The position numbers were made by a program, and so were the translations under genes. Source: Chlamydiae bacterium CG10_big_fil_rev_8_21_14_0_10_42_34 (GTDB taxonomy: Bacteria > Chlamydiota > Chlamydiia > Chlamydiales > SM23-39). From it: DNA of 64,000 nt. The DNA is taken from the NCBI GenBank assembly GCA_002773795.1, contig PFAD01000008.1, forward strand, positions 457,247-521,246, given 5' to 3'. Within the stretch, counting starts at the first letter, position 1. Every line of letters begins with the position of its first letter. Of this stretch, positions 1 through 64,000 are shown piece after piece. Under the pieces are notes generated by a model. It was given only the letters and a program-made list of their open reading frames with translations. It was not told the origin of the DNA and did no database searches.

Positions 1-587
1 GGATGTTCTTGTCCTTTTGAGTCGACTGCTGGTTTGAAGGTAAGGTCTGCATTATTCAAAGATCCGAATGCTCGGTAAGATGTATCGAGAGCTTTGCCGC
101 TCAAAGCCATGAGCTCTTCTTGCTCGGGACTCAAAGTATGGGGGCGCATACGGCCTACTTTTTCTAAATAAAAACGGTAGGGAGTAAGGGCAGAATCGGC
201 GATGAGTTTTTGAAATTTATCTTCATCTAATGAGAGAAATTCAGGCTCGATCCAAGATGTTTCTAAACTAAATTCATGGATCAGGGTTGAAATAAGGCCA
301 AAATCACTTTTGAACACATCGTTTCCGAGGTCCTCATCGAGGCGAAGGTGGGCATAAACATGGAGCTTTTCTAAAGTTCTTTGTAGCTCGAGATACGATT
401 CAAATAAATTTGCGACAGATTTTGGGTCGTGGAGCTTGCCCTTAAATTCAGAAAGATTCGGCCATTTAGGACCCTCAGCATTTCCTTTAGCTTTTAAAAG
501 ATCCTCTTTCCAAGAGTCGGGATTTAAATAAAGTGCTTCAACATTCCATCGATCTTGGGTAGGTATCTCATTTCTAGCAACTGGCAT
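1..587 (-). CDS. pepF: Oligoendopeptidase F (M3 family), N-terminal part
   Basis: Cytoplasmic zinc metallopeptidase of the M3 family that degrades oligopeptides. Only about 195 N-terminal residues are inside the window; the HEXXH zinc site would lie beyond the left edge. The visible protein starts MPVARNEIPTQDRWNVEALY, typical of PepF. I place the start at ATG 587 because AGAGGAGA lies just upstream. The frame stays open to ATG 710, but that extension would overlap the CIRCE element and the groES promoter, so I read it as non-coding. It is divergent from groES, an arrangement also remembered from Chlamydia. Family assignment is fairly sure. Confidence 0.85.
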   Translation of the reverse strand, partial: MPVARNEIPTQDRWNVEALYLNPDSWKEDLLKAKGNAEGPKWPNLSEFKGKLHDPKSVANLFESYLELQRTLEKLHVYAHLRLDEDLGNDVFKSDFGLISTLIHEFSLETSWIEPEFLSLDEDKFQKLIADSALTPYRFYLEKVGRMRPHTLSPEQEELMALSGKALDTSYRAFGSLNNADLTFKPAVDSKGQEH

Positions 588-661
588 GTTCTCCTCTTTC
601 TCTTTTATCTGATTGGTTTTTAATGTGTTCATCCCCTCTCCTCGAGAGGCAGCTAGCAGGA

Positions 662-688
662 TTAGCAATCCTGGCAATATTGTGCTAA
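662..688 (+). promoter_or_regulatory. CIRCE heat-shock operator (HrcA site)
   Basis: Arms TTAGCAATC and TTGTGCTAA are separated by exactly 9 bases. The CIRCE consensus is TTAGCACTC-N9-GAGTGCTAA, so there are one and two mismatches and the spacing is correct. It lies about 80 bases upstream of groES and directly upstream of a plausible -35 box. HrcA is known to repress groESL and dnaK operons from such sites, including in Chlamydia. HrcA control here is inferred. Confidence 0.85.
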
Positions 689-694
689 ATCGTG

Positions 695-722
695 TTGCAA
701 ATAATCGCATAGTCCGTTATAT
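695..722 (+). promoter_or_regulatory. Probable groESL promoter
   Basis: TTGCAA (695-700), a 16-base spacer and TTATAT (717-722) fit a housekeeping sigma promoter just downstream of the CIRCE element. Transcription would begin near 729, giving a leader of about 40 bases before the groES Shine-Dalgarno sequence. Predicted from sequence only. Confidence 0.55.
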
Positions 723-769
723 TCCTTCCTAGATTCAAGAATGTATTTATTAAACAGGAGTTGAGGCTC

Positions 770-1084
770 ATGACACAAGAAACTGTTAAAAAAACGACTT
801 TAAAACCTCTTGGAAATCGCGTTCTCGCAGAGAGACTCGAAGCCCAAGAAACAATGAAAGGTGGAATCATCCTCCCGGATTCCGCAAAGAAAAAGCAAGA
901 GACCGCGAAAGTTGTCGCAGTTGGCTCTGGAAAAAGACTCGATGATGGCAAAGTCCTCCCCGTTGCAGTCAATGTTGGAGACATCATCCTCATGGACAAA
1001 TATTCTGGCCAAGAGGTGACGTTGAACGACGAGGAATTCATTATACTTAAATCTGACGACATCATCGCAATCATTGAAGACTAA
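770..1084 (+). CDS. groES: Co-chaperonin GroES
   Basis: The 10-kDa co-chaperonin that caps the GroEL ring and drives ATP-dependent folding in the cytoplasm. The protein is 104 residues, the usual length, with the conserved start LKPLGNRVLAERLE, the mobile loop (EAQETMKGGIILPDSAK) and the C-terminal DEEFIILKSDDIIAI segment. ATG 770 is chosen because AGGAG at 756-760 sits 9 bases upstream; the in-frame TTG at 761 touches the ribosome site and is rejected. groEL follows after 14 bases, so the two form one operon. The CIRCE element upstream implies heat-shock control through HrcA. Confidence 0.97.
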   Translation: MTQETVKKTTLKPLGNRVLAERLEAQETMKGGIILPDSAKKKQETAKVVAVGSGKRLDDGKVLPVAVNVGDIILMDKYSGQEVTLNDEEFIILKSDDIIAIIED

Positions 1085-1089
1085 CCTAA

Positions 1090-2727
<1,638 letters not shown>

Positions 2728-2750
2728 GCAAATCGCTTTTTTAGACAAAA

Positions 2751-2780
2751 GCCCTCAAGAAATTGAGGGCTTTTTTTTTT
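2751..2780. terminator. Intrinsic terminator after groEL
   Basis: Stem GCCCTCAA / TTGAGGGC with a GAAA loop, followed by ten T residues on the plus strand. The minus strand reading also has T-rich sequence beyond the stem, so it may serve both groEL and the converging gene that ends at 2779. Confidence 0.92.
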
Positions 2781-3468
2781 ACTCTACTGAAGATGTGGGC
2801 GACTTACCAAAAATATCGAACGGCCCCAAAATTCCCTTGATTCTTTGTGTAGGATTGATGAAGTTTTCAAGATACTTCAAAACCCCTACATCCTCAAATA
2901 TCTTAGCGACTAACTCTTTAGTCGGAAACCCATTAACACTATTGATTTCATTAAATTCCATCTGATCAAAGTGCCTTTTTCCTCCAACGCCGAGAAGCAA
3001 CGCCCCTTTCCCTTGCGCCTCCACCGTCATGTCCCGAATAATGAGCTTGTGAACGATGATCTCTCTCCCTCTTTTTCCCTTCGGCATCCGCGCACCAATA
3101 TCTGCCCAATTATTGTCTGCGGGCGATTTTTTATTGATGATGATGTTGAGATAGACCCCATCTAAAACGATTTCATCAATTTCAAGGGGGGTATTTTTCA
3201 ACTTGTTAAACTGGTAAGAAATCCTTGTTTTTTTCGCTTCAAAGGCGGTGCGGGATCGATACTGATCTGGATTTTCAATCCGAAACGCCCTGATCGTCGT
3301 GTGGTTTGGCAAAACACTGATCGTCCGGACAGTGACCTCCACCCCTATTTTTTTACTCAAATAGGCTGCCAAAGCGGGAGCTTTTATCATCCATAAAAAG
3401 ATGAAGCAGCCAAGGCCTACCAGAACGAAAAACTTCCACCCATGGTGGTGTTGATGATGAAAATGCAT
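2779..3468 (-). CDS. AsmA-like membrane-anchored protein, function unknown
   Basis: A 229-residue protein with a His-rich N-terminus, one transmembrane segment (about residues 12-32, WKFFVLVGLGCFIFLWMI) and a periplasmic body. The layout, with segments such as ISVLPNHTTIRAFRIENP and IDEIVLDGVYLNIIIN, resembles the start of AsmA/DUF748-type proteins, which sit at the inner membrane facing the envelope. It is much shorter than full AsmA. No catalytic residues are visible. It converges on groEL and the stop lies in the shared terminator. Family placement is tentative; existence as a gene is well supported. Confidence 0.7.
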   Translation of the reverse strand: MHFHHQHHHGWKFFVLVGLGCFIFLWMIKAPALAAYLSKKIGVEVTVRTISVLPNHTTIRAFRIENPDQYRSRTAFEAKKTRISYQFNKLKNTPLEIDEIVLDGVYLNIIINKKSPADNNWADIGARMPKGKRGREIIVHKLIIRDMTVEAQGKGALLLGVGGKRHFDQMEFNEINSVNGFPTKELVAKIFEDVGVLKYLENFINPTQRIKGILGPFDIFGKSPTSSVE

Positions 3469-3592
3469 ACAATTTGCACCCTACAAGAATTTTTTTGACC
3501 CGTCAACAGCTCTTGTAAACCCACTGTTAAAAAAGTTATTTGATCCCTCTCACCCAGTATGTTTTTATTCCCAGTCCATCTATAATGAAGTT

Positions 3593-4183
3593 ATGAGAGC
3601 AAGTGCTACAAAATTTTATAACTGGTCGACTGAAAAGGCCCTAGCGCCCAAGGCCCCCTTGTGGCTGGCTCTCCTATTTGGACTAGAATTCATCCTATTT
3701 ATCCCTTTAGATGCAGTCCTTATCTTCTTTTGCCTGCAGAAGAAAAAAAATATTTTCTTTTACGTCCTCATTGCTACCATCGCCTCGACCATTAGCGGGC
3801 TTATCGGCTACTTATTGGGTCACTTTCTTTGGGATTTAATCGGAAACTATGTAGTTCCAAGTCTGATTTCCACCTCTTTATTTGAAAGAGTCGCGAGCCA
3901 TATGCAAGTCTATGAAAATGGGGCTGTCTTTTTTGGGGCGCTCATCCCCTTCCCCCTTAAAGCCCTCAGTATTGTCGCCGGGGTCTTCCAGCTGGGCATC
4001 ACTCCATTTGTCACATGCCTTGCAGCAGCCAGGCTCATTCGCTTTTCACTCATCGGCGGCGCGATGGCGCTTTGGGGGCAAAGTGTAAAGGTTTTTATCG
4101 ATCGACACTTCCACAGAATTTTTATGCTGTTGGGCGCTAAGGTAGCTGCTGCTGGGATCTTTTTCTGGTTCTTAGCAAAGTGA
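3593..4183 (+). CDS. YqaA-family membrane protein (VTT/SNARE-associated domain)
   Basis: A 196-residue inner-membrane protein with about five hydrophobic segments. The segment TISGLIGYLLGHFLWDLIG followed by FFGALIPFPLKALSIVAGV is the pattern of the YqaA branch of the DedA/VTT superfamily, whose members are linked to lipid or undecaprenyl-phosphate transport. The exact substrate is unknown. A TATAAT box at 3581-3586 lies only 7 bases before the ATG and there is no clear Shine-Dalgarno sequence, so the mRNA may be nearly leaderless. The last 12 bases overlap the converging SDR gene. Confidence 0.8.
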   Translation: MRASATKFYNWSTEKALAPKAPLWLALLFGLEFILFIPLDAVLIFFCLQKKKNIFFYVLIATIASTISGLIGYLLGHFLWDLIGNYVVPSLISTSLFERVASHMQVYENGAVFFGALIPFPLKALSIVAGVFQLGITPFVTCLAAARLIRFSLIGGAMALWGQSVKVFIDRHFHRIFMLLGAKVAAAGIFFWFLAK

Positions 4184-5590
4184 CTTTGCAAGCCCCCTAA
4201 AAATGAGATAGTGAAACGGATATAGCAAAATCCAATAAAGCCTTCCCCAAACACCTTTCGGTCTAAAAGTTGCCCTCTGATACAGACTTTGCTCCTCAAT
4301 TTTAAATTCAAGCCACGCCTCGCCAGGAAGTTTCATTTCAGCGTAGAGTAAAAGTCTTCCCTTCTTTTCATCGAGAGCCAAAACTCTCCAAAAATCGAGA
4401 GCGTCCCCCACGTTGAGCTTTTTTTGATCCGATCTGCCTCTTCTCAAGCCAACGCCCCCAAAGAGTCGATCGAAAAATCCGCGCACATTCCAAGCCCAGT
4501 TCATGTACCTCCACCCATTTCGTCCTCCAAGCGTCCAGATGCGCTCTTTGACCTCTCGAGGCGAACACGAAAAACTGACGACTTGTTGATCCACATACGT
4601 TCCAAATTCAGGTACCTGTAAATAGGTTGAAAAGTCGGGATTGAGCTCTGATCCTCCTAATGCATCTTTCCAACTCGAGGGAACTGCATCTTCTTCAAGT
4701 CGATAAAAAGCGCGTTTGACCGCAGTTTCAAAATCAAACAATGTTTTAGGCAAGATTTTTTCGATCGAACGCTCTTTACAAATCGCGTTATTCTTCAAAC
4801 TTTCTACCAAAGCCTTAGCCAAAGGAAAACTTGCGGAAGTGATAAAATAGAGCCAGTACGATGACAAAGTAGGTGTTAAAACAGGGACATTAATAATGCA
4901 TCGTTTGAGTCCTCTGATTTCGGCTAACTTTAAAAGGAGCTCTTTATAGCTATAGACATCGGGGCCCCCAATTTCAAATCTTTGCCCTATGCATTGGGGA
5001 TTGTTCAAAACCAAAATCAGATAATCCAATACATCGCGAATCGCAATGGGCTGAACTTTGTTTTTGGTCCATTTCGGTGCAATCATGACGGGAAGTTTTT
5101 CCACTAAATCACGCATGATTTCAAATGAAGCGCTTCCCGAACCAATAATGATCCCTGCCATCAATGTGGTTACAGGAACTTTTCCCTGACGCAACAAATC
5201 TTCCACATTTTTTCTCGACGCTAAATGGCGCGACAAATTCTCATCATTGACAAGTCCACTTAAATAGATAATCTGCTTTGCATTTGTCAGGGCCATTTTT
5301 TCAGTAAAATTGCGTGCAGATTCAGACTCTAAATCGTTAAACTTTCCACTGGTTGTCGTCATTGAGTGAACGAGGTAATAGGCAGCATCAATATCTTTGG
5401 GAATAGACTCAAGTGTTTTTGGCTTTAACAAATCCCCTTCAATTACTTGGACATTTTTTTTAAAACGTTCTGGAATAGGAAGTCTCATCGCACTTCTGAC
5501 AAAAGCAACGACATGATGACCTTCTTCTAAAAGACGAAAAAGGACCCTTTTCCCAATATAGCCATTCGCACCTGTCAACAAAACTTTCAT
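4172..5590 (-). CDS. NAD(P)-dependent SDR epimerase with C-terminal DUF2867
   Basis: The N-terminus has the extended SDR Rossmann motif GANGYIGKRV (residues 7-16) and continues as an atypical SDR resembling YbjT (MKVLLTGANGYIGKRVLFRL, later YYLVHSMTT). The region after about residue 320 (VVSFSCSPREVKERIWTLGG, then LFGGVGLRRGRSD) matches DUF2867, a START-like domain often fused to these reductases. The 472-residue length fits the fusion. The substrate is unknown; quinone or lipid binding is possible. It converges with the YqaA-like gene by 12 bases and is divergent from photolyase at 5652. Confidence 0.82.
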   Translation of the reverse strand: MKVLLTGANGYIGKRVLFRLLEEGHHVVAFVRSAMRLPIPERFKKNVQVIEGDLLKPKTLESIPKDIDAAYYLVHSMTTTSGKFNDLESESARNFTEKMALTNAKQIIYLSGLVNDENLSRHLASRKNVEDLLRQGKVPVTTLMAGIIIGSGSASFEIMRDLVEKLPVMIAPKWTKNKVQPIAIRDVLDYLILVLNNPQCIGQRFEIGGPDVYSYKELLLKLAEIRGLKRCIINVPVLTPTLSSYWLYFITSASFPLAKALVESLKNNAICKERSIEKILPKTLFDFETAVKRAFYRLEEDAVPSSWKDALGGSELNPDFSTYLQVPEFGTYVDQQVVSFSCSPREVKERIWTLGGRNGWRYMNWAWNVRGFFDRLFGGVGLRRGRSDQKKLNVGDALDFWRVLALDEKKGRLLLYAEMKLPGEAWLEFKIEEQSLYQRATFRPKGVWGRLYWILLYPFHYLIFRGLAKSLC

Positions 5591-5651
5591 AAAAATGCTC
5601 CCAAAAAACTGATACTAAATTTTATTTAGATTCTTTAACATAGCAAAAGAT

Positions 5652-6995
5652 ATGTATGAAAAAACCCTCTTTATTTTCCGCAGAGATTTGCGCCTCTTTG
5701 ATAACCTTGGCTTGCAATATGCACTGAGCGAATCAAAAGTAGTGATCCCCTCCTTTATTTTTACGCCTGAACAAATTGAGAAAAATTCTTACAGAAGCGA
5801 TCACTGCTTACAGTTTATGATTGAATCTTTGGAAGATTTGGAAGATCAACTTAAAGAGAAAAAAGCCAAGCTCTATTTATTTTACAACTCCCCTGAAAAA
5901 GTTGTCGAAAAACTCATTCAAACTGAAAAGATCGATTGTGTTGTTGTCAATCGCGACTATACCCCCTATGCGATTAAGCGGGATAAAAAACTCGGGTCCA
6001 TTTGCAAAAAAAACAAGGTCACGTTTGTCACAGTAAACGATACGCTTCTACACGCTCCAGAAGAGACGTTGAAATCGAACGGAAAGCCCTATACAATCTT
6101 TACCCCCTATTTTCGCAATGCCTCAAAACTCAAAGTAGAGCCTCCTCAGAAAACGGCACAAAACAACTTTTATAAACAGGAGATTGATTTTGCAAAAAAT
6201 TCATCTCTTTATAAAAAAATTCTCCCTAAGAGAGAGCCAAAACCCATTTTTAAAGGGGGAAGATCTGAAGGACTGAAGATTTTAAAGAAAATCGCAGGCT
6301 TCAAAAAATATGCCACCAGTCGAGATTTTCCTGAGCTTGACGCAACGACACACCTATCGGCCTACCTGAAGTTTACAACCGTCTCTCCTAGAGAGGCCTA
6401 CTATCAAATCAAAGAGCATTTGGGAAAAACTCACGAGCTGATCCGAGCGCTATACTGGCGCGATTTCTTCTCGCATATCGCCTTTTTTTTCCCCCACGTT
6501 TTTAAAGGGGCCTTTCATCAAAAATATGACAAGCTCAAATGGGACAAAGCAAGTACCGCACTTCAGAAATGGAAACAGGGGAAAACGGGCTTTCCGATTG
6601 TTGATGCGGGAATGAGACAGATGAATGAAACTGGCTTTATGCACAACCGAGTTCGGATGATTGTCGCTTCATTTCTAACAAAAGATCTCCATTTGAATTG
6701 GAGAGATGGCGAAAAATATTTTGCTCAGATGCTCATTGATTATGATCCAGCCGTAAACAATGGGAACTGGCAGTGGGCAGCGAGCACTGGATGCGACAGT
6801 CAGCCCTATTTCCGAATTTTCAACCCATGGAATCAACAAGAAAAATTCGACCCTGACTGCAAATATATCAAGCAATGGGTCCCGGAGCTTAAAGATTTTA
6901 GCGCAAAGCAAATCCACAAAGGTGAAGCTACAAAACCAATGGTAGATCATGCGGTAGCTGCAAAAGAGGCCTTGAAGCGATATCGAAACGTCTAA
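5652..6995 (+). CDS. phrB: Deoxyribodipyrimidine photolyase
   Basis: Light-driven repair enzyme that splits UV-induced pyrimidine dimers using FADH-. At 447 residues it is the normal class I CPD photolyase size. The N-terminal antenna domain begins with LFIFRRDLRLFDN. The FAD domain has ALYWRDFFSHIAF, GFPIVDAGMRQMNETGFMHN, and the signature DYDPAVNNGNWQWAASTG with DSQPYFRIFNPW. ATG 5652 is the first codon of the alignable region. The last 68 bases overlap the antisense nlpC gene. Photolyase in an intracellular bacterium suggests a light-exposed environmental host or an extracellular stage; that is inference. Confidence 0.95.
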   Translation: MYEKTLFIFRRDLRLFDNLGLQYALSESKVVIPSFIFTPEQIEKNSYRSDHCLQFMIESLEDLEDQLKEKKAKLYLFYNSPEKVVEKLIQTEKIDCVVVNRDYTPYAIKRDKKLGSICKKNKVTFVTVNDTLLHAPEETLKSNGKPYTIFTPYFRNASKLKVEPPQKTAQNNFYKQEIDFAKNSSLYKKILPKREPKPIFKGGRSEGLKILKKIAGFKKYATSRDFPELDATTHLSAYLKFTTVSPREAYYQIKEHLGKTHELIRALYWRDFFSHIAFFFPHVFKGAFHQKYDKLKWDKASTALQKWKQGKTGFPIVDAGMRQMNETGFMHNRVRMIVASFLTKDLHLNWRDGEKYFAQMLIDYDPAVNNGNWQWAASTGCDSQPYFRIFNPWNQQEKFDPDCKYIKQWVPELKDFSAKQIHKGEATKPMVDHAVAAKEALKRYRNV

Positions 6996-7752
6996 ACGTT
7001 CTGAATGGATATGCAACACCTTTGCCTGCACTCCACTCAAGATCAGTGAGCTTACTCAACCTTAAATAGGGCATATTTTCTCTGCTCGACGTGTGGATGA
7101 AGTACTCTTTTTCAAGAAACATTCCGACATGTTGAATCTCAGACTCACTCTTACCCCAAAAAATGAGATCCCCTAACACACACGGCCCATCTTCGACCAC
7201 ATTGGCTCTATAATCGAGAATTTGTTCTTTAGCATCTCTTGCAAGCTCTATCCCAAGGCGCCCATAAACCATCTGAATAAAACCAGAACAGTCAAACCCA
7301 AAGCTTGTGCGCCCTCCCCAAAGATAGGGAACCCCTAGAAATTGATTCCCAAAAGTGGCCAAATCAAAAGGTTTACCCAACACATCCCCTTTTTGAACAA
7401 AAGCCCTTTTTCCACTGGGAAGACAAACCTCATTCCATCGAGGATCACTCGCATCTACAAGCTGTAGCTTGGCCCCAAAGGGGAGGATCATAAGAGGTCC
7501 ATATTCAACGTCTTTGCGCTCATAGACAGCTGCACTCAACCTGCTAATTTCGATATCCTTAGAGTAAGCCTTACACTCAACAAGGGCTTTTTTCAAAGTC
7601 CAGCCTGTGTAGTTGTCTAAAGTTTTAATTAGAGCCCAACTACCCGATAGATCGAGCAACTGCACTTCTTCAGAAAAAATTGTTTGAGAGCACACTTTGG
7701 CATCCCTTGATGGAGCCTCTCTCATTTCAGCAAATGGGCAAGATACGTACAT
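6928..7752 (-). CDS. NlpC/P60 cysteine peptidase with SH3-like domains
   Basis: Predicted gamma-D-glutamyl-L-diamino acid endopeptidase that trims peptidoglycan stem peptides. The C-terminal NlpC/P60 domain has FLGVPYLWGGRTSFGFDCSGF with the catalytic Cys near residue 155, IQHVGMFL with the catalytic His, and a third polar His in YFIHTSS. Residues 1-130 look like two SH3-like wall-binding domains. No signal peptide is visible (starts MYVSCPFAEMREAPS), so it may act on recycled fragments or be exported another way. Chlamydia has one such enzyme, involved in peptidoglycan remodelling. The 3' end overlaps photolyase antisense by 68 bases. Confidence 0.9.
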   Translation of the reverse strand: MYVSCPFAEMREAPSRDAKVCSQTIFSEEVQLLDLSGSWALIKTLDNYTGWTLKKALVECKAYSKDIEISRLSAAVYERKDVEYGPLMILPFGAKLQLVDASDPRWNEVCLPSGKRAFVQKGDVLGKPFDLATFGNQFLGVPYLWGGRTSFGFDCSGFIQMVYGRLGIELARDAKEQILDYRANVVEDGPCVLGDLIFWGKSESEIQHVGMFLEKEYFIHTSSRENMPYLRLSKLTDLEWSAGKGVAYPFRTFRRFDIASRPLLQLPHDLPLVL

Positions 7753-7805
7753 AACCTAAATACTAATGAAATCCTTTGTTTTTTGGCTAAAGTTAAGGTA
7801 TTCTA

Positions 7806-7976
7806 TACCGCGAGAGATATCAAGGATCGGGAGATGGCAAAGAGGCGCCTTAAATTTGAGCCAGGCGTTGCCGATGTCGAAGCAGATTAACCTGAAAGGG
7901 TTATCGATATAGACGGGTCTCAAATTTAATGGCTGCCCGACTTGAGACAGAACCGATTCTTGAATCACGAGCGGTA
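7806..7976 (+). ncRNA. Rod-shaped structured RNA or prfC leader (6S-like architecture)
   Basis: Nested complementary segments form one long imperfect rod. TACCGC 7806-7811 pairs with GCGGTA 7971-7976. CAAGGATCGG 7821-7830 pairs with CCGATTCTTG 7953-7962, with one G-U pair. GCC plus TTAAATTTGAG (7847-7860) pairs with CTCAAATTTAA, a bulged T and GGC (7919-7933). TCGA 7877-7880 pairs with TCGA 7904-7907 around a small AACC/GGTT hairpin. A large asymmetric internal loop lies between the second and third helices. A promoter-like TTGTTT-N17-TATTCT lies at 7776-7804. There is no T-tract before prfC at 7988, so it may be a cis-acting leader rather than a free RNA. Strand is inferred. Confidence 0.45.
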
Positions 7977-7987
7977 TTGCGGAATCT

Positions 7988-9550
7988 ATGGAAGAAAGTA
8001 TCGAATCCGAAGTAAAAAAGCGGCGCACATTTGCTATTATTAGCCACCCCGATGCAGGAAAGACAACCCTGACTGAAAAACTCCTCCTCTATTCTGGAAA
8101 AATTCAGACAGCTGGGATGGTCAAAGGGAGAAAAGGGCGCAAATCGGCCACTTCAGACTGGATGGCAATGGAGCAAGAGCGGGGTATTTCGATCACCTCA
8201 TCCGCGATGCAATTTACCTATAAAGACGTCATCATTAACGTCCTTGATACGCCAGGTCACGAAGATTTTTCTGAAGATACCTATCGGACCCTTACCGCAG
8301 CCGATTGTGCAATCATGGTGATCGATGCTTCAAAAGGGGTAGAAAAGCAGACCCGCAAACTTTTCGAGGTGTGCCATCTTCGAAAGATTCCCGTACTCAC
8401 GTTCATCAACAAAATGGATATGCCTTCTAGAGAGCCCCTTGATCTGATGAATGAGGTCGAAAATGTCCTTCAAATCCAATCTTTCGCCTACAACTGGCCG
8501 ATTGGGACAGGAAAAGAATTCCGGGGCGTCGTGGACCGACAAACAAACGAATGTGTTTACTTCTCTAAAACCTCTATTGGTGGCGCTCAAAAAGCGGAAA
8601 TCACGAGATCGCCCCTGAAAGATGCCCCTGCTGAAATCATCGAAGAACTCGAACTTCTCGACTTGGCTGGGAATGCATTTGATAAGGAGAGATTTTTAAA
8701 AGGTGAAGTCACTCCCGTATTTTTTGCATCAGCCCTTACAAATTTTGGGGTGGAGCCATTTTATGATGCTTTCATTCATTTAGCACCTTGCCCTCATGCA
8801 CGTATGGCTGATAAAGCTGACGGCACTGAAGTTGAGATTGACCCCATCGAAACCCCATTTAGCGGCTATGTCTTCAAGCTCCAAGCGAACATGGATAAAA
8901 GGCACAGAGATAACATGGCCTTCATTAGGATCTGTTCGGGCAGATTCGAACGCGACCTTACAGTCAAGCACCATAGACTCAATCGAGAAATCCGACTTTC
9001 GCGCCCCCATTCAATGGCAGCAGGGGAACGAAACACAGTAGATCATGCCTACCCTGGCGATGTAATTGGCGTAATCAACCCTGGACTTTTTGCAATTGGC
9101 GATACCATTTCGATCACAGGAGGATTCAACTTCAAACCGCTACCCCAATTTCAACCGGAGATTTTTGCAAAACTTTACCCCAAAGATGTGGGCAAGAGAA
9201 AATCATTTGACAAAGGGGTTTTGCAGCTCACCAATGAAGGAGCAATTCAACTTCTCCACTCTTATGAAAGAGAAGGAGAACTCATCTTTGCAGCCGTTGG
9301 TAAACTTCAGTTTGAAGTGATGCAGTATCGCCTTAAAGATGAATATAAAGTAGAAACCATTCTTACCCCCCTCCCCTATCAGTGCAGTGCATGGATTATC
9401 GGCGATATGAATACGTTTGAAAAAACAACGACATGTCAAATTGTCAAAGATCGACTAGCTCGCCCTATGGCTCTTTTCACAACGCAATGGGAAAAGCAGT
9501 ACTGCATGAAGCAAAACCCAAAGCACGAGCTCGTCGACGTCGTTGTCTGA
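7988..9550 (+). CDS. prfC: Peptide chain release factor 3
   Basis: GTPase that recycles release factors RF1/RF2 from the ribosome after termination. At 520 residues it has normal RF3 length. G-domain motifs are all visible: P-loop HPDAGKTTLTEK (G1), the switch region GISITSSAMQF, DTPGHEDFSED (G3) and FINKMD (G4). The translation-factor domain 2 and the RF3-specific C-terminus (FEVMQYRLKDEYKVE) follow. ATG 7988 is the only good start; the Shine-Dalgarno sequence is weak (GGA at 7981-7983). Its 5' region is the structured RNA at 7806-7976, which may control translation. Confidence 0.96.
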   Translation: MEESIESEVKKRRTFAIISHPDAGKTTLTEKLLLYSGKIQTAGMVKGRKGRKSATSDWMAMEQERGISITSSAMQFTYKDVIINVLDTPGHEDFSEDTYRTLTAADCAIMVIDASKGVEKQTRKLFEVCHLRKIPVLTFINKMDMPSREPLDLMNEVENVLQIQSFAYNWPIGTGKEFRGVVDRQTNECVYFSKTSIGGAQKAEITRSPLKDAPAEIIEELELLDLAGNAFDKERFLKGEVTPVFFASALTNFGVEPFYDAFIHLAPCPHARMADKADGTEVEIDPIETPFSGYVFKLQANMDKRHRDNMAFIRICSGRFERDLTVKHHRLNREIRLSRPHSMAAGERNTVDHAYPGDVIGVINPGLFAIGDTISITGGFNFKPLPQFQPEIFAKLYPKDVGKRKSFDKGVLQLTNEGAIQLLHSYEREGELIFAAVGKLQFEVMQYRLKDEYKVETILTPLPYQCSAWIIGDMNTFEKTTTCQIVKDRLARPMALFTTQWEKQYCMKQNPKHELVDVVV

Positions 9551-9773
9551 TAAGCCGCTGTGAGTCTTTTTCCATCAAATATTCCTCTCATTTTGAATCA
9601 AGCACCCCAATGTGCAACGCAAAAAAAGCTCCTATTGGAAAAAAAATATTAAAAAAAAATTGATTTTATCAGTCGTTTGAACAACGATTGAAAGGCAATC
9701 CACATTAGAGAGAAAACGGGCCATCATGCACGTTTTGAACAAAAAAAATATTTGTAGAAAGGAATAATATAGT

Positions 9774-11141
9774 ATGGACGCTGTCATGCTCTCCCGCATC
9801 CAATTTGCCTTTACCAGTATGTTTCACTATATCTATCCACCGCTCAGCATCGGGCTTGGAGTTGTGTTAGTGATCATGGAAGGTATCTACATCAAAACTA
9901 AAAACCCTCTCTACAAAGAGATGGCAAAATTCTGGGCCGGAATATTTTCTTTGACCTTTGCTCTCGGAGTTGCTACAGGACTTGTTCAAGTTTTTGGATT
10001 TGGAACAAATTGGGCATCTTACTCTCGTTTTGTCGGCGATGTTTTCGGTAGCGCTTTAGGGGCTGAAGGTGTCTTCGCTTTTTTCCTCGAGTCTGGCTTT
10101 TTAGGGTTAATGCTCTTCGGATGGAACCGGGTTAGCGCCAAAATGCACTATTTTGCCACCTGGATGGTCGCACTCGGAGCACATTTTAGCTCCATTTGGA
10201 TTGTTGTAGCCAATTCATGGATGCAAACACCAGCTGGACACAAAATTGTTGGGGAAGGTCCAGATGCTCGCGCAGTGATTACAAACTTTTGGGAAATGGT
10301 GTTCAACCCCTCATTTTTAGATCGAATCACCCATGTGGTCTTGGGATGCTGGCTCTGCGGGATATTCTTAGTTCTCAGTATCAGCGCCTATTATTTCCTC
10401 AAGAATAAACATATCGAATTTGCTAAAGCGAGCATGAAAATTGGACTTATTTTAAGTTCCGTTGTTCTCGTCTTACAGTTATTTTCAGCTCACAGCACCG
10501 CACGTGGTGTTGCCGTTAATCAACCAACTAAACTTGCAGCAATGGAAGGGATTTTTGATACAGAAACGCACGCCCCACTATCGCTATTGGGCTGGGTCGA
10601 TGTGAAAAACCAAACGATGCACGGCATCAAAATCCCCTCCCTTTTAAGTCTTCTCGCGTTCGGCAAAGCAGACGCTCCTGTAATGGGACTGAATGAAGTT
10701 CCTGTTGATGAACGTCCCCCTGTTCAAGTTGTCTATCAAGCTTATCATACAATGATCTGGATGTGGGGTTTAATGGCACTTGTAACTGTTGCAGCAATCT
10801 TCTTCTGGATAAGAAATAATTTTCAAAGTGCAAAATGGACATTGAGAGCACTTGTTATTTCAGTGATGTTTCCAATGGTTGCCAATCAAGTCGGTTGGAT
10901 GACTGCAGAAATTGGCCGTCAACCTTGGATTGTTTATAAAATCTTAAAAACACCCGCTGGTGTCTCTAAATCAATTGTAGCAGCTGAAGTTGCGTGGTCT
11001 TTAACGATGCTTTTTCTCATCTACTCTATGCTCCTTGTTCTGTTCTTGTATCTTCTCGATCGCAAAATCAAACACGGCCCCGTTGCTGAAGGTGCTAGAC
11101 CATCAGATACTGCTGAAGTTTATCGAAACCCAACTAGATAA
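9774..11141 (+). CDS. cydA: Cytochrome bd ubiquinol oxidase subunit I
   Basis: Inner-membrane haem subunit of the high-affinity quinol oxidase, which reduces O2 to water at low oxygen. It begins MDAVMLSRIQFAFTSMFHY, containing the haem-ligand His near residue 18, and has GVFAFFLESGFLGLMLFGW and the GRQPW motif of the quinol site. At 455 residues it belongs to the short Q-loop type. AAAGGA upstream of ATG 9774 supports the start. cydB follows after 12 bases. The 223 bases between prfC and cydA are AT-rich; I see no confident terminator or operator there. Confidence 0.97.
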   Translation: MDAVMLSRIQFAFTSMFHYIYPPLSIGLGVVLVIMEGIYIKTKNPLYKEMAKFWAGIFSLTFALGVATGLVQVFGFGTNWASYSRFVGDVFGSALGAEGVFAFFLESGFLGLMLFGWNRVSAKMHYFATWMVALGAHFSSIWIVVANSWMQTPAGHKIVGEGPDARAVITNFWEMVFNPSFLDRITHVVLGCWLCGIFLVLSISAYYFLKNKHIEFAKASMKIGLILSSVVLVLQLFSAHSTARGVAVNQPTKLAAMEGIFDTETHAPLSLLGWVDVKNQTMHGIKIPSLLSLLAFGKADAPVMGLNEVPVDERPPVQVVYQAYHTMIWMWGLMALVTVAAIFFWIRNNFQSAKWTLRALVISVMFPMVANQVGWMTAEIGRQPWIVYKILKTPAGVSKSIVAAEVAWSLTMLFLIYSMLLVLFLYLLDRKIKHGPVAEGARPSDTAEVYRNPTR

Positions 11142-11153
11142 GGAAAATAACGT

Positions 11154-12182
11154 ATGTCCGTATTTACACTAGATATTCTTTGGTACCTCGTTCTTGCTAC
11201 GGCGGTTGTCTTCTATGCGGTGCTCGATGGCTTTGATTTAGGAGTCGGTTCCTTGCAACTTTTTGCAAGAGATGACAAAGAACGGCGCATTTTCTTAAAC
11301 TCGATTGGACCTGTGTGGGACGGCAACGCAGTATGGCTTGTTATTATTGGAGGCGCTCTTTTTGCTGGCTTTCCCGAAGCCTTTGCTACAGTATTTTCCT
11401 CCTTTTATGTATTTTCGTTTTTGCTCCTTTTCGGATTAATATTCCGAGCGGTTTCCATTGAATTTAGAAGCAAACACGAATCTAAACGCTGGAGAAGAAA
11501 TTGGGACATAGCTTTTTGCCTTGCCAGCATCCTCATCTCTTTTGGAACGGGACTTGTTCTCGGTAATTTAATCGAGGGGATCCCCCTCGACGCAAACAAA
11601 GACTTCACAGGAAGCTTTGTTGGGTTTATCCGTCCTTATCCAATCTTTTTTGGACTGACAACTGTTGCCCTTTTTGCTATGCATGGAGCGATCTACTTGG
11701 TCATGAAAACGGACGGAGATTTGCAAGATTACCTTAAAACGTTGGCAAAAAAGACCATCTGGACTTTCATCCTCTGCTTTTTCGTACTAACGCTCGCAAC
11801 ATTTTACAACGCACCCTATATGACATGGCGAATGTGGGAGTTTCCTGTTTTATTTCTCATCCCATTCGCAGCACTATTAATTATCCTAAACATCCCAAGG
11901 CAAATGCATAAAAATAATAGCGGCTGGGCATTTATCTCCTCATGTCTTGGTATTTTAGGACTTTTATCTCTGTTTGCAATTGGTAGTTTTCCGACGCTAG
12001 TCCGGTCGAGCATTAATCCTGCGGAATATAGCCTCACTGTGAGTAATTCAGCCTCATCAGAACTTACCCTTACAATCCTTTTGATTATCGTTTTGATTGG
12101 GATCCCTTTAGTACTCGCTTATGGCGCCTATATTTATCGGATCTTTAGAGGGAAAGTGATACTCGACGACCATAGCTACTAA
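11154..12182 (+). CDS. cydB: Cytochrome bd ubiquinol oxidase subunit II
   Basis: Partner subunit of CydA, with eight or nine transmembrane segments and 342 residues, normal for the family. The diagnostic LDGFDLGVGSL near residue 24 and GPVWDGNAVWLVIIGGALFAG are present. AAGGAAAATAACGT precedes ATG 11154. The two genes are one operon. No CydX-like small subunit is obvious immediately after it. Confidence 0.97.
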   Translation: MSVFTLDILWYLVLATAVVFYAVLDGFDLGVGSLQLFARDDKERRIFLNSIGPVWDGNAVWLVIIGGALFAGFPEAFATVFSSFYVFSFLLLFGLIFRAVSIEFRSKHESKRWRRNWDIAFCLASILISFGTGLVLGNLIEGIPLDANKDFTGSFVGFIRPYPIFFGLTTVALFAMHGAIYLVMKTDGDLQDYLKTLAKKTIWTFILCFFVLTLATFYNAPYMTWRMWEFPVLFLIPFAALLIILNIPRQMHKNNSGWAFISSCLGILGLLSLFAIGSFPTLVRSSINPAEYSLTVSNSASSELTLTILLIIVLIGIPLVLAYGAYIYRIFRGKVILDDHSY

Positions 12183-12235
12183 TCCTATGAAAGCTAAAGT
12201 TGACACTTGTTTAATAATTTGCTACGTATTGCAAT

Positions 12236-12391
12236 ATGATTCGAAAACTAGCATCAGGGCAGTACCGCCTCTATTCAAGAAAGAAAAATCCGAAGACAGG
12301 GAAGCGTAGGAATTTAGGTACATTTCCTACACTTGAAGCTGCAAAAAAACACGAGCGCGAAGTTCAGTTTTTTAAGAGACAACACGCCTAG
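12236..12391 (+). CDS. Small basic protein (51 aa), integrase arm-binding-like
   Basis: Reads MIRKLASGQYRLYSRK and continues with KTGKRRNLGTFPTLEAAKKH, ending RQHA. The basic three-strand-plus-helix pattern (YRLYSRKK...RRNLGTF...EAAKKHE) recalls AP2/arm-binding domains of tyrosine integrases, and I remember similar free-standing short proteins from unrelated bacteria. A perfect TTGACA at 12200-12205 lies upstream with a weak TACGTA 17 bases later, which would put the transcript start almost on the ATG. No Shine-Dalgarno sequence is visible, so it may be leaderless. The last 20 bases overlap the converging NnrS-like gene. Function unknown. Confidence 0.65.
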   Translation: MIRKLASGQYRLYSRKKNPKTGKRRNLGTFPTLEAAKKHEREVQFFKRQHA

Positions 12392-13577
12392 CCTTTAATG
12401 CAAACCCCTTAAAAACTTCCACGCACCAAAGACCAACCCCCACCATTTCTATCATCCCGCTCATCGCAATGTAAGAAAATCCGATCGGATGCCAATCGGT
12501 AAGAATTTGCAAAACTACACGAAAAAAACAACCTATATTGAGGAGAAAAAACCATCCGCTAAATTGTGAGACTCCCATGGGATAATAAAGGTGAACTGTA
12601 ATTCCGATGAGAGATAAAGAAGCAAAGCCAACGGTTGCCGCATGCCGGATAGCCCCGTAGTAAGCATGACTAAAAGGGATGTGAGAAAAGTAGCCATATA
12701 ATGGCAATATCATCAACATCAGCTCAGATAAAATTAACCATGCAAGTGCTGTGCGAAAAAACATCCCCACAGGCTTTAGTTCTAAAACAAAAAGGAGAGT
12801 CCCTACGAAAAGCAATATCCAAGCAAGGGGCAAAAAAGCAGCTATAACGTGGTTTTGCGAGACTCTGTAGGCAAGGAAAAGTGATATTTCGCCAACTAAC
12901 GCACAAGTTAATAACACCCAACTTAAATTCAATCTTCGACTCTTAGCGTTTCTATGAATGCAAAGAAGAAAGGCAAAAACAGCAAAAAGAGCCGTTCCAT
13001 GAACCTGTAGATCCCGTAAGGGGGCTTGATAAGTGGCTACCTGAGCAAGCAGCGCTTTTTCTCCTACGGCAAGAAATGTTTTCCCGTGATGCCAGAAAGA
13101 ATACAACGCCGATAAAACAAAGGAAAAAAAAGCTGTGTAAAGAAACAAGTGGGCGGGCGACTTGGTAGCAAAAAGCAATGGAGTTACATTCGCTAAGAAA
13201 ATAAGGACCGAAATGACAATTGCCCCATTTCCTAAATTGGCATAGAACAAAGAGGGCAAACCAATTGAACTTACCAAATTCATAGTCACACCGAGCAGCA
13301 TGAAACCTATCATTAGATACTGCCAATAAGAGTCAATTGGGTCTTTGCCAAAATACTTAGGAAGAAAAGAGCTAAAAATTCCCATAATCATCAGGCCTAC
13401 CCAACCATAAATTTGGGCTTGACCGTGTGCATTGATTGCAAAAAGATTTAAAGAGGTAAAATTTTCAACGCCCCTTAATTGCCACAAAAACATAGTCCCC
13501 CAAGAAGCTCCAAAGATAATCATAATGAATGCGGCTGCGAGGAAAAAGGGGGTAGGGAATATTTTTGAACTTTGCAT
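12372..13577 (-). CDS. NnrS-family haem/copper membrane protein
   Basis: A polytopic protein of about 401 residues with roughly twelve hydrophobic segments. FAINAHGQAQIYGWVGLMIMG and IRHAATVGFASLSLIGITVHL resemble the paired His motifs of NnrS, a haem- and copper-containing protein known to protect against nitric oxide and metabolic stress. I choose ATG 13577 (MQSSKIFPTPFF) because GGAAAGG lies just upstream. Longer in-frame starts at 13604 and 13664 lack such a site and would run into the divergent transposase-like gene. A distant cytochrome oxidase subunit I relationship is the alternative reading. Confidence 0.72.
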   Translation of the reverse strand: MQSSKIFPTPFFLAAAFIMIIFGASWGTMFLWQLRGVENFTSLNLFAINAHGQAQIYGWVGLMIMGIFSSFLPKYFGKDPIDSYWQYLMIGFMLLGVTMNLVSSIGLPSLFYANLGNGAIVISVLIFLANVTPLLFATKSPAHLFLYTAFFSFVLSALYSFWHHGKTFLAVGEKALLAQVATYQAPLRDLQVHGTALFAVFAFLLCIHRNAKSRRLNLSWVLLTCALVGEISLFLAYRVSQNHVIAAFLPLAWILLFVGTLLFVLELKPVGMFFRTALAWLILSELMLMILPLYGYFSHIPFSHAYYGAIRHAATVGFASLSLIGITVHLYYPMGVSQFSGWFFLLNIGCFFRVVLQILTDWHPIGFSYIAMSGMIEMVGVGLWCVEVFKGFALKARRVVS

Positions 13578-13631
13578 AACCTTTCCATTTTTTTCTTCCA
13601 GCATGAACTTTTTTGGTTTAATGTAAATGAG

Positions 13632-14666
13632 ATGTTTACCCCAAAAAATGTGACACTCGACCATCTAGAAAAGCTACCCAAAGAGACTTTTTTTGAAAAA
13701 GCTCTCTTAAACTTGCCAGACGAAAATCTATTGGCTGATTTAACAATTCGGCGAGGCAATGGCAGGAACGACTACCCTCTTTCCATCTTATGGAAAGGGC
13801 TACTGGCATACGTCGCTTTTAAATGCACCTCGATAGAAGATCTAAAAAAACAAATAGAAAAGACCCCTTTGCTGCAAACCCTATTCCCATCTTTTCCTCC
13901 CCCATCTTCTTTCTCACGGTTTTCCCATCTTCTCAATAAATGCGATGCTTCTTTAAAAAAGCTACACAGTCAACTCTTAGAAAGGGTTTGCAGAAAACCT
14001 GTCCTTGCTATCGGCTTTTTCCAAGGAACGCACTTACTTTGGGATACCTTTTCTAAACTCCCTCTTTACTTCGAAAAAGCAAAACCCAATGAGCCTCCAG
14101 AAGCGGGCGCTTTAAGACTTCTGAGCGATCTTTATTCGTCATCTCCCCAAGTGATCCAAAGAGCAGAATATTTAATCGGAGATAGCTCCTATGAGAATTT
14201 GATCGAATCTACATGGGATCTATACCGCTTAAAGCCGATTATTCCTTTAGACGATCGCCCTCCATCTAAAACAACTTTTCGAAATGCACAATATGATGAA
14301 AAAGGGGGAGTTTATTGCATTGGGAAGCAAAATCCTAATAGCATGATTTTTGCCGGATTTGAAAAAGACAGGATGAGCCTTAAGTATCGATGTATGGCAA
14401 ACCACTATGGCACTTCGTGTGGAAAAGAGGATAACTGCCCTCTTTGGAAAGGGCTTCGAATTCCCCTTTCTACCGATCGAAAAATATTTACCCCTTTACC
14501 CAGGTCTAGCTATCGATGGAAATCGATCTTCAAAACCTACGAGACAAAAGATGCCCTAGAAAAAATGCTGTATTCATTTCCAAATCGCAAATATAAGCAA
14601 CGAGTCCAACTCTACTCTCTTTTATTATTAGCCGCATCACTCGCGGATCATAAAGTTGACAAATGA
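13632..14666 (+). CDS. Transposase-related protein (DDE, IS1182/IS4-like), probably immobile
   Basis: A 344-residue protein with the N-terminal DUF772-like block DYPLSILWKGLLAYVAFK and a SFSRFSHLL segment. GDSSYENL looks like the second Asp of a DDE site (ADKGYDS in relatives). A Cys-rich stretch (CMANHYGTSCGKEDNC) and a C-terminal RVQLYSLLLLAASLADH follow. The expected first Asp region reads VLAIGFFQGTHLLW, so it may be altered. No terminal inverted repeats are possible within its boundaries: its 3' end overlaps nrdG by 30 bases and its 5' end nearly abuts the NnrS-like gene. I read it as a domesticated or decayed transposase. ATG 13632 is preferred over the upstream 13572. Confidence 0.6.
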   Translation: MFTPKNVTLDHLEKLPKETFFEKALLNLPDENLLADLTIRRGNGRNDYPLSILWKGLLAYVAFKCTSIEDLKKQIEKTPLLQTLFPSFPPPSSFSRFSHLLNKCDASLKKLHSQLLERVCRKPVLAIGFFQGTHLLWDTFSKLPLYFEKAKPNEPPEAGALRLLSDLYSSSPQVIQRAEYLIGDSSYENLIESTWDLYRLKPIIPLDDRPPSKTTFRNAQYDEKGGVYCIGKQNPNSMIFAGFEKDRMSLKYRCMANHYGTSCGKEDNCPLWKGLRIPLSTDRKIFTPLPRSSYRWKSIFKTYETKDALEKMLYSFPNRKYKQRVQLYSLLLLAASLADHKVDK

Positions 14667-15341
14667 CTCTTGAAGATATTGGATCAATTGAAAATCCATG
14701 GAAAATGAACCTGTTTTATTTAAGTCAGCGTCGCCACATCCATTGGACCTAAATTTTTGAAGCACAAAAGTATCTGCTTTCATCTCCTTTAATTCTTGGG
14801 CAACACCATATAGATCTTCAGAAGATAATAGATCTGGATGCACTGTCGTCCGGAACTCATAATCTACACCACTTTGCAAAATCAATGCAGCCGACTCTTT
14901 TGGCCCTTTGCCGCTTTGCCGCACACGGGTTATTTTTTCATATGAATGAAACGGGGCCTTAATATCCATTCCCACCCAATCTAGATATTTAAGTATCTCC
15001 TTGAGCTTTCTCGGATAGATCCCTGCAGTATGTATTCCTACTTTCATCCCAAGATCTTTGATTTGCTGCATCCCTTCCCCCAAATTTCTCTGTAGCAGTG
15101 GCTCACCTCCACTGAAAACCACAGCATCGAGAAACCCTCTTCTCTCGCCAAGCAAAGAGAGGGTCTTATCCCAAGATAAAGACCCTTTTAGTGAAATTGG
15201 CTGCAAATGGGGATTATGACAATAACCGCAGGCCCAAGGACATCCCTGACAAAAAATCACTGCGGACAAACATCCTGGGTAATCAATTGTTGTAAAAGGG
15301 ACAAGCCCTGCTACTTGGATTAAATCACATCCCATAGTCAT
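14637..15341 (-). CDS. nrdG: Anaerobic ribonucleotide reductase activating protein (radical SAM)
   Basis: Radical-SAM enzyme that installs the glycyl radical on class III ribonucleotide reductase. The 4Fe-4S ligands are in FCQGCPWACGYCHNP (CxxxCxxC) near residue 30, and VVFSGGEPLLQ is the SAM-binding GGE motif. At 234 residues it fits the NrdG2-type family. AGGAG, 6 bases before ATG 15341, overlaps the end of the preceding small gene, so the three nrd genes are translationally linked. It lies last in the operon nrdD - glycyl domain - nrdG. The extreme 3' end overlaps the transposase-like gene. Confidence 0.92.
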   Translation of the reverse strand: MTMGCDLIQVAGLVPFTTIDYPGCLSAVIFCQGCPWACGYCHNPHLQPISLKGSLSWDKTLSLLGERRGFLDAVVFSGGEPLLQRNLGEGMQQIKDLGMKVGIHTAGIYPRKLKEILKYLDWVGMDIKAPFHSYEKITRVRQSGKGPKESAALILQSGVDYEFRTTVHPDLLSSEDLYGVAQELKEMKADTFVLQKFRSNGCGDADLNKTGSFSMDFQLIQYLQESFVNFMIRE

Positions 15342-15344
15342 CTA

Positions 15345-15506
15345 CTACTCCTGGTTGACCGTTACACACTCTCGGAAAAATTTTCTTTCTTCATGTTCCC
15401 CTTTTTTTCCAATATTGAACGAAGAGACAGGACGATGATATCCCATGACCCGTGTCCATATTTCACAAGGTTGACGCTCATTGTCTTTCAAATGTATTTT
15501 TTTCAT
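15345..15506 (-). CDS. Free-standing NrdD glycyl-radical domain (53 aa)
   Basis: A 53-residue protein, MKKIHLKDNERQPCEIW then RVMGYHRPVSSFNIGKKGEH and EERKFF. The RVxGYxRPV...N.GK..E..R pattern is the C-terminal glycyl-radical loop of class III reductase (Pfam NRDD), with the Gly of VMGY as the presumed radical site. It is separate from nrdD: nrdD stops at 15509, and this gene starts two bases later in another frame with its own AGGAG ribosome site. The natural reading is that the radical domain is supplied as a separate chain and is activated by NrdG. Confidence 0.88.
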   Translation of the reverse strand: MKKIHLKDNERQPCEIWTRVMGYHRPVSSFNIGKKGEHEERKFFRECVTVNQE

Positions 15507-15508
15507 AT

Positions 15509-17221
15509 CTACTCTCCTAGTTGCTGTTTTAATAAAATCTGCTCATCACACCGCGGGCAAAATGGATGTTCCCCCGCCAAATACCCATGCTTTGGGCAAA
15601 TTGAAAACGTAGGTGTAACCGTAATATAAGGAATCCTAAACTGGGTCAGCGCCCTTCTCACTAATTTTTTACACGCATCGATCGAAGAAATTTTCTCTGC
15701 CATATAAAGGTGTAAAACAGTGCCCCCTGTATACTTTTGTTGCAATTTCTCTTGTTTTTGGAGCGCCTCAAAAGGATCTTCTGTAAATCCTACGGGGAGT
15801 TGCGAAGAATTCGTATAGTAAGGATTTGTAACGGTTCCTGCCTGCAAAATTGTCGGAAACCTTTTCAGATCCTCTTTTGCAAAACGGTATGTTGTCCCCT
15901 CCGCAGGAGTTGCTTCCAAGTTATAAAGATGACCCGTTTTTTCTTGAAATTCTGTCATTCGCAAACGGATGTGATCGAGAATTCTACAAGCAAAAGCCAT
16001 TCCGAAATCAGTCGCAATCGATTCGCAATCTTCTGTGAAATTTCGGATCATTTCATTAAGGCCATTTACCCCAATTGTTGAAAAATGGTTACGAAGAGTG
16101 CCAAGATACCTTTTCGTAAATGGATACAGTCCTGAATCTAAAAAGTTTTGAATGACCCTTCTTTTAATTTCGAGACTGTCCTGAGCGAGCTGAAGGAGAT
16201 CATCCAATCTTTGCAGCAGACCATTTTCATCCCCTTTATAAACAAAGCCAAGTCTTGCGCAGTTGATCGTAACCACGCCAAGAGAACCTGTCTGCTCGGC
16301 CGAACCAAATAGACCGTTGCCACGCTTTAAAAGCTCTCTTAGATCCAGCTGAAGTCTACAACACATAGATCGGATAAAGTTTGGCTTAAGCTCCGAATTA
16401 ATAAAGTTTTGGAAATAGGGAAGCCCATACTTTGCAGTCATTGAAAAAAGGATGTTCGCATTTTCACTATCCCATGGGAAATCAGACGTAATGTTGTAGG
16501 TAGGGATTGGGAAAGTAAAAACGCGCCCTTTATGATCACCCTCCATCATTACCTCGATAAATGCGCGATTGATCATCCCCATTTCAACTTCAAGATCCCC
16601 ATACCGAAATGGCATCTCTTTTCCAGCAATGATAGGGACTTGCTGGCGCAAGTCTTCAGGGCAGGTCCAATCAAAGGTTAAATTAGTAAAAGGTGTTTGA
16701 CTCCCCCAACGAGAAGGAACATTGAGGTTGAAAATGAGCTCTTGCATTTTCTGTTTTACTTGAGAGTAATTAAGATTTTCTTTTCGGACATAAGGGGCCA
16801 AATAAGTATCAAATGAGCTAAACGCTTGAGCACCGGCCCACTCATTTTGCAAAGTACCTAAAAAATTCACGATTTGACCAATTGCACTCGAAAGATGCTT
16901 TGGAGGTCCTGCTTCAACTTTGCCAGCTACACCGTTGAACCCCTCATGTAAAAGAGTTCTCAGCGACCATCCCGCACAGTAGCCACAGAGCATATCCAAA
17001 TCGTGAATGTGGAAATCAGCTTCTCTATGAGCCCTGCCAATTTCAGGTGGATATATTCTGTTTAGCCAATAGTTCGCTGTCATTTTTCCAGATGCACTTA
17101 AAATCAGCCCCCCCATCGAATAGCCCTGATTTGCATTTGCCTTTACACGCCAATCTTTTTGATCAAGGTACTCATCTAATGTATCTTCCACACAAACATT
17201 TGTCCTCGCAACTTGCACCAT
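15509..17221 (-). CDS. nrdD: Anaerobic (class III) ribonucleoside-triphosphate reductase, catalytic chain
   Basis: Reduces ribonucleotides to deoxyribonucleotides without oxygen. The 570 residues include DFHIHDLDMLCGYCAGWSL near the N-terminus, the NVPSRWGSQTPFTNL block, and FSICPKHGYLAG with CPRCDE, the four Cys of the C-terminal zinc site. The chain then ends: the glycyl-radical loop normally following the zinc site is absent and is encoded next door at 15345-15506. An ATP-cone is not seen. GGAGG 7 bases before ATG 17221 gives the start. Two NrdR boxes lie directly upstream. An anaerobic reductase is unusual for chlamydiae and suggests an anoxic host niche. Confidence 0.93.
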   Translation of the reverse strand: MVQVARTNVCVEDTLDEYLDQKDWRVKANANQGYSMGGLILSASGKMTANYWLNRIYPPEIGRAHREADFHIHDLDMLCGYCAGWSLRTLLHEGFNGVAGKVEAGPPKHLSSAIGQIVNFLGTLQNEWAGAQAFSSFDTYLAPYVRKENLNYSQVKQKMQELIFNLNVPSRWGSQTPFTNLTFDWTCPEDLRQQVPIIAGKEMPFRYGDLEVEMGMINRAFIEVMMEGDHKGRVFTFPIPTYNITSDFPWDSENANILFSMTAKYGLPYFQNFINSELKPNFIRSMCCRLQLDLRELLKRGNGLFGSAEQTGSLGVVTINCARLGFVYKGDENGLLQRLDDLLQLAQDSLEIKRRVIQNFLDSGLYPFTKRYLGTLRNHFSTIGVNGLNEMIRNFTEDCESIATDFGMAFACRILDHIRLRMTEFQEKTGHLYNLEATPAEGTTYRFAKEDLKRFPTILQAGTVTNPYYTNSSQLPVGFTEDPFEALQKQEKLQQKYTGGTVLHLYMAEKISSIDACKKLVRRALTQFRIPYITVTPTFSICPKHGYLAGEHPFCPRCDEQILLKQQLGE

Positions 17222-17242
17222 ATCTAGCCTCCATACTTATAC

Positions 17243-17290
17243 CCACAACATATAGTATGCATATATACAATCAAATACCATATGTTGTGT
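17243..17290 (-). promoter_or_regulatory. Tandem NrdR boxes controlling nrdD
   Basis: Two 16-base sites, 17243-17258 and 17275-17290, read on the minus strand as ATACTATATGTTGTGG and ACACAACATATGGTAT. By my alignment each matches ACACWATATATWGTGT at 13 of 16 positions. The spacer is exactly 16 bases, giving 32 bases centre to centre, the three-turn spacing known for NrdR pairs. The outer arms form a perfect CACAACATAT/ATATGTTGTG inverted repeat. A promoter between the boxes (TTGATT and TATGTT on the minus strand) is plausible. NrdR repression with dATP is inferred. Confidence 0.85.
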
Positions 17291-17387
17291 TCGATCGGTA
17301 GTTTTGCGATGTATAAGAACAGAAAAAGAGAGCATCTCTCAGTAAGGGAGCCTATAAATATGCAATGAGAATGTGGGGTATTTTATT

Positions 17388-17410
17388 GGAGGGCGCAAAA
17401 AACGCCCTCC
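17388..17410. terminator. Strong hairpin between holin-like gene and nrdD promoter
   Basis: Perfect 8-bp stem GGAGGGCG / CGCCCTCC around a CAAAAAA loop. It lies downstream of the holin-like gene and upstream of nrdD. Neither strand has a proper T-tract after the stem, so it may be a transcript end formed by processing or a Rho-independent terminator of weak type. Confidence 0.5.
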
Positions 17411-17445
17411 AAGGAGAAACTAGTTTACTTAAGCATCTGGAAAGA

Positions 17446-17721
17446 TTACTCGTGATGTCTTGAACACTCTTTGCAAGATCCCATCTTATTGTAAAACCAA
17501 GCAAGAAGCATTAGGCCGATAAACGCATCGAAAAAACCATAGACAAGCCCAAGAAAAGCTCCCCCCCAGCTAATGTCGTAGCCTGGATAAATGCTCATCA
17601 TGGTCATTAAAAAATCTTTCGAATAGCCCGTGTAAATTGCTAAGACAGTGCAAATAAACATGCATGCACCCCAAACAATTCCTCCAGCAGCTCCTAATCT
17701 AAATGGACTTAACATAAACAC
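17446..17721 (-). CDS. Small two-TM membrane protein ('bacteriophage holin'-like)
   Basis: A 91-residue protein with hydrophobic segments at about 9-30 (LGAAGGIVWGACMFICTVLAI) and 53-78, and a Cys/His tail (CKECSRHHE). The GIVWG... and SWGGAFLGLVYGFFDAFIG pattern is that of small proteins annotated as phage holins in many non-phage contexts. It lies 12 bases after the SPW/VKOR gene in the same direction, so an operon with that gene and the SDR is likely. No lysis genes are near, so a holin role is doubtful. Confidence 0.72.
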   Translation of the reverse strand: MFMLSPFRLGAAGGIVWGACMFICTVLAIYTGYSKDFLMTMMSIYPGYDISWGGAFLGLVYGFFDAFIGLMLLAWFYNKMGSCKECSRHHE

Positions 17722-17733
17722 CTCAAATTATAG

Positions 17734-18990
17734 TTAGTCTAACTCCCCTTTGCGAATACAAAGAAGAACCATCAATATTCCAATAACCGAATGGACAAGC
17801 ACCCCTTGGGAGACAATCCAAGCAAGAGCCAATACGGCAAGACCAAAAAACAGGACTGCCCATCTAAATTTTCTCATCCGTTCAGAAAAGCTAACAACCG
17901 ATGCCACAACAGTAAAAGCTCCCAAAATTGGATCCGTATCAAAAAGAAGACCTTCAATATGGAAAATCGCAGGTGTTGCCATTAGAAAAATTCCAACTAC
18001 GACTAAAAGGACAAGATTCCAAGGAAGAGTTACCCCCCAAGCGCCCGCTTTCACAATCTCAAGCATTGAATGGTTCATTTCAGGAGTTCTTTCATCTACC
18101 ATTGCGCCCGGACATTCCCCACCCCGGAATAAATTCTTCCATCCCGTAAGCTTTAAAAACTGCAAACTTGCTGCAACCTCATCGATTGCAAAAGGGATCG
18201 CAATGAGCATACAGCTAGCTGTTGCAAGACACAAAGTACACCACGTTCCAACAACCAATGGCTGTAAAATCACAAGAGTCATACTGACAAGACCCACAGG
18301 TACAACTAATATGCCAAAGACTAAGACAAGCCAAGGCGCCGTACGCCAGCGAGCTTTACCTCCTTGACATGTGGTAAAAAATTCAACCGTATAAGCGAGC
18401 GCCCCAAGTCCCGCATCCGATACAAAAAAGTCTTTCGAAACCGTCGACTCAATGACGGCCACTGTTCCTGGCACAAAAAATGGATCCCAAATCGTTTCGA
18501 TGTAACCGAGTTGATACGCAGCCAAATAGCGAGAAATTGTCCAACAAAAGAACACAAGAATGGCAATGGGAAGCCTTTGAGGGCCTGAAGAGGGATTGTA
18601 TTTCCATCCGGGAGGAACTGTGGGCTCAGCATCTGGAAGCTCTCCAGGCAGCGGAAAAAGAATCACAGAAAACGTGATGACTAAGCAGCCAATCAAGACA
18701 TTGATGTAGTACGACCCTGGATTTGGAGCCCAATAAAGAAGGGGGGAAAACTGAATCCAAATCCCTATTAAAGCGATCAGCCAAAGCATCAATTGTTTTG
18801 GATTTTTCCTGCAGCACATGGACAAAAATACTAACAATGCCCCACAGACCATGTCTGATATGACAAGCTTACTGCTATGAAAATCAAAGGCAGCAGGCGC
18901 AGTGAAAAGCCAAAGCCCTAATGCCGCGATGACAAAAAAGCTCCAAGTGGGCACATGGCTCACTTGCCGAGTTGATTCATTTTGTACCAT
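17734..18990 (-). CDS. SPW-repeat / vitamin K epoxide reductase-like membrane protein
   Basis: A polytopic protein of about 418 residues. The first part (TWSFFVIAALGLWLFTAPAAF, then QFSPLLYW) resembles SPW-type repeat membrane domains. The middle has VVGTWCTLCLATASC, a CxxC like the active site of VKOR disulphide-generating enzymes, preceded by a possible Cys pair partner in TCQGGK. Start ATG 18990 (MVQNESTRQ) overlaps the upstream SDR gene by 31 bases; the longer in-frame start at 19062 lies deeper inside that gene. Likely linked to envelope thiol or quinone redox, but this is inferred. Confidence 0.7.
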   Translation of the reverse strand: MVQNESTRQVSHVPTWSFFVIAALGLWLFTAPAAFDFHSSKLVISDMVCGALLVFLSMCCRKNPKQLMLWLIALIGIWIQFSPLLYWAPNPGSYYINVLIGCLVITFSVILFPLPGELPDAEPTVPPGWKYNPSSGPQRLPIAILVFFCWTISRYLAAYQLGYIETIWDPFFVPGTVAVIESTVSKDFFVSDAGLGALAYTVEFFTTCQGGKARWRTAPWLVLVFGILVVPVGLVSMTLVILQPLVVGTWCTLCLATASCMLIAIPFAIDEVAASLQFLKLTGWKNLFRGGECPGAMVDERTPEMNHSMLEIVKAGAWGVTLPWNLVLLVVVGIFLMATPAIFHIEGLLFDTDPILGAFTVVASVVSFSERMRKFRWAVLFFGLAVLALAWIVSQGVLVHSVIGILMVLLCIRKGELD

Positions 18991-20003
18991 TTTTGAGGAT
19001 CTTGTTTCAGTTTTTCGATCATGACCGGAAGCGTTTTTTCGACAGTGTATTTTGTCTTCCATCCAAGGAGCTTTTCAGCCCTTTTGGTATCGAGCTCATA
19101 GTGATCATCAGCAATTGAGATCATCCATGGACGAATAAAGGGTTTATGCCTAAATGAAATTAAGCAAAGGACCCATGCTCCAAACTTGGCAAACCATTTA
19201 GGCACACGAATGGTTGTAATCTCTTTGTTAAACAAGAGCTTAGAGATCTCTCTTTGCATCTGATCATAGCTCAATGTTTTCGACTCACCAATGATCAAAG
19301 GCGTTTCTTCAGGCAGCTCTTTTCGTTTTTCGACACACATCGCAATGGCATCGACCACATCATTCATATGGACAAATGCAGCTCCATGGTGAATATTTCC
19401 CGAAAATAGATGCGCATTCATCTGCTTTTCATAAATCCGTTGAATCTGATGGCTGATCGGAATCGAGTGACAGTCGTCGTCGTAGACTCCAGCAATGCGC
19501 AAAAATACAGCCGGCATCTTGCCCCGCTTTTCATGAATGAGCTTTTCTGTATCTATTTTTGATTGAGGATAGCCCCATGTCCCTTCAATGGGAGAGTCTT
19601 CATTGATGGGTTTACCCACCTCAGTTGGCTTATGAATGAGCATTGTACTTGTGAAAATAAACTGCTCAACTTCAAAGTTTTCCAACTGCTTTAAAAGTCT
19701 TTCGGTACCCTTAACCGTGATCTCGTTGTATTTCACAGAATTTTTCTCGGCAAAACTATAGTAGGCAGCCAAATGAATGACGGCTGCAATCCGATTCCCA
19801 TAGAAATGTTTAATGTGCATGAAGGCTTGATGAACGCTCTCATCAGAGGAGAGATCAACAGGCACAAGCTCTTCATTACTTGAGGCATAAATGGCCTTCA
19901 AAAGTTCGAACCCTACAATTGAATACGTCTCACCTAAACGTTTTACAATCGCAGTTCCAATTCGACCGCAACTTCCCGTAACAATAATGACATCTTTTCC
20001 CAT
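18960..20003 (-). CDS. NAD-dependent epimerase/dehydratase (extended SDR)
   Basis: A 347-residue extended SDR with VIIVTGSCGRIGTAIV at the N-terminus (GxxGxxG cofactor loop), VIHLAAYYSF, a catalytic STM...YPQSK motif (Ser, Tyr and Lys visible in FTSTMLIH and WGYPQSKID) and a C-terminal substrate domain. The substrate is not predictable; sugar nucleotide or sterol-type SDRs both fit. GAGAAGGAGGCT ahead of ATG 20003 decides the start over the upstream 20057 codon. First gene of an operon with the SPW/VKOR protein and the holin-like protein. Confidence 0.85.
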   Translation of the reverse strand: MGKDVIIVTGSCGRIGTAIVKRLGETYSIVGFELLKAIYASSNEELVPVDLSSDESVHQAFMHIKHFYGNRIAAVIHLAAYYSFAEKNSVKYNEITVKGTERLLKQLENFEVEQFIFTSTMLIHKPTEVGKPINEDSPIEGTWGYPQSKIDTEKLIHEKRGKMPAVFLRIAGVYDDDCHSIPISHQIQRIYEKQMNAHLFSGNIHHGAAFVHMNDVVDAIAMCVEKRKELPEETPLIIGESKTLSYDQMQREISKLLFNKEITTIRVPKWFAKFGAWVLCLISFRHKPFIRPWMISIADDHYELDTKRAEKLLGWKTKYTVEKTLPVMIEKLKQDPQKWYKMNQLGK

Positions 20004-20105
20004 AGCCTCCTTCTCAATTATTCGCCCAAATAGATCAAGAAAAAAATCTGCAACCACTCAAAGATAACTTGAATCATCAATCAATAAACCATAGAATATC
20101 AACAT

Positions 20106-21152
20106 ATGAAGACCAAAGTCCTGATCTGTTTACTTTCCATTTTTTGCATGCTTGGAGCAAAACAACCGCAGATCACAGCAGTCCCACAAGGTCCATGGAT
20201 GACAGGTCCCCTCCTCACTCCCGGAGCCACCGTCCTCCCCTTCCCCCACATTAACATAGAGACCTACGCAAACGTGGTCGTAAACACGGGGCAATATAAA
20301 GACAATTGGGATGTATTAAAAAATACGAATAAGTTTTTTGCCAATAGCGTCCAAACAAATCTACAGTTTGGACTCACCTCTTGGCTCGATATTGAGGTCT
20401 CGCCGCAAGTTTATTATAACTATAGTAACCATGCAGCAAGTTGGGCCTTTGGAGATCTTCCAGTAACAGTTGACGTCCAGATCTACAATCCCCCATCAAG
20501 CTCACACTTTCCCGCAATCAAACTGATCTTAAAAGAGAGTTTTCCAACGGGTAAATACCGCAAGCTCAATCCGAATAAAAATGGAACTGAAGTAGGTGGA
20601 AGCGGATCTTATACAACAAGTCTTGGGCTTGCTCTTGGCAAAGTCATCCATTTTAGAGAGGATCATTATCTCTCGCTTCGTCTGGCTGGATCTTACAATT
20701 TCCCAGCGCCCGTAAGACTCATCGGATTCAACGCATACGGCGGCAGCGCAACAACAAACATGAACTTTGTCCCATCACAAAGCGCCCAATTTGGACTTGG
20801 AATCGAATACACCTTAAGTCAAAACTGGGTATTTGCGATCGATTTTGCGGGGAACTGGGCGAGAAGATCGAACTATTCAGCATCTCCTGGTACAGGCTTT
20901 ATTACAGAGCCACAAACATTTACTCCTATTCCGGGATCTGGTGGGACAGCAATCGGCTTTTTAACGGAGACGCCAGCAGTTCTCGTTCAACAACAAGTTC
21001 TCGGCCCCTCCCTTCAATATAGCATGGCACCTGCCATCGAGTATAATTGGAGCGAACATCTCGGCATTATCGCAGGCTCATGGTTCACATTTGCCGGCAA
21101 AAACGCCGTGCAATTCTACAGCGGCGTCGTCGCTTTCAATTACTATCACTAG
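20106..21152 (+). CDS. Outer-membrane beta-barrel protein, transporter-like
   Basis: 348 residues with a signal peptide (MKTKVLICLLSIFCMLGA, cleavage near residue 18). Repeated amphipathic strands end in aromatic residues, for example NSVQTNLQFGLTSWLDIEVS, and the C-terminus ends VVAFNYYH, consistent with a barrel. The YPTGKY-like segment SFPTGKYRKL recalls uncharacterised MetA-pathway or phenol-degradation barrel proteins. No ligand can be named. It is divergent from the SDR operon; the 102-base gap is AT-rich. Confidence 0.72.
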   Translation: MKTKVLICLLSIFCMLGAKQPQITAVPQGPWMTGPLLTPGATVLPFPHINIETYANVVVNTGQYKDNWDVLKNTNKFFANSVQTNLQFGLTSWLDIEVSPQVYYNYSNHAASWAFGDLPVTVDVQIYNPPSSSHFPAIKLILKESFPTGKYRKLNPNKNGTEVGGSGSYTTSLGLALGKVIHFREDHYLSLRLAGSYNFPAPVRLIGFNAYGGSATTNMNFVPSQSAQFGLGIEYTLSQNWVFAIDFAGNWARRSNYSASPGTGFITEPQTFTPIPGSGGTAIGFLTETPAVLVQQQVLGPSLQYSMAPAIEYNWSEHLGIIAGSWFTFAGKNAVQFYSGVVAFNYYH

Positions 21153-21250
21153 ACAAAGCTTATCGCCGCTTTCTCTATGAACAAATGATTTGCGCTTAAT
21201 CAAAAAGACAAAAGCCTGTAGTATTTTGCGCAAAAAAACTTAAGGTGAAA

Positions 21251-21643
21251 ATGAGCACACCTCCCCTATCAGAAAAATCGACTACAAGACCCTGTTGTGG
21301 TCTTTGCCTTTCAAACCAAGAACAGTTTGAAGGAAAAAAATGTGGAATCGCTCCTTGGAGAATCTCTTGCTCTGAAACACTTTTACATTCAATTCCTATG
21401 ATTGGAGCCATTACGGCAGCAGTGGCAAGCCACAGATCTGACAAACAAATTCGGCAGTATGACTCAGCAGACTATATGTTACAAAGCGATGCAGAAAACC
21501 CATCTAGCGATGATTTTTCATCTAGTTACGAAGAGCTTATGCTGTTATCCATCAAGCGCACCAATCGACTTACTATGGCAGTCCTCAACATGTCTTTGAC
21601 GGGAGCCGTACTTTTGGCAATTGCCCAAACGAGAACAATCTAA
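21251..21643 (+). CDS. Hypothetical protein with two hydrophobic segments
   Basis: A 130-residue protein of unknown function. The N-terminus is Ser/Thr/Cys-rich (MSTPPLSEKSTTRPCCGLC). Hydrophobic segments lie at about residues 45-60 (LHSIPMIGAITAAVA) and 108-125 (TMAVLNMSLTGAVLLAIA), separated by an acidic stretch with SSDDFSSSYEE. AAGG at 21241-21244 lies 6 bases before ATG 21251, so the in-frame GTG 21245 is not the start. The two hydrophobic segments are too far apart for the bilobed hairpin of chlamydial Inc proteins, though secretion cannot be excluded. A hairpin terminator follows. Confidence 0.6.
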   Translation: MSTPPLSEKSTTRPCCGLCLSNQEQFEGKKCGIAPWRISCSETLLHSIPMIGAITAAVASHRSDKQIRQYDSADYMLQSDAENPSSDDFSSSYEELMLLSIKRTNRLTMAVLNMSLTGAVLLAIAQTRTI

Positions 21644-21658
21644 AATGAGATGTAAATG

Positions 21659-21683
21659 GGGAGGCTAAAGGGCCTCCCTTTGT
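21659..21683 (+). terminator. Hairpin terminator
   Basis: GGGAGGC (21659-21665) pairs with GCCTCCC (21672-21678) around a six-base loop, followed by a short TTTGTCT tail. It closes the hypothetical gene ending at 21643. Confidence 0.7.
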
Positions 21684-22124
21684 CTGACAACTCTATTTAT
21701 CAAGATTGCTACAGAAGGAAAAAATGTGAATTCTTCTTAGCCAGATCAGCTTGAAGCCCCTATGATTACCCTCAGGTATTCATCAGAAAATACGTACCCA
21801 AAAATAGCCCCTGCTACGCCGCTAATATGCTCACAGAAGCCATTAGTTCCCCAGTTATCTCAGATGAAGCAATGAAATCCGATCTATCTTTTGCCGTACA
21901 AGCTTCCACACATACAATTAGAGTTAAAGGTAAAACACTCTTAGCCAATCCTTGAATCGTTGTTAGATACACTCCGAAGGGACGAAGGTTCGTCTCAGAC
22001 TGGAATCAGCTAAAGCTAATTCCCACTCCATAACTGTTTCCGCTAAAGGAAAGTTAGGAAATTAAAACCATCTCGCTGAATTTTACGCCGTCAGGGATAA
22101 AAAATAGGTGAGCTTTCTAGACGT
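21684..22124. other. Non-coding stretch with decayed repeat
   Basis: No convincing gene. The longest reading frame begins at ATG 21829 and codes about 40 residues (MLTEAISSPVISDEAM...) without a ribosome site; it may be a gene remnant. Around 21970-22040 the sequence CCGAAGGGACGAAGGTTCG resembles the hairpin repeat at 26191-26391 (AAAGGGGCGAAGGTTCGCC). I read this part as an old copy of that repeat family. Confidence 0.4.
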
Positions 22125-23555
22125 TTATCTTAAGAAAAGCTTGAGAACTTGCTGGTTATAATCAAAGATGTTTAAAATAGACTCAAAACAGACACCAGCG
22201 CCAATAAAATAGCTATTTTTATAGCCTTGATTTTTCTCTAGCTGCTTTAAAAGCTCGAGATCTTTGCCCTCAAGGTGTTGATTGTATTGGGGGTAAACGT
22301 TGTATTTCAAGATGCGAATCTCTTTTAGATAGGCTATGTTTTTTAAATCTTCTAGCAGCTTTTTTTTGAGTTCTTCAGCCTCTTTTTCAGTAACTGAATG
22401 GTCGAGCACTTGATAGGCGACAAATTCTTGATCTTTTTTGGATCGAATGGGCACCTTTGACCGATCTAAGGCAGCCTTAGAGTGGCGTAAAGTGTAGAGA
22501 TGGCCCTGCCCTTTTTCAGAAAGACCGCTGAGCCACGATACTACGGCATTTGGATAACTTTTTTGCGTTGTTTTTGCTTTGACAAGAGCCGTGATCATAC
22601 TGTAGGTCTTTGTCGCTTGAACGATTTGAGATTCCCAAGAATTCAAATCGATTAAAACAGAAGGGAGATTTTTCCAAGGAATAGAGCTAAATACGTACTT
22701 ATATGCCTTATCTTTCTTGGCGGACACGATAATTTCTGCATCATTTCTTACGATTTTTTGCACTTTTGTTTGGCAGCAAATATTTACTTTTTTAGAGATA
22801 TGCTTTGCCATCCGCTTAAAAAGAGTTTGAAAACCTTGAGGGACGATCAAAGGCATACCTGCAACGGAGGGGTGAACTTTTTTAAACAGGTAATCTAAGA
22901 ACTTGCTGATGCTACTTTGAGTCTCTTCAGACAGCAAGGAGAGAAGTTTGTCCAATATATAAAATCGATAGCCAAAGAGAACTCCCGGAGTGATCCAATA
23001 AAGGCCATAGTATGTTGGAATTGAGCGAATAAAACCGCACCCTTGAGCATTTAACATGAGAGAAAAGGGCTTTTTTAGGCCCAAGCAGTCCATTTTTTCC
23101 AAATAGCTTTCGAAGGGAATCTGCCAAAGGTCAACAATTTTTTGAGGAACTTTGCTCCAATTGACAGTTCCTCCTTCAAAATATTTTCCAAAATTCTCAT
23201 GGTAGTGCCACACATACTTTACCGCAGAGTGAAGCAGAGCCTCCTCTTTTTGCTCAGTAGGTACTGCTCCCGCCTCAACTAAGGTCCTTCTTCCCGTAGA
23301 TCCAGCAATGTGGGGTGGTTTCATCCCAAATTCATACATTAGCTCGTGGACAGGCTTGTAATTTGGAGAAGTCCAACAGGCGCCCAATTCATGGAGAGTT
23401 CCTCCATGCTTATAGGTGACAACCCTTCCCCCAACCTCTTTTTTCTCTTCATAAAGATCGATGTGGGTGAATCCGAGTTCAGAAAGCAGATAAGCCATGT
23501 GAATCCCAGCTGGGCCACCGCCAATAATTGCAATCGGATCAGATTTTTTAGCCAT
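22125..23555 (-). CDS. FAD-dependent amine-oxidase-like oxidoreductase
   Basis: A 476-residue flavoprotein. The N-terminal dinucleotide fold IAIIGGGPAGIHMAYLLSELG is followed by the acidic E of LYEEKKEVGGRVVTY, the GG-doublet of the flavin monoamine oxidase/phytoene desaturase superfamily, and the FAD-contact C-terminus FIGAGVCFESIL. The substrate is unknown. ATG 23555 (MAKKSDPI) is well placed. It is preceded by an AT-rich 230-base gap shared with the divergent methyltransferase at 23786, in which I see no clear operator. Confidence 0.82.
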   Translation of the reverse strand: MAKKSDPIAIIGGGPAGIHMAYLLSELGFTHIDLYEEKKEVGGRVVTYKHGGTLHELGACWTSPNYKPVHELMYEFGMKPPHIAGSTGRRTLVEAGAVPTEQKEEALLHSAVKYVWHYHENFGKYFEGGTVNWSKVPQKIVDLWQIPFESYLEKMDCLGLKKPFSLMLNAQGCGFIRSIPTYYGLYWITPGVLFGYRFYILDKLLSLLSEETQSSISKFLDYLFKKVHPSVAGMPLIVPQGFQTLFKRMAKHISKKVNICCQTKVQKIVRNDAEIIVSAKKDKAYKYVFSSIPWKNLPSVLIDLNSWESQIVQATKTYSMITALVKAKTTQKSYPNAVVSWLSGLSEKGQGHLYTLRHSKAALDRSKVPIRSKKDQEFVAYQVLDHSVTEKEAEELKKKLLEDLKNIAYLKEIRILKYNVYPQYNQHLEGKDLELLKQLEKNQGYKNSYFIGAGVCFESILNIFDYNQQVLKLFLR

Positions 23556-23785
23556 CTTCTTTTAGTTATCGCATTTTAGACTAGTATGCGAGTTTTTTTT
23601 TTGCTGAAAAATTCTGAGCTATCGTATACATCAATAAATGTGGTTGTCCACATAAGAAGGTATGCAAAGTCAGATCTCGTTCATTTTCAAGTTCATTTGA
23701 GTCGATTCTCGATTTAAACGACGACGAAGCCTAGCTTTGTAGACAAGCTCTGATGCAGAGTCCAAAAATACACCCAAGGTTGATG

Positions 23786-24772
23786 ATGAAAATAGTCCAT
23801 GCTTTTTGCCAAGTAGTTAGCAAGCTTCTCAACAAGCCCCGAGTCTATGATGAAAATGAAATTACAAAGCGTTGCTATAGATTGTTTCATTTTGTGGCTG
23901 AAAAGACAAAACTTATGTCTGAATATACAGAAGGCTACTACAAAGATGGACAAAATACTCCTTACGAACTTGCTCAAGAATACCAAATTGAGGAGATCCT
24001 AGACAAAGTGAAATGCGGAAAAGAAACGCAACTGTTGGAGGTCGGCTGTGGAAATGGTGGCTTATTGAGAGCAGCAAAGAAAAGAGGGGCTCGTGCCGTA
24101 GGAATCACTGTATGCAAGGAGCAAGTAGAACATTTGAGAAAAGAGGGATTGGAAGTTTATTTATGTGATGTTCGGGAACTAGAAAAACAGTTTAATTCCG
24201 AACTATTTGATGCGATTGTGTGCAACGGGTCTATTGAACATTATGTAAAAAACAAAGACGCTCTAGAAGGCAAGGACGATCTAATTTACAAAAGCATCTT
24301 TAAAAAGTTTTCCAGTGTGTTAAAGCCCGGTGGGCTTGCTATGACCACAACCATTCATATGAAAGAGCGAAAGCTAAATAATTATATTGCGTCTAATTTA
24401 GGCGACCATAAGTATCTGTCGCACAATTGGCGATTAGCTGTTTTAATCCAGTTTTATGGAGGATGGTATCCATCTGAAGGTCAGTTAGAGCGCTGCTCTG
24501 AACCAAACTTTAAAAAAATCTACGAATACGATGCAACGAAAGATTACCTATATACCTCTTTGGACTGGAAGAGGAGATTCTTAAGGGGCATGTTAAACCC
24601 CATCAATCTCTATCATATGTTTTGTGGGGTGGTGGATTCACTAACTAAAGACCCTTACTTTGCCTACATTGCTTTGGTCTATTTCAAAAGTGGAACCTGG
24701 ACATGGCAATTTGAAGGAGAAAACCCTCCGGTAAAGCATCTTTGGAAGGTATGGGAAAAAGTGAGCACATAA
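23786..24772 (+). CDS. SAM-dependent methyltransferase, cyclopropane-fatty-acid-synthase-like
   Basis: A 328-residue class I methyltransferase. Motif I is TQLLEVGCGNGGLLRAAKKR, and AVGITVCKEQVEHLRKEG follows in the manner of CFA synthase/mycolic acid methyltransferases. The segments DAIVCNGSIEHYV and LKPGGLAMTTTI are also present. The C-terminal region has ERCSEPNFKKIYEYDATKDY. Lipid methylation or cyclopropanation is possible but unproved. I choose ATG 23786 because AAGG lies 6 bases upstream; an in-frame ATG at 23753 has no such site. Confidence 0.72.
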   Translation: MKIVHAFCQVVSKLLNKPRVYDENEITKRCYRLFHFVAEKTKLMSEYTEGYYKDGQNTPYELAQEYQIEEILDKVKCGKETQLLEVGCGNGGLLRAAKKRGARAVGITVCKEQVEHLRKEGLEVYLCDVRELEKQFNSELFDAIVCNGSIEHYVKNKDALEGKDDLIYKSIFKKFSSVLKPGGLAMTTTIHMKERKLNNYIASNLGDHKYLSHNWRLAVLIQFYGGWYPSEGQLERCSEPNFKKIYEYDATKDYLYTSLDWKRRFLRGMLNPINLYHMFCGVVDSLTKDPYFAYIALVYFKSGTWTWQFEGENPPVKHLWKVWEKVST

Positions 24773-24831
24773 GCAAAAACAATCTGTTAAACCAACCCAT
24801 TAAACTAGATCTTTCCTAATTATAAGGGTGG

Positions 24832-24950
24832 TTTTGCGTCAATGAGGCTATCCCCTCCCTGCGAGGCCGGCGATTTTTTCGTTGAAGTCGAAAAAATTCA
24901 AAAGCATCCGAGCATCCCTTCGAAAAGTCCTCTTAAAGGATCGAGATCAC
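24832..24950. repeat. Decayed copy of the multi-hairpin repeat
   Basis: The segment GGCGATTTTTTCGTTGAAG with TCGAAAAAATTCAAAAGC matches GGCGATTTTTTTCGG...AACCGAAAAAAATTCGAAAG at about 26251-26286. It shares the same order of small hairpins (CATCCGAGCATC, TCCTCTTAAAGGA). Intergenic, between a methyltransferase and a small membrane protein. Confidence 0.5.
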
Positions 24951-24953
24951 GAA

Positions 24954-25160
24954 TCACTTCCTGATCCAATCCTTCAAAAGGTATAAGCACGCAACAAACA
25001 TTATTACTATATATTTAATTAATTTATCATTGAGATCAGCAGGGGGCGCAGAAGATATAACCACGAGGCTATTTAAAAACTGGAAGCCGAAAGTGAACAC
25101 TAGGAGTCCCATAGAAATAACCCCAATTAAAATAAGAAGAACTTTCAATATAACTTTCAT
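24954..25160 (-). CDS. Small membrane protein (68 aa)
   Basis: Reads MKVILKVLLILIGVISMG and continues with a second hydrophobic segment near residues 47-62 (LIKYIVIMFVACLYLL), ending DWIRK. AAGG lies 9 bases before ATG 25160. It could be a real two-TM protein of unknown function. Support is limited to the ribosome site and membrane pattern. Confidence 0.45.
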   Translation of the reverse strand: MKVILKVLLILIGVISMGLLVFTFGFQFLNSLVVISSAPPADLNDKLIKYIVIMFVACLYLLKDWIRK

Positions 25161-25247
25161 AATACGTACCTTACAATTTACGGAAGCAGAGGATTAGCGG
25201 TAGTCTCCGGAAAAGAACTTTGGCTTTAGAGAAAAGCATATCTATCC

Positions 25248-26138
25248 TTAAATAACGTGATTACCCAGAACTTTACAAACTAACATGTACTGATTGAGGC
25301 GGCCTGAAAATCCTTGGTGAGTAACTATCGAGATCGACCGAAAACCTTCAATAAATCGTCTGATATATAAAGATGAGGAATAATCATGATATACATCATC
25401 ATGGTAACCTATAATTATGTATCCACCTGGTTTTACAATTTTGCTAAGAGCAGTTACAAAATCTTTGCGCTCATCATAGGCAATGTTCCGCAGAAATACT
25501 GTAGCTATATCGAATTGCACTTCGGGGTTTTTATCGTAGTATTCTTGCAAGGTTGCGTTAACAAGCTGAGAGTCTTTCATCCCTTTTTCTTTTGCAACCC
25601 CAAATTCTCCCTTGTCTGGATCGATACCTATTACTGTTGCTCCCGCAGCTTGCATAGCAAGTGTATTTTCGCAGCTCCTGCACCCAACGTCAATCACGCT
25701 TTTGCCTCCAAGGGAAATACGTAAGGACTTAGTTATGTCTGCTACAAGTTGCTTTGCTTCATTGTCTCTTGTTGTGAGCGGCCTGCGGGGAAGATCTGAA
25801 GCTTGTGAGATTCTATTCATCTCAAAGAGATGGGTGGGGCCTCTTTGTGCTAACGGCCTACAGGGAAAATCTGAAGCTTGTGAGATTCTATTTATCTCAA
25901 AGAGATGGGTGGGGCCTCTTTGTGCTAACGGCCTACAGGGAAAATCTGAAGCTGTAAAACGAGCGCCAAATTTAGAAAAATCTACCTTTTCATCCATAGC
26001 GGAGTTGGAGGCTCCACAACAACAGAATACTCGTTTTAAAAGGGCTGTTATTCTTGGGCAGGGAGGGCATCTTTTTGATGCGGTATCTTGTGGACATTCT
26101 GTTGTCCTAGGGGCAGAAGTTGAAGTGGTTGTAATCAT
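25248..26138 (-). CDS. Class I SAM-dependent methyltransferase with repeat-bearing N-terminus
   Basis: 296 residues. Residues 1-50 are Thr/Ser/Pro/Cys-rich (SKRCPPCPRITALLKR, FCCCGAS). Then come two full 25-residue repeats (ASDFPCRPLAQRGPTHLFE + I/M + NRISQ) and a partial third (ASDLPRRPLTTRD). The C-terminal domain is a methyltransferase: motif I SVIDVGCRSCENTLAMQAAG, acidic IGIDPDKGEF, and IVKPGGYIIIGYHDD. The substrate is unknown. The N-terminus is low-complexity and lacks a hydrophobic signal; export by the type III system is conceivable but unsupported. Confidence 0.65.
   Translation of the reverse strand: MITTTSTSAPRTTECPQDTASKRCPPCPRITALLKRVFCCCGASNSAMDEKVDFSKFGARFTASDFPCRPLAQRGPTHLFEINRISQASDFPCRPLAQRGPTHLFEMNRISQASDLPRRPLTTRDNEAKQLVADITKSLRISLGGKSVIDVGCRSCENTLAMQAAGATVIGIDPDKGEFGVAKEKGMKDSQLVNATLQEYYDKNPEVQFDIATVFLRNIAYDERKDFVTALSKIVKPGGYIIIGYHDDVYHDYSSSLYIRRFIEGFRSISIVTHQGFSGRLNQYMLVCKVLGNHVI
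25778..25953. repeat. 75-bp in-frame tandem repeat
   Basis: Units begin at about 25778 and 25853, with a partial third from 25928. The period is exactly 75 bases and the units are nearly identical, so each adds 25 codons to the methyltransferase encoded on the minus strand. The first unit differs at several bases (GGCCTGCGGGGAAGATC versus GGCCTACAGGGAAAATC). Confidence 0.93.
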
Positions 26139-26190
26139 ATTTCTCCTTATCGATAATAAAAAAGATGTCTAAAAACTTCCCGCTTTTTTT

Positions 26191-26391
26191 TCGGAAGAGG
26201 TAGGATCCCCTCTCGCCGATCTGCTTCGCAGCTCGTTGCTACCGGGGCGGCGATTTTTTTCGGGTTCAACCGAAAAAAATTCGAAAGGCTTTAGCCTTCG
26301 ATGCGGCTTCAGCTGCACCCCAAAGGGGCGAAGGTTCGCCTCGAACCGTAGTCAATCCTACCACGCAAGCCAAGCAGTTGGCTTGCTTCTT
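26191..26391. repeat. Left multi-hairpin repeat starting with tRNA-Ser 3'-end sequence
   Basis: Begins TCGGAAGAGGTAGGAT (26191-26206), identical to the 3' end of tRNA-Ser at 39598-39613, and closes with ATCCTACC (26356-26363) and TTCTTCCGA in inverted order. Between lie many short hairpins: GATCTGCTTCGCAGCTC, CGAAAGGCTTTAGCCTTCG, GCGGCTTCAGCTGC and GCCAAGCAGTTGGC. A second copy with the same plan lies at 39432-39563. Confidence 0.75.
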
Positions 26392-26434
26392 CCGAAACAA
26401 AAAAACCCAAGCTTTCGCTTGGGTTTGTTTCGGA
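26392..26434 (-). terminator. Left copy of tRNA-Ser terminator plus degenerate tRNA 3' end
   Basis: The 43 bases are identical to 39560-39602, the terminator of tRNA-Ser: AACCCAAGC / GCTTGGGTT hairpin with a T7 tract on the minus strand. Directly upstream on the minus strand (about 26435-26465) is GGTTCGAAT, a tRNA T-loop, at the same distance from the terminator as in the true tRNA-Ser, but the remaining acceptor sequence is scrambled. This looks like a decayed tRNA-Ser copy. Confidence 0.8.
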
Positions 26435-26477
26435 CGCGGTCGTCACCAATTCGAACCTCTGCCCTGCTCCCCGTCCA

Positions 26478-26634
26478 GATCAAAATCCCCTGCAATGAGG
26501 ACATACCAGTTTATCAAAGAATTTCACAAAAGATCAAGGAACTAAAAGCGCTTGGACTCACTAATCAGGAAATTGCCGACAGCATGAAAATTGGAAGAAA
26601 AACAGTGACTGCAGGGCTCTCAATTCAATTGTAA
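26478..26634 (+). pseudogene. C-terminal remnant of a recombinase/transposase-like protein
   Basis: The frame reads ...VYQRISQKIKELKALGLTNQ then EIADSMKIGRKTVTAGLSIQL and stop. This is a helix-turn-helix like the tail found on serine recombinases and some transposases. There is no start codon or ribosome site in front; the frame runs back into the repeat and terminator region. I read it as the tail of a lost integration gene at the island edge. Assignment is by motif shape only. Confidence 0.5.
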
Positions 26635-26715
26635 TTACAAACACAAAAAATAATCATTCAACTATATCAACAACAACTATATAATAGTAAATATAATTTT
26701 TTTAAGGACTTAAGT

Positions 26716-26874
26716 ATGAATCGCGGTGGTTTTTCTTGGAGACGATTTCTAGGCATTTCTGCTTTCAAGGCAAGAATCTCAAAACAGATCAGTATTCCAC
26801 TTACCAAATCTGGTAGACAAAGAAAGATAGGGGCTTTTATAGAAAGGCTTTTTCTTTCTTTTTTCTCACGATGA
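26716..26874 (+). CDS. Conserved small basic protein (52 aa), MNRGGFSW type
   Basis: Starts MNRGGFSWRRFLGISAFKAR and contains RISKQISIPLTKSGRQRKIG, ending in a hydrophobic tail. AAGGA lies 7 bases before ATG 26716. I recall similar short proteins (xRGGFSWxRLxGIxxAKxxIS) from plasmids and genomic islands in other phyla; function unknown. It converges on the coiled-coil gene ending at 26883, so it is at the distal end of the defence-like operon. Confidence 0.62.
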   Translation: MNRGGFSWRRFLGISAFKARISKQISIPLTKSGRQRKIGAFIERLFLSFFSR

Positions 26875-26882
26875 TGCTCGTT

Positions 26883-28268
26883 TTAGTCGTGCATCTTTTT
26901 CAGGTTAGACTCTTTTGATCTTCTCGAACGGTCGCTTGTAGTAGATGATTCTTGAACCTGCTTCAAAGGTTTGGCTCCAACGGGCAACGCCTTTTCAATA
27001 TGCAAAGATGTCCCGGACTTTTCCAGCAGAGACTGGAGACGAGAAAACTCTGAGCACCAAATTGTTTCCCTATCACGATCTTGAGATGCTTTAGAGGCAT
27101 GGGAGGACGCTTTGAAGGAAACAAGCTGAACTTGCACTCTTTCAGCATCCTCAACAGCTCCTAGTTCGACGCCGTACCCTTTCTCGTTAGGTTTTCTAAC
27201 AACTATGCGACCGTTTTCTGCCCAGGCCGTAGCCATATTTTCTCGAACCTCATACCCTAGTTCAGATAGCCCTTTTAAGATTGCGGTTCTTCTCGACTCC
27301 CCTGCCATAGCCTTCGTTTCTTCTTTAATCAACGCAATGCCCTTGTCGTGAAGCAGCTTGCTTGAAGAGGGGTCTTTAGCATCAATAGCCCTGGTGAGTA
27401 AGGCTTCAAGGTCTTTAGCTTGCTTGGATTTGAATCTGTGTAGCTCGCTACGAATTTCTCGCATAGATGTTATTGCTTTATCATTTGTTTTTCTTTCATT
27501 GGAGTGAGCAACCAAATCTAAAATGAGAGAGTCAGTTAGAAGAGAGCGCCTATTAGGCGATGATTCTAGGGAGATTGAAGTGATGCGATCCAGGAAGGAT
27601 TTGACCGACGATTTGTCTTCAGTGGCTTCTAGCTCTGCGATAAGCCTATCCAATCGATGATCTTTTTCTAAAGAGTTAGCATCCTCATGGTGGACTTTCC
27701 AATCTGAAAGAGTTTGGAGCTTCTCCCCTTCTGCCAGTTTTTTAGATAGCTCTTTTTGCAAAGGAGTCATGCTCTTTTTGTCTGTTGAGCTCATAGTGTA
27801 TTCGGCTAGTATTCGGCTTAAAGTCGCATTCATCGCAGCTAATTCTGTTTCAGTCGCAGTAAGTGATGATGATGCGATGTCTAAGATGGCTTCAGGGATT
27901 TGCCGTTGTATGGATTTAAATATCGAGATGAGGGTTTCTGCAGAATATTGCAGACGTCTTCTCATCGTGCGATCTTGCTCTGCCTTAGCAATAGCCTCGT
28001 CTCGGATTCGATTCATGTCAGATTGTAGGGATGCGATCTCGACAGAAGATTGCTTTTGTACGTCAAGAAACTGCTCTCGCTCGAACATTTTGATGACGGC
28101 AAAAAGCTTTTTTTCTACGGCTTTCTCTTCTTCTACTGTTAAGGCATCATGTCGAGTTGCATACTTACGCCATTGTTCGATTGCATCTTGAAGGGCATCG
28201 ATTCGGCCTCGGCAAATAGACATTACTTCTTGTTTGGTAACAACGCGTACTACTTTAGGGCCGCTCAT
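26883..28268 (-). CDS. Coiled-coil protein of unknown function (system component 4)
   Basis: 461 residues, strongly charged and mostly helical. It starts MSGPKVVRVVTKQEVMSIC, a beginning I remember from uncharacterised proteins in other bacteria. Long heptad-like stretches run from about residues 25-110 (VEEEKAVEKKLFAVIKMFER, then QKQSSVEIASLQSDMNRIRD) and again around 200-290. The region near 330-390 (LKGLSELGYEVRENMATAW, VVRKPNEKGYGVELG) looks like a small alpha/beta domain. There are no catalytic motifs. GGAGG upstream of ATG 28268 lies inside the end of the giant helicase gene, only 6 bases separate the genes, and it is last in the operon. Confidence 0.8.
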   Translation of the reverse strand: MSGPKVVRVVTKQEVMSICRGRIDALQDAIEQWRKYATRHDALTVEEEKAVEKKLFAVIKMFEREQFLDVQKQSSVEIASLQSDMNRIRDEAIAKAEQDRTMRRRLQYSAETLISIFKSIQRQIPEAILDIASSSLTATETELAAMNATLSRILAEYTMSSTDKKSMTPLQKELSKKLAEGEKLQTLSDWKVHHEDANSLEKDHRLDRLIAELEATEDKSSVKSFLDRITSISLESSPNRRSLLTDSLILDLVAHSNERKTNDKAITSMREIRSELHRFKSKQAKDLEALLTRAIDAKDPSSSKLLHDKGIALIKEETKAMAGESRRTAILKGLSELGYEVRENMATAWAENGRIVVRKPNEKGYGVELGAVEDAERVQVQLVSFKASSHASKASQDRDRETIWCSEFSRLQSLLEKSGTSLHIEKALPVGAKPLKQVQESSTTSDRSRRSKESNLKKMHD

Positions 28269-28274
28269 GCTCTT

Positions 28275-31200
28275 TTATCCTCCCGAACCAGATTGAATGG
28301 GCTCTCCTGACAGCATAACTCCTAAGGCTTCTTCGAGCACCTGTTTTAAACGTTCCATTTCTTCTTTTCTTTGGTGATACCAAGCATAGCTAGTTACTCT
28401 ATGGACATGCGGTATCTCCATGCGCAGGACTTTAGGACGCCAAACCTCACGGGCTCTTGCCGTCTCTAACACCGGGTGACAATGAGCGTCGCATTCAATG
28501 CCGATTCCAAATCGCTTTTTCTCTGGGTCTTCTATCACAAAATCTAATCCAAAAGCATCATTTTCTTTGATTGCAGATGGCTTTAGTCCAAGACCTTTGA
28601 TAAAGACAGCAACGGACCGGGTAAAACCATCCTTATCAAAATTCGAGCTTGTCTGAGAGGAAGAATTTTCAGAAGCCATGCTCTGAAGAGATTTCCGGGC
28701 AGCTTCTAAAGAACCATCACTGAGTTTAGACGCGTAGTCAAAGTAGGCTTGGAGATAGTCTCTTGCATTTTTAGGGCCCTGGTTTTTGGATAACGCATCG
28801 GAGATTTCGTTAATGGGTAGAGAAGTGATCAAAATGATTTTCGTTCTCGCTCTCGTGATAGCTACATTCAGTCGGCGCTCTCCACCAGTTTGACTGAGAA
28901 GACCAAATTGTCTTCGGAAAGTCCCCTCTTCATCTCTTCCAAAGGTCGAGCTGAAAATGATCACATCTCTTTCATCGCCTTGAACGTTTTCAACGTTCTT
29001 AACGAAAAAGCTCATATCTTCTCCGCCTTGCTGGCGTTCTCGTTCTTGGCCCAAGGCTTGTCGGAAAGAGGCATCTTGATCGGCTCGTTCGGCTAGAACG
29101 TCTTCTATCAGGTCCGCTTGTTTAGCATTGAAGGTTACGACGCCAATACTGGGCCTTTCTGGTGAAGACCAACGTTCAGCTAATAAATCGACGACCCTTT
29201 CGGCTTCTTCTCTATTGGTTTGGTTTGCATAGACTCCGTCGACCCTTATCACTTCAATAGGACGAATGTTCTGAATTACATTCTCTGGATGTCTGACCGG
29301 GACGCTTAGTTTATTTCCATAAAAGGCTGCGTTTGAAAAGGCGATGAGTTCGCGATACTTTGATCGATAGTGGATTTGTAGCATGGATCTCGGTAAAACG
29401 GTTTTTCCAAGGGTTAGCAAATCCGAACAATCTTTAATTTCTCTTCTGTTCCAGGTGTCTTCTAAAGCTTCTCTTTCTGCATCGCTGATCATTTCGTCCA
29501 AGTCTTCATCCGTGGAAGAGGACTCCTCGTCGTCGCCGATTCGCTTCATGAAAACGCTTGTAGGAGGCATCTGCTTCTCGTCCCCGCTGATGACAGTCCG
29601 TTTTGCCCGGTAGAGAGTAGGAAGAGCATTTTCTATAGGAATTTGGCTTGCCTCGTCGAAAATGATCACATCAAACATACCGGCTCTTAAGGGAAGCAGT
29701 TGGCTGGCTGTATCTGGGTTCATTAGCCAAACTGGACGCAGACGTCCAAGTCCCATATCCCAGCCACGTTCAATGACCTCTCGGAGACGGCGAGCTCTCG
29801 GACCCCTGAGACGAGTGACATCCTCCCAATCATCGGGAACCCTGACTCTCTCTATATCCATATTGAAAGCTAAGAACTTCTGATTCAATGTCCTCATTTT
29901 TGTATTCGATTCAGCTAGGGTTTGGATTTTTCGCGAAAGCTCTTTCTGAGCCAGGCGCAAAATCGGAAAGCTCAGCTCTATTCGGTCTTTCCAGGCAAGA
30001 CGCGCTTCACGAGCGATAATCCGTTGGATCACTTTTTCTAATTCTTCTGAAGGGTATTCTCTCAATTCTTTGTCTTTTTCTCTGAGAGTGGCAAAGATTT
30101 TTAAAACCTCTGAGGAAAGGTTAGGCGCTTGCAAGCGGAATTCTTGATAAGCAGGCAGAGAGTGTAATGCATCAACCAAGAGTTGTAGATCGTAGAGATT
30201 GGATCGATTGTTCCGAATATTGGATTGGCAAAGTTCAAACAACTCTTCAGAGAAAAATGGAGAGAGTCTATCTAAGCCATCGACACTCTGGGACCTAGCC
30301 TGATGACGTTCAAAGGCTTTTCCGTATCGAGAAATGAGATCTTCGTAGGCGGGTCCGCCTGTTTTTGCTATTGGCTCGACTTCTTCTTGTCGAGGGCATG
30401 CATGAAGGGCTTGGATACCTTTTTGTGCTAAGTATAGCTCCCCTATCATACAATCAGCCATCAAACGCAACTCTTTCAAAAATAATGGCGTTGAGGCTTG
30501 TCTTTCATAGTAGAGTAACTCAGAAAGTTCTAAGGCTGTTTCTCGGAGAGGCCGCTGCTGTAGTTCCAGAGTAGCTGCGCTCTGAAGGTGTTCTATTCTT
30601 TCGTGGGTGGGTTTTTCCTCGAGATCAGTCAGGACTTTTTGAATCCATTTGCAATGCAGATAACGCACAGGATTGAGGCAGCTTAGAAAAGAGGCGGGAG
30701 CGGTTGCGTTCTTTGCCCATGAGAGCCATTTTCTTATAGTCGAGATAGGCAATTGGATAATATGAGCAGACAGCTCGGAATCGTGATCTTTTAAGTTTAA
30801 AGCATTTAAAGATGCTTTGAGCTCTTCGATTCGCTGGATGAGATCGGTTCCTTTGGACTGTCCATTTGGGGGGAATAATTGGAACCAAGATGAAATATTC
30901 TTCCAATCTACTTTGCTAAAGAGAGACTCGTGTGATTTGATCCACTCTTGGTGAGGAGATGGGTCTTCTACGTCGAAGGTGGTTGTCGACTGCCTGACCG
31001 ATTCATCTCTCTTTTTCTCTTTATCAATGAAGGCAAAAAGAGAGCTGATGAATTCGTTGACAAAAGCAGAATCTGGAGAGAAAACCTTGAGCTTTTCTAA
31101 TGGATTTCCTTCAAAAGAGGATTCGAGCCATATCCCGGAGATCGGAGAGCAGATTTCTTCGATCACTGTAAGCTGTTTTTGATCGAGCTCTTTTAAAAGC

Positions 31201-34200
31201 CTTCTTAAGGCAGGGACGTCAATCAGTTTGATGTCTTGATCTTCTAGATCGATTAATTGACCTAGGAGGATTCGATAGCTTAGCCCCGTCGCTTCGTCAG
31301 TTGTGTGGATCGCTGCATGATGCTTGTCGATTTCCTTTTCCAATTTTTCGATTTTCTCAGCGAGCTCTTCACGTTCACGTTCTACGTTTTCCGCGCGGTA
31401 AGCTCTCGTAGCTTGCACGATTCCTTCGACCTGAGTCCGGAGATTTTGGATGACAGAGGTTCGATCTTTATTCACATGTGTGATGTAGAAGTAACGGTCT
31501 TTGAGCCCTTCTGCATCGAGCCTTTTTGAGAGAACTTCTAGGGCTGCAGACTTTTGGCAGACAACGAGCACTGTTTGATTGCGTCCGATGCAATCCCCAA
31601 TGATATTCACGATCGTTTGACTTTTCCCTGTACCTGGAGGCCCTTCAATGAGCAAGCCAGGTGCTTGTCGTGCGCGAAAAACAGCCTTTTCTTGAGAAGG
31701 ATCACTTTCCATCGTGAAAAAACGATCTTTTTCTGGAATCGAAGGCAGAGAGGGTGTGACAATAGGATCTTTATTCACTCGCAGCGCTGTTTCTAATCCC
31801 GTTCCCACCAGAGACTCTTTCCTCATTTGACGCAAGTCTTCCCCTATGGCTTGTCCCATAAATTCAGCGTGGAAGAGGACTGCTGAGCAAACCACTTGTC
31901 TAGTGCCCGCTTTCGCTTTGTAGCTACTATCCGGCAGGGCGCATAAAGATCGTTCTCTTGGATCTGCAAGTGATCCGAAGGCATCGATCACATCTCCAAT
32001 ACGGATTGCTGATCTTCCTAATAGCTCTTTGGCGGTTTCTGACCATCTCTTTGCCTCTTCAAGACCGATTAGCCCCGTAAGAGCCGGATTTACACGCACC
32101 TCTTCTCTATCGCGGTCAAAAAGAATGGAGATTCGATCTCTATTCTCCATGTCAATTTTTATGGGCCAGAGCAAAATCGGGGCAATTCTTGGCTTCTTTT
32201 CTGTGATCTCAGCCCGACTATCTTTCATGACAAGGAATGGGAATCCAAGGTAAAGGCTATCGATACCTGTATCTCTCTTGTAAGTTCTTGCATGACTGAC
32301 TAGATGGCGTAACTTTCTCTCAAGGTCAGAGTCATCCTCGAACGCTGCTCGATCGATTCCTACAGGAGCTTCTACTCTGCTGATCAGGTGTTCTAAAATA
32401 GAGGTGGCTGTTGGTTTTTTCCCGGCGACTTCTGCTAGATCGACTCGCGAGCTCGATTTCCCAATCAGCATTCTGACAAGAGGGCCTCTTTGTGCCAGAC
32501 TTGCTGTTCTCTTTTCAAAAAACTCAAGAATCGTAGAGACATATTGCTGCCGAGGAGGCTCTTGCCATGATTCTTTGGGGATCGATAGAAGAACTAAGGC
32601 GCGAGGTAATGAAATTCTGCGCTCAATTCTAAAGTCATTGGCCCATTCATCTACACGGGCGATTCCGCATCGCGAGTAGTTCGCCGTCCTCTCTTCGATT
32701 TCTCGATAAAGATCTCTTCTTGAGACCTCAAACCATTCTCTTGCAGCCGTATCTTCATAGCTAGAGACCTCTGCTTGAGCAGCAACCTCTTTAGCCTGAT
32801 TTAGGATTTGCTCGAGTGGTTGATATTGTTGAATCGCTGCCCCTAAAAGAACCATCAGTTCTTCGTCGGTGATCTTCTGACGATCCATCAATGAGTTTAG
32901 TCCCCCATGATCCGATCCTGGATAGAGGCGGCGATGCATACCCCATTGTCTCTCTAGGTTTGGACGTGAAGAGGCGAGAGCGAGAAGCCTGAAGCTTTCC
33001 TCATTGAGTTCAATTTCGAGAGCTTTAGCTCTGTCCCGAGCTTTTGTCTCGCGCTCATGAAGATCGCAAAGATGTCTCTCCCTATTCATTTGACGGAGAT
33101 GCCCTATCAGAGGACCAATGATGAGCTCGTAGCCTTGAACGGGGTTTTGTAGCATCCACGATGAGGTAACGATCTCCCCTTGGTAGATCAGCGGTAAACT
33201 CGGATTCATCCACATCAAGGCTAAAGCATGCCTGAAGTCTTCATGAAGCGAGTCTATGGAAGTAGCAAGACGAACTCCAGCTATGATCTTGGGCTCCGCT
33301 TTCCTGTCTTCTAACCAAGTAGCTATGACACCTCGCAAGAGAAGCTCTTTTGCTTGTTCCCAGTTCGAAGCTTCGGCTGCTATTAAGGCATATGCTTTAG
33401 GGCAGGTGTAGGACAAATCTTTGAATTCTAAAGCAGGCCCGCTTTTAGTCTCTTCGTTCTTTGTATCAGAAGGGGCCTCTACCGACTCTCCTGCTAACCA
33501 ACTTTGTACCTGAGCCCACTGCCAGCGCTGATCGGGATCTTTAGCTAGTAAACCTCGCAGCAAAAGATGAATGGATGGATCTATCCCTTTAGGGAGAGAA
33601 ATTCCTCTGGTTACTATATGGATCCGGAATGCTTTTTCATTAATGCCTTCAAAACACGAACCATTTGTGAGGAGCTGTAGAATGATCATACCTAAGCTCC
33701 ACCAATCAGAAGCCACACTAATGCCTCCGGCAATCACTTCTGGCGCTGTGTAACGAGCTGAAATCGGCTGTTTGACTGTATCAAGATCAAAAGTAGAAAG
33801 ACGACTATAGTGAAAGCCGCTCAGCATCACGTTCAGATTCTCTCGATTTAAGATGAAGATATTTTCAGGGCGAAGATTTCCATGTCGTAAACCGTTCTCG
33901 GATAGAGAAGACAAAACTCTTCCCATCGACTTCGCAATTTGTTGAATAATCGGTAGATCTATAGAGGCAGATTCAAGATCAAGGATAGGGGGATCGGAGA
34001 TAAGATCTGTAACTTCATATCGTCTGCATTCCCATATTCCATGTGCTAAAAGCTCTGGAACGTAGTCTTTTGGCAAACGTTTTAAAATTTCATAAATACC
34101 AGGCTCAGGATGGGCATCAGGAAGATACAAAGTCAGGGTTGCTCTATGCCCGTGTCTTTCAACGAGGAACCTTTCAAAAGGTTCATTAGTAGTTTCCAGT

Positions 34201-34511
34201 CGATCAATGACAGTCCATCCATCGATGACTGTTTCCTTGTCTTGGGGTGATGGCTCTTGATTGATGGGGGTGGGTTCTGTCGCGACAGTGGCCCCACATT
34301 TAAAGCACATCTCATCATCGGGGTCTAAAGGATGGCCATTAGAGCAAAGGCGTGTATGTGGTGTTAAATTTGGGGTTTCAAGGGTTGGGTCAGATTGACC
34401 TGGAAGTCTCAGGGGTTCTTGTGTGAGATCCCAAGAACAGTTTCCGCAGAGCACCTCTTCAGAAGAGCGCTCTTCTCTACATCCTGGGCACTTACGGACA
34501 TGGAGTGTCAT
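28275..34511 (-). CDS. Giant zinc ribbon-pseudokinase-DUF4011-SF1 helicase-Vsr-like nuclease (system component 3)
   Basis: 2078 residues. Domains in order: zinc ribbons (C8, C11, C22, C25; then C56, H60, C69, C72); a kinase fold at about 95-345 with catalytic residues lost (HGNLRPEN at 210-217 for HRDxKxxN; SGF at 231-233 for DFG; no beta-3 Lys) but TAPEV and SDWWSLG kept; a helical region; a DUF4011-like part near 690-950. The SF1 helicase follows with GPPGTGKSQT near 957, FDEASQ near 1618, VQGDERDVIIFSS, and LNVAITRART near 1880. The C-terminal Vsr/MTES_1575-like nuclease has GLDFVIEDPEKKRFGIGIEC near 1985-2005. DUF4011-helicase-Vsr is the order of the antiviral Hhe protein. It overlaps the radical-SAM gene by 20 bases. 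Confidence 0.9.
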   Translation of the reverse strand: MTLHVRKCPGCREERSSEEVLCGNCSWDLTQEPLRLPGQSDPTLETPNLTPHTRLCSNGHPLDPDDEMCFKCGATVATEPTPINQEPSPQDKETVIDGWTVIDRLETTNEPFERFLVERHGHRATLTLYLPDAHPEPGIYEILKRLPKDYVPELLAHGIWECRRYEVTDLISDPPILDLESASIDLPIIQQIAKSMGRVLSSLSENGLRHGNLRPENIFILNRENLNVMLSGFHYSRLSTFDLDTVKQPISARYTAPEVIAGGISVASDWWSLGMIILQLLTNGSCFEGINEKAFRIHIVTRGISLPKGIDPSIHLLLRGLLAKDPDQRWQWAQVQSWLAGESVEAPSDTKNEETKSGPALEFKDLSYTCPKAYALIAAEASNWEQAKELLLRGVIATWLEDRKAEPKIIAGVRLATSIDSLHEDFRHALALMWMNPSLPLIYQGEIVTSSWMLQNPVQGYELIIGPLIGHLRQMNRERHLCDLHERETKARDRAKALEIELNEESFRLLALASSRPNLERQWGMHRRLYPGSDHGGLNSLMDRQKITDEELMVLLGAAIQQYQPLEQILNQAKEVAAQAEVSSYEDTAAREWFEVSRRDLYREIEERTANYSRCGIARVDEWANDFRIERRISLPRALVLLSIPKESWQEPPRQQYVSTILEFFEKRTASLAQRGPLVRMLIGKSSSRVDLAEVAGKKPTATSILEHLISRVEAPVGIDRAAFEDDSDLERKLRHLVSHARTYKRDTGIDSLYLGFPFLVMKDSRAEITEKKPRIAPILLWPIKIDMENRDRISILFDRDREEVRVNPALTGLIGLEEAKRWSETAKELLGRSAIRIGDVIDAFGSLADPRERSLCALPDSSYKAKAGTRQVVCSAVLFHAEFMGQAIGEDLRQMRKESLVGTGLETALRVNKDPIVTPSLPSIPEKDRFFTMESDPSQEKAVFRARQAPGLLIEGPPGTGKSQTIVNIIGDCIGRNQTVLVVCQKSAALEVLSKRLDAEGLKDRYFYITHVNKDRTSVIQNLRTQVEGIVQATRAYRAENVEREREELAEKIEKLEKEIDKHHAAIHTTDEATGLSYRILLGQLIDLEDQDIKLIDVPALRRLLKELDQKQLTVIEEICSPISGIWLESSFEGNPLEKLKVFSPDSAFVNEFISSLFAFIDKEKKRDESVRQSTTTFDVEDPSPHQEWIKSHESLFSKVDWKNISSWFQLFPPNGQSKGTDLIQRIEELKASLNALNLKDHDSELSAHIIQLPISTIRKWLSWAKNATAPASFLSCLNPVRYLHCKWIQKVLTDLEEKPTHERIEHLQSAATLELQQRPLRETALELSELLYYERQASTPLFLKELRLMADCMIGELYLAQKGIQALHACPRQEEVEPIAKTGGPAYEDLISRYGKAFERHQARSQSVDGLDRLSPFFSEELFELCQSNIRNNRSNLYDLQLLVDALHSLPAYQEFRLQAPNLSSEVLKIFATLREKDKELREYPSEELEKVIQRIIAREARLAWKDRIELSFPILRLAQKELSRKIQTLAESNTKMRTLNQKFLAFNMDIERVRVPDDWEDVTRLRGPRARRLREVIERGWDMGLGRLRPVWLMNPDTASQLLPLRAGMFDVIIFDEASQIPIENALPTLYRAKRTVISGDEKQMPPTSVFMKRIGDDEESSSTDEDLDEMISDAEREALEDTWNRREIKDCSDLLTLGKTVLPRSMLQIHYRSKYRELIAFSNAAFYGNKLSVPVRHPENVIQNIRPIEVIRVDGVYANQTNREEAERVVDLLAERWSSPERPSIGVVTFNAKQADLIEDVLAERADQDASFRQALGQERERQQGGEDMSFFVKNVENVQGDERDVIIFSSTFGRDEEGTFRRQFGLLSQTGGERRLNVAITRARTKIILITSLPINEISDALSKNQGPKNARDYLQAYFDYASKLSDGSLEAARKSLQSMASENSSSQTSSNFDKDGFTRSVAVFIKGLGLKPSAIKENDAFGLDFVIEDPEKKRFGIGIECDAHCHPVLETARAREVWRPKVLRMEIPHVHRVTSYAWYHQRKEEMERLKQVLEEALGVMLSGEPIQSGSGG

Positions 34512-35163
34512 AGGTCTTCCCCCTGGTAGAGCGTTCGTCCTGTGTGGTTACTGCCAGATGGCCCTCTTTTGCTAAGATAATCTTCAGGCGCCGCATATCA
34601 TCGCGCCTAGGAACTCCTGCAAGCCAGATGGTTCCGGCTTCATCAAACATGATATCAAAAGTCTTATCAGATGATTTAAGGGCTCGCTCGAAAGGACGGA
34701 ATCGCGTTTCTCCTAGAGGAGTAAGAAAATGAAGTCGTTGGTTATCGCTCCCGCGCAAAGCAAGAGTTTGGGCGGCATTTTCATCGTATGGATCTGAGAT
34801 CAAGGCATCGATTGTCCCCTGACATTTTTCAAGGGTGAGGGCAATCTTTTCGAAAGGGTGTCCGCTATAGACGAGAATGTCGATACTCGTTGTGGAACGG
34901 ATTTGGGCCAGGAGATGAATAAGAGCTTCTGGTTGATCGAAGGGTTCCCCTCCAGAAATCGTGATTCCTTCTGCTTCCTGTAACCAAGGGGAGATTACAT
35001 CCATAATCTCATCGACAGATACCCCGCCTTTTCCAGTTCCCCATGTGTCGGCTGAGACACATCCCTTACAACGAATGGAGCATCCTTGAAACCAGATTCC
35101 AATACGGCGACCTGGCCCCAATGTTGTCACGGGGAAGTGGATTCTGGAAAGGTAAAGCATCAT
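34492..35163 (-). CDS. Small radical-SAM protein, NrdG-like 4Fe-4S type (system component 2)
   Basis: 223 residues. WFQGCSIRCKGC gives the cluster ligands C28, C32 and C35, and GITISGGEPFDQPEALIHLL is the SAM-binding motif. The fold resembles NrdG/PflA activating enzymes, yet no glycyl-radical protein is in the operon; the nrdD set at 15-17 kb has its own NrdG. The C-terminal part (RLHFLTPLGETRFRPFERAL, IWLAGVPRRDDMRRL) is of the kind seen in '4Fe-4S single cluster' proteins beside AAA genes. The start overlaps the AAA stop as ATGA. The likely role is radical modification of an operon partner or a nucleic acid; unproved. Confidence 0.85.
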   Translation of the reverse strand: MMLYLSRIHFPVTTLGPGRRIGIWFQGCSIRCKGCVSADTWGTGKGGVSVDEIMDVISPWLQEAEGITISGGEPFDQPEALIHLLAQIRSTTSIDILVYSGHPFEKIALTLEKCQGTIDALISDPYDENAAQTLALRGSDNQRLHFLTPLGETRFRPFERALKSSDKTFDIMFDEAGTIWLAGVPRRDDMRRLKIILAKEGHLAVTTQDERSTRGKTYDTPCP

Positions 35164-37019
35164 AATGTCGCACTCTCCGTGGCTAGCCTGAGCTTCGTGA
35201 TCTTTCCAGTTTCAACGGAACGAATAGAAAGTCGACTGCCCGCTTCAATATTCTCATCGAAAAGGGCTCGAGAAAGGGGATTGACCAGATGGGTTTCAAT
35301 TTTATTTCGGATTCCCCTTCCTCCGTTCGATAAATCTTTTAAGCAGAGATCTCTCAATGTTTGCAGGGCCAATGGATCAATCGAGATATCAATGTTTTGA
35401 GATCCTTTCAGATCTGATAGTACGCTATCTACCATACTATTGAAGATTTGTTCAGCTATGTTTTCTCGGATGAAGTCGAATACAATGATGTTGTCTCCGA
35501 TTCGGTTGAGAATTTCAGGACGGTTGAGGGCCAACTTAAAGTGTTTCTCAATCTCCTCGCGGATCCGTTTCTGGATGGTTTCAAATTGATTCTCTGTAGA
35601 AACAGTCGCTTTTCTCTCTCCTGTGATATCGGTTTGATAGATTCCTAGGTTTGAGGTGAAGACGATGAACGCCTCTGTAAAATAGACCCGCTCTCCCCTG
35701 CCTGATGTCAATACGCCGTCATCTAAAATCTGGAGGAATTTATCGAGGATTCTTGGGTGGGCTTTCTCAATTTCGTCAAAGAGGACTACGCTAAAAGGCT
35801 TCTCTCGGATGGCATTGGTTAATTCACCTCCCATATCATAGCCTACATATCCTGGAGGCGCTCCGATCAACCGTTGGTCTGAATGCTCGGCGCTGAATTC
35901 CGACATGTCAAAGCGGATGTAAGCGCTTTCATCGCCAAACAGAAGGCTCGTAATCGACTTAGCTAGCTCTGTCTTCCCGACGCCGGTAGGTCCTGCCAAG
36001 AATGCAACGCCTCGAGGGCGACCACCACGGCGAGGAGCCCCCACTCCCGTTACTGCGCGCTTAATGATATCAAGCATGTGAGCAACTGCATGATCTTGTC
36101 CCTTGACCCTTTCCATAATGAAATTCTGTCCGTCGCGGATCTTTCTTCGGTCGAGCTTTTGCCAGGGATCTTCAGAAACCCCCACTTTATAGCGACGCAC
36201 AGCTTCTCCAATCTTGGCATATCCTAATTTCTCTTCGCGGCAAAGTTGGGCAATTAACATGAGATCGACGAGAAGGAGTCCTTCGGTATTGTCTACAAAG
36301 CTCTGAACGGCAGTATCTTTTAGCTGAGTAGAAGCTTCCTTTGCTCCATCAAGGGATTGAATTAAGGAAGTCGCAAGAACTCGGCGCATCTGATGATCAG
36401 GATTTGGAATGGATATATGGCGAACTTTAGAATTATCGAGAGTAAACCAGGCTGGCATGTCCCCTTCTTTTTCTACTATCCATAGGACGGTGTTGAAAAA
36501 AGGTTTGGACGGTGTCCCGTAAGCGCGAACACGCGTTTCTTGGGAACGAATAAGTGCCCGCGTGAACAGACGATGCTCGGTATCGTTGAGATCATTTTGG
36601 TGAATGATAAGCCGGGATGCAAAATCGACGATTAAAGCTATGGGCTCCCCTTTCCATGTAATGAGTTGTTCTAAAACTGTCTCGAAAAGATCTAAACCAG
36701 CTGGAGCACACCCATTGACTGGCTGAAGACCCAATTGCTTCATGATGTTCTCAGCAGCTTCATGGCTTGAATGAGTGGACATTGGATCGATTATTTTAAA
36801 TCCATTGATGAAGTCATAACTCAGAACGTGAGAATAACCATATTGTCGAAGCTCAGCGTTTAAGCAGGAAGTAAGAGAACGTACAACAGCTCCGCTCGAT
36901 TTATCTTCTGTTTGGAGGTCACGCACATTCCCTGAAAGAACAAACTGACTTTTCAGTGGCAAAAACCGAAGAAGATCACAAAGCCATTTTGATCTAGTAA
37001 CCACAAAGTCTTTTATCAT
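35160..37019 (-). CDS. ClpB/ClpA-type AAA+ ATPase (system component 1)
   Basis: 619 residues. The N-terminal half starts with QFVLSGNVRDLQ and has a Walker B-like ALIVDFASRL but no recognisable Walker A, so the first AAA module is degenerate. The C-terminal module is a complete Clp-type D2: GPTGVGKTELAKS near 341, pore loop GAPPGYVGYDMGGEL near 390, Walker B VVLFDEIEKAHP near 414, sensor VFTSNLG near 456, arginine finger LNRPEILNRI near 499, then the D2 small domain. The housekeeping ClpB/ClpC N-domain and M-domain are missing. It is the promoter-proximal gene of the four-gene operon. A substrate-threading or remodelling role is inferred. Confidence 0.88.
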   Translation of the reverse strand: MIKDFVVTRSKWLCDLLRFLPLKSQFVLSGNVRDLQTEDKSSGAVVRSLTSCLNAELRQYGYSHVLSYDFINGFKIIDPMSTHSSHEAAENIMKQLGLQPVNGCAPAGLDLFETVLEQLITWKGEPIALIVDFASRLIIHQNDLNDTEHRLFTRALIRSQETRVRAYGTPSKPFFNTVLWIVEKEGDMPAWFTLDNSKVRHISIPNPDHQMRRVLATSLIQSLDGAKEASTQLKDTAVQSFVDNTEGLLLVDLMLIAQLCREEKLGYAKIGEAVRRYKVGVSEDPWQKLDRRKIRDGQNFIMERVKGQDHAVAHMLDIIKRAVTGVGAPRRGGRPRGVAFLAGPTGVGKTELAKSITSLLFGDESAYIRFDMSEFSAEHSDQRLIGAPPGYVGYDMGGELTNAIREKPFSVVLFDEIEKAHPRILDKFLQILDDGVLTSGRGERVYFTEAFIVFTSNLGIYQTDITGERKATVSTENQFETIQKRIREEIEKHFKLALNRPEILNRIGDNIIVFDFIRENIAEQIFNSMVDSVLSDLKGSQNIDISIDPLALQTLRDLCLKDLSNGGRGIRNKIETHLVNPLSRALFDENIEAGSRLSIRSVETGKITKLRLATESATL

Positions 37020-37133
37020 TCACAATTCCCATTTAAAGCAGATTATCAAGCACTTTTAAACTACACAAATATACAACTTTACATCATAATAATCCAGAAA
37101 CAGAACAACAATATATTTATTTTACCTCAAAAT

Positions 37134-38660
37134 ATGAATAAATATTTAATTATCACCCCTTCTCATTTTTACAAATTAAACAAGAACCCTTTATGGATCT
37201 GGTATGATCTCTTTGGCGATCAGTCAAAAAAAGATTCTTTATCAGAATTTGCTCTCAAAAATATAGAGGATGGGAATCTTCACGAAAAAGAGTACATTTC
37301 AAAAGTTCAGGTGGCAGAGATCAGAGAAACAGATCCAACTAAAGGGGTGGAAGAAACCCTAAGTCTTATGAGGAAAGGAGCTCCCCTGATTTATCAAGGA
37401 TGGCTGGAGAAAAGAATTGATAACGTGATTTATCGTGGCAGACCCGACCTTTTAGAAAAACGGCCCGGTAAATCTATTTTTGGGGACTGGATCTATACTC
37501 CTATTGATATAAAATCCTCCTCAACAGTGAAAGCTACTCATGAACAGCAGCTTGCCTTTTACAGCATGATACTGCACTCAATCCAGGGTCATTTTCCCTA
37601 CAAAACTGCCGTCGTCAATAGAAATTTTGAAACTATTGAGGTAATCCTAGATGAAAAAATCCTACAACGAACCCAAAGAGATATAGATGAAATCTTATCA
37701 ATTATGAGAGGGAAAAAGCCCCCTACTCATATTTCAGGTTCTGCTAAAGAAACGCCTTGGTATAGCGAATGCCTGAGAGAGGCAGAAAACCTCAGAGATA
37801 TTTCATTAATCTACAAAATCAGAAAAGATACTGCTGAAGCTCTTCGCAACCACGGCATTGATACGCTTGAAAAGCTAGCGCTCCAAGATATAAATGCTCT
37901 TCCTAAAATTCCAGGCGCTACTATCGACACACTCAAAAAAGCTAAAATTCAAGCACAATCCCTCGTAGAACAAAAGCCTATTTTCATCGGCGCACCTGAG
38001 CCTATTCAAGAAACCGACCTTAAGCTCTATTTTGATATAGAAGGAGTCAAGAGCCTCGGAGTGGAGTACCTATTTGGATTTTGGGTAGTTGGTGACCCCG
38101 AAAGGAACTATGCCAGAGACGGAGAGGTTGTGTGGTCGCAAAAAGATAAGGGAAAATACTTTCTCTATTTTTTAGCTGAAGCTCCAGAGTCAGAATCAAT
38201 CATGTGGAACAAGTTTCTGAATTGGCTTCAATGCCTGCCCATTGATTACAAGGTTTATCATTATGCCAAATATGAAAAAGAAACCCTTACAAAACTCTCA
38301 AAAAAATATAAAGGATCAGAAAATCTTAGCAGATTTCAGGAAAAACTTGTCGATTTAGAAAAGAACGTGGCTAAATCAGTTGTTTTTCCCCTATATTTTT
38401 ACTCTCTTAAAGATATTGCAAAATCACCTTTTATCAACTTTAATTGGCGCCATGAAAAAGCAGGAGGAAGCCAGAGTATTTTCTGGTATGAACAGTGGCT
38501 AGAAGCAAAAGATCAGCTCATCCTTCAGGATATCATTGATTATAACGAAGATGATGTGAGAGCTACAGAATGCCTGCATATTTGGATGAATAAAGCTCGC
38601 CTCTTCCCCAGAGCGCACCATGGATGGAGCTTAGTCTCGTATAGAAAATGTTGGGATTGA
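37134..38660 (+). CDS. TM0106-family RecB-like nuclease with RNase H-like domain
   Basis: 508 residues. The N-terminal half has the PD-(D/E)XK pattern of RecB-like nucleases (RGRPDLLEKR with YTPIDIKSSS, then HEQQLAFYSMIL). A helix-hairpin-helix-like stretch LEKLALQDINALPKIPG follows. The C-terminal half is DEDD exonuclease-like, with LYFDIEG near 300, and IIDYNEDDVRATECLHIW. It is transcribed divergently from the AAA gene across a 114-base AT-rich gap. The last 30 bases overlap the DUF2971 gene. Confidence 0.85.
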   Translation: MNKYLIITPSHFYKLNKNPLWIWYDLFGDQSKKDSLSEFALKNIEDGNLHEKEYISKVQVAEIRETDPTKGVEETLSLMRKGAPLIYQGWLEKRIDNVIYRGRPDLLEKRPGKSIFGDWIYTPIDIKSSSTVKATHEQQLAFYSMILHSIQGHFPYKTAVVNRNFETIEVILDEKILQRTQRDIDEILSIMRGKKPPTHISGSAKETPWYSECLREAENLRDISLIYKIRKDTAEALRNHGIDTLEKLALQDINALPKIPGATIDTLKKAKIQAQSLVEQKPIFIGAPEPIQETDLKLYFDIEGVKSLGVEYLFGFWVVGDPERNYARDGEVVWSQKDKGKYFLYFLAEAPESESIMWNKFLNWLQCLPIDYKVYHYAKYEKETLTKLSKKYKGSENLSRFQEKLVDLEKNVAKSVVFPLYFYSLKDIAKSPFINFNWRHEKAGGSQSIFWYEQWLEAKDQLILQDIIDYNEDDVRATECLHIWMNKARLFPRAHHGWSLVSYRKCWD

Positions 38661-39362
38661 TTTTCGCAACGATGAATTTTGTACAGTTATCTCTGGAAGA
38701 TATTTTTGTACTAAAAGAAAGACCTGTTCAAAAAACATTGGGTCCGAGAATGGGGAGACTCTGATACTTTCAATTAATGCACGAAGATCCACTGGAATGG
38801 AGCGATCTTGTTGAGATGGAGGGTTATTTCCTACTCCCAACTTATCATACCAACGCAGAGCTCGAATTTCCTCTTCATAAGCAAAACTGATATCCTTTAC
38901 AAAATAGCGCAAAAATTCAATTCCACCCACACACCTATTATCTCTTTTGTGATCAACATATGTTACCTTCCCAATAAATACAGACTCGCTTACTTTAGCA
39001 AAAGATTGACAAAGCCTTCCAAAAGTAGACTGGATAACTATTCCTTTTCCCTTTTCAGCATAAGCCCTCCACATAGCTTGAGACTCATCAGGGCTTTGGT
39101 GCCAGCAGCTCATGCCAGAATAAAAGCCTTTTTTACTTGTGTAAGCAAGAACTTGTTCTTTCATTTTTTGATCTTTATACGCTTCTACTTCATCAAAGTC
39201 CTTTTGAAACCAGGCTCCCTCCAAAGGATCTTCAAATTGTTCGGGAAGAGCAAAATACAAAGACTTATAGTGAAGAAGAGAGAGAAGCTTCTCCAGAGAT
39301 AAATATCTCCAAATAATGGTATTATCAGATACTGGTTGAATATAGTCGTGAGGCTCATACAT
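38631..39362 (-). CDS. DUF2971 protein
   Basis: 243 residues. WRYLSLEKLLSLLHYKSLYF, FEDPLEGAW, SCWHQSPDESQAMWRAYA and the later DISFAYEEEIRAL are the conserved blocks of DUF2971. The family is common in accessory and defence regions and often found next to nucleases; its biochemical role is unknown to me. AAGGA 9 bases before ATG 39362 supports the start. It converges with the TM0106-like gene by 30 bases, and the right-hand hairpin repeat follows. Confidence 0.82.
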   Translation of the reverse strand: MYEPHDYIQPVSDNTIIWRYLSLEKLLSLLHYKSLYFALPEQFEDPLEGAWFQKDFDEVEAYKDQKMKEQVLAYTSKKGFYSGMSCWHQSPDESQAMWRAYAEKGKGIVIQSTFGRLCQSFAKVSESVFIGKVTYVDHKRDNRCVGGIEFLRYFVKDISFAYEEEIRALRWYDKLGVGNNPPSQQDRSIPVDLRALIESIRVSPFSDPMFFEQVFLLVQKYLPEITVQNSSLRKSIPTFSIRD

Positions 39363-39431
39363 GATTTTTTTCCTTACTTATTACTATCTTGAAGAAAATA
39401 ACAAAGCTCAACTTACATCAGTTTTTTGTTG

Positions 39432-39563
39432 TCGGAAGAGGTAGGATGGGCTTTCGGCCCGCGACGGGCCTCCGGGGCTTATAGCCCTGATTCACCTGAC
39501 GGTGAATCCCCTTCTCGCTTTCGCTCGAAACGAACCCAAGGGTTCTCATCCTACCCCTCCCGA
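39432..39563. repeat. Right multi-hairpin repeat starting with tRNA-Ser 3'-end sequence
   Basis: Opens with TCGGAAGAGGTAGGAT (39432-39447), the same 16 bases as at 26191 and at the tRNA-Ser 3' end, and closes with ATCCTACCCCTCCCG in inverted order. Internal hairpins include GGGCTTTCGGCCC, TTCACCTGACGGTGAA and GAACCCAAGGGTTC. It abuts the tRNA-Ser terminator. Confidence 0.75.
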
Positions 39564-39602
39564 AACAAAAAAACCCAAGCTTTCGCTTGGGTTTGTTTCG
39601 GA
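39560..39602 (-). terminator. tRNA-Ser terminator
   Basis: On the minus strand AACCCAAGC-GAAA-GCTTGGGTT is followed by a T7 tract; it begins at the tRNA 3' end. The identical 43 bases occur at 26392-26434. Confidence 0.9.
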
Positions 39603-39683
39603 AGAGGTAGGATTCGAACCCACGGACCCGTGAAGGTCTCCTGTTTTCAAGACAGGTGCAATCGGCCACTCTGCCACTCTTCC
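39599..39683 (-). tRNA. tRNA-Ser (UGA)
   Basis: Read on the minus strand, the acceptor GGAAGAG pairs with CTCTTCC with discriminator G. The anticodon loop is CTTGAAA with anticodon TGA, inside the stem CCTGT/ACAGG. A long variable arm follows, and the T-loop GGGTTCGAATCC is intact. It reads UCA serine codons. Its 3' end is the apparent integration site of the 13-kb island. pheS lies upstream in the same direction. Confidence 0.96.
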
Positions 39684-39727
39684 ATAAAAAAGACAGCACT
39701 AATAATAAACGTTATACAACGTTTTTC

Positions 39728-40759
39728 TCAAGGAAATTGTTCGAGGAATCGAAGATCATTTTCCGTAAAAAGTCGAATGTCACGAATGTCACTCAAAAGC
39801 ATGGTCAATCGCTCAATGCCCATACCCCACGCGTAACCTGAGTATTGTTCAGGATCAATATTTCCTTTTTTTAGCACGTTTGGGTGCACCATCCCTGCGC
39901 CCAAGATCTCAAGCCATCCAGTATGCTTACAAATCCTACATCCCGAACCTTTACAAGAGATGCATTTTACATCTACTTCTAGGCCCGGCTCTACAAAGGG
40001 AAAGTAGGATGGGCGGTAGCGCGTTTCAACTTTTTCCCCAAGTAGCTTGGATAAAAACTCATCCATCGTTGCAAAAAGATCGGCAAAGGTAACATCCTTA
40101 TCGATATAGACCCCTTCCACCTGATGGAAAAATACGTGCGAGCGCGCCGATATATCTTCATTGCGAAAGCAACGGCCTGGCGCAATGATCCTGATCGGTG
40201 GAGAGTACGTTTCCATTGCGTGCACTTGCACATTGCTCGTATGCGTTCTAAGGAGCAGCTCGGTATTGAGGTAGAATGTATCTTGCATGTCGCGAGCTGG
40301 ATGATCGGGAGCAAAATTAAGCCCGCCAAAGTTGTAGTAATCTGTATCTACATCGGGTCCTGTTTGAATGGAAAATCCCATCCCAACAAGTATATCCACG
40401 ATTTTGTTCAGTGCTTGGGTAATCGGATGGAGTTTACCTTGAGGACGTGGTCTGCCTGGAAGAGTTGCGTCGATCCACTCTTGTTCTAACTGATGATTTC
40501 TTTCGGCTAATTTGACTCGCGCAAGGCTATTTTCACAATGCAAAGCAAGTTCTTGCTTGAGATCATTGATCACTTTTCCAAACTGTGGTCTTTCTTCAGG
40601 AGCGCAATCTTTGAGCGAGATCATTAAGGACTGAATAGGTCCTTTTTTTCCAAGATATTTGGTTTTGAGATTCTCAAAGTCTTTTGAATGGGTGGCCTCC
40701 CTCAGCTCGTTCATGAAATGAGTGCGAAGCTGACTGATTTGATCAGGCAAGGAGGCCAT
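39728..40759 (-). CDS. pheS: Phenylalanyl-tRNA synthetase alpha subunit
   Basis: Charges tRNA-Phe as a heterotetramer with PheT. 343 residues, normal length. An N-terminal coiled coil is followed by class II motifs: motif 2 IRIIAPGRCFRNEDISARS with FHQVEG, and motif 3 YAWGMGIERLTMLLS. A CxxC pair in CISCKGSGCRICK is a zinc-binding-like insertion found in many bacterial PheS. It lies 13 bases after rplT in the same direction. pheT is not in the window, so the subunits are encoded apart. Confidence 0.97.
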   Translation of the reverse strand: MASLPDQISQLRTHFMNELREATHSKDFENLKTKYLGKKGPIQSLMISLKDCAPEERPQFGKVINDLKQELALHCENSLARVKLAERNHQLEQEWIDATLPGRPRPQGKLHPITQALNKIVDILVGMGFSIQTGPDVDTDYYNFGGLNFAPDHPARDMQDTFYLNTELLLRTHTSNVQVHAMETYSPPIRIIAPGRCFRNEDISARSHVFFHQVEGVYIDKDVTFADLFATMDEFLSKLLGEKVETRYRPSYFPFVEPGLEVDVKCISCKGSGCRICKHTGWLEILGAGMVHPNVLKKGNIDPEQYSGYAWGMGIERLTMLLSDIRDIRLFTENDLRFLEQFP

Positions 40760-40772
40760 GAAAACTCTCTAT

Positions 40773-41132
40773 TTAACTAACTAAACCTTTTTTTGCTGTT
40801 CCAGCGATGACGGTAAATGTACCAGGATCGCGGATGGCAAGTTCTGCAAGCACTTTGCGGTTGATAGCACAACCAATACGGCTAAGCCCGTTGATCAATC
40901 TGCTGTATGACAGCCCGTTGATCTTAGCGGCTACGCCAATACGTGTGATCCATAGACTACGGAAATCACGCTTGCGGAGTTTGCGGTGTTTGTAGTTAAA
41001 CGCCAAAGCCGACATCAAAGCATCTTTACTCAGCTTAATGTGGTTTTTGCGGTCTCCGTAGAAACCTTTACAACGCTTCAATAGTTTTTTTGTTCTTCTT
41101 CGGGCTGCTACCGAGTTGGTAATTCTAACCAT
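40773..41132 (-). CDS. rplT: 50S ribosomal protein L20
   Basis: 119 residues with the conserved start MVRITNSVAARRRTKKLLKR, KGFYGDRKN and the C-terminal globular domain (WITRIGVAAKINGLSYSRLI). It binds 23S rRNA early in assembly and, in other bacteria, represses its own operon. It follows rpmI by three bases in the infC-rpmI-rplT-pheS cluster. Confidence 0.98.
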   Translation of the reverse strand: MVRITNSVAARRRTKKLLKRCKGFYGDRKNHIKLSKDALMSALAFNYKHRKLRKRDFRSLWITRIGVAAKINGLSYSRLINGLSRIGCAINRKVLAELAIRDPGTFTVIAGTAKKGLVS

Positions 41133-41135
41133 GGT

Positions 41136-41330
41136 TTAAGCTCCTATCATAATTTTGTACATCTTTAGTTGGCCATCATCCACGAGACGTGACTTGCCCA
41201 AGCTGCGTTTGCGCTTGGAGCTCTTCTTTGTCAAAATGTGGCGGCGGCCTGGACGGGCTCTTTTCAATTTGCCTGTCCCAGTAACTTTAAAGCGGGCTTT
41301 CATCGCCTTACGGGTCTTCATTTTAGGCAC
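41136..41330 (-). CDS. rpmI: 50S ribosomal protein L35
   Basis: 64 residues, the family length, starting at GTG 41330 (VPKMKTRKAMKARFKVTGTG). GGAG lies 9 bases upstream. A longer open frame to 41381 only overlaps infC and has no L35 character. The start lies inside the last codons of infC, so the two are translationally coupled. Confidence 0.96.
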   Translation of the reverse strand: MPKMKTRKAMKARFKVTGTGKLKRARPGRRHILTKKSSKRKRSLGKSRLVDDGQLKMYKIMIGA

Positions 41331-41871
41331 TGGTGGATTCTCCAATTTTCTTTTCATTTGTTGTCTTAGGTCGTTTCCCACTCGGAGACAATATTGTCGT
41401 CATGGTACGTCCCATTAACTTTGGCGGCGCTTCAACAACTGCTATATCAGAAAGTTCATCACAAAACTGCTGGACAACTTTCCGCCCTAAATCGATGTGT
41501 AACATTTCTCGACCGCGGAACATAATGCTAATGCGCACCTTGTTACTCTTTAGAATAAAATCTCTCGCTCGTTTCACTTTTGTTTCGAAATCATGGGTGT
41601 CAATATTCGGTTTGAGTTTGATTTCCTTAACTTTTATGACAACTTGCGCTTTTTTACTCTCTTTCTCTTTCTTCGCTTGGTGATAACGGAGTTTGCCGTA
41701 ATCAATAATCTTTGCAACGGGTGGCTTTGCAGCCGGAGCTATCTCAACGAGATCTAACCCCATTTCTTCAGCTTTCGCCAATGCTTCTCGGAATGTTATG
41801 ATCCCTAATTGCTGACCATCTTCCGTTACGACTCTCAGTTTGTCCGCGCGAATTTCTCTATTAATTCTCAA
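41323..41871 (-). CDS. infC: Translation initiation factor IF-3 (non-AUG start)
   Basis: 182 residues. The N-domain INREIRADKLRVVTEDGQQLG, linker, and C-domain MLHIDLGRKVVQQF are typical. It prevents premature subunit joining and checks the start codon. No ATG precedes the conserved INREIR segment: TTG 41871 is the first usable codon, with ATT 41865 as an alternative. Rare starts on infC are a known autoregulatory device, since IF-3 discriminates against them. The C-terminus has a longer tail than usual (GKRPKTTNEKKIGESTSA). It overlaps the upstream gene by 11 bases. Confidence 0.95.
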   Translation of the reverse strand: MRINREIRADKLRVVTEDGQQLGIITFREALAKAEEMGLDLVEIAPAAKPPVAKIIDYGKLRYHQAKKEKESKKAQVVIKVKEIKLKPNIDTHDFETKVKRARDFILKSNKVRISIMFRGREMLHIDLGRKVVQQFCDELSDIAVVEAPPKLMGRTMTTILSPSGKRPKTTNEKKIGESTSA

Positions 41872-42850
41872 GCTCTACCATCATAAGGTTTTTCTCTAGC
41901 AAAAGGAACAACATCTTTTCTACCACTCCGTTGATACAAAAATCAACCGTCGGCGATCCTTTCCTAGAAGTCCTTTTCACCTGAAGAATGGTATGGCTTC
42001 TGCCAATCCCATCTTCCACTACATAATCAGTCACCCGCCCCTTGAGGCTGGTAGAATGATCAAAGCCTAAGATAGTAAGGGTTTTTCCGATCGATTGCAA
42101 GCAAGAAATCATATCTTCTTCAGACTGATCAAAAAAACTTATTTGCAAATGGGTCTCTTGGAACCCTTCCGACCAAAATTCGGCCACTTTTTCCTTCTCA
42201 AACGATCGATGAAGGGTCGTCCGATCGCCACCTGCTGGAGCTGCTATCTCGAAGGCGTCTTGAAACCACTGTTTTTTCAAAAATTGAATGAGGTGTTGGC
42301 GCATTTTCAGACCTTCTGAGAGCCACACACCACCTTTCCAAAGACCCATCTTTTCGCCCAATTGCTCAGGCTCACAATAGTTATTCAGTTTTTTCAAAAA
42401 TTCTTTTAGCTCAGACTTCGAATTATGGCACCATCCTGTCAGACGCATCCCCTTGTCCGGCAAAGGTTTTGCCGAAATTTTGAATGCTGCAAGCTCTGCT
42501 GTATTTTTAAGATGGGGCCCTGGGCTTAAGTCGTGAAATGATCCAATTTGAATGATCTCAACCATCCCCTCTTCGAGCTCACTTACCCTCGCGTGGTGCC
42601 CTTCGCTCTTCAAAAGCTCGCCCGCGCTAAACGAAACCATTTCCATAGTCCGAATGGGGCGTCTTTCATGGATAATTTGGCGTATTTTTTCTTCGATGAT
42701 ATGAGCGTGAATCGGGTGAGGGAAATAGAAGTCGTACGAAAATCCTGTGGGGGTTTCCCCACCTCCCCAAAGCTCCACATCGGGGTAAGATTCGTAAACG
42801 GCTGCTGCCGCAATTTCTGCCGCCGTGCGGCGCAATATTGATAGATCCAA
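41861..42850 (-). CDS. ThrRS/AlaRS-editing-domain-like protein
   Basis: 329 residues. LRRTAAEIAAAAVYESYPDV and FSYDFYF resemble the start of the second additional domain of threonyl- and alanyl-tRNA synthetases, and GSFHDLSPGPHLKNTAELAA matches its metal motif region (FYDLCRGPHL in ThrRS). The C-terminal half is not a catalytic synthetase core but contains weak motif-like stretches (HLQISFFDQSEEDMISCLQS). It may be a synthetase paralogue with a trans-editing role; this is inference. TTG 42850 is the apparent start since the N-terminus is conserved. It precedes infC with overlap. Confidence 0.68.
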   Translation of the reverse strand: MDLSILRRTAAEIAAAAVYESYPDVELWGGGETPTGFSYDFYFPHPIHAHIIEEKIRQIIHERRPIRTMEMVSFSAGELLKSEGHHARVSELEEGMVEIIQIGSFHDLSPGPHLKNTAELAAFKISAKPLPDKGMRLTGWCHNSKSELKEFLKKLNNYCEPEQLGEKMGLWKGGVWLSEGLKMRQHLIQFLKKQWFQDAFEIAAPAGGDRTTLHRSFEKEKVAEFWSEGFQETHLQISFFDQSEEDMISCLQSIGKTLTILGFDHSTSLKGRVTDYVVEDGIGRSHTILQVKRTSRKGSPTVDFCINGVVEKMLFLLLEKNLMMVELEN

Positions 42851-42870
42851 ATTTCTTCTATATACGAGGT

Positions 42871-42944
42871 TGGGATGTAGCTGACTCGAACAGCTGACCT
42901 CTACGATGTCAACGTAGCGCTCTAACCAACTGAGCTAACACCCC
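42871..42944 (-). tRNA. tRNA-Val (GAC)
   Basis: Minus strand: acceptor GGGGTGT pairs with ACATCCC; D-arm TAGCTCAGTTGGTTAGAGC; anticodon stem CTACG/CGTAG with loop TTGACAT (anticodon GAC); T-loop TTCGAGT. 74 bases, no encoded CCA. Confidence 0.95.
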
Positions 42945-43020
42945 AGATTTTAGACCATAATCTTACAGTATGGAGAAATTCACTTCAAGAAATACAACTA
43001 TTAGCTATACTTTATCCCCT

Positions 43021-43572
43021 ATGGAAAAGACTTTTTCTCCCCATTTGACCTTAGCGAAAACTTATTGGAAAGACCATATTCAACCCAACGATATTGCAAT
43101 AGATGCAACTTGTGGCAATGGCCATGATACTCTTTTCTTAAGTGAAATCTGCACTGTGATCGGACTTGACATTCAAGAAAAGGCCCTCCAAAACACCCAA
43201 AAGCTCCTCCAAAAGCATCAAAAAAATGCAACGCTTCACCTCCTCTCTCACGCCCTCATTGACACTCTTTCATTTTCTTATGCCCCCAGACTTATCGTTT
43301 ATAACCTTGGCTATTTACCCCATGCCGATAAAACTCTGACAACAAAAACAGATTCAACGATAGAAAGTGTCAGAAAAAGCTTACAGATCTTAGCCAAAGA
43401 TGGTGCGATTTCAATCACGTGCTACCCTGGACACTCCGAGGGGGAAAAAGAGCAAAGCGCACTGGAGATTTTTATTTCAGAGCTACCCTCAGATAGATGG
43501 AAAGTAACACATCATAAGTGGTGTGATCGCCCAAAAGCACCGTCTTTGATTTGGATTTCATCCATAATATAA
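43021..43572 (+). CDS. YtqB/MnmM-type SAM-dependent methyltransferase
   Basis: A Rossmann methyltransferase of the PF06962 family: IAIDATCGNGHDTLFL is motif I, GLDIQEKAL the acidic strand end, YNLGYLPHADK the NPPY-equivalent, and ITCYPGHSEGEKEQSAL the family block. In Bacillus and plants the family methylates tRNA wobble uridine derivatives. ATG 43021 (MEKTFSPHLTLAKTYW) fits the family start; ATG 42970 is in frame but neither has a clear ribosome site. The 3' end overlaps folC by 61 bases antisense. Confidence 0.85.
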   Translation: MEKTFSPHLTLAKTYWKDHIQPNDIAIDATCGNGHDTLFLSEICTVIGLDIQEKALQNTQKLLQKHQKNATLHLLSHALIDTLSFSYAPRLIVYNLGYLPHADKTLTTKTDSTIESVRKSLQILAKDGAISITCYPGHSEGEKEQSALEIFISELPSDRWKVTHHKWCDRPKAPSLIWISSII

Positions 43573-44531
43573 AAACTCCCCGCAACGACGCCGCGGATCG
43601 GGCAAACTTCTTTTGCATTAAGAAATTGGATCAATCGAGGATGCGCTGATTTTAAAAAGGTGATCTCTTCTGCTACCGGTTCGATCACTTTGAGACACCT
43701 TTTCCAATCTTTCTCTTTTGAAAACGCCAGAAAAAAGGGGAATTTTTGATTTGGATAGTGAAATTGGAGCATTTGAACAAGTTTTTCAAAAGCTGCCTCG
43801 TTATGTGCAACATCAAAAATGAGCTGTCCTTTTTTAGCAAATCGACATGACGGCTGAGCATCTAACCCCGCCTCCCCTTCAATTCCAAGTTCGAGAAGAG
43901 CCAATTTTGCAATATTTCTGTTTTCTAGATAGTAATTTGGCGCAGAGCAAGCAACTCTTGCATTTGGGAAAAATGGCCCAGCACTTGGACCCACAATGAG
44001 AGGGACATTTGGTTTTACAATCCCCCCTTTTTCCTTTGCAATTAGCTCTAGTGTATCTCCTAAAATTGCCGTGTGATCAAGGCCAATTGATGTGATGATT
44101 GATAAAACGGGGCAAATGACATTGGTTGCATCGAGTCTTCCCCCAATTCCTGCCTCAATTACAGCGTAGTCCACCTTTTCACGAGCAAAGTGGATAAATG
44201 CCATGAGCGTGAGTACATCAAAAAAGGAAAGAGAGGGGTCAAATACTTCATTGAAAATTTCTTCAGCCACATTTTGAGAGATGAGCTCGCCATTGATCTG
44301 AATTCTTTCTCTAAAGTTATGAATATGGGGCGATGTGTAAAGTCCCACTTTATAGGAAGAGGCCCTTAGTGCCGCTGCAATTTTTGTTGCGACAGATCCT
44401 TTTCCATTTGTGCCTGCTATATGAATCGATTTGAATTGCCGGTGAGGAAACTTCAGCTTTTCATCAGCAAGCAACATCTGAGGAAATGTTTTTCCTCCCC
44501 TTCCACCAAGGGAAAATAGTTTATCGATCAC
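43512..44531 (-). CDS. folC: Folylpolyglutamate/dihydrofolate synthase, short form
   Basis: Mur-ligase-family enzyme adding glutamate to folates. The P-loop IHIAGTNGKGSVATKIA, the YTSPHIHNFRERIQING block and SIGLDHTAILGDTLELIA are all clear. At 339 residues it is shorter than the usual 400-430: the central-to-C-terminal part is compressed and the C-domain motif reads FDVAHNEAAFEKL. Catalytic motifs look intact. ATG 44531 overlaps the PHP gene by 11 bases. The 3' end overlaps the methyltransferase gene antisense. Confidence 0.88.
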   Translation of the reverse strand: MIDKLFSLGGRGGKTFPQMLLADEKLKFPHRQFKSIHIAGTNGKGSVATKIAAALRASSYKVGLYTSPHIHNFRERIQINGELISQNVAEEIFNEVFDPSLSFFDVLTLMAFIHFAREKVDYAVIEAGIGGRLDATNVICPVLSIITSIGLDHTAILGDTLELIAKEKGGIVKPNVPLIVGPSAGPFFPNARVACSAPNYYLENRNIAKLALLELGIEGEAGLDAQPSCRFAKKGQLIFDVAHNEAAFEKLVQMLQFHYPNQKFPFFLAFSKEKDWKRCLKVIEPVAEEITFLKSAHPRLIQFLNAKEVCPIRGVVAGSFYIMDEIQIKDGAFGRSHHL

Positions 44532-45348
44532 TTGCTTTCAACTGCTCAAATATCTCCTCATTAACCCAAGAGCTGCCGAGTCGAATATGAGGCTTTATCT
44601 CGCCATGATAATCGGAGCCTCCCGTTGCAATAAGATCTTTGTCTTTTGCAAGTTTGACCCAAGGAAGTTCTTGTGCTTTTGCAAGCATACTGTAGTAACA
44701 TTCGATCCCGTCAAACGGCAAATCGAGGAGCTTTTTCAAAAATGAATGTTTCTTGATAAAATGGGGATGGGCCAATACTGCCTTTCCATTTGCTAGATGA
44801 ATTTGTTCGATCACCTCTTTCGGAGTGAATTTGATCCCGGAAGTATAGCAAAGCCCCCCTTCGCGCAAATAGTGGTCAAATGCTTCGCGCTCTGTTTTCA
44901 CATACCCTTTTCGAACCATGAGTTGTGCAATATGGGGCCGGCCAATGCTTCGATTCGCTGCAAATGTTTTGAGCTCCTCTTCCAAAATCACCATTTTTCG
45001 ATCTGCAAGTCTTTTCAAGATCCCCCGATTGCGCTCATTTCTTTTTGTCTGCATTAACGTGAGAAACTCGTTTAGTTTTTGAGAATGAACATCAAATCCA
45101 TATCCAAGAATATGGACAGAGGTTCCTTCGAGTTCAGAAGAAATTTCCATGCCAGGGAGAAGTTGAATCCCCAACGTTTGGGCTTCTGCAAAAAGTTCTG
45201 GGGTATATGCGGCAATTGTATCGTGATCTGTGATTGAAAGTCCCTTCAGCCCTACTTCCTTGGCTAAACGCAGCAGTACTTCAGGGGGATCTGATCCATC
45301 AGAGCATGTTGAGTGGCAATGGAGATCTGCACGAAAATCATTGGGCAT
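44521..45348 (-). CDS. PHP-family phosphoesterase (YciV/RnaAM-like)
   Basis: 275 residues with a full PHP metal site: DLHCHSTCSDGSDPPE, ITDHDT, GMEISSE, LAHPHFI and TGGSDYHG. Relatives hydrolyse 3',5'-nucleoside bisphosphates or trim 5' ends of RNA. It overlaps murB by 11 bases and folC by 11 bases, so murB-PHP-folC are co-translated. Confidence 0.9.
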   Translation of the reverse strand: MPNDFRADLHCHSTCSDGSDPPEVLLRLAKEVGLKGLSITDHDTIAAYTPELFAEAQTLGIQLLPGMEISSELEGTSVHILGYGFDVHSQKLNEFLTLMQTKRNERNRGILKRLADRKMVILEEELKTFAANRSIGRPHIAQLMVRKGYVKTEREAFDHYLREGGLCYTSGIKFTPKEVIEQIHLANGKAVLAHPHFIKKHSFLKKLLDLPFDGIECYYSMLAKAQELPWVKLAKDKDLIATGGSDYHGEIKPHIRLGSSWVNEEIFEQLKASDR

Positions 45349-46180
45349 CGATCATTCTAACTTCAGGTTCTAGCAATGTGCCAGTTTGCTCTAAAACTTT
45401 TTCCTGCACAAGACGAATTAGCTCTTTTACATCTTTTGCCGTTGCCAAATTGTGATTCACGATAAAATTTGCATGGATTTCAGAAACTTTTGCGCCGCCA
45501 ACACAAAAACCTTTGAGCCCGCACTTTTCGATGAGCGCGCCAGCAGAGGCTCCTTGGGGATTGCGAAAAATACATCCGGCGCTCTTCTCTTTTAATGGCT
45601 GCGTTTTCATCCGATAATCGATGATTTGCAATTGGGCTTTTCTTGCATTTGGATCAGGTGTTAAAGAAAAGGTAGCAGAAAGGATCACTCCATCCATTTT
45701 CTGAAAGGGTGAGCTTCGATAACCAAAAGTTAATTCCGTTCGTTTGTACTCTCGAAGCATTCCATCGAAAAATTGAACGGATTGAAGAGACTCGCATGTT
45801 TCATGACCATTTGCCCCCGCATTCATCCAGACTGCTCCACCAACTGTTGCAGGTATCCCTGATGCGAATTCAAGTCCCGACAAACCTTTGCGTGCTGCTT
45901 GGGCTCCAAGAAGAGAAAAACTATAACCTGCACCAACAGAGACTTCCGACTCTTTCCAACGACAAAAATCAATTTTATTTAAAATGACAAGACCCTTGAA
46001 GCCTTCATCACTAAAAAGGCAGTTCGAGCCTTTGCCTAAGATCATTTTGGGGAGATTGATTTGAAATGCTTGCTGCATCTCATCGATTGTAGAAACTTCG
46101 GCAAATAGGTGAATAGGACCACCGATACCAAAGGTGGAAAACTCAGATAAGGACCGGTTCTTCTGTAGCTGGAGCGCCAT
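45338..46180 (-). CDS. murB: UDP-N-acetylenolpyruvoylglucosamine reductase
   Basis: FAD enzyme making UDP-MurNAc, the second committed step of peptidoglycan synthesis. MILGKGSNCLFSDEGFKG is the FAD pyrophosphate loop, SGIPATVGGAVWMNAGANG and FGYRSSPF are conserved, and SAGCIFRNPQGASAG carries Cys where E. coli has the catalytic Ser, as in many other MurB. About 280 residues from ATG 46180; the in-frame ATG 46198 adds six residues. It overlaps nusB by 38 bases. Its presence agrees with a cell-wall pathway in the organism. Confidence 0.94.
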   Translation of the reverse strand: MALQLQKNRSLSEFSTFGIGGPIHLFAEVSTIDEMQQAFQINLPKMILGKGSNCLFSDEGFKGLVILNKIDFCRWKESEVSVGAGYSFSLLGAQAARKGLSGLEFASGIPATVGGAVWMNAGANGHETCESLQSVQFFDGMLREYKRTELTFGYRSSPFQKMDGVILSATFSLTPDPNARKAQLQIIDYRMKTQPLKEKSAGCIFRNPQGASAGALIEKCGLKGFCVGGAKVSEIHANFIVNHNLATAKDVKELIRLVQEKVLEQTGTLLEPEVRMIDAQ

Positions 46181-46577
46181 CTTTCTTATATACTCCATCT
46201 AAAATTGCGTTGACAAACTGAGAGCTCTCAGGGGTCCCGAATTTACGACAAAGACGGACCGCTTCTGCTATTGCTACCTTAGACGGAAGCTCGTTGTCAA
46301 ATAAAATTTCGAATAGGCCAAGGCGTAAAATCGTCTTTTCTACGCGTGAAATCCGATCAAAACTATACTCAGTTGAAGCCTCTGCAATGATCGCATCGAT
46401 CTCCTCTTGCTTCGCAAGCACCTCAGCTACACGAGCATGCGCATCAAGCATCGAGCGTCTCGTCGCTTTGAGTTCTGCCATCATAAAAGGGACGATCTCG
46501 TCCTTTTCCGATACAAATCCTTCACTATAAAGGATTTGAAATACAGCTTCTCTAAATTTTTGGGGAGGTAATGCCAT
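46143..46577 (-). CDS. nusB: Transcription antitermination factor NusB
   Basis: 144 residues from ATG 46577 (MALPPQKFREAVFQILYSEG). The typical all-helical fold ends with RVEKTILRLGLFEILFDNEL and AIAEAVRLCRKFGTPESSQFVNAILDGVYK. It binds boxA RNA with NusE for rRNA antitermination. An in-frame start at 46613 would add an unconserved dozen residues. The same strand continues into murB. Confidence 0.95.
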   Translation of the reverse strand: MALPPQKFREAVFQILYSEGFVSEKDEIVPFMMAELKATRRSMLDAHARVAEVLAKQEEIDAIIAEASTEYSFDRISRVEKTILRLGLFEILFDNELPSKVAIAEAVRLCRKFGTPESSQFVNAILDGVYKKDGAPATEEPVLI

Positions 46578-46760
46578 AAAAACATCTTTTGTTGGGCCTA
46601 AAATATAGCACAAAGGCTGAGTTTGTGAACATCAGTAAATTCCCCTCACCCATCAAGTTATTCTTTGCGAATCCAAATGGTGCCCTTTATAATTTTTCTA
46701 CCCTTGCATTTTTTTTTAATAATTTCTAGAATCACAATCTTACCCAGATGGAAACAAAGC

Positions 46761-47345
46761 GTGATTGGCGTATTTCTAGATTCAGAAACAAATGGACTTA
46801 ACTCTCAAATCCACCAGATTGTTGAGATCGCGTTTAAAATCGTCGACTTAACGACAGGCAAAGTTGTTGAAGACTACCAATCTCTAATTGCACAATCTAA
46901 AGAGCTTTGGGAAAAAAGTGACAAAGATAGTCTCGGCATCAATGGCTTTACATGGGAAGAAGTTTCAAAGGGCAAGTCCAAAGAGCTTGTTGCCAAAGAA
47001 ATTATCGAGATTTTTAAAAGATGCGGCGTGATTCGTAAAAAGGCAGTTTTCATCTGTCAAAATCCCTCATTTGATCGGGTCTTTTTTTCACAGATCATCG
47101 ATTCGGATACACAAGAGGGGCTCAACTTACCCTACCACTGGCTTGATTTAGCATCGATGTATTGGGCTTTAAGTATGAAAAAAGCCAAAGAAAAAAAGGG
47201 GCCATTTCCTTGGGAAACCGGGTTTTCAAAAGACTTAATCGCATCTCAATATCAATTGCCAGGGGAAGAAAAGCCACACCGCGCGATGAATGGCGTCGCC
47301 CATTTGGTACAATGCTACGAAGCTGTTGTTGGTTTCGCCTCTTAG
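46761..47345 (+). CDS. DEDDh 3'-5' exonuclease (DnaQ-like)
   Basis: The exonuclease core GVFLDSETNGLNSQIHQIVE gives the first D-E pair; FICQNPSFDRVFF is motif II, and HRAMNGVAHLVQCYEA supplies the His-Asn replacement of motif III (H...N where H...D is usual). It is likely a proofreading or oligonucleotide exonuclease. The frame is open to 46665, but that extension is hydrophobic and unconserved; GTG 46761 puts the start directly on the domain. Start uncertain. Confidence 0.78.
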   Translation: MIGVFLDSETNGLNSQIHQIVEIAFKIVDLTTGKVVEDYQSLIAQSKELWEKSDKDSLGINGFTWEEVSKGKSKELVAKEIIEIFKRCGVIRKKAVFICQNPSFDRVFFSQIIDSDTQEGLNLPYHWLDLASMYWALSMKKAKEKKGPFPWETGFSKDLIASQYQLPGEEKPHRAMNGVAHLVQCYEAVVGFAS

Positions 47346-47391
47346 GGAAAATCCGTTCCATAAAAGACCCTCTCTTAGTATATGGGAGTTA

Positions 47392-48840
47392 ATGTGCAAG
47401 AAAGTCGGGCTGATCACTTTTATATCCTCTGTAATTTTATGCGCTCCCCTGCTCGCAGACTTAAACCTTAAAAATCTCTCTTTGAAAGGGGCAGAAGAAA
47501 TTGCCCTTGAATACAACAAAAGCTTATTGATCGCTCGCGAAGGGACGACACAGGCTCAAGAGAGAAAATCACAAGCTGTATCGCGCTGGTTGCCCGCTAT
47601 CGGTTACAGAGCTGAATTTAGAGACATCGAGAAAAAAGAGCTCTTTTTTAACGTATTTAGTAGCGTTTTTGATTTTAGCCACCAAGGTTACAGCAGCATT
47701 TTACAATTGAGCCAACCCATTTTTTCTACAGATCTTCTTTTTGGGTTAAAATCAAAAAATCTAGAGGCTCAAGTGACAAGCTATGAGCAAGCAAACACGA
47801 AAAATGAACTTTTACTTGCTGTGCGCGACCGCTATTACGAGGTGCTTTTATACGAAAAGGCGCTCGTGATTGAACGAGAAAACATTGATTATTTGTCCTA
47901 CGCCTTGCAACAAGAACAGGGCAGACTCGATGCGGGAAATGCAACGCCATTTGAAGTCAATCAAAGTAAAGTTGCCGTTGCAAATGCGATCTCCACTTAC
48001 TATGCAACGTTGAAAAAGTTGAAAAACGCTCGCAATGCTTTTATTTTAACGTTAGGAATCGATCCTCTTTTAGAGCCGGAAATTTATTTAGAAGAGCACT
48101 CTATGCCCATCGATTCCATCCCCGTTCTTTCAGTAAAGCTTCAAGAGCTTAACGATGTATACGACTATCGAAGCGACACATTTCCAACGACCCTGGATTT
48201 TTCCCGCCATATCGAATCTTTAGAAAGAGCGAGAAAACTGACCCTCTTTACGGCAAGTGAGGTGCAAGAATATTTAGATTTAGCGCTCTCTTTAAGGCCC
48301 GATCTTTTAGCAAGAAAACTCCAAGTTGGCGTTGCCGATCAAAACGTAAATACAAAGCTTGGAACCTATCTTCCCAAAATCTCGGGATATGTCCGCTATT
48401 CCTACAATGACGTTGATCTCGGGACGCGCCCCTTCTTTAAGCAAGAATATGACCTATCTGCGGGTGTCGTCCTTAGCTGGAACCTTTTTGACAGCATGCT
48501 AAGAGAGCATGAAGTGAGAGAGGCCCGATCGATGCGCTCTTCATCTCGAATTAGTTACGACAAAGAGTGGCAAAGAATTGAAGTGGAAATCCGTAATGGG
48601 TTATATCAACTAGAAGAAGCGATGCTCACTTACCTCTCCTCTACACAGGCAGTTTTTGTGGCAGAACAGGCAAGAGAGCAAGCCAAGGACAAGCTCCACT
48701 TTGGCAGAATTGCACCGTTAGAATACCGCGATTCAGTCAACCAGCTTGCCCAAGCAAGAAACCAACAAAACCAAGCGAGTTTCGATCTTTTGGCCGCATA
48801 TTACCAGGTTAGATACGCAACAGGAGTTGATGCAAAATGA
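47392..48840 (+). CDS. TolC-like outer-membrane efflux protein
   Basis: 482 residues from ATG 47392, with signal peptide MCKKVGLITFISSVILCAPL ending LLA-D. Two helical repeats of the outer membrane factor family follow (LALEYNKSLL-type start, QEQGRLDAGNATPFEVNQSK, then DLALSLRPDLLARKLQVG and HFGRIAPLEYRDSVNQLAQA). It forms the channel of a tripartite exporter or type I system. The only neighbour in its direction is a small lipoprotein gene overlapping its stop; no pump genes are adjacent. A second outer-membrane factor lies in the efflux operon at 57020. Confidence 0.85.
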   Translation: MCKKVGLITFISSVILCAPLLADLNLKNLSLKGAEEIALEYNKSLLIAREGTTQAQERKSQAVSRWLPAIGYRAEFRDIEKKELFFNVFSSVFDFSHQGYSSILQLSQPIFSTDLLFGLKSKNLEAQVTSYEQANTKNELLLAVRDRYYEVLLYEKALVIERENIDYLSYALQQEQGRLDAGNATPFEVNQSKVAVANAISTYYATLKKLKNARNAFILTLGIDPLLEPEIYLEEHSMPIDSIPVLSVKLQELNDVYDYRSDTFPTTLDFSRHIESLERARKLTLFTASEVQEYLDLALSLRPDLLARKLQVGVADQNVNTKLGTYLPKISGYVRYSYNDVDLGTRPFFKQEYDLSAGVVLSWNLFDSMLREHEVREARSMRSSSRISYDKEWQRIEVEIRNGLYQLEEAMLTYLSSTQAVFVAEQAREQAKDKLHFGRIAPLEYRDSVNQLAQARNQQNQASFDLLAAYYQVRYATGVDAK

Positions 48841-48959
48841 AAAAATTGATGATTTTAGTCCTACCTCTTTTCCTAATCGGTTGTTCAGGTAATTCTGATC
48901 AGGACAACAGTGATTTTACCCCCTATCCAGAAAATACAAGCTTTTCTAAAAACCCATAA
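48837..48959 (+). CDS. Small lipoprotein (40 aa)
   Basis: MKKLMILVLPLFLIGCSGNS is a lipoprotein signal with the lipobox LIGC (Cys16), followed by about 24 polar residues ending FSKNP. The ATG overlaps the TolC stop (ATGA), which implies coupling. The function is unknown; an accessory to the channel is possible. Confidence 0.75.
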   Translation: MKKLMILVLPLFLIGCSGNSDQDNSDFTPYPENTSFSKNP

Positions 48960-48963
48960 AAAA

Positions 48964-48985
48964 TACCCCCTGATGAAGGGGGGTA
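48964..48985 (+). terminator. Hairpin after TolC-lipoprotein operon
   Basis: TACCCCC pairs with GGGGGTA around a short TGATGAAG loop, followed by a weak T-containing tail (ATTCTTGCT). Plausible terminator ahead of cdaA. Confidence 0.5.
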
Positions 48986-49105
48986 ATTCTTGCTATCTAA
49001 CCCAAAAAATCTTACAATTGCTTACGAGGCAAGCTCTTGTAGTGATCTGCAATTCAATCATGAATATCTTGCAAAGATTTATTGTTTTTTTGTAAAAGGC
49101 ATCCT

Positions 49106-49900
49106 ATGAGCTTTTTCCATGCCATGACTCCTTTCATCGAAGTTGTGATCATTGCGATCATGCTCAACTATATCCTCACGTTTTTTTGGAACACAAAATC
49201 GATGGATCTTGTCCTCGGGATCTTGGCCTTTTTATTTATTTTAGCAATCTCAAGCTGGCTCGACTTGCCTGTATTACACAAATTGATGGTTGTGATCGGT
49301 AATGTTGCCGTAATCGCCCTCATCATTATTTTCCAACCCGAACTGCGCGTTGCCCTATCGAAATTGAGTTTAAAGGGGCGAAGATTTCGTGAAGTTACGG
49401 AATTTGATCGATTCCTTGACCATTTAGCAGGTTCAGTCTACAGAATGTCTGAAAAAAGAGTGGGAGCCTTGATTGCGATTGAAAATGAAGACTCCCTCCA
49501 GGAATATGCGCAAAAAGCGGTGATGGTCAACGGAGAATTTTCCTCGGAATTTCTCGAAACCATTTTTTCAATCAACACCCCTTTACACGATGGCGCTGTC
49601 ATTTTAAGAGACAAAACCATTTTGGCAGCAGCAGTGATCTTACCGCTTGCTGAAGATGCCTCCCAACTTGCCAGATCCATGGGAACGCGCCACAGAGCAG
49701 GGCTTGGGTTGAGCCATATGACGGATGCTCTGGTCATTGTGGTTTCCGAAGAGACTGGGAAAGTCTCGATTGCCCGCGAAGGGATCATGACCCGTGGCGT
49801 AAAAATTGATCGCTTTAAAGGGATCATCCGCAGTATCTTTAATCCACCGCCTCGCGCAACGCAGAGTAAATTCAACTTCATAGAGTGGCTGAAGACGTGA
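49106..49900 (+). CDS. cdaA: Diadenylate cyclase CdaA
   Basis: Makes c-di-AMP from two ATP at the inner membrane. Three N-terminal transmembrane segments (about residues 10-80) precede the DAC domain with the catalytic NTPLHDGAVIL (DGA) and GTRHRAGLG (RHR) motifs. AAAGG 6 bases before ATG 49106 supports this start over the in-frame 49082. The stop overlaps the GTG of the YbbR gene, the usual CdaA-CdaR partner. c-di-AMP is known to be made in Chlamydia. Confidence 0.95.
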   Translation: MSFFHAMTPFIEVVIIAIMLNYILTFFWNTKSMDLVLGILAFLFILAISSWLDLPVLHKLMVVIGNVAVIALIIIFQPELRVALSKLSLKGRRFREVTEFDRFLDHLAGSVYRMSEKRVGALIAIENEDSLQEYAQKAVMVNGEFSSEFLETIFSINTPLHDGAVILRDKTILAAAVILPLAEDASQLARSMGTRHRAGLGLSHMTDALVIVVSEETGKVSIAREGIMTRGVKIDRFKGIIRSIFNPPPRATQSKFNFIEWLKT

Positions 49901-51147
49901 AGACACTATTAATTCGTTTATTTTTAGACAACTGGCAAAGAAAGCTCCTTTCCTTAATCCTCTCCATGATCATCTGGATGGTTGTAAGTCACTCGATGAC
50001 AGTTACGAAAGTAATTCCAAATGTTCCCGTACGAGTCACAAATCTAGCTCCAAACAAAACAATCGAGGGGATGCTCGTAACAGGTCACTTAAATAAGCGA
50101 GTCTCGCTAAGCATTGTTGGGCACAAAAAGGGCCTAGAAAACCTCAGCTCCAAAGATCTTGAAGTTGTCATTGATGCAAAAAACAAGTCTCATGAATGGA
50201 TCACAAGAATCTCTCATAAGAACTTAGTCAGTCTCAATCCAGATTTTGATCCTGTCAAAACTGTTTCAAGAGTTACTCCCATTGAAATGACTGTAAGACA
50301 GAGCAAACTTATCACAGAAAAAATCCCAATCCATGTAACCCAACCGATTGGTGAGGCCCCTAAAGGATACCAATATTTAGACATCTGGCCCTATCACCTT
50401 TCAATCCAAGTCACAGGTCCAGAAGAGGCCGTTAAAAAGCTCAAAAACCGCGGGATCAAGCTCACCTTCAACCTCAATGAAATCACGCAAGAACAACTCG
50501 ACGAGCTTCAAGCGCCTCAACAAGGTGATTACTCCGATGAAGTGAGCTTTAAAGTCCCTGAGTCGTGGAAAAAAGTCTCTTTAGCCAACTTATCCGACAC
50601 CCCCATTGAAATTGATGACCCTTTAGCCAAAGCGCTCAGAATTGATTTTTCGAGACGGGACCTTCTTCCTATAGGATTTTCAATCCCAGTAACGATCTTT
50701 TTCCCACCCAAATATAGCAATACGATCAACCCTGAAACGTACTCTTTGGCCACCAGCCAATTTATTTCAAAGAAAAATGGAATCAAACTATTTAACGAAC
50801 CTCTCTATGCACAAGGGGTGAGTCATCTGTTTTTAGAAACGGTAAAAGATATGATTCAGATGGTCATCATTGCTGCCCCCAAATCCGAAAGAGACTCCTT
50901 GCTCTGGAGCGCGCAGTTTATGTATCCACACGAGCTAGAAAACCGCTACATTGCAAAAGTGATGGCAGAGTCCAGCGAAGAGATTTTTGACATCCAACCT
51001 CACCTTCAAGAAGATTACTTGAGAAATCGTTTTCGTGGCTATATGAGCCGCTTTCGTCTCTATACGCCACAGAACAATAAGCTCTCTTTAAAGATCGAAC
51101 TTCAAGCAAACTCGATTTCGATAACCCCACAAAACTACTCAAAATGA
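49897..51147 (+). CDS. cdaR: YbbR-domain CdaA regulator (CdaR-like)
   Basis: About 416 residues. One N-terminal transmembrane helix (LLSLILSMIIWMVVSHSM) is followed by periplasmic YbbR repeats (VTKVIPNVPVRVTNLAPNK; LITEKIPIHVTQPIGEAPKG). CdaR proteins modulate CdaA activity. GTG 49897 overlaps the cdaA stop as GTGA. The C-terminal third has no clear family. It continues by ATGA overlap into the glycosyltransferase gene. Confidence 0.85.
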   Translation: MKTLLIRLFLDNWQRKLLSLILSMIIWMVVSHSMTVTKVIPNVPVRVTNLAPNKTIEGMLVTGHLNKRVSLSIVGHKKGLENLSSKDLEVVIDAKNKSHEWITRISHKNLVSLNPDFDPVKTVSRVTPIEMTVRQSKLITEKIPIHVTQPIGEAPKGYQYLDIWPYHLSIQVTGPEEAVKKLKNRGIKLTFNLNEITQEQLDELQAPQQGDYSDEVSFKVPESWKKVSLANLSDTPIEIDDPLAKALRIDFSRRDLLPIGFSIPVTIFFPPKYSNTINPETYSLATSQFISKKNGIKLFNEPLYAQGVSHLFLETVKDMIQMVIIAAPKSERDSLLWSAQFMYPHELENRYIAKVMAESSEEIFDIQPHLQEDYLRNRFRGYMSRFRLYTPQNNKLSLKIELQANSISITPQNYSK

Positions 51148-52265
51148 AGCATGTCGTCCTTTTAAAGTCTCGAGCTGGCAATTATGGCGGACTCGAAAAG
51201 TACGCATCAAGGATTGCAAATGCCTTTCACGAAAGAGGGGCAAAAGTCTCTATCTTAACAACAGGAAAAACCCTTCAATCAGAATTTCCTATCTACTCAA
51301 CTAAAACATTTTCCTGGCCCGCATTTATTCGGATGGAACAATTTGACCATTTTACGAAAAACTGGATCGAAAAAAACCAAGTCGATCTCGTCTTTGGAAT
51401 GGATCGCAACCGTTTTCAAACACATATTCGAGCGGGCAACGGAGTTCATGCAGCATTTTTAAAAAGTAGACTCCTCACTGAAGGTAAAGCCAAAGTCTTT
51501 TTATGCAAAATGAATCCCTTGCATCGCAAAATTTTGGAGCTTGAAAAAGCGGCCTTTGAAAACCCTTTGTTAAAAAAGCTCTTCACCAACTCTCATATGG
51601 TTAAAAAGCAAATCCTCGAGCACTACAATACTGACCCAAACAAAGTGCAAGTCATCCACAACGGAGTTGAGTGGGAAGAGATGCACGATGACTTCAACAA
51701 TTGGGAAGATGGAAAAAAACTCGCGCTTCAAGAATTTGGTCTAAATCCCGAACATTTTCAATTCCTTTTTATAGGCAGTGGTTACCTTCGAAAAGGGCTA
51801 GACAGACTCCTTGGCGGCCTCTCTCAGCTTAAACAAAAAGACTTTCACTTATCTGTCATCGGCAAAGACAACAATGTCGACCTCTATCGAGCTAAAGCTG
51901 TGCAATTGGGTTTAAAAGACCATGTTACTTTTTTTGGGGCCAGCGAAAAGACACGCCTTTTTTATCAACTTGCCGACTCTCTCATTATCCCCTCATTTTA
52001 CGATCCCTTCGCAAACGTGACCGTTGAGGCTCTTGCAATGGGCCTTTTTGTCATCTCTTCAAAACTAAACGGGGGCTATGAGGTGATTACCCCAGAAAAT
52101 GGGACTGTCATCGAAGATCTTTTATCTACTGACGCGATGGTAAATGCTCTTGAAATTGCAATGAACCACAAAAAAACACCCCTTAGCTCTTCTTCAGTCA
52201 GAAATTCGATTAAATACCTCGACTTTTCAAACCAAATGCGGACACTTATGGATAGCTGTGGATAA
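51144..52265 (+). CDS. GT4-family glycosyltransferase
   Basis: 373 residues, GT-B fold. The start KSRAGNYGGLEKYASRIANA binds the acceptor; IGSGYLRKGLDRLLGGL begins the nucleotide-sugar domain; PSFYDPFANVTVEALAMG is the EX7E-type motif. WaaG-like lipopolysaccharide core transferases match this pattern best. The ATG overlaps the YbbR stop, and the lpxL gene overlaps its end, suggesting a role in LPS assembly. The sugar is unknown. Confidence 0.85.
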   Translation: MKHVVLLKSRAGNYGGLEKYASRIANAFHERGAKVSILTTGKTLQSEFPIYSTKTFSWPAFIRMEQFDHFTKNWIEKNQVDLVFGMDRNRFQTHIRAGNGVHAAFLKSRLLTEGKAKVFLCKMNPLHRKILELEKAAFENPLLKKLFTNSHMVKKQILEHYNTDPNKVQVIHNGVEWEEMHDDFNNWEDGKKLALQEFGLNPEHFQFLFIGSGYLRKGLDRLLGGLSQLKQKDFHLSVIGKDNNVDLYRAKAVQLGLKDHVTFFGASEKTRLFYQLADSLIIPSFYDPFANVTVEALAMGLFVISSKLNGGYEVITPENGTVIEDLLSTDAMVNALEIAMNHKKTPLSSSSVRNSIKYLDFSNQMRTLMDSCG

Positions 52266-53565
52266 GGAAAAGTGGACCTACTACTTTATTCGGGCAGTTA
52301 CATTCCCTTTTAGCCTAATGCCCTACTCATGGCTGCATAAAATAGGCAGATGGCTCGGATCGATCGCTTATCATTTCATGACAGATTATCGAAAAAGGAC
52401 TTTAAGCAACCTCGCCCTCGCAAATGACCTAGATCTCACCCCTTCTCAACTCATTCGCATTGCAAAAAGATCGTTTCAAAATCTCGCAATCAACTGTCTT
52501 GAATACCCAAAGTTTGCGAGAGAAAAAGACTTTTCTCGCGTCATCCAATGCGAAAATCCTGAAGTTGCAGATGAAATATATAAACAAAACAAAGGGATTA
52601 TCTTCTTTTGTGGCCACCAATCGAATTGGGAAGTGCTTTTCCTAGATGGGACAACCCGAATGAAAGGCATCGCGATTGGTAAATCGATCAAAAACAAACG
52701 ACTGTACCATTGGATCCTTTCGATTAGAGAGAAAAATGGAGGGAAAATTGTCGCCCCCAGAAACGCCGTCAAAGAGGGGCTGCGCGCTCTAAAAAATGGT
52801 TCGTTTATCGGAATTGTTGGCGATCAAGGAATGCCTGATAGCGGCTACTCTTTCCCCTTTTTAGGAAGACGCGCTTGGACCTCGACGGCGCCTGCGCTCC
52901 TTGCTTATAAAACTAACTGCCCTATTGTTTTTGCATCTACACATCGCGTTCAAGGCCGTTATAAGATCCGCTATTTTGATCCCATCTGGCCAGATCACAG
53001 CCAGCCTGTAGAAAAAGATGTCGTCCGTATGATGGACAAAGCCCTTACATTACTTCAAGAGAGCATCAAACACTCACCCGGAGAATGGCTCTGGCAGCAC
53101 AACCGCTGGAAGCAGCAGACGACGCATAACCTTTACAAGAGGTTTCGGCATGACTGCATCTGTGTCATCATGCCCGATGAGGGCTTTTTAGATCTTAACC
53201 AGCACCTCAAAACGCTCAAAGAGATCTACCCACTTGTTTTCCTGATCTTATTTATCCCCAATCGATTCCGTCACGTTCCATTAATTGACGCAGACGAGAC
53301 AATTTACTATAAAACATTAGATCAAACGCTCATTAACGATCTTCGCTTTAAACTCGTCTTTAACTTCACAGACTATAAACCCATCCATGCGCACTATGAG
53401 CGCTTAAGCGCCTTTGAAGTGGTTCATATAGCGAAACTCAAAGAGCTTGCAGCTGAGCACTTGCAGCCCCAACACGATTTTTCAGATATTTTAAAACGGG
53501 CCCTTTGTCGTCCCGGATCTATTTGGCAAAAGGAGGAACATGCCAGCGACACGCTTTTACATTGA
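52258..53565 (+). CDS. Lipid A acyltransferase (LpxL/HtrB family) with long C-terminal extension
   Basis: Inner-membrane late acyltransferase of lipid A. FCGHQSNWEVLF carries the HX4E catalytic pair near residue 120, and GIVGDQGMPDSGYSFPFLGR is the substrate block. Residues 1-305 fit the family; about 130 more residues follow (YKRFRHDCICVIMPDEGFLD onward) with no recognised domain. I remember such an extension in chlamydial HtrB. GTG 52258 overlaps the GT4 gene by 8 bases. The 3' end overlaps rsmE by 26 bases. Confidence 0.88.
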   Translation: MDKEKWTYYFIRAVTFPFSLMPYSWLHKIGRWLGSIAYHFMTDYRKRTLSNLALANDLDLTPSQLIRIAKRSFQNLAINCLEYPKFAREKDFSRVIQCENPEVADEIYKQNKGIIFFCGHQSNWEVLFLDGTTRMKGIAIGKSIKNKRLYHWILSIREKNGGKIVAPRNAVKEGLRALKNGSFIGIVGDQGMPDSGYSFPFLGRRAWTSTAPALLAYKTNCPIVFASTHRVQGRYKIRYFDPIWPDHSQPVEKDVVRMMDKALTLLQESIKHSPGEWLWQHNRWKQQTTHNLYKRFRHDCICVIMPDEGFLDLNQHLKTLKEIYPLVFLILFIPNRFRHVPLIDADETIYYKTLDQTLINDLRFKLVFNFTDYKPIHAHYERLSAFEVVHIAKLKELAAEHLQPQHDFSDILKRALCRPGSIWQKEEHASDTLLH

Positions 53566-54223
53566 TGCCGATCTTAATGGCACATTGACCCTTGAAGGAA
53601 CTGAACTGCATCACCTTTGTCATGTAATGCGTATCCGTGTCGGAGAAGAGATCGAGCTTGTCAACGGCAGAGGAGGCTTTGCAAAAGCAAAAGTTGCATC
53701 TATCTCCAAGCGCGATGCAACATTAGATATCCTTTCCTCTGAAGTTTCTCCAATATCCGAGCCTCGTACAATCTTAGCAATTGCCCTGATGCGCCCTTCA
53801 AAACTTGAACTCATCATTGAAAAATGTACGGAACTGGGAGCAGATGCCTTTTGGCTCTACCGAGCCCAACACTCTGAAAAGGCGGATCTATCTGAACATC
53901 AAATTGAAAGGCTTAACCACATCGCAATTTCAGCAATGAAGCAATGTGGCAGACTCGATTTACCCTCCATCAAAGTCTTAAAAAAATTCGATGAGATTTT
54001 TGATCCAAGCTATTCGGTACTTTTTGGCGATACGAGAAAGGGGGCAAAACCCATTGAGCCGTCAGAAAAAGTTATTTTTGTGACAGGACCTGAAAGAGGT
54101 TTTTCAGAAAAAGAGATCAAACTTCTCGAGGAAAAAGCGCAAGGAGTTACCCTTCACAAAAACATTCTTCGGGCAGAAACAGCACCTATTGCCGCCGCCT
54201 GCCTTTTGGAACATAGAATCTAG
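53540..54223 (+). CDS. rsmE: 16S rRNA m3U1498 methyltransferase
   Basis: SPOUT methyltransferase of 227 residues. TRFYIDADLNGTLTLEGTEL starts the PUA-like N-domain; IALMRPSKLELIIEKCTELG, FVTGPERGFSEKEI and LHKNILRAETAPIAAACLLE form the knotted SAM site. AGGAGG lies 7 bases before ATG 53540. It converges with the MFS gene by 38 bases. Confidence 0.95.
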   Translation: MPATRFYIDADLNGTLTLEGTELHHLCHVMRIRVGEEIELVNGRGGFAKAKVASISKRDATLDILSSEVSPISEPRTILAIALMRPSKLELIIEKCTELGADAFWLYRAQHSEKADLSEHQIERLNHIAISAMKQCGRLDLPSIKVLKKFDEIFDPSYSVLFGDTRKGAKPIEPSEKVIFVTGPERGFSEKEIKLLEEKAQGVTLHKNILRAETAPIAAACLLEHRI

Positions 54224-55772
54224 TAGACACCCTCTTAAAGCTACATGACTGATTCACAACAAACTTATCTATCAGAAACGTCAAAATTAACAGGGCAAAA
54301 AGTCCGATTAAAATGTGTCCCATGCAGCCAAAGGTATCGTTTAGTCCAAGCGATGTCGCATGCTGATCGAGATAATTATTGAGCTGCAAAGTTGCTTGCT
54401 CTTTGGTCAAATGAAATTTGTTAATTGCTGTATTAAAATATTCAGATGTAAGCTGTGAATTATTAGTAAGCTTTTCTCCTAATCGCTCATGAAAAAATGC
54501 TTGTCGTCTTTGCCACAAAATCACATAAAGTCCAGCTCCTAGGCTGCTAAAAAGGGCCCTTACAATTTGAAAAAGGGTGAAAACAGTTGCAGATTTTTCT
54601 GGTCCAAAACTACTCATCGTAAGATTAAAGACAGGAAAAACAAACAAAACTAAACCAAGACCTGACAAAAACCGTGCGACAGCGAGGTGAAAAAAGTCCA
54701 CCTCAACATCGAAGTATGTGGAGTAATAACAAGAAATTGCAAAAGATAAAATCGCAAGAGCTAAAGTGATACGCGGATCAAAACACTTGAGCAACTTTTC
54801 ACTCACAAAATGAGCGACAACCCCAGAAATTGCCATAATCAAAAGCAAAGCTGAAATCCATAAAGGAGTATAGTTTGAGTAGATATTGAGCCATAGAGTA
54901 ATTAAAATGATCATTCCAAAATATGCGGAGAAAAGAACTGCGAGATTCAACAAAGCATAGGAAAAAAGGGGGGTTCGAAATAGCCTCAACTCTAAAAGAG
55001 GATTCGGTTGAACGAGATCCCAAAGGATAAAAAAAAGCAGAGAAGGGATCCCGATGATCAACAAAGAAACAAAGATCGGAGAGCGCAACCAATCAAGCTC
55101 TTGAGCAAGCGTTGCAGCAGTTACAAGCGATCCTGTTGCAATAAAAAAGAACAAATAACCCACTTTATCAAAAGTTGGTATCTGTTTTGAAATCACATCG
55201 GTCTTCCGGTAAAAGAACCAAAAATAAGCCGCTAAAGTAAGGGCTATAGGTTCGTTACAATGAAAAATCCACCGCCAATGCGATTCATATGCAAGCCATG
55301 CGCCAAAACAGGCCCCAAGAACAGGGACTGTTACATACATAGCAACCATGTAAAATGAATAGGATTCAACAAAGTCCTTGGGTGCAAACTCCAAAATAAG
55401 GCGTCTACACAAAATAAAAAAAATGCCTGAAGCTAAGCCTAACAGCAGTCGAAACACATTAAAAAGAAAAAATGTAGGCGAGAGTGAACAAAAAATCGAA
55501 AAGACAGTGTATAGCAAAAGCCCATAGACCAGACAACGAATCGCGCCAAAACGGTCTGCTAAAGGATTGGCCAAAGGGATAGTCATCACATTTCCAAGGC
55601 CAAAAAACACCATTGCATAAACTGAAATTTCAGAACTGCTTCCAAGTTCTGAGGTGATATAAATCCCAGCCATATTCGTTACCGTGTTGTAGAATATGGC
55701 GAGAAAAAGTGTGATAAATACACAGAAAAAAAAGGTTGGAGAAACTTTGGATTCTTCAGTCGCCAGCTGCAT
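54186..55772 (-). CDS. MFS multidrug exporter, DHA2/EmrB type
   Basis: 528 residues with about 14 hydrophobic segments. LANPLADRFGAIRCLVYGLL is the loop 2-3 motif of the family (usually GxLaDRxGrk), and VPVLGACFGAWLAYESHWRWIF is motif C-like. It works with the HlyD adaptor and outer-membrane factor encoded just upstream on the same strand, whose genes overlap it. Drug, bile or metabolite export cannot be told apart from sequence. Confidence 0.88.
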   Translation of the reverse strand: MQLATEESKVSPTFFFCVFITLFLAIFYNTVTNMAGIYITSELGSSSEISVYAMVFFGLGNVMTIPLANPLADRFGAIRCLVYGLLLYTVFSIFCSLSPTFFLFNVFRLLLGLASGIFFILCRRLILEFAPKDFVESYSFYMVAMYVTVPVLGACFGAWLAYESHWRWIFHCNEPIALTLAAYFWFFYRKTDVISKQIPTFDKVGYLFFFIATGSLVTAATLAQELDWLRSPIFVSLLIIGIPSLLFFILWDLVQPNPLLELRLFRTPLFSYALLNLAVLFSAYFGMIILITLWLNIYSNYTPLWISALLLIMAISGVVAHFVSEKLLKCFDPRITLALAILSFAISCYYSTYFDVEVDFFHLAVARFLSGLGLVLFVFPVFNLTMSSFGPEKSATVFTLFQIVRALFSSLGAGLYVILWQRRQAFFHERLGEKLTNNSQLTSEYFNTAINKFHLTKEQATLQLNNYLDQHATSLGLNDTFGCMGHILIGLFALLILTFLIDKFVVNQSCSFKRVSTRFYVPKGRRRQ

Positions 55773-57027
55773 CTTTGCCCAAACTTTCTACAATCTGGTT
55801 TTGAAGCATCTCATCGAGACGAATCGCTTCCTTCATCAAAGGGGGCAAACAAATTGCAATCTCGGGAAGATCCAGCTCCTTTTCTCTATATTCAGACAAG
55901 TTGGGATCAACATTTGCAGCAATCACATCTGCAATGAGGTTTTGATCCCCTTTTTCCTCAACTTCGTAAATGGAAGTTTGGTAATGAGGAGATCCATGAT
56001 TCGTGTCAGGAATGAGTCTCCCTTTGCGATCGCGAATATCGACATAGGCTTTACAACTAAGACCTAGGCGCAAAGGCCGCTCTTGAATCTCTTGAGGGAG
56101 AAGTGCAACACGTACTGGAAGTCTTTGGACGATTTTAATCCAATTGCCTGAAAGATTTTGCGGGGGCAACAAAGAAAATGCATTCCCTGCCCCACCGGGA
56201 AGCCCAATAACCGTTCCATGGAAGATCTCATCCGAGCCCCACAAATCGACCGTTATATCTACTTTCTGTCCAATCCGCATTGCTTTAAGTTGCGTTTCTT
56301 TATAATTTGCATTCACCCAAATCTGATCCAATGGGATGATACTCATCAATGGCTGTCCCGCTGGCACCCACATGCCAACTTGAACAGTTCTCTGCGCAGC
56401 AAGCCCTTTTACAGGAGAATAGATTTTACATCGATAGAGCCTAACCCAGGCATCGCGAAGTTGATCAGATGCGGCAACAACTAGAGGATGATTTTGTAAA
56501 GAGGTCCCTTGAACTGCAGAAAGCGCTTTTTGATATAAAGCTCCCGTCATTTCTAAGGATGCATACTGAGCTCTTAGCGCTGCGATAGAATGCTCATAAT
56601 CTTCGAGAGAGACTCCTTCCTCGCGATAGACTTTGCTGCGGTGCAAATAATCTTGTGCATCTCGAATGAGTTCTGCCGTCTTTAAGTCTATCTCTGCCCT
56701 ATAGACAGAGACTTGATGAAACATTTCGCAAACTTGTCTCACTGTCTGAGATAAACCTTCTTTAGCCCGCTCAAGGGCAATTTTAGCATCGGTTTCATCC
56801 ATTGTGACAAGGAGCTGCCCCTTTTCAACCAGAAAAGAATCATCTGTTTGGATCGAAGTTACAAAACCGGGATGAAAAGGTGTAATATAGACTTGATTAC
56901 CCTGCACATACGCATCGTCTGTGTACTTATAGTATCTCCAATAAAAAAACCAAATGACGAAGCAAATGATGGCCAAAATAAGGCAAGTTCCCCAGAAAAC
57001 AAAAGCCAGTTTTCGCCCCTTATTCAT
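55756..57027 (-). CDS. HlyD/EmrA-type membrane fusion protein
   Basis: 423 residues from ATG 57027. One N-terminal transmembrane helix (LAFVFWGTCLILAIICFVIW) is followed by YTDDAYVQGNQVYITPFHPG, the biotinyl-lipoyl start, a long hairpin, and ILPLDQIWVNANYKETQLKAM-like barrel sequence (IIPLDQIWVNANYKETQL). GAGGGG 7 bases upstream decides the start; an earlier in-frame codon at 57057 lacks support. It overlaps its neighbours on both sides, so the three genes are one operon. Confidence 0.9.
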   Translation of the reverse strand: MNKGRKLAFVFWGTCLILAIICFVIWFFYWRYYKYTDDAYVQGNQVYITPFHPGFVTSIQTDDSFLVEKGQLLVTMDETDAKIALERAKEGLSQTVRQVCEMFHQVSVYRAEIDLKTAELIRDAQDYLHRSKVYREEGVSLEDYEHSIAALRAQYASLEMTGALYQKALSAVQGTSLQNHPLVVAASDQLRDAWVRLYRCKIYSPVKGLAAQRTVQVGMWVPAGQPLMSIIPLDQIWVNANYKETQLKAMRIGQKVDITVDLWGSDEIFHGTVIGLPGGAGNAFSLLPPQNLSGNWIKIVQRLPVRVALLPQEIQERPLRLGLSCKAYVDIRDRKGRLIPDTNHGSPHYQTSIYEVEEKGDQNLIADVIAANVDPNLSEYREKELDLPEIAICLPPLMKEAIRLDEMLQNQIVESLGKDAAGD

Positions 57028-58471
57028 GAGATGTCCCCTCGCAAGCCAAAAACCCACCGCCTAAAGCTTTTGTAAGGCTGATATTGACCACATACTGTTG
57101 ATAGAAAAACTGAACATCTTCCAACTGTTTTTCGATCACCTCTTCAAGCGACTGGTACACAGCAAGTGCATTATCAATGCCACTTTTCGATCGCAACTGC
57201 GTCAAACGGTATCTCTGTATTGCATTTTCAACAATTTGCCCCTGCTTTTCCTTTTCACCATTGATTGCAATACCCATAGACAAAAGATCCGAAACCTGCT
57301 GAAAGCTTTTTAAGATTAAATTGTTATACTCATAAACTGCTTCGTTAAAGAGTGCTCTTTTTGCATCAACATTAGCACCAATCGCTCCTGCCGTATAAAC
57401 CGGCAAACTCAAACCAGGAATGACACTCACTGTCTTGCTAATCCACTCAAAAAGCTTCGACCACGAACCACTTTGAAATCCAACTAACCCTGCAAGATTA
57501 ATATTTGGCAAAAAGTCTGCTTTTGCAGCTCCCACTTCAAAGGCAAGAGCATCCACTCGATTGATTTGAGCCATCAAATCTGGCCTTCTGATAAGAAGAT
57601 CCATCGAGATATCAGAGGGAATCGCCATTGATTTAGCCAAGGGGGCAAGCGGTTCATTGAGAGCTAACCTCTCATCTGGCCCTTGTCCTGCCAAAATATT
57701 AACAATATGCTTTCCTGCAGCAATTTCTTGCTCAATGTTGTAGAGATTCTGCTTTGCCTGAAATACCGCCTCTTCAGAAAGGAGAGGTGTTAGTTTTGAA
57801 TAAAGCGAACTTTTTAACATTTTTGTTTGTAGATCAAAATAGTTTTTCCTCACCTCATAAAGCTTTTCATAGAGCTCTTTTCGAAGTAGATTTGTCCTCA
57901 AAGCAAAGTAAGCTGTTGCGAGCGCTGCCGATGTAATCAACTCAACTTGAGCTGCTTCCGCAATTGCTGCCCGTGTCTTTTCAAGTGCTGCCTTATAAAG
58001 ATTGCGATACTTTCCCCAAAAATCAAATTCATAAAAAAATGAGAGGCTAAAATCGATTTGGCTATTATTGAGAGCAATATTTGGATTAAGCGCACGGTAC
58101 AAACCATTTTGGCTTAAATATTCCCACTGATCGCTTGCATCGAAGTAAACTAAAGGAAAAAGCTCAGATCTCGCGATGACAGCCTGACTTTTTGCAAAGG
58201 CAATCCTCTCTTGAACTGCTTGAATTGACGGGTTGTTTTGGAGAGCCTTTTCAATCAGTGCATTTAGTTCCTTCACTCCATATAGCTCCCACCACGTTTT
58301 TTCAGGCCACTTCCCACGCTCGTAAAATGAGCTGTCTAAAGCAATCTTTTCACTCGATTTAATGGAAGGCGCGCCCAAGATATTTTCAGTCTGTTCCTCT
58401 TTAGACATAGAGACCGAGCAAGAAGTAAACACACAAAGGGGAATGAATATAGCTTTTCGCAAGATAGCCAT
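57020..58471 (-). CDS. Outer-membrane efflux lipoprotein, NodT family
   Basis: 483 residues with a lipoprotein signal MAILRKAIFIPLCVFTSC (Cys18). Segments such as WWELYGVKELNALIEKALQN and LLIRRPDLMAQINRVDALAF are typical of the NodT/OprM branch. First gene of the efflux operon. A short AT-rich palindrome (CTTATTT/AAATAAG, about 58490-58513) separates it from pyruvate kinase. Confidence 0.9.
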   Translation of the reverse strand: MAILRKAIFIPLCVFTSCSVSMSKEEQTENILGAPSIKSSEKIALDSSFYERGKWPEKTWWELYGVKELNALIEKALQNNPSIQAVQERIAFAKSQAVIARSELFPLVYFDASDQWEYLSQNGLYRALNPNIALNNSQIDFSLSFFYEFDFWGKYRNLYKAALEKTRAAIAEAAQVELITSAALATAYFALRTNLLRKELYEKLYEVRKNYFDLQTKMLKSSLYSKLTPLLSEEAVFQAKQNLYNIEQEIAAGKHIVNILAGQGPDERLALNEPLAPLAKSMAIPSDISMDLLIRRPDLMAQINRVDALAFEVGAAKADFLPNINLAGLVGFQSGSWSKLFEWISKTVSVIPGLSLPVYTAGAIGANVDAKRALFNEAVYEYNNLILKSFQQVSDLLSMGIAINGEKEKQGQIVENAIQRYRLTQLRSKSGIDNALAVYQSLEEVIEKQLEDVQFFYQQYVVNISLTKALGGGFLACEGTSHE

Positions 58472-58537
58472 GAATGAATAGAACCTTATTTCCTTTCTCT
58501 TAAGAAAATAAGATTAAATGGTCAAGAAATACGGATA

Positions 58538-60325
58538 TCAAATGGGGAAAAGTGTGCAGTTAGGCTTCTCTTCGCTACCGCGGTAAATAAGCCCTTTTTG
58601 TGGGTCAAGAGTCACTTCATCGCCCTCTTTCAATACAGACATGGCCCCATCAGATCTACACATGACTGAAATTTCAAAGGTTTTTGCCAAAAGCGCTGCA
58701 TATTTTTCAGAGGACGAATCGCCAATGTAATTTTGCAATATGACACCTGCAGCCTCTTTCAAAATCGGCATAAACGTGTTGTCGCAATGGGGAATTACAA
58801 CAAGTTTGCCTTCGAGATCCTCTGCGCTATATCCTTCGGGAGCTAAGACGAAAACGATTTTACCCATTACTTTTGGACCAAATCCTTTATGTCCCCTCAC
58901 AAGGACTTCACCTATATTTTCCACCATCATCATGTTCGTTGTCCCCGTCTTTCCAAAAGGGACTCCAGCTGTCACAACAACCAGATCGCCAAATGAGATC
59001 AACCCTTGCGACATCGCGAAATTGCTAGCTGCTGCAAATGCCTCTTTTGAGTTTTTGCACCCTTCGACTAAAACAGGCATAACACCCCAGTTAAAGGCGA
59101 GCTGATGGTAGTTTTTCTCAGACGGGGTCACTGCAATAATAGGCCATTTAGGGCGAAGACGAGAAACTAACCTTGCCGTTTGCCCGCTTGTTGTAAATGC
59201 AAAGATACTTTTTGCGTTCGCGGTATAGGCAGTTTTCACCGCTGACATCGAAACTGCAGAAGAGACATCGTGATAATCTCTTTGTGAATTGAGCTCAAAA
59301 AACCCGTGATAATTAAAGTCAGCTTCAGCTTCTTGAACGATCCGTTTCATCTGTTTAACGGTTTCAATCGGGTATTTACCGACAGCGCTTTCTCCCGAGA
59401 GCATCACGCACGAAGTACAATCATAAATCGCATTGGCAACATCAGATACTTCAGCCCGTGTAGGACGTGGATTTGTGATCATAGACTCGAGCATCTGCGT
59501 TGCAGTCACAACTGGCTTACAGGCCTTATAGCACTTGCGGATCATCATTTTTTGTAAGCGAGGCACCTTGGCAAGATCTACTTCTACCCCCAGATCTCCG
59601 CGAGCGACCATAATCCCATCAGCTACCTGAACGATGCTGTCAAAATTATCTACCCCTTGCGTACTTTCAATTTTTGCAATGACCAAAATGTCAGATTTCC
59701 CCTCTTTGGCCAAAAGCTCTTTAATCGTTAAAACATGGTGCGCTGAGCGAATAAACGAAGCTGCAACATAATCAACATCGTGTAAACACCCAAACTGAAT
59801 ATCTTTCACATCGCCATCTGTCAGTGCGGGCAAAGGGATATTTGCCCCGGGAATATTGACCCCTTTTCCACTTTTTAACGTACCCGTATTTAATACTTCA
59901 ACGACCGCAAAAGTTTCCCCTTTTTCAACGACTTGAGCAATAATATAGCCATCATCAAATAGAACTTTCATCCCTACTGATAATGCTTCTACAATTTCGA
60001 TAGGGTGAACGGGAATTTCATCGGGGCTGTTGTTTTCATCCTCTACAATTTTTAGACGCTGACCTGGCTTTAGAGAAATAGCATCATTCGGCAATTTCCC
60101 AACGCGAATTTTGGGCCCATGGGTATCGAGCATAATTGCGAGGGGCACATTTTTTTCTTTTCTCGCCTTTTTTAAAAAATTGATCGTTTGGAGATGTGTT
60201 TCATGGGTTCCATGACTAAAGTTAAGTCGTGCAACATTCATTCCAGCATCGATCAACTCAAGTATTTTCTCGTAAGAGGATACGGCGGGACCAATCGTGC
60301 AAATAATTTTGGTGCGTGTATGCAT
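58538..60325 (-). CDS. pyk: Pyruvate kinase with C-terminal swivelling domain
   Basis: Last step of glycolysis, phosphoenolpyruvate to pyruvate with ATP. Core motifs are present: CTIGPAVSSYEKI, RLNFSHGTHETH, ILVIAKIESTQG and VTATQMLESMITNPRPTRAE with VMLSGESAVGKYP. The protein has about 595 residues, over 100 more than usual: after about 470, MVENIGEVLVRGHKGFGPKV leads into a PEP-utiliser-type swivelling domain like that of Bacillus PykA. ATG 60325 is chosen; an upstream TTG 60340 is in frame. Confidence 0.93.
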   Translation of the reverse strand: MHTRTKIICTIGPAVSSYEKILELIDAGMNVARLNFSHGTHETHLQTINFLKKARKEKNVPLAIMLDTHGPKIRVGKLPNDAISLKPGQRLKIVEDENNSPDEIPVHPIEIVEALSVGMKVLFDDGYIIAQVVEKGETFAVVEVLNTGTLKSGKGVNIPGANIPLPALTDGDVKDIQFGCLHDVDYVAASFIRSAHHVLTIKELLAKEGKSDILVIAKIESTQGVDNFDSIVQVADGIMVARGDLGVEVDLAKVPRLQKMMIRKCYKACKPVVTATQMLESMITNPRPTRAEVSDVANAIYDCTSCVMLSGESAVGKYPIETVKQMKRIVQEAEADFNYHGFFELNSQRDYHDVSSAVSMSAVKTAYTANAKSIFAFTTSGQTARLVSRLRPKWPIIAVTPSEKNYHQLAFNWGVMPVLVEGCKNSKEAFAAASNFAMSQGLISFGDLVVVTAGVPFGKTGTTNMMMVENIGEVLVRGHKGFGPKVMGKIVFVLAPEGYSAEDLEGKLVVIPHCDNTFMPILKEAAGVILQNYIGDSSSEKYAALLAKTFEISVMCRSDGAMSVLKEGDEVTLDPQKGLIYRGSEEKPNCTLFPI

Positions 60326-60375
60326 AAATTCAATATACAAGAAAAGTTGTTTTGAGAGCTAGTTCGATCGAAAGA

Positions 60376-60546
60376 CTACAACAGTCTAAGTATTTCCAAT
60401 GCTTCTTTCATCCGCTCTTTTTCGCTCTTTTCACCCTTTTTTGTTGTGACAGGAATTGGATCCGACCCACCAGGCTTGCGAGCAATGGGCGTCAACTCAG
60501 TCTCTTGCGGGATCTTAGGCTTTTCTGTTGTAGACTTTACCGACAT
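60376..60546 (-). CDS. Small hypothetical protein (56 aa)
   Basis: MSVKSTTEKPKIPQETELTP then ARKPGGSDPIPVTTKK and a charged helical end (SEKERMKEALEILRLL). GGGAG lies 4 bases before ATG 60546. Probably a short disordered protein with an amphipathic C-terminal helix; no family recognised. It is divergent from uvrA and lies directly upstream of pyk in the same direction. Confidence 0.6.
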   Translation of the reverse strand: MSVKSTTEKPKIPQETELTPIARKPGGSDPIPVTTKKGEKSEKERMKEALEILRLL

Positions 60547-60612
60547 CTACTCCCTCATGAAAAAATAGGTGAACGAAAGGGTAAAATCATTCACAATTGA
60601 TTGCAAGACCCT

Positions 60613-63600
60613 ATGATCACGTTAAAAAAAGTTTGCGTCCACAATTTAAAAAGCGTCGATCTTGAGCTTGAACCAGGAAAACTCGTTGTATTTACTGGTG
60701 TTTCAGGATCGGGCAAATCCTCTCTTGCCTTTGACACCATCTATGTCGAGGGGCAAAGGCGCTATATCGAATCGCTCTCTCACCAAGCGCGCAGATTTTT
60801 AGGCGACCTTCCGAAACCTGACGCTGAAAGTATCTCGGGAATTGCACCCACCATTGCCATTGAGCAAAAAACGGCCGGACGCACCCCTCGATCCACAGTG
60901 GGAACCATGACGGGGATCTATGACTTTTTACGTGTATTATTTGCCCGAATCGGAATCCCCCACTGTCCAATAAGCAATGAACCAGTTGAAGCGCAAAGTA
61001 GAGAAAAAATTGTTGCAAGGGTCCAACATTTACCCGCGAAAAAACTCATTATTTTAGCTCCCTTTGCCAGAGGAAAAAAGGGGGAATTTCGGGAGGAATT
61101 TGCTGAGCTTTTAAGCAAGGGGTTATTGCGCCTTCGAATTGATGGCGCCTTTGTTGAGCTAGGAGATATCGAAGAGCTCGATCCAAAAGAGGCCCATGAT
61201 ATCGATATCGTAGTCGATCGGATCATGACAAACGATCCATCGCGATTAGCGGAAGCTGTCAATGCAGCTTTAGAGATAGGTAAAGGGTTTTTTAGCGTAA
61301 TTGATCCAGACACAGAAGAAGAGACCCTTTTTTCCCAATTTGCCCACTCGATCCAATCGGGAAAATCATATGGCCCGTTAGAGCCTCACGATTTTTCATT
61401 CAACCACCCTGCCGGAATGTGTCCCAATTGCCACGGAATCGGAGTGACTGCTGAGTTTGACCTTTCTAAAATCATCGATCCCAATTTGAGCATTAGCGAA
61501 GATTGCTGTTCGATTGGAAGCTCTTACAAAACAGTCCGCTACGGCAATATCTATGACAATTTAGCAAGAATTTACAAGTTCAACATCAACAAAGCGTGGA
61601 GCAAGCTTCCCGAAAAGGCCCAAAATGTATTTCTTAACGGAACTGAAAAAAAGTGGACTCGGATGCACTTTACCCATCCAGTCAAAAAGACCCGCTGGTA
61701 TGAATATGTCCATTGGAAAGGTGTTTTAAACGAGGCCAAAGAGCGGCTTAACGCAGCTAAAAGTGAAGGCTATCGAAAAAAAATGGGCGAACTGATGACG
61801 GAAGGGATCTGCTCTGCTTGCAATGGATCTCGCATTAAGCCCTACCCTGCAGCGACCAGACTTGGGAATAAAACACTTTTTGAAATCACTTCGATGCCGA
61901 TGGAAGATACGCTGAAATTTTTTGATGAGCTGCAGCTATCCACCCTTGAAATGCATATTGGCGAAGAGGTAATTAAAGAGATCAAAGAAAGACTGCAGTT
62001 CCTTATCGATGTGGGTCTTTCCTATTTGTCTTTAGAACGGACTTCTCCCACTTTGAGTGGTGGCGAGGCGCAAAGAGTTCGGCTAGCCTCACAAATTGGA
62101 GCGGGCCTTGTCGGTGCCATTTATGTACTCGATGAGCCTTCCATTGGATTACACCCGATCGACCACCATAAATTAATCGACACACTCAAACGGCTCAGAG
62201 ACCAGGGCAATACCGTTTTAGTCGTCGAACATGATTTAGATACAATTTTAGCTGCCGATCAAGTGATCGATGTGGGACCCGGTGCTGGAAAACATGGGGG
62301 TGAGATCTTAAAGCTGAGCGATCCCAGGTCTATCACGGGAGGATATGTTTCGGGACGATTAAAAATCGAGCCTCCTAAAAAGGTGAGAAAACCCACAGGC
62401 AAACTCACCTTAAGCCACGCGACGCACAACAACTTAAAAAATGTGACCGTCTCTTTTCCTCTTGGCGTTTTCCTCTGTGTCACTGGAATTTCAGGCTCAG
62501 GTAAGTCGTCGCTGATTGCAGATACCCTTTTTCCTGCAATTATGAATAAGTCCTCAAATTTAAAAGGGCTTGAACAGGTCGACAAAGTGATCAATGTCGA
62601 TCAATCTCCAATTGGACGAACGCCAAGATCAAACGCCGCAACTTACATCAAGCTCTTCGATGAGATCCGCGATCTTTTTACAGAGCTCCCCGAGAGTAAA
62701 CTCCGCGGGTTTACTGCCGGGCAATTTAGTTTTAATGTCAAAGACGGCTCTTGTTCATACTGCAGTGGGATGGGGCAGGTGAAAATCGACATGGACTTCA
62801 TGGAAGATGCTTGGGTTCAGTGTCCGCAGTGTAAAGGAAGAAGATTTGATCCTGAAATTTTAGCTGTTAAATTCAAAGGTAATTCAATTCATGACGTTTT
62901 ACAAACAGATGTCGAGCATGCTCTCGAACTTTTTGAAGCGATCCCCTCGATTAGGAAAAAACTCGAAGTCCTAAGCCTGGTCGGATTAAACTACCTCACA
63001 CTCGGACAACCTTCGACAACACTATCTGGCGGCGAGGCGCAACGGATTAAACTGGCAAAAGAGCTTGTAAGACCTTCGACAGGTAAAACGATTTATATCC
63101 TTGATGAGCCAACAACCGGGCTGCATTTCCACGACATCAGTAAACTGATCCAAATCTTACAAAATCTCGTCGACAAGGGAAATACCGTACTTGTAATTGA
63201 GCACAATATGGACATGGTCAAGTGTGCAGATTGGGTAATAGATTTGGGCCCAGGTGCGGGAAAACATGGGGGAGAAATTATTGGCCAAGGGACTCCTGCG
63301 CAAATTGCGAAGTTGAAAACAGCAACAGCGATGGCCTTAAAAGGACTTGCTCCCACATCAAGCGCCCCTCAAAAGCTAAAAACGATCGATGAGATTGTCG
63401 TCACGGATGCAAGTCAAAATAACTTGCGCCATGTATCTCTTAAAGTTCCTCGCGGGAAAATCACCGTTTTTACAGGCCCTTCAGGATCGGGAAAGTCCTC
63501 TTTAGCCTTTGAAACGCTCTATGCAGAGGGGCAAAGAAGATATACCGAAACACTCCCCTCTTACTCAAGATCGATGGTCAAGCAGCTTTCAAAGCCAAAA

Positions 63601-64000
63601 GTAGAGCGGATCGAAGGGCTTTCCCCATCGATTGCCTTAGAGCAAAAAACGGGAGGACTTAACCCTCGATCCACTGTTGGAACCATTACAGAAATTTACG
63701 ACCTCCTCCGCGTCCTTTACGCCCATTTAGGAACACCTTTTGATCCAGAAACGGGCAAAGAAATTAAAAACATTAGTAAAGAAACTGTCGTGAGTGAGAT
63801 TTTAAAGCTCCCCGTTGGTGAAAAAATCCAAATCTTAACACCGATTGTTTTTCAAAAAAAAGAGAGCTTTGAAGAGCTTGTGGATCGTCTCAATCGAGAT
63901 GGGTATTTAAGGATCCGCTTGAATGGAAAGATCTACTCCCTCGATGAACCGATCGAATTTAATAAGTACAAAAAAAATGAACTTGAGCTTGTGATTGACC
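60613..64000 (+). CDS. uvrA: Excinuclease ABC subunit A, double-length fusion (partial)
   Basis: Damage-recognition ATPase of nucleotide excision repair. The window holds about 1129 residues, running off the right edge. Copy 1: Walker A GVSGSGKSS near 31, TLSGGEAQRVRLAS near 480, Walker A GISGSGKSS near 626, TLSGGEAQRIKLAKE near 804, ending near 912. Copy 2 starts at once near 929 with a third Walker A, GPSGSGKSS, near 955. The C-terminal zinc finger of copy 1 is kept (CSYCSGMGQ, CPQCKGRRF). Of the insertion finger only CPNCHGIG remains; its first CxxC has become FAHSIQSGKS. A tandem UvrA of this kind is known in Chlamydia. Confidence 0.95.
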   Translation, partial: MITLKKVCVHNLKSVDLELEPGKLVVFTGVSGSGKSSLAFDTIYVEGQRRYIESLSHQARRFLGDLPKPDAESISGIAPTIAIEQKTAGRTPRSTVGTMTGIYDFLRVLFARIGIPHCPISNEPVEAQSREKIVARVQHLPAKKLIILAPFARGKKGEFREEFAELLSKGLLRLRIDGAFVELGDIEELDPKEAHDIDIVVDRIMTNDPSRLAEAVNAALEIGKGFFSVIDPDTEEETLFSQFAHSIQSGKSYGPLEPHDFSFNHPAGMCPNCHGIGVTAEFDLSKIIDPNLSISEDCCSIGSSYKTVRYGNIYDNLARIYKFNINKAWSKLPEKAQNVFLNGTEKKWTRMHFTHPVKKTRWYEYVHWKGVLNEAKERLNAAKSEGYRKKMGELMTEGICSACNGSRIKPYPAATRLGNKTLFEITSMPMEDTLKFFDELQLSTLEMHIGEEVIKEIKERLQFLIDVGLSYLSLERTSPTLSGGEAQRVRLASQIGAGLVGAIYVLDEPSIGLHPIDHHKLIDTLKRLRDQGNTVLVVEHDLDTILAADQVIDVGPGAGKHGGEILKLSDPRSITGGYVSGRLKIEPPKKVRKPTGKLTLSHATHNNLKNVTVSFPLGVFLCVTGISGSGKSSLIADTLFPAIMNKSSNLKGLEQVDKVINVDQSPIGRTPRSNAATYIKLFDEIRDLFTELPESKLRGFTAGQFSFNVKDGSCSYCSGMGQVKIDMDFMEDAWVQCPQCKGRRFDPEILAVKFKGNSIHDVLQTDVEHALELFEAIPSIRKKLEVLSLVGLNYLTLGQPSTTLSGGEAQRIKLAKELVRPSTGKTIYILDEPTTGLHFHDISKLIQILQNLVDKGNTVLVIEHNMDMVKCADWVIDLGPGAGKHGGEIIGQGTPAQIAKLKTATAMALKGLAPTSSAPQKLKTIDEIVVTDASQNNLRHVSLKVPRGKITVFTGPSGSGKSSLAFETLYAEGQRRYTETLPSYSRSMVKQLSKPKVERIEGLSPSIALEQKTGGLNPRSTVGTITEIYDLLRVLYAHLGTPFDPETGKEIKNISKETVVSEILKLPVGEKIQILTPIVFQKKESFEELVDRLNRDGYLRIRLNGKIYSLDEPIEFNKYKKNELELVID

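Follow-up and report, generated by a model that had tools for sequence, protein, structure and literature searches.

The 64,000-nucleotide chlamydial window analysed here contains a cassette of four genes that most likely encodes an uncatalogued helicase-nuclease system regulated by an AAA+ protein and a radical-SAM protein, for which we infer an antiviral or anti-plasmid role. We give a probability of roughly 60% to the view that the four proteins of this horizontally mobile cassette work as one system, recognising foreign nucleic acid and degrading it. If this is right, defence would gain a widespread multi-gene helicase-nuclease system that includes an AAA+ motor of the unfoldase type and a radical-SAM enzyme of the protein-modifying type, both of them rare in such systems, and the fixed genes beside a major Pseudomonas aeruginosa defence hotspot, so far unexplained, would be accounted for.

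The operon and its genomic island

Four minus-strand ORFs occupy positions 26883-37019 (Table 1), with a 4-base overlap (35160-35163), a 20-base overlap (34492-34511) and a 6-base gap (28269-28274) between them; these junctions had been given exactly to the base in an earlier, sequence-only reading of this DNA. The operon is part of an island of ca. 13.2 kb (26392-39602) that extends beyond the interval of the ORFs, lies at a tRNA-Ser gene and has perfect 43-bp direct repeats as its ends. Nucleotide homology to a genome of the same genus ends at the 3' end of this tRNA-Ser(TGA), and 16 bp of the 18-bp copy of the tRNA 3' end recur at 39432-39447. The base composition of the operon, considered as a sign of transfer, is unremarkable. 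A relative of the 508-aa cargo protein adjoins the operon in locus L036 (71% identity), around which there are two phage integrases; because it was absent from the other loci checked, we regard this cargo as accessory.

Table 1. Coordinates of the operon and island features in the window (residue numbers refer to the protein)
Feature	Position	Strand	Remarks
Gene 1, AAA+ remodeller	35160..37019	-	619 aa; ORF, domain, fold and motif searches
Gene 2, NrdG/PFL-activase-like radical-SAM protein	34492..35163	-	223 aa
Gene 3, giant helicase-nuclease	28275..34511	-	2078 aa; in order: two zinc ribbons, pseudokinase (about 95-340), helical region, partial DUF4011 (726-812), SF1 UPF1-like helicase (935-1900), MTES_1575/Vsr-type nuclease (1963-2058)
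Gene 4, coiled-coil protein	26883..28268	-	461 aa
Cargo, RNase_H_2 and borderline Cas4-like region	37134..38660	+	508 aa; divergent from gene 1
Cargo, DUF2971 protein	38631..39362	-	243 aa; domain search
tRNA-Ser(TGA)	39598..39684	-	Likely integration site
43-bp direct repeat, tRNA-proximal	39560..39602	.	Takes in the terminator-like hairpin of the tRNA
43-bp direct repeat, distal copy	26392..26434	.	Identical (100%) to the proximal copy; marks the far end of the island
Second copy of the tRNA 3' end	26189..26206	.	18 bp, exact

Domains and motifs of the four proteins

Pfam searches identified ClpB-type AAA_2 and ClpB_D2-small domains in gene 1. Unlike full ClpB/Hsp100 proteins, with ClpN, two active AAA+ rings and an M-domain, gene 1 matches their D2 part only (residues 265-602), and its 259.6 bits against the curated ClpB model do not reach the cut-off of 1232. 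Its N-terminus (about residues 1-285) is, according to fold searches, a degenerate AAA+ ring that has lost the P-loop. The D2 ring contains Walker A (GPTGVGKTE), Walker B (LFDEIEK) and pore loop (GYVGY) sequences, with Walker A/B invariant among relatives in a motif census. No ClpP-docking IGF/IGL was seen by eye in gene 1, and a ClpB-type D2 lacking the ClpP loop fits a remodeller.

Gene 2 is NrdG-like, with a Fer4_12/radical-SAM domain and intact CX3CX2C and GGEP motifs, and all three radical-SAM cysteines were kept in 82 of 82 sequences of the census. The CX3CX2C radical-SAM activase core is common to NrdG and other glycyl-radical activases, although gene 2 scores 82 bits with NrdG, under the equivalog cut-off of 126 bits. 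In Pfam searches, the remaining three proteins of the operon matched no glycyl-radical enzyme family. A glycyl-radical-like motif (GYxV) in gene 4 was dropped as a candidate, the pattern being too common.

For gene 3, Pfam matches were clear for the helicase (AAA_11/AAA_12) and for MTES_1575 (Vsr/REase); that of DUF4011 covers 83 of 158 positions, yet it is above the Pfam cut-off, and the zinc ribbons match weakly, with cysteines conserved among relatives. Walker A and motif II of the helicase, whose nearest solved relatives are SMUBP-2 and Sen1, are invariant in the motif census, and the nuclease D/E/D/H residues are retained in 76-80 of 80 sequences. The Pkinase domain lacks the beta3 lysine and the DFG aspartate in all aligned relatives, and had thus been correctly called a pseudokinase from the letters. 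Gene 4 starts with MSGPKVV and has a conserved C-terminal alpha/beta domain (about residues 326-440), which among the counterparts compared is common only to the G457 protein (E 4e-10). It showed no significant Pfam match, and a fold search retrieved no relative among solved structures.

Distribution, mobility and neighbourhood

Full-length gene 1, used as a query, recovers mostly ordinary ClpB/ClpC D2 domains, and searches with its N-terminus were used instead. Among 84 related loci recovered through similarity of gene 1, a choice on which the count rests, 80 have the complete set, with gene order and strand unchanged; the exceptions are two contig ends and two loci that are decayed or without a gene. 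This conservation is more than expected by chance. The protein divergences of the genes are correlated across loci (Spearman 0.67-0.89), and records from Chlamydiota, Pseudomonadota and Acidobacteria share the gene order. The sequence-only reading of the genes as one operon is thereby upheld, its parts being co-inherited, and its refuting case, four families that rarely occur together, is not what we found.

The cassette is patchy, appearing in 4 of the 234 genomes sampled from the phylum, and gene 4 was found at convincing scores in three of 369 Gammaproteobacteria, all three with gene 1 on the same contig. Across chlamydial families, gene 1 shows 83-96% identity versus 44-64% for pheS; this similarity, together with the island at tRNA-Ser and its direct repeats, indicates that the cassette moves horizontally. 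It is carried also on conjugative plasmids and megaplasmids. It was absent from phage records, viral contigs yielded one match only, and a distant DNA search of Escherichia coli genomes gave no ortholog.

In P. aeruginosa PA7 the same cassette borders the defence hotspot cDHS1, inside which C5 methyltransferase, Vsr and DndH-like genes lie near it. The PA7 cassette matches P. aeruginosa core genes reported in every isolate, with unexplained function (PMC10250203). Such a distribution is unlike that of most defence systems and counts against a simple accessory defence gene. Elsewhere, a PADLOC neighbourhood scan, which is not a statistical test, retrieved Bil families, PDC-S06 and type II RM families; type I R and a DncV-like cyclase are neighbours in L041, and type I R and SIR2 adjoin a truncated copy in Microvirga. 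The expected proximity to known defence genes is thus seen at some loci, but control regions matched PADLOC as well (Dsr2, ThsA-like, UvrD-type).

Proposed function and relation to known systems

We infer that the proteins form a complex in which gene 3 would be the effector that loads onto DNA or RNA through its SF1 helicase and cuts with the Vsr-type nuclease, whereas the zinc ribbons and the dead kinase may provide a non-catalytic docking platform and gene 4 a scaffold or adaptor. Gene 1, with a dead upper ring, a live ClpB-type lower ring and a threading loop, would spend ATP on remodelling or disassembling this complex, which could either switch it on at the target or recycle it; gene 1 showed no sign of a protease partner. 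The NrdG-like gene 2 might put a radical-dependent change on one putative partner protein.

Other functions can be conceived for these genes. In genome maintenance or chemical stress, the AAA+ protein would strip stalled protein-nucleic-acid complexes, the helicase-nuclease would process the lesion and the radical-SAM protein would repair or sense redox, with mobility reflecting niche adaptation. This would agree with the report that all P. aeruginosa isolates carry a copy (PMC10250203), with a D2 suited to remodelling and with SMUBP-2 and Sen1 as helicase relatives, but it appears unlikely in view of the very patchy occurrence elsewhere, the tRNA-linked island, the plasmids, the transfer between families and effector domains akin to antiphage proteins. 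Many matches are on large contigs of chromosomal appearance, and toxin-antitoxin or partition genes are not consistently adjacent at the loci checked, which makes it quite improbable that the cassette is a competition or stability module of a mobile element, aimed at incoming plasmids or rival elements and not at phages, even if it sits on megaplasmids and tRNA islands and is the fixed border of a hotspot into which other elements insert. Since gene 3 matches the PADLOC profiles Hhe and PDC-S37 (518 bits), it could also be an ordinary single-gene Hhe/ProA defence protein with hitch-hiking passengers; we give this very little credence, because the four-gene order spans three phyla with correlated divergence and intact motifs, and gene 3 falls under the curated cut-offs of both families.

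Residues 727-2063 of gene 3, which take in DUF4011, the SF1 helicase and the nuclease, align with ProA (NCBIfam NF058533) at 535 bits (534.8; curated cut-off, 1500), but the first 726 residues, with the zinc ribbons, pseudokinase and helical region, remain unaligned. In the literature searched we found neither a statement on AAA+/radical-SAM partners of ProA nor a paper naming ProA as antiphage. Hhe (NF042953, PADLOC Hhe) likewise joins DUF4011, an SF1 helicase and a Vsr-type nuclease in one chain, although gene 3, at 315.3 bits, misses the NCBIfam cut-off of 2000. Hhe consists of one gene and is not known to have a pseudokinase or any AAA+, radical-SAM or coiled-coil partner, whereas three partner genes are conserved here. 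The initial description as Hhe-like therefore stands for a related helicase-nuclease, but not for Hhe by the curated model, and the ProA model scores better. Mokosh (MkoA/MkoB/MkoC) also has a UPF1-like helicase beside a kinase-type domain (MkoA profile, 167 bits), but here the kinase is catalytically dead, AAA+ and radical-SAM genes are extra and no phospholipase-D (PLD) domain was matched in any of the four proteins with Pfam or PADLOC profiles, so the likeness once drawn to Mokosh is weak. The exact set, proposed to be undescribed, was indeed not found in PADLOC, NCBIfam or the literature searched, where we encountered neither a paper with these genes, which a 2012 comparative genomics study of Ter systems might describe, nor a phage assay of the cassette.

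In other clusters, the AAA+/radical-SAM pair is joined by different helicases, by PIN nucleases or by kinase/FHA/phosphatase sets. A plasmid cluster of Aristaeella lactis (L028) has related AAA+ (39%), radical-SAM (36%) and DUF4011-helicase-nuclease proteins, but there the helicase and the kinase are encoded separately, the lysine, HKD and DFG of the kinase are intact, and the cluster also includes genes for FHA and PP2C-type phosphatase proteins. Proteobacterial plasmid clusters (L029, L030, L032 and L033) contain a related AAA+ (33-36%) with an adjacent NrdG-like gene, an SF1 helicase and a coiled-coil-like protein, while a PIN-domain protein replaces the Vsr nuclease; neither DUF4011 nor a kinase was found in L029. 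Profile comparison did not support homology of gene 4 to the proteins that take its place in the PIN-type clusters and in that of Aristaeella. Tentatively, and as a possibility well short of probable, an AAA+ protein with dead D1 and ClpB-type D2, paired with an NrdG-like protein, could be the common core of a broad immune class with exchangeable effectors, in which the radical-SAM enzyme would modify a protein component and the unfoldase would gate the nuclease; if true, this would amount to immunity controlled by a protein radical.

Domain architecture of the operon products

The sequence-only reading had proposed a Hhe-like defence operon of four genes, and ORF calling and translation reproduced their frames, strand and overlaps exactly. 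Pfam and NCBIfam gave AAA_2/ClpB-D2 matches for gene 1, an NrdG-like radical-SAM protein for gene 2, and Pkinase, partial DUF4011, SF1 helicase (AAA_11/AAA_12) and MTES_1575 nuclease domains along the 2078 residues of gene 3; gene 4 had no family match in these libraries. Gene 4 encodes a long, helical coiled-coil protein whose C-terminal alpha/beta domain is conserved and, in a fold search, retrieved no solved relative.

In a motif census over relatives, the gene 3 helicase motifs (GPPGTGKSQT and DEASQ) and the gene 2 radical-SAM cysteines were invariant, the gene 3 nuclease residues D1990, E2006, D2008 and H2012 near invariant, and the Walker A/B motifs and pore tyrosine of the gene 1 AAA+ D2 invariant or almost so. 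The gene 3 kinase is a conserved pseudokinase, because the beta3 lysine and DFG aspartate are absent from every sequence while the structural motifs APE and DWW are retained. Residues 1–285 of gene 1 show an AAA+-like fold (Foldseek matches to Vps4, Rubisco activase and FtsH at probability 1.00, with TM-scores of only ca. 0.4–0.5) and carry G-N-x-x-D-L at the P-loop position; gene 1 is a dead first ring above a live ClpB-type second ring.

Positions of the operon genes and of neighbouring features in the window
Feature	Position	Remarks
Gene 1, AAA+	35160-37019	minus strand
Gene 2, radical-SAM	34492-35163	minus strand
Gene 3, giant	28275-34511	minus strand
Gene 4, coiled-coil	26883-28268	minus strand
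Perfect direct repeat, 43 bp	39560-39602 and 26392-26434	flanks operon and cargo genes
Extra copies of tRNA 3' end	26189-26206, 39432-39447	16-18 bp
End of homology to same-genus genome	39598	tRNA 3' end
Methyltransferase-like protein	25248-26138	just outside island
Tandem repeat internal to the latter	25779-25953	75-bp period, 96% identical

The island at tRNA-Ser and its transfer

The operon neighbours tRNA-Ser, followed by pheS, rplT and infC, and nucleotide homology to a same-genus genome covers infC-rplT-pheS and the entire tRNA. Because the direct repeats and tRNA 3'-end copies surround it (a first-order model expects this particular 16-mer 2.5e-5 times in the window), the operon is carried on a tRNA-linked island of ca. 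13.2 kb, which also encloses two cargo genes, for an RNase_H_2/Cas4-like nuclease and for a DUF2971 protein. No integrase was recognised within the island; in a close relative (L036), two phage-type integrases flank the operon. Within the genus, the tRNA-Ser site seems to be a hotspot for insertion, since another of its genomes (G001) bears different cargo there (L192:14265-16623; RhuM-like protein and duplicated small genes).

All other sampled genomes of the window's own genus and family lacked the operon, which some genomes of the same chlamydial order do carry. Across chlamydial families gene 1 is 83–96% identical, against 60–64% for pheS, and it is 84% identical to that of one genome whose pheS is 44% identical; the operon has therefore moved by horizontal transfer. 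Its base composition equals that of its surroundings and gives no sign of transfer.

Conservation of the gene set and its wider family

Relatives were recruited in genome_contigs by the gene 1 N-terminus, distinct from ordinary ClpB (169 found, 80 kept), and joined with four plasmid loci. All four genes occur on one strand, in the order AAA+, radical-SAM, giant, coiled-coil, in 80 of the 84 loci, which, as these were chosen by gene-1 similarity, shows a coherent clade and is not evidence that every gene-1 relative carries the set. Of the remaining four loci, two (L102, L107) lie at contig ends, one (L043) is a decayed copy and one (L090) lacks the radical-SAM gene. The genes are co-inherited: divergences correlate for every gene pair (Spearman 0.67–0.89), and gene 4, at convincing scores in 3/369 Gammaproteobacteria, shares its contig with gene 1 in all three. 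The loci include Pseudomonas, Legionella, Burkholderia, Rhizobium, Methylobacterium, Enterobacterales, Acidobacteria and Chlamydiota records. Decayed copies also occur in Rhizobium sp. C104 (L026; radical-SAM gene and helicase start broken) and Microvirga (L199), where an ISKra4 transposase gene lies directly against the truncated helicase, adjoining type I R and SIR2 genes. Separately, a giant protein of 24,142 aa is reported as an open reading frame in a same-order genome (G039:C43).

Distant gene-1 relatives retain the NrdG-like neighbour, and their other genes differ. Four proteobacterial plasmids (L029, L030, L032 and L033), among them an NDM-1 Acinetobacter plasmid, carry a five-gene cluster of SF1 helicase, PIN protein, coiled-coil-like protein, AAA+ and radical-SAM, a candidate sister system. 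An Aristaeella lactis plasmid (L028) encodes a DUF4011-helicase-nuclease separate from two kinases, together with FHA, PP2C-type phosphatase, radical-SAM and AAA+ proteins; the kinase retains lysine, HKD and DFG, and the cluster is likely an uncharacterised phospho-signalling relative. A gammaproteobacterial locus (L142) mixes FHA, radical-SAM, helicase and AAA+ genes with a protein bearing the gene 4 C-terminal domain. From these clusters we infer that the fused dead kinase of gene 3 had a signalling kinase with catalytic activity as its ancestor, and that the core shared by a wider family is AAA+ plus radical-SAM.

Defence context and relation to known systems

The right border of the P. aeruginosa defence hotspot cDHS1 has been used as a marker and left unexplained (Johnson et al. 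2023, PMC10250203). In strain PA7 (L141/L195/L100, ca. 2.516–2.550 Mb) the operon is this border: it lies, complete, ca. 23 kb from infC-rplT-pheS, with genes for a C5 methyltransferase, Vsr, a DndH-like helicase and an HSP90-type ATPase between. In both PA7 and the window infC-rplT-pheS is on the other side, and it was beside the operon at none of the other loci checked; as its orientation differs between the two, this is probably a coincidence of insertion site.

Families matched once each in the 7.5 kb downstream of 20 operons include BilA-D, PDC-S06, PDC-M40A, type II endonuclease, methyltransferase, IetA and DrmC, with IetA and PDC-S15 matches upstream; matches specific to a system were fewer in 20 control regions (Dsr2, ThsA-like, LmuA-like and UvrD-type helicases). 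Taken as a scan and not a statistical test, this defence-gene neighbourhood is suggestive. The presence of the P. aeruginosa copy in every isolate (PMC10250203) would fit a stress or genome-maintenance role, which we consider unlikely. We favour, with a probability of roughly 0.6, an AAA+- and radical-SAM-regulated helicase-nuclease acting on foreign nucleic acid, and for it we infer an antiviral role, assembly of the products, a target of radical-SAM modification and timing by the AAA+ motor. Immunity controlled by a protein radical is a rather doubtful reading of the operon.

Gene 3 is akin to Hhe and to ProA, yet scores under the curated cut-off of each, and it also resembles the PADLOC candidate PDC-S37; the four-gene set is named in no profile library or paper searched. 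Consequently, the operon would be a further, four-gene form of helicase-nuclease defence.
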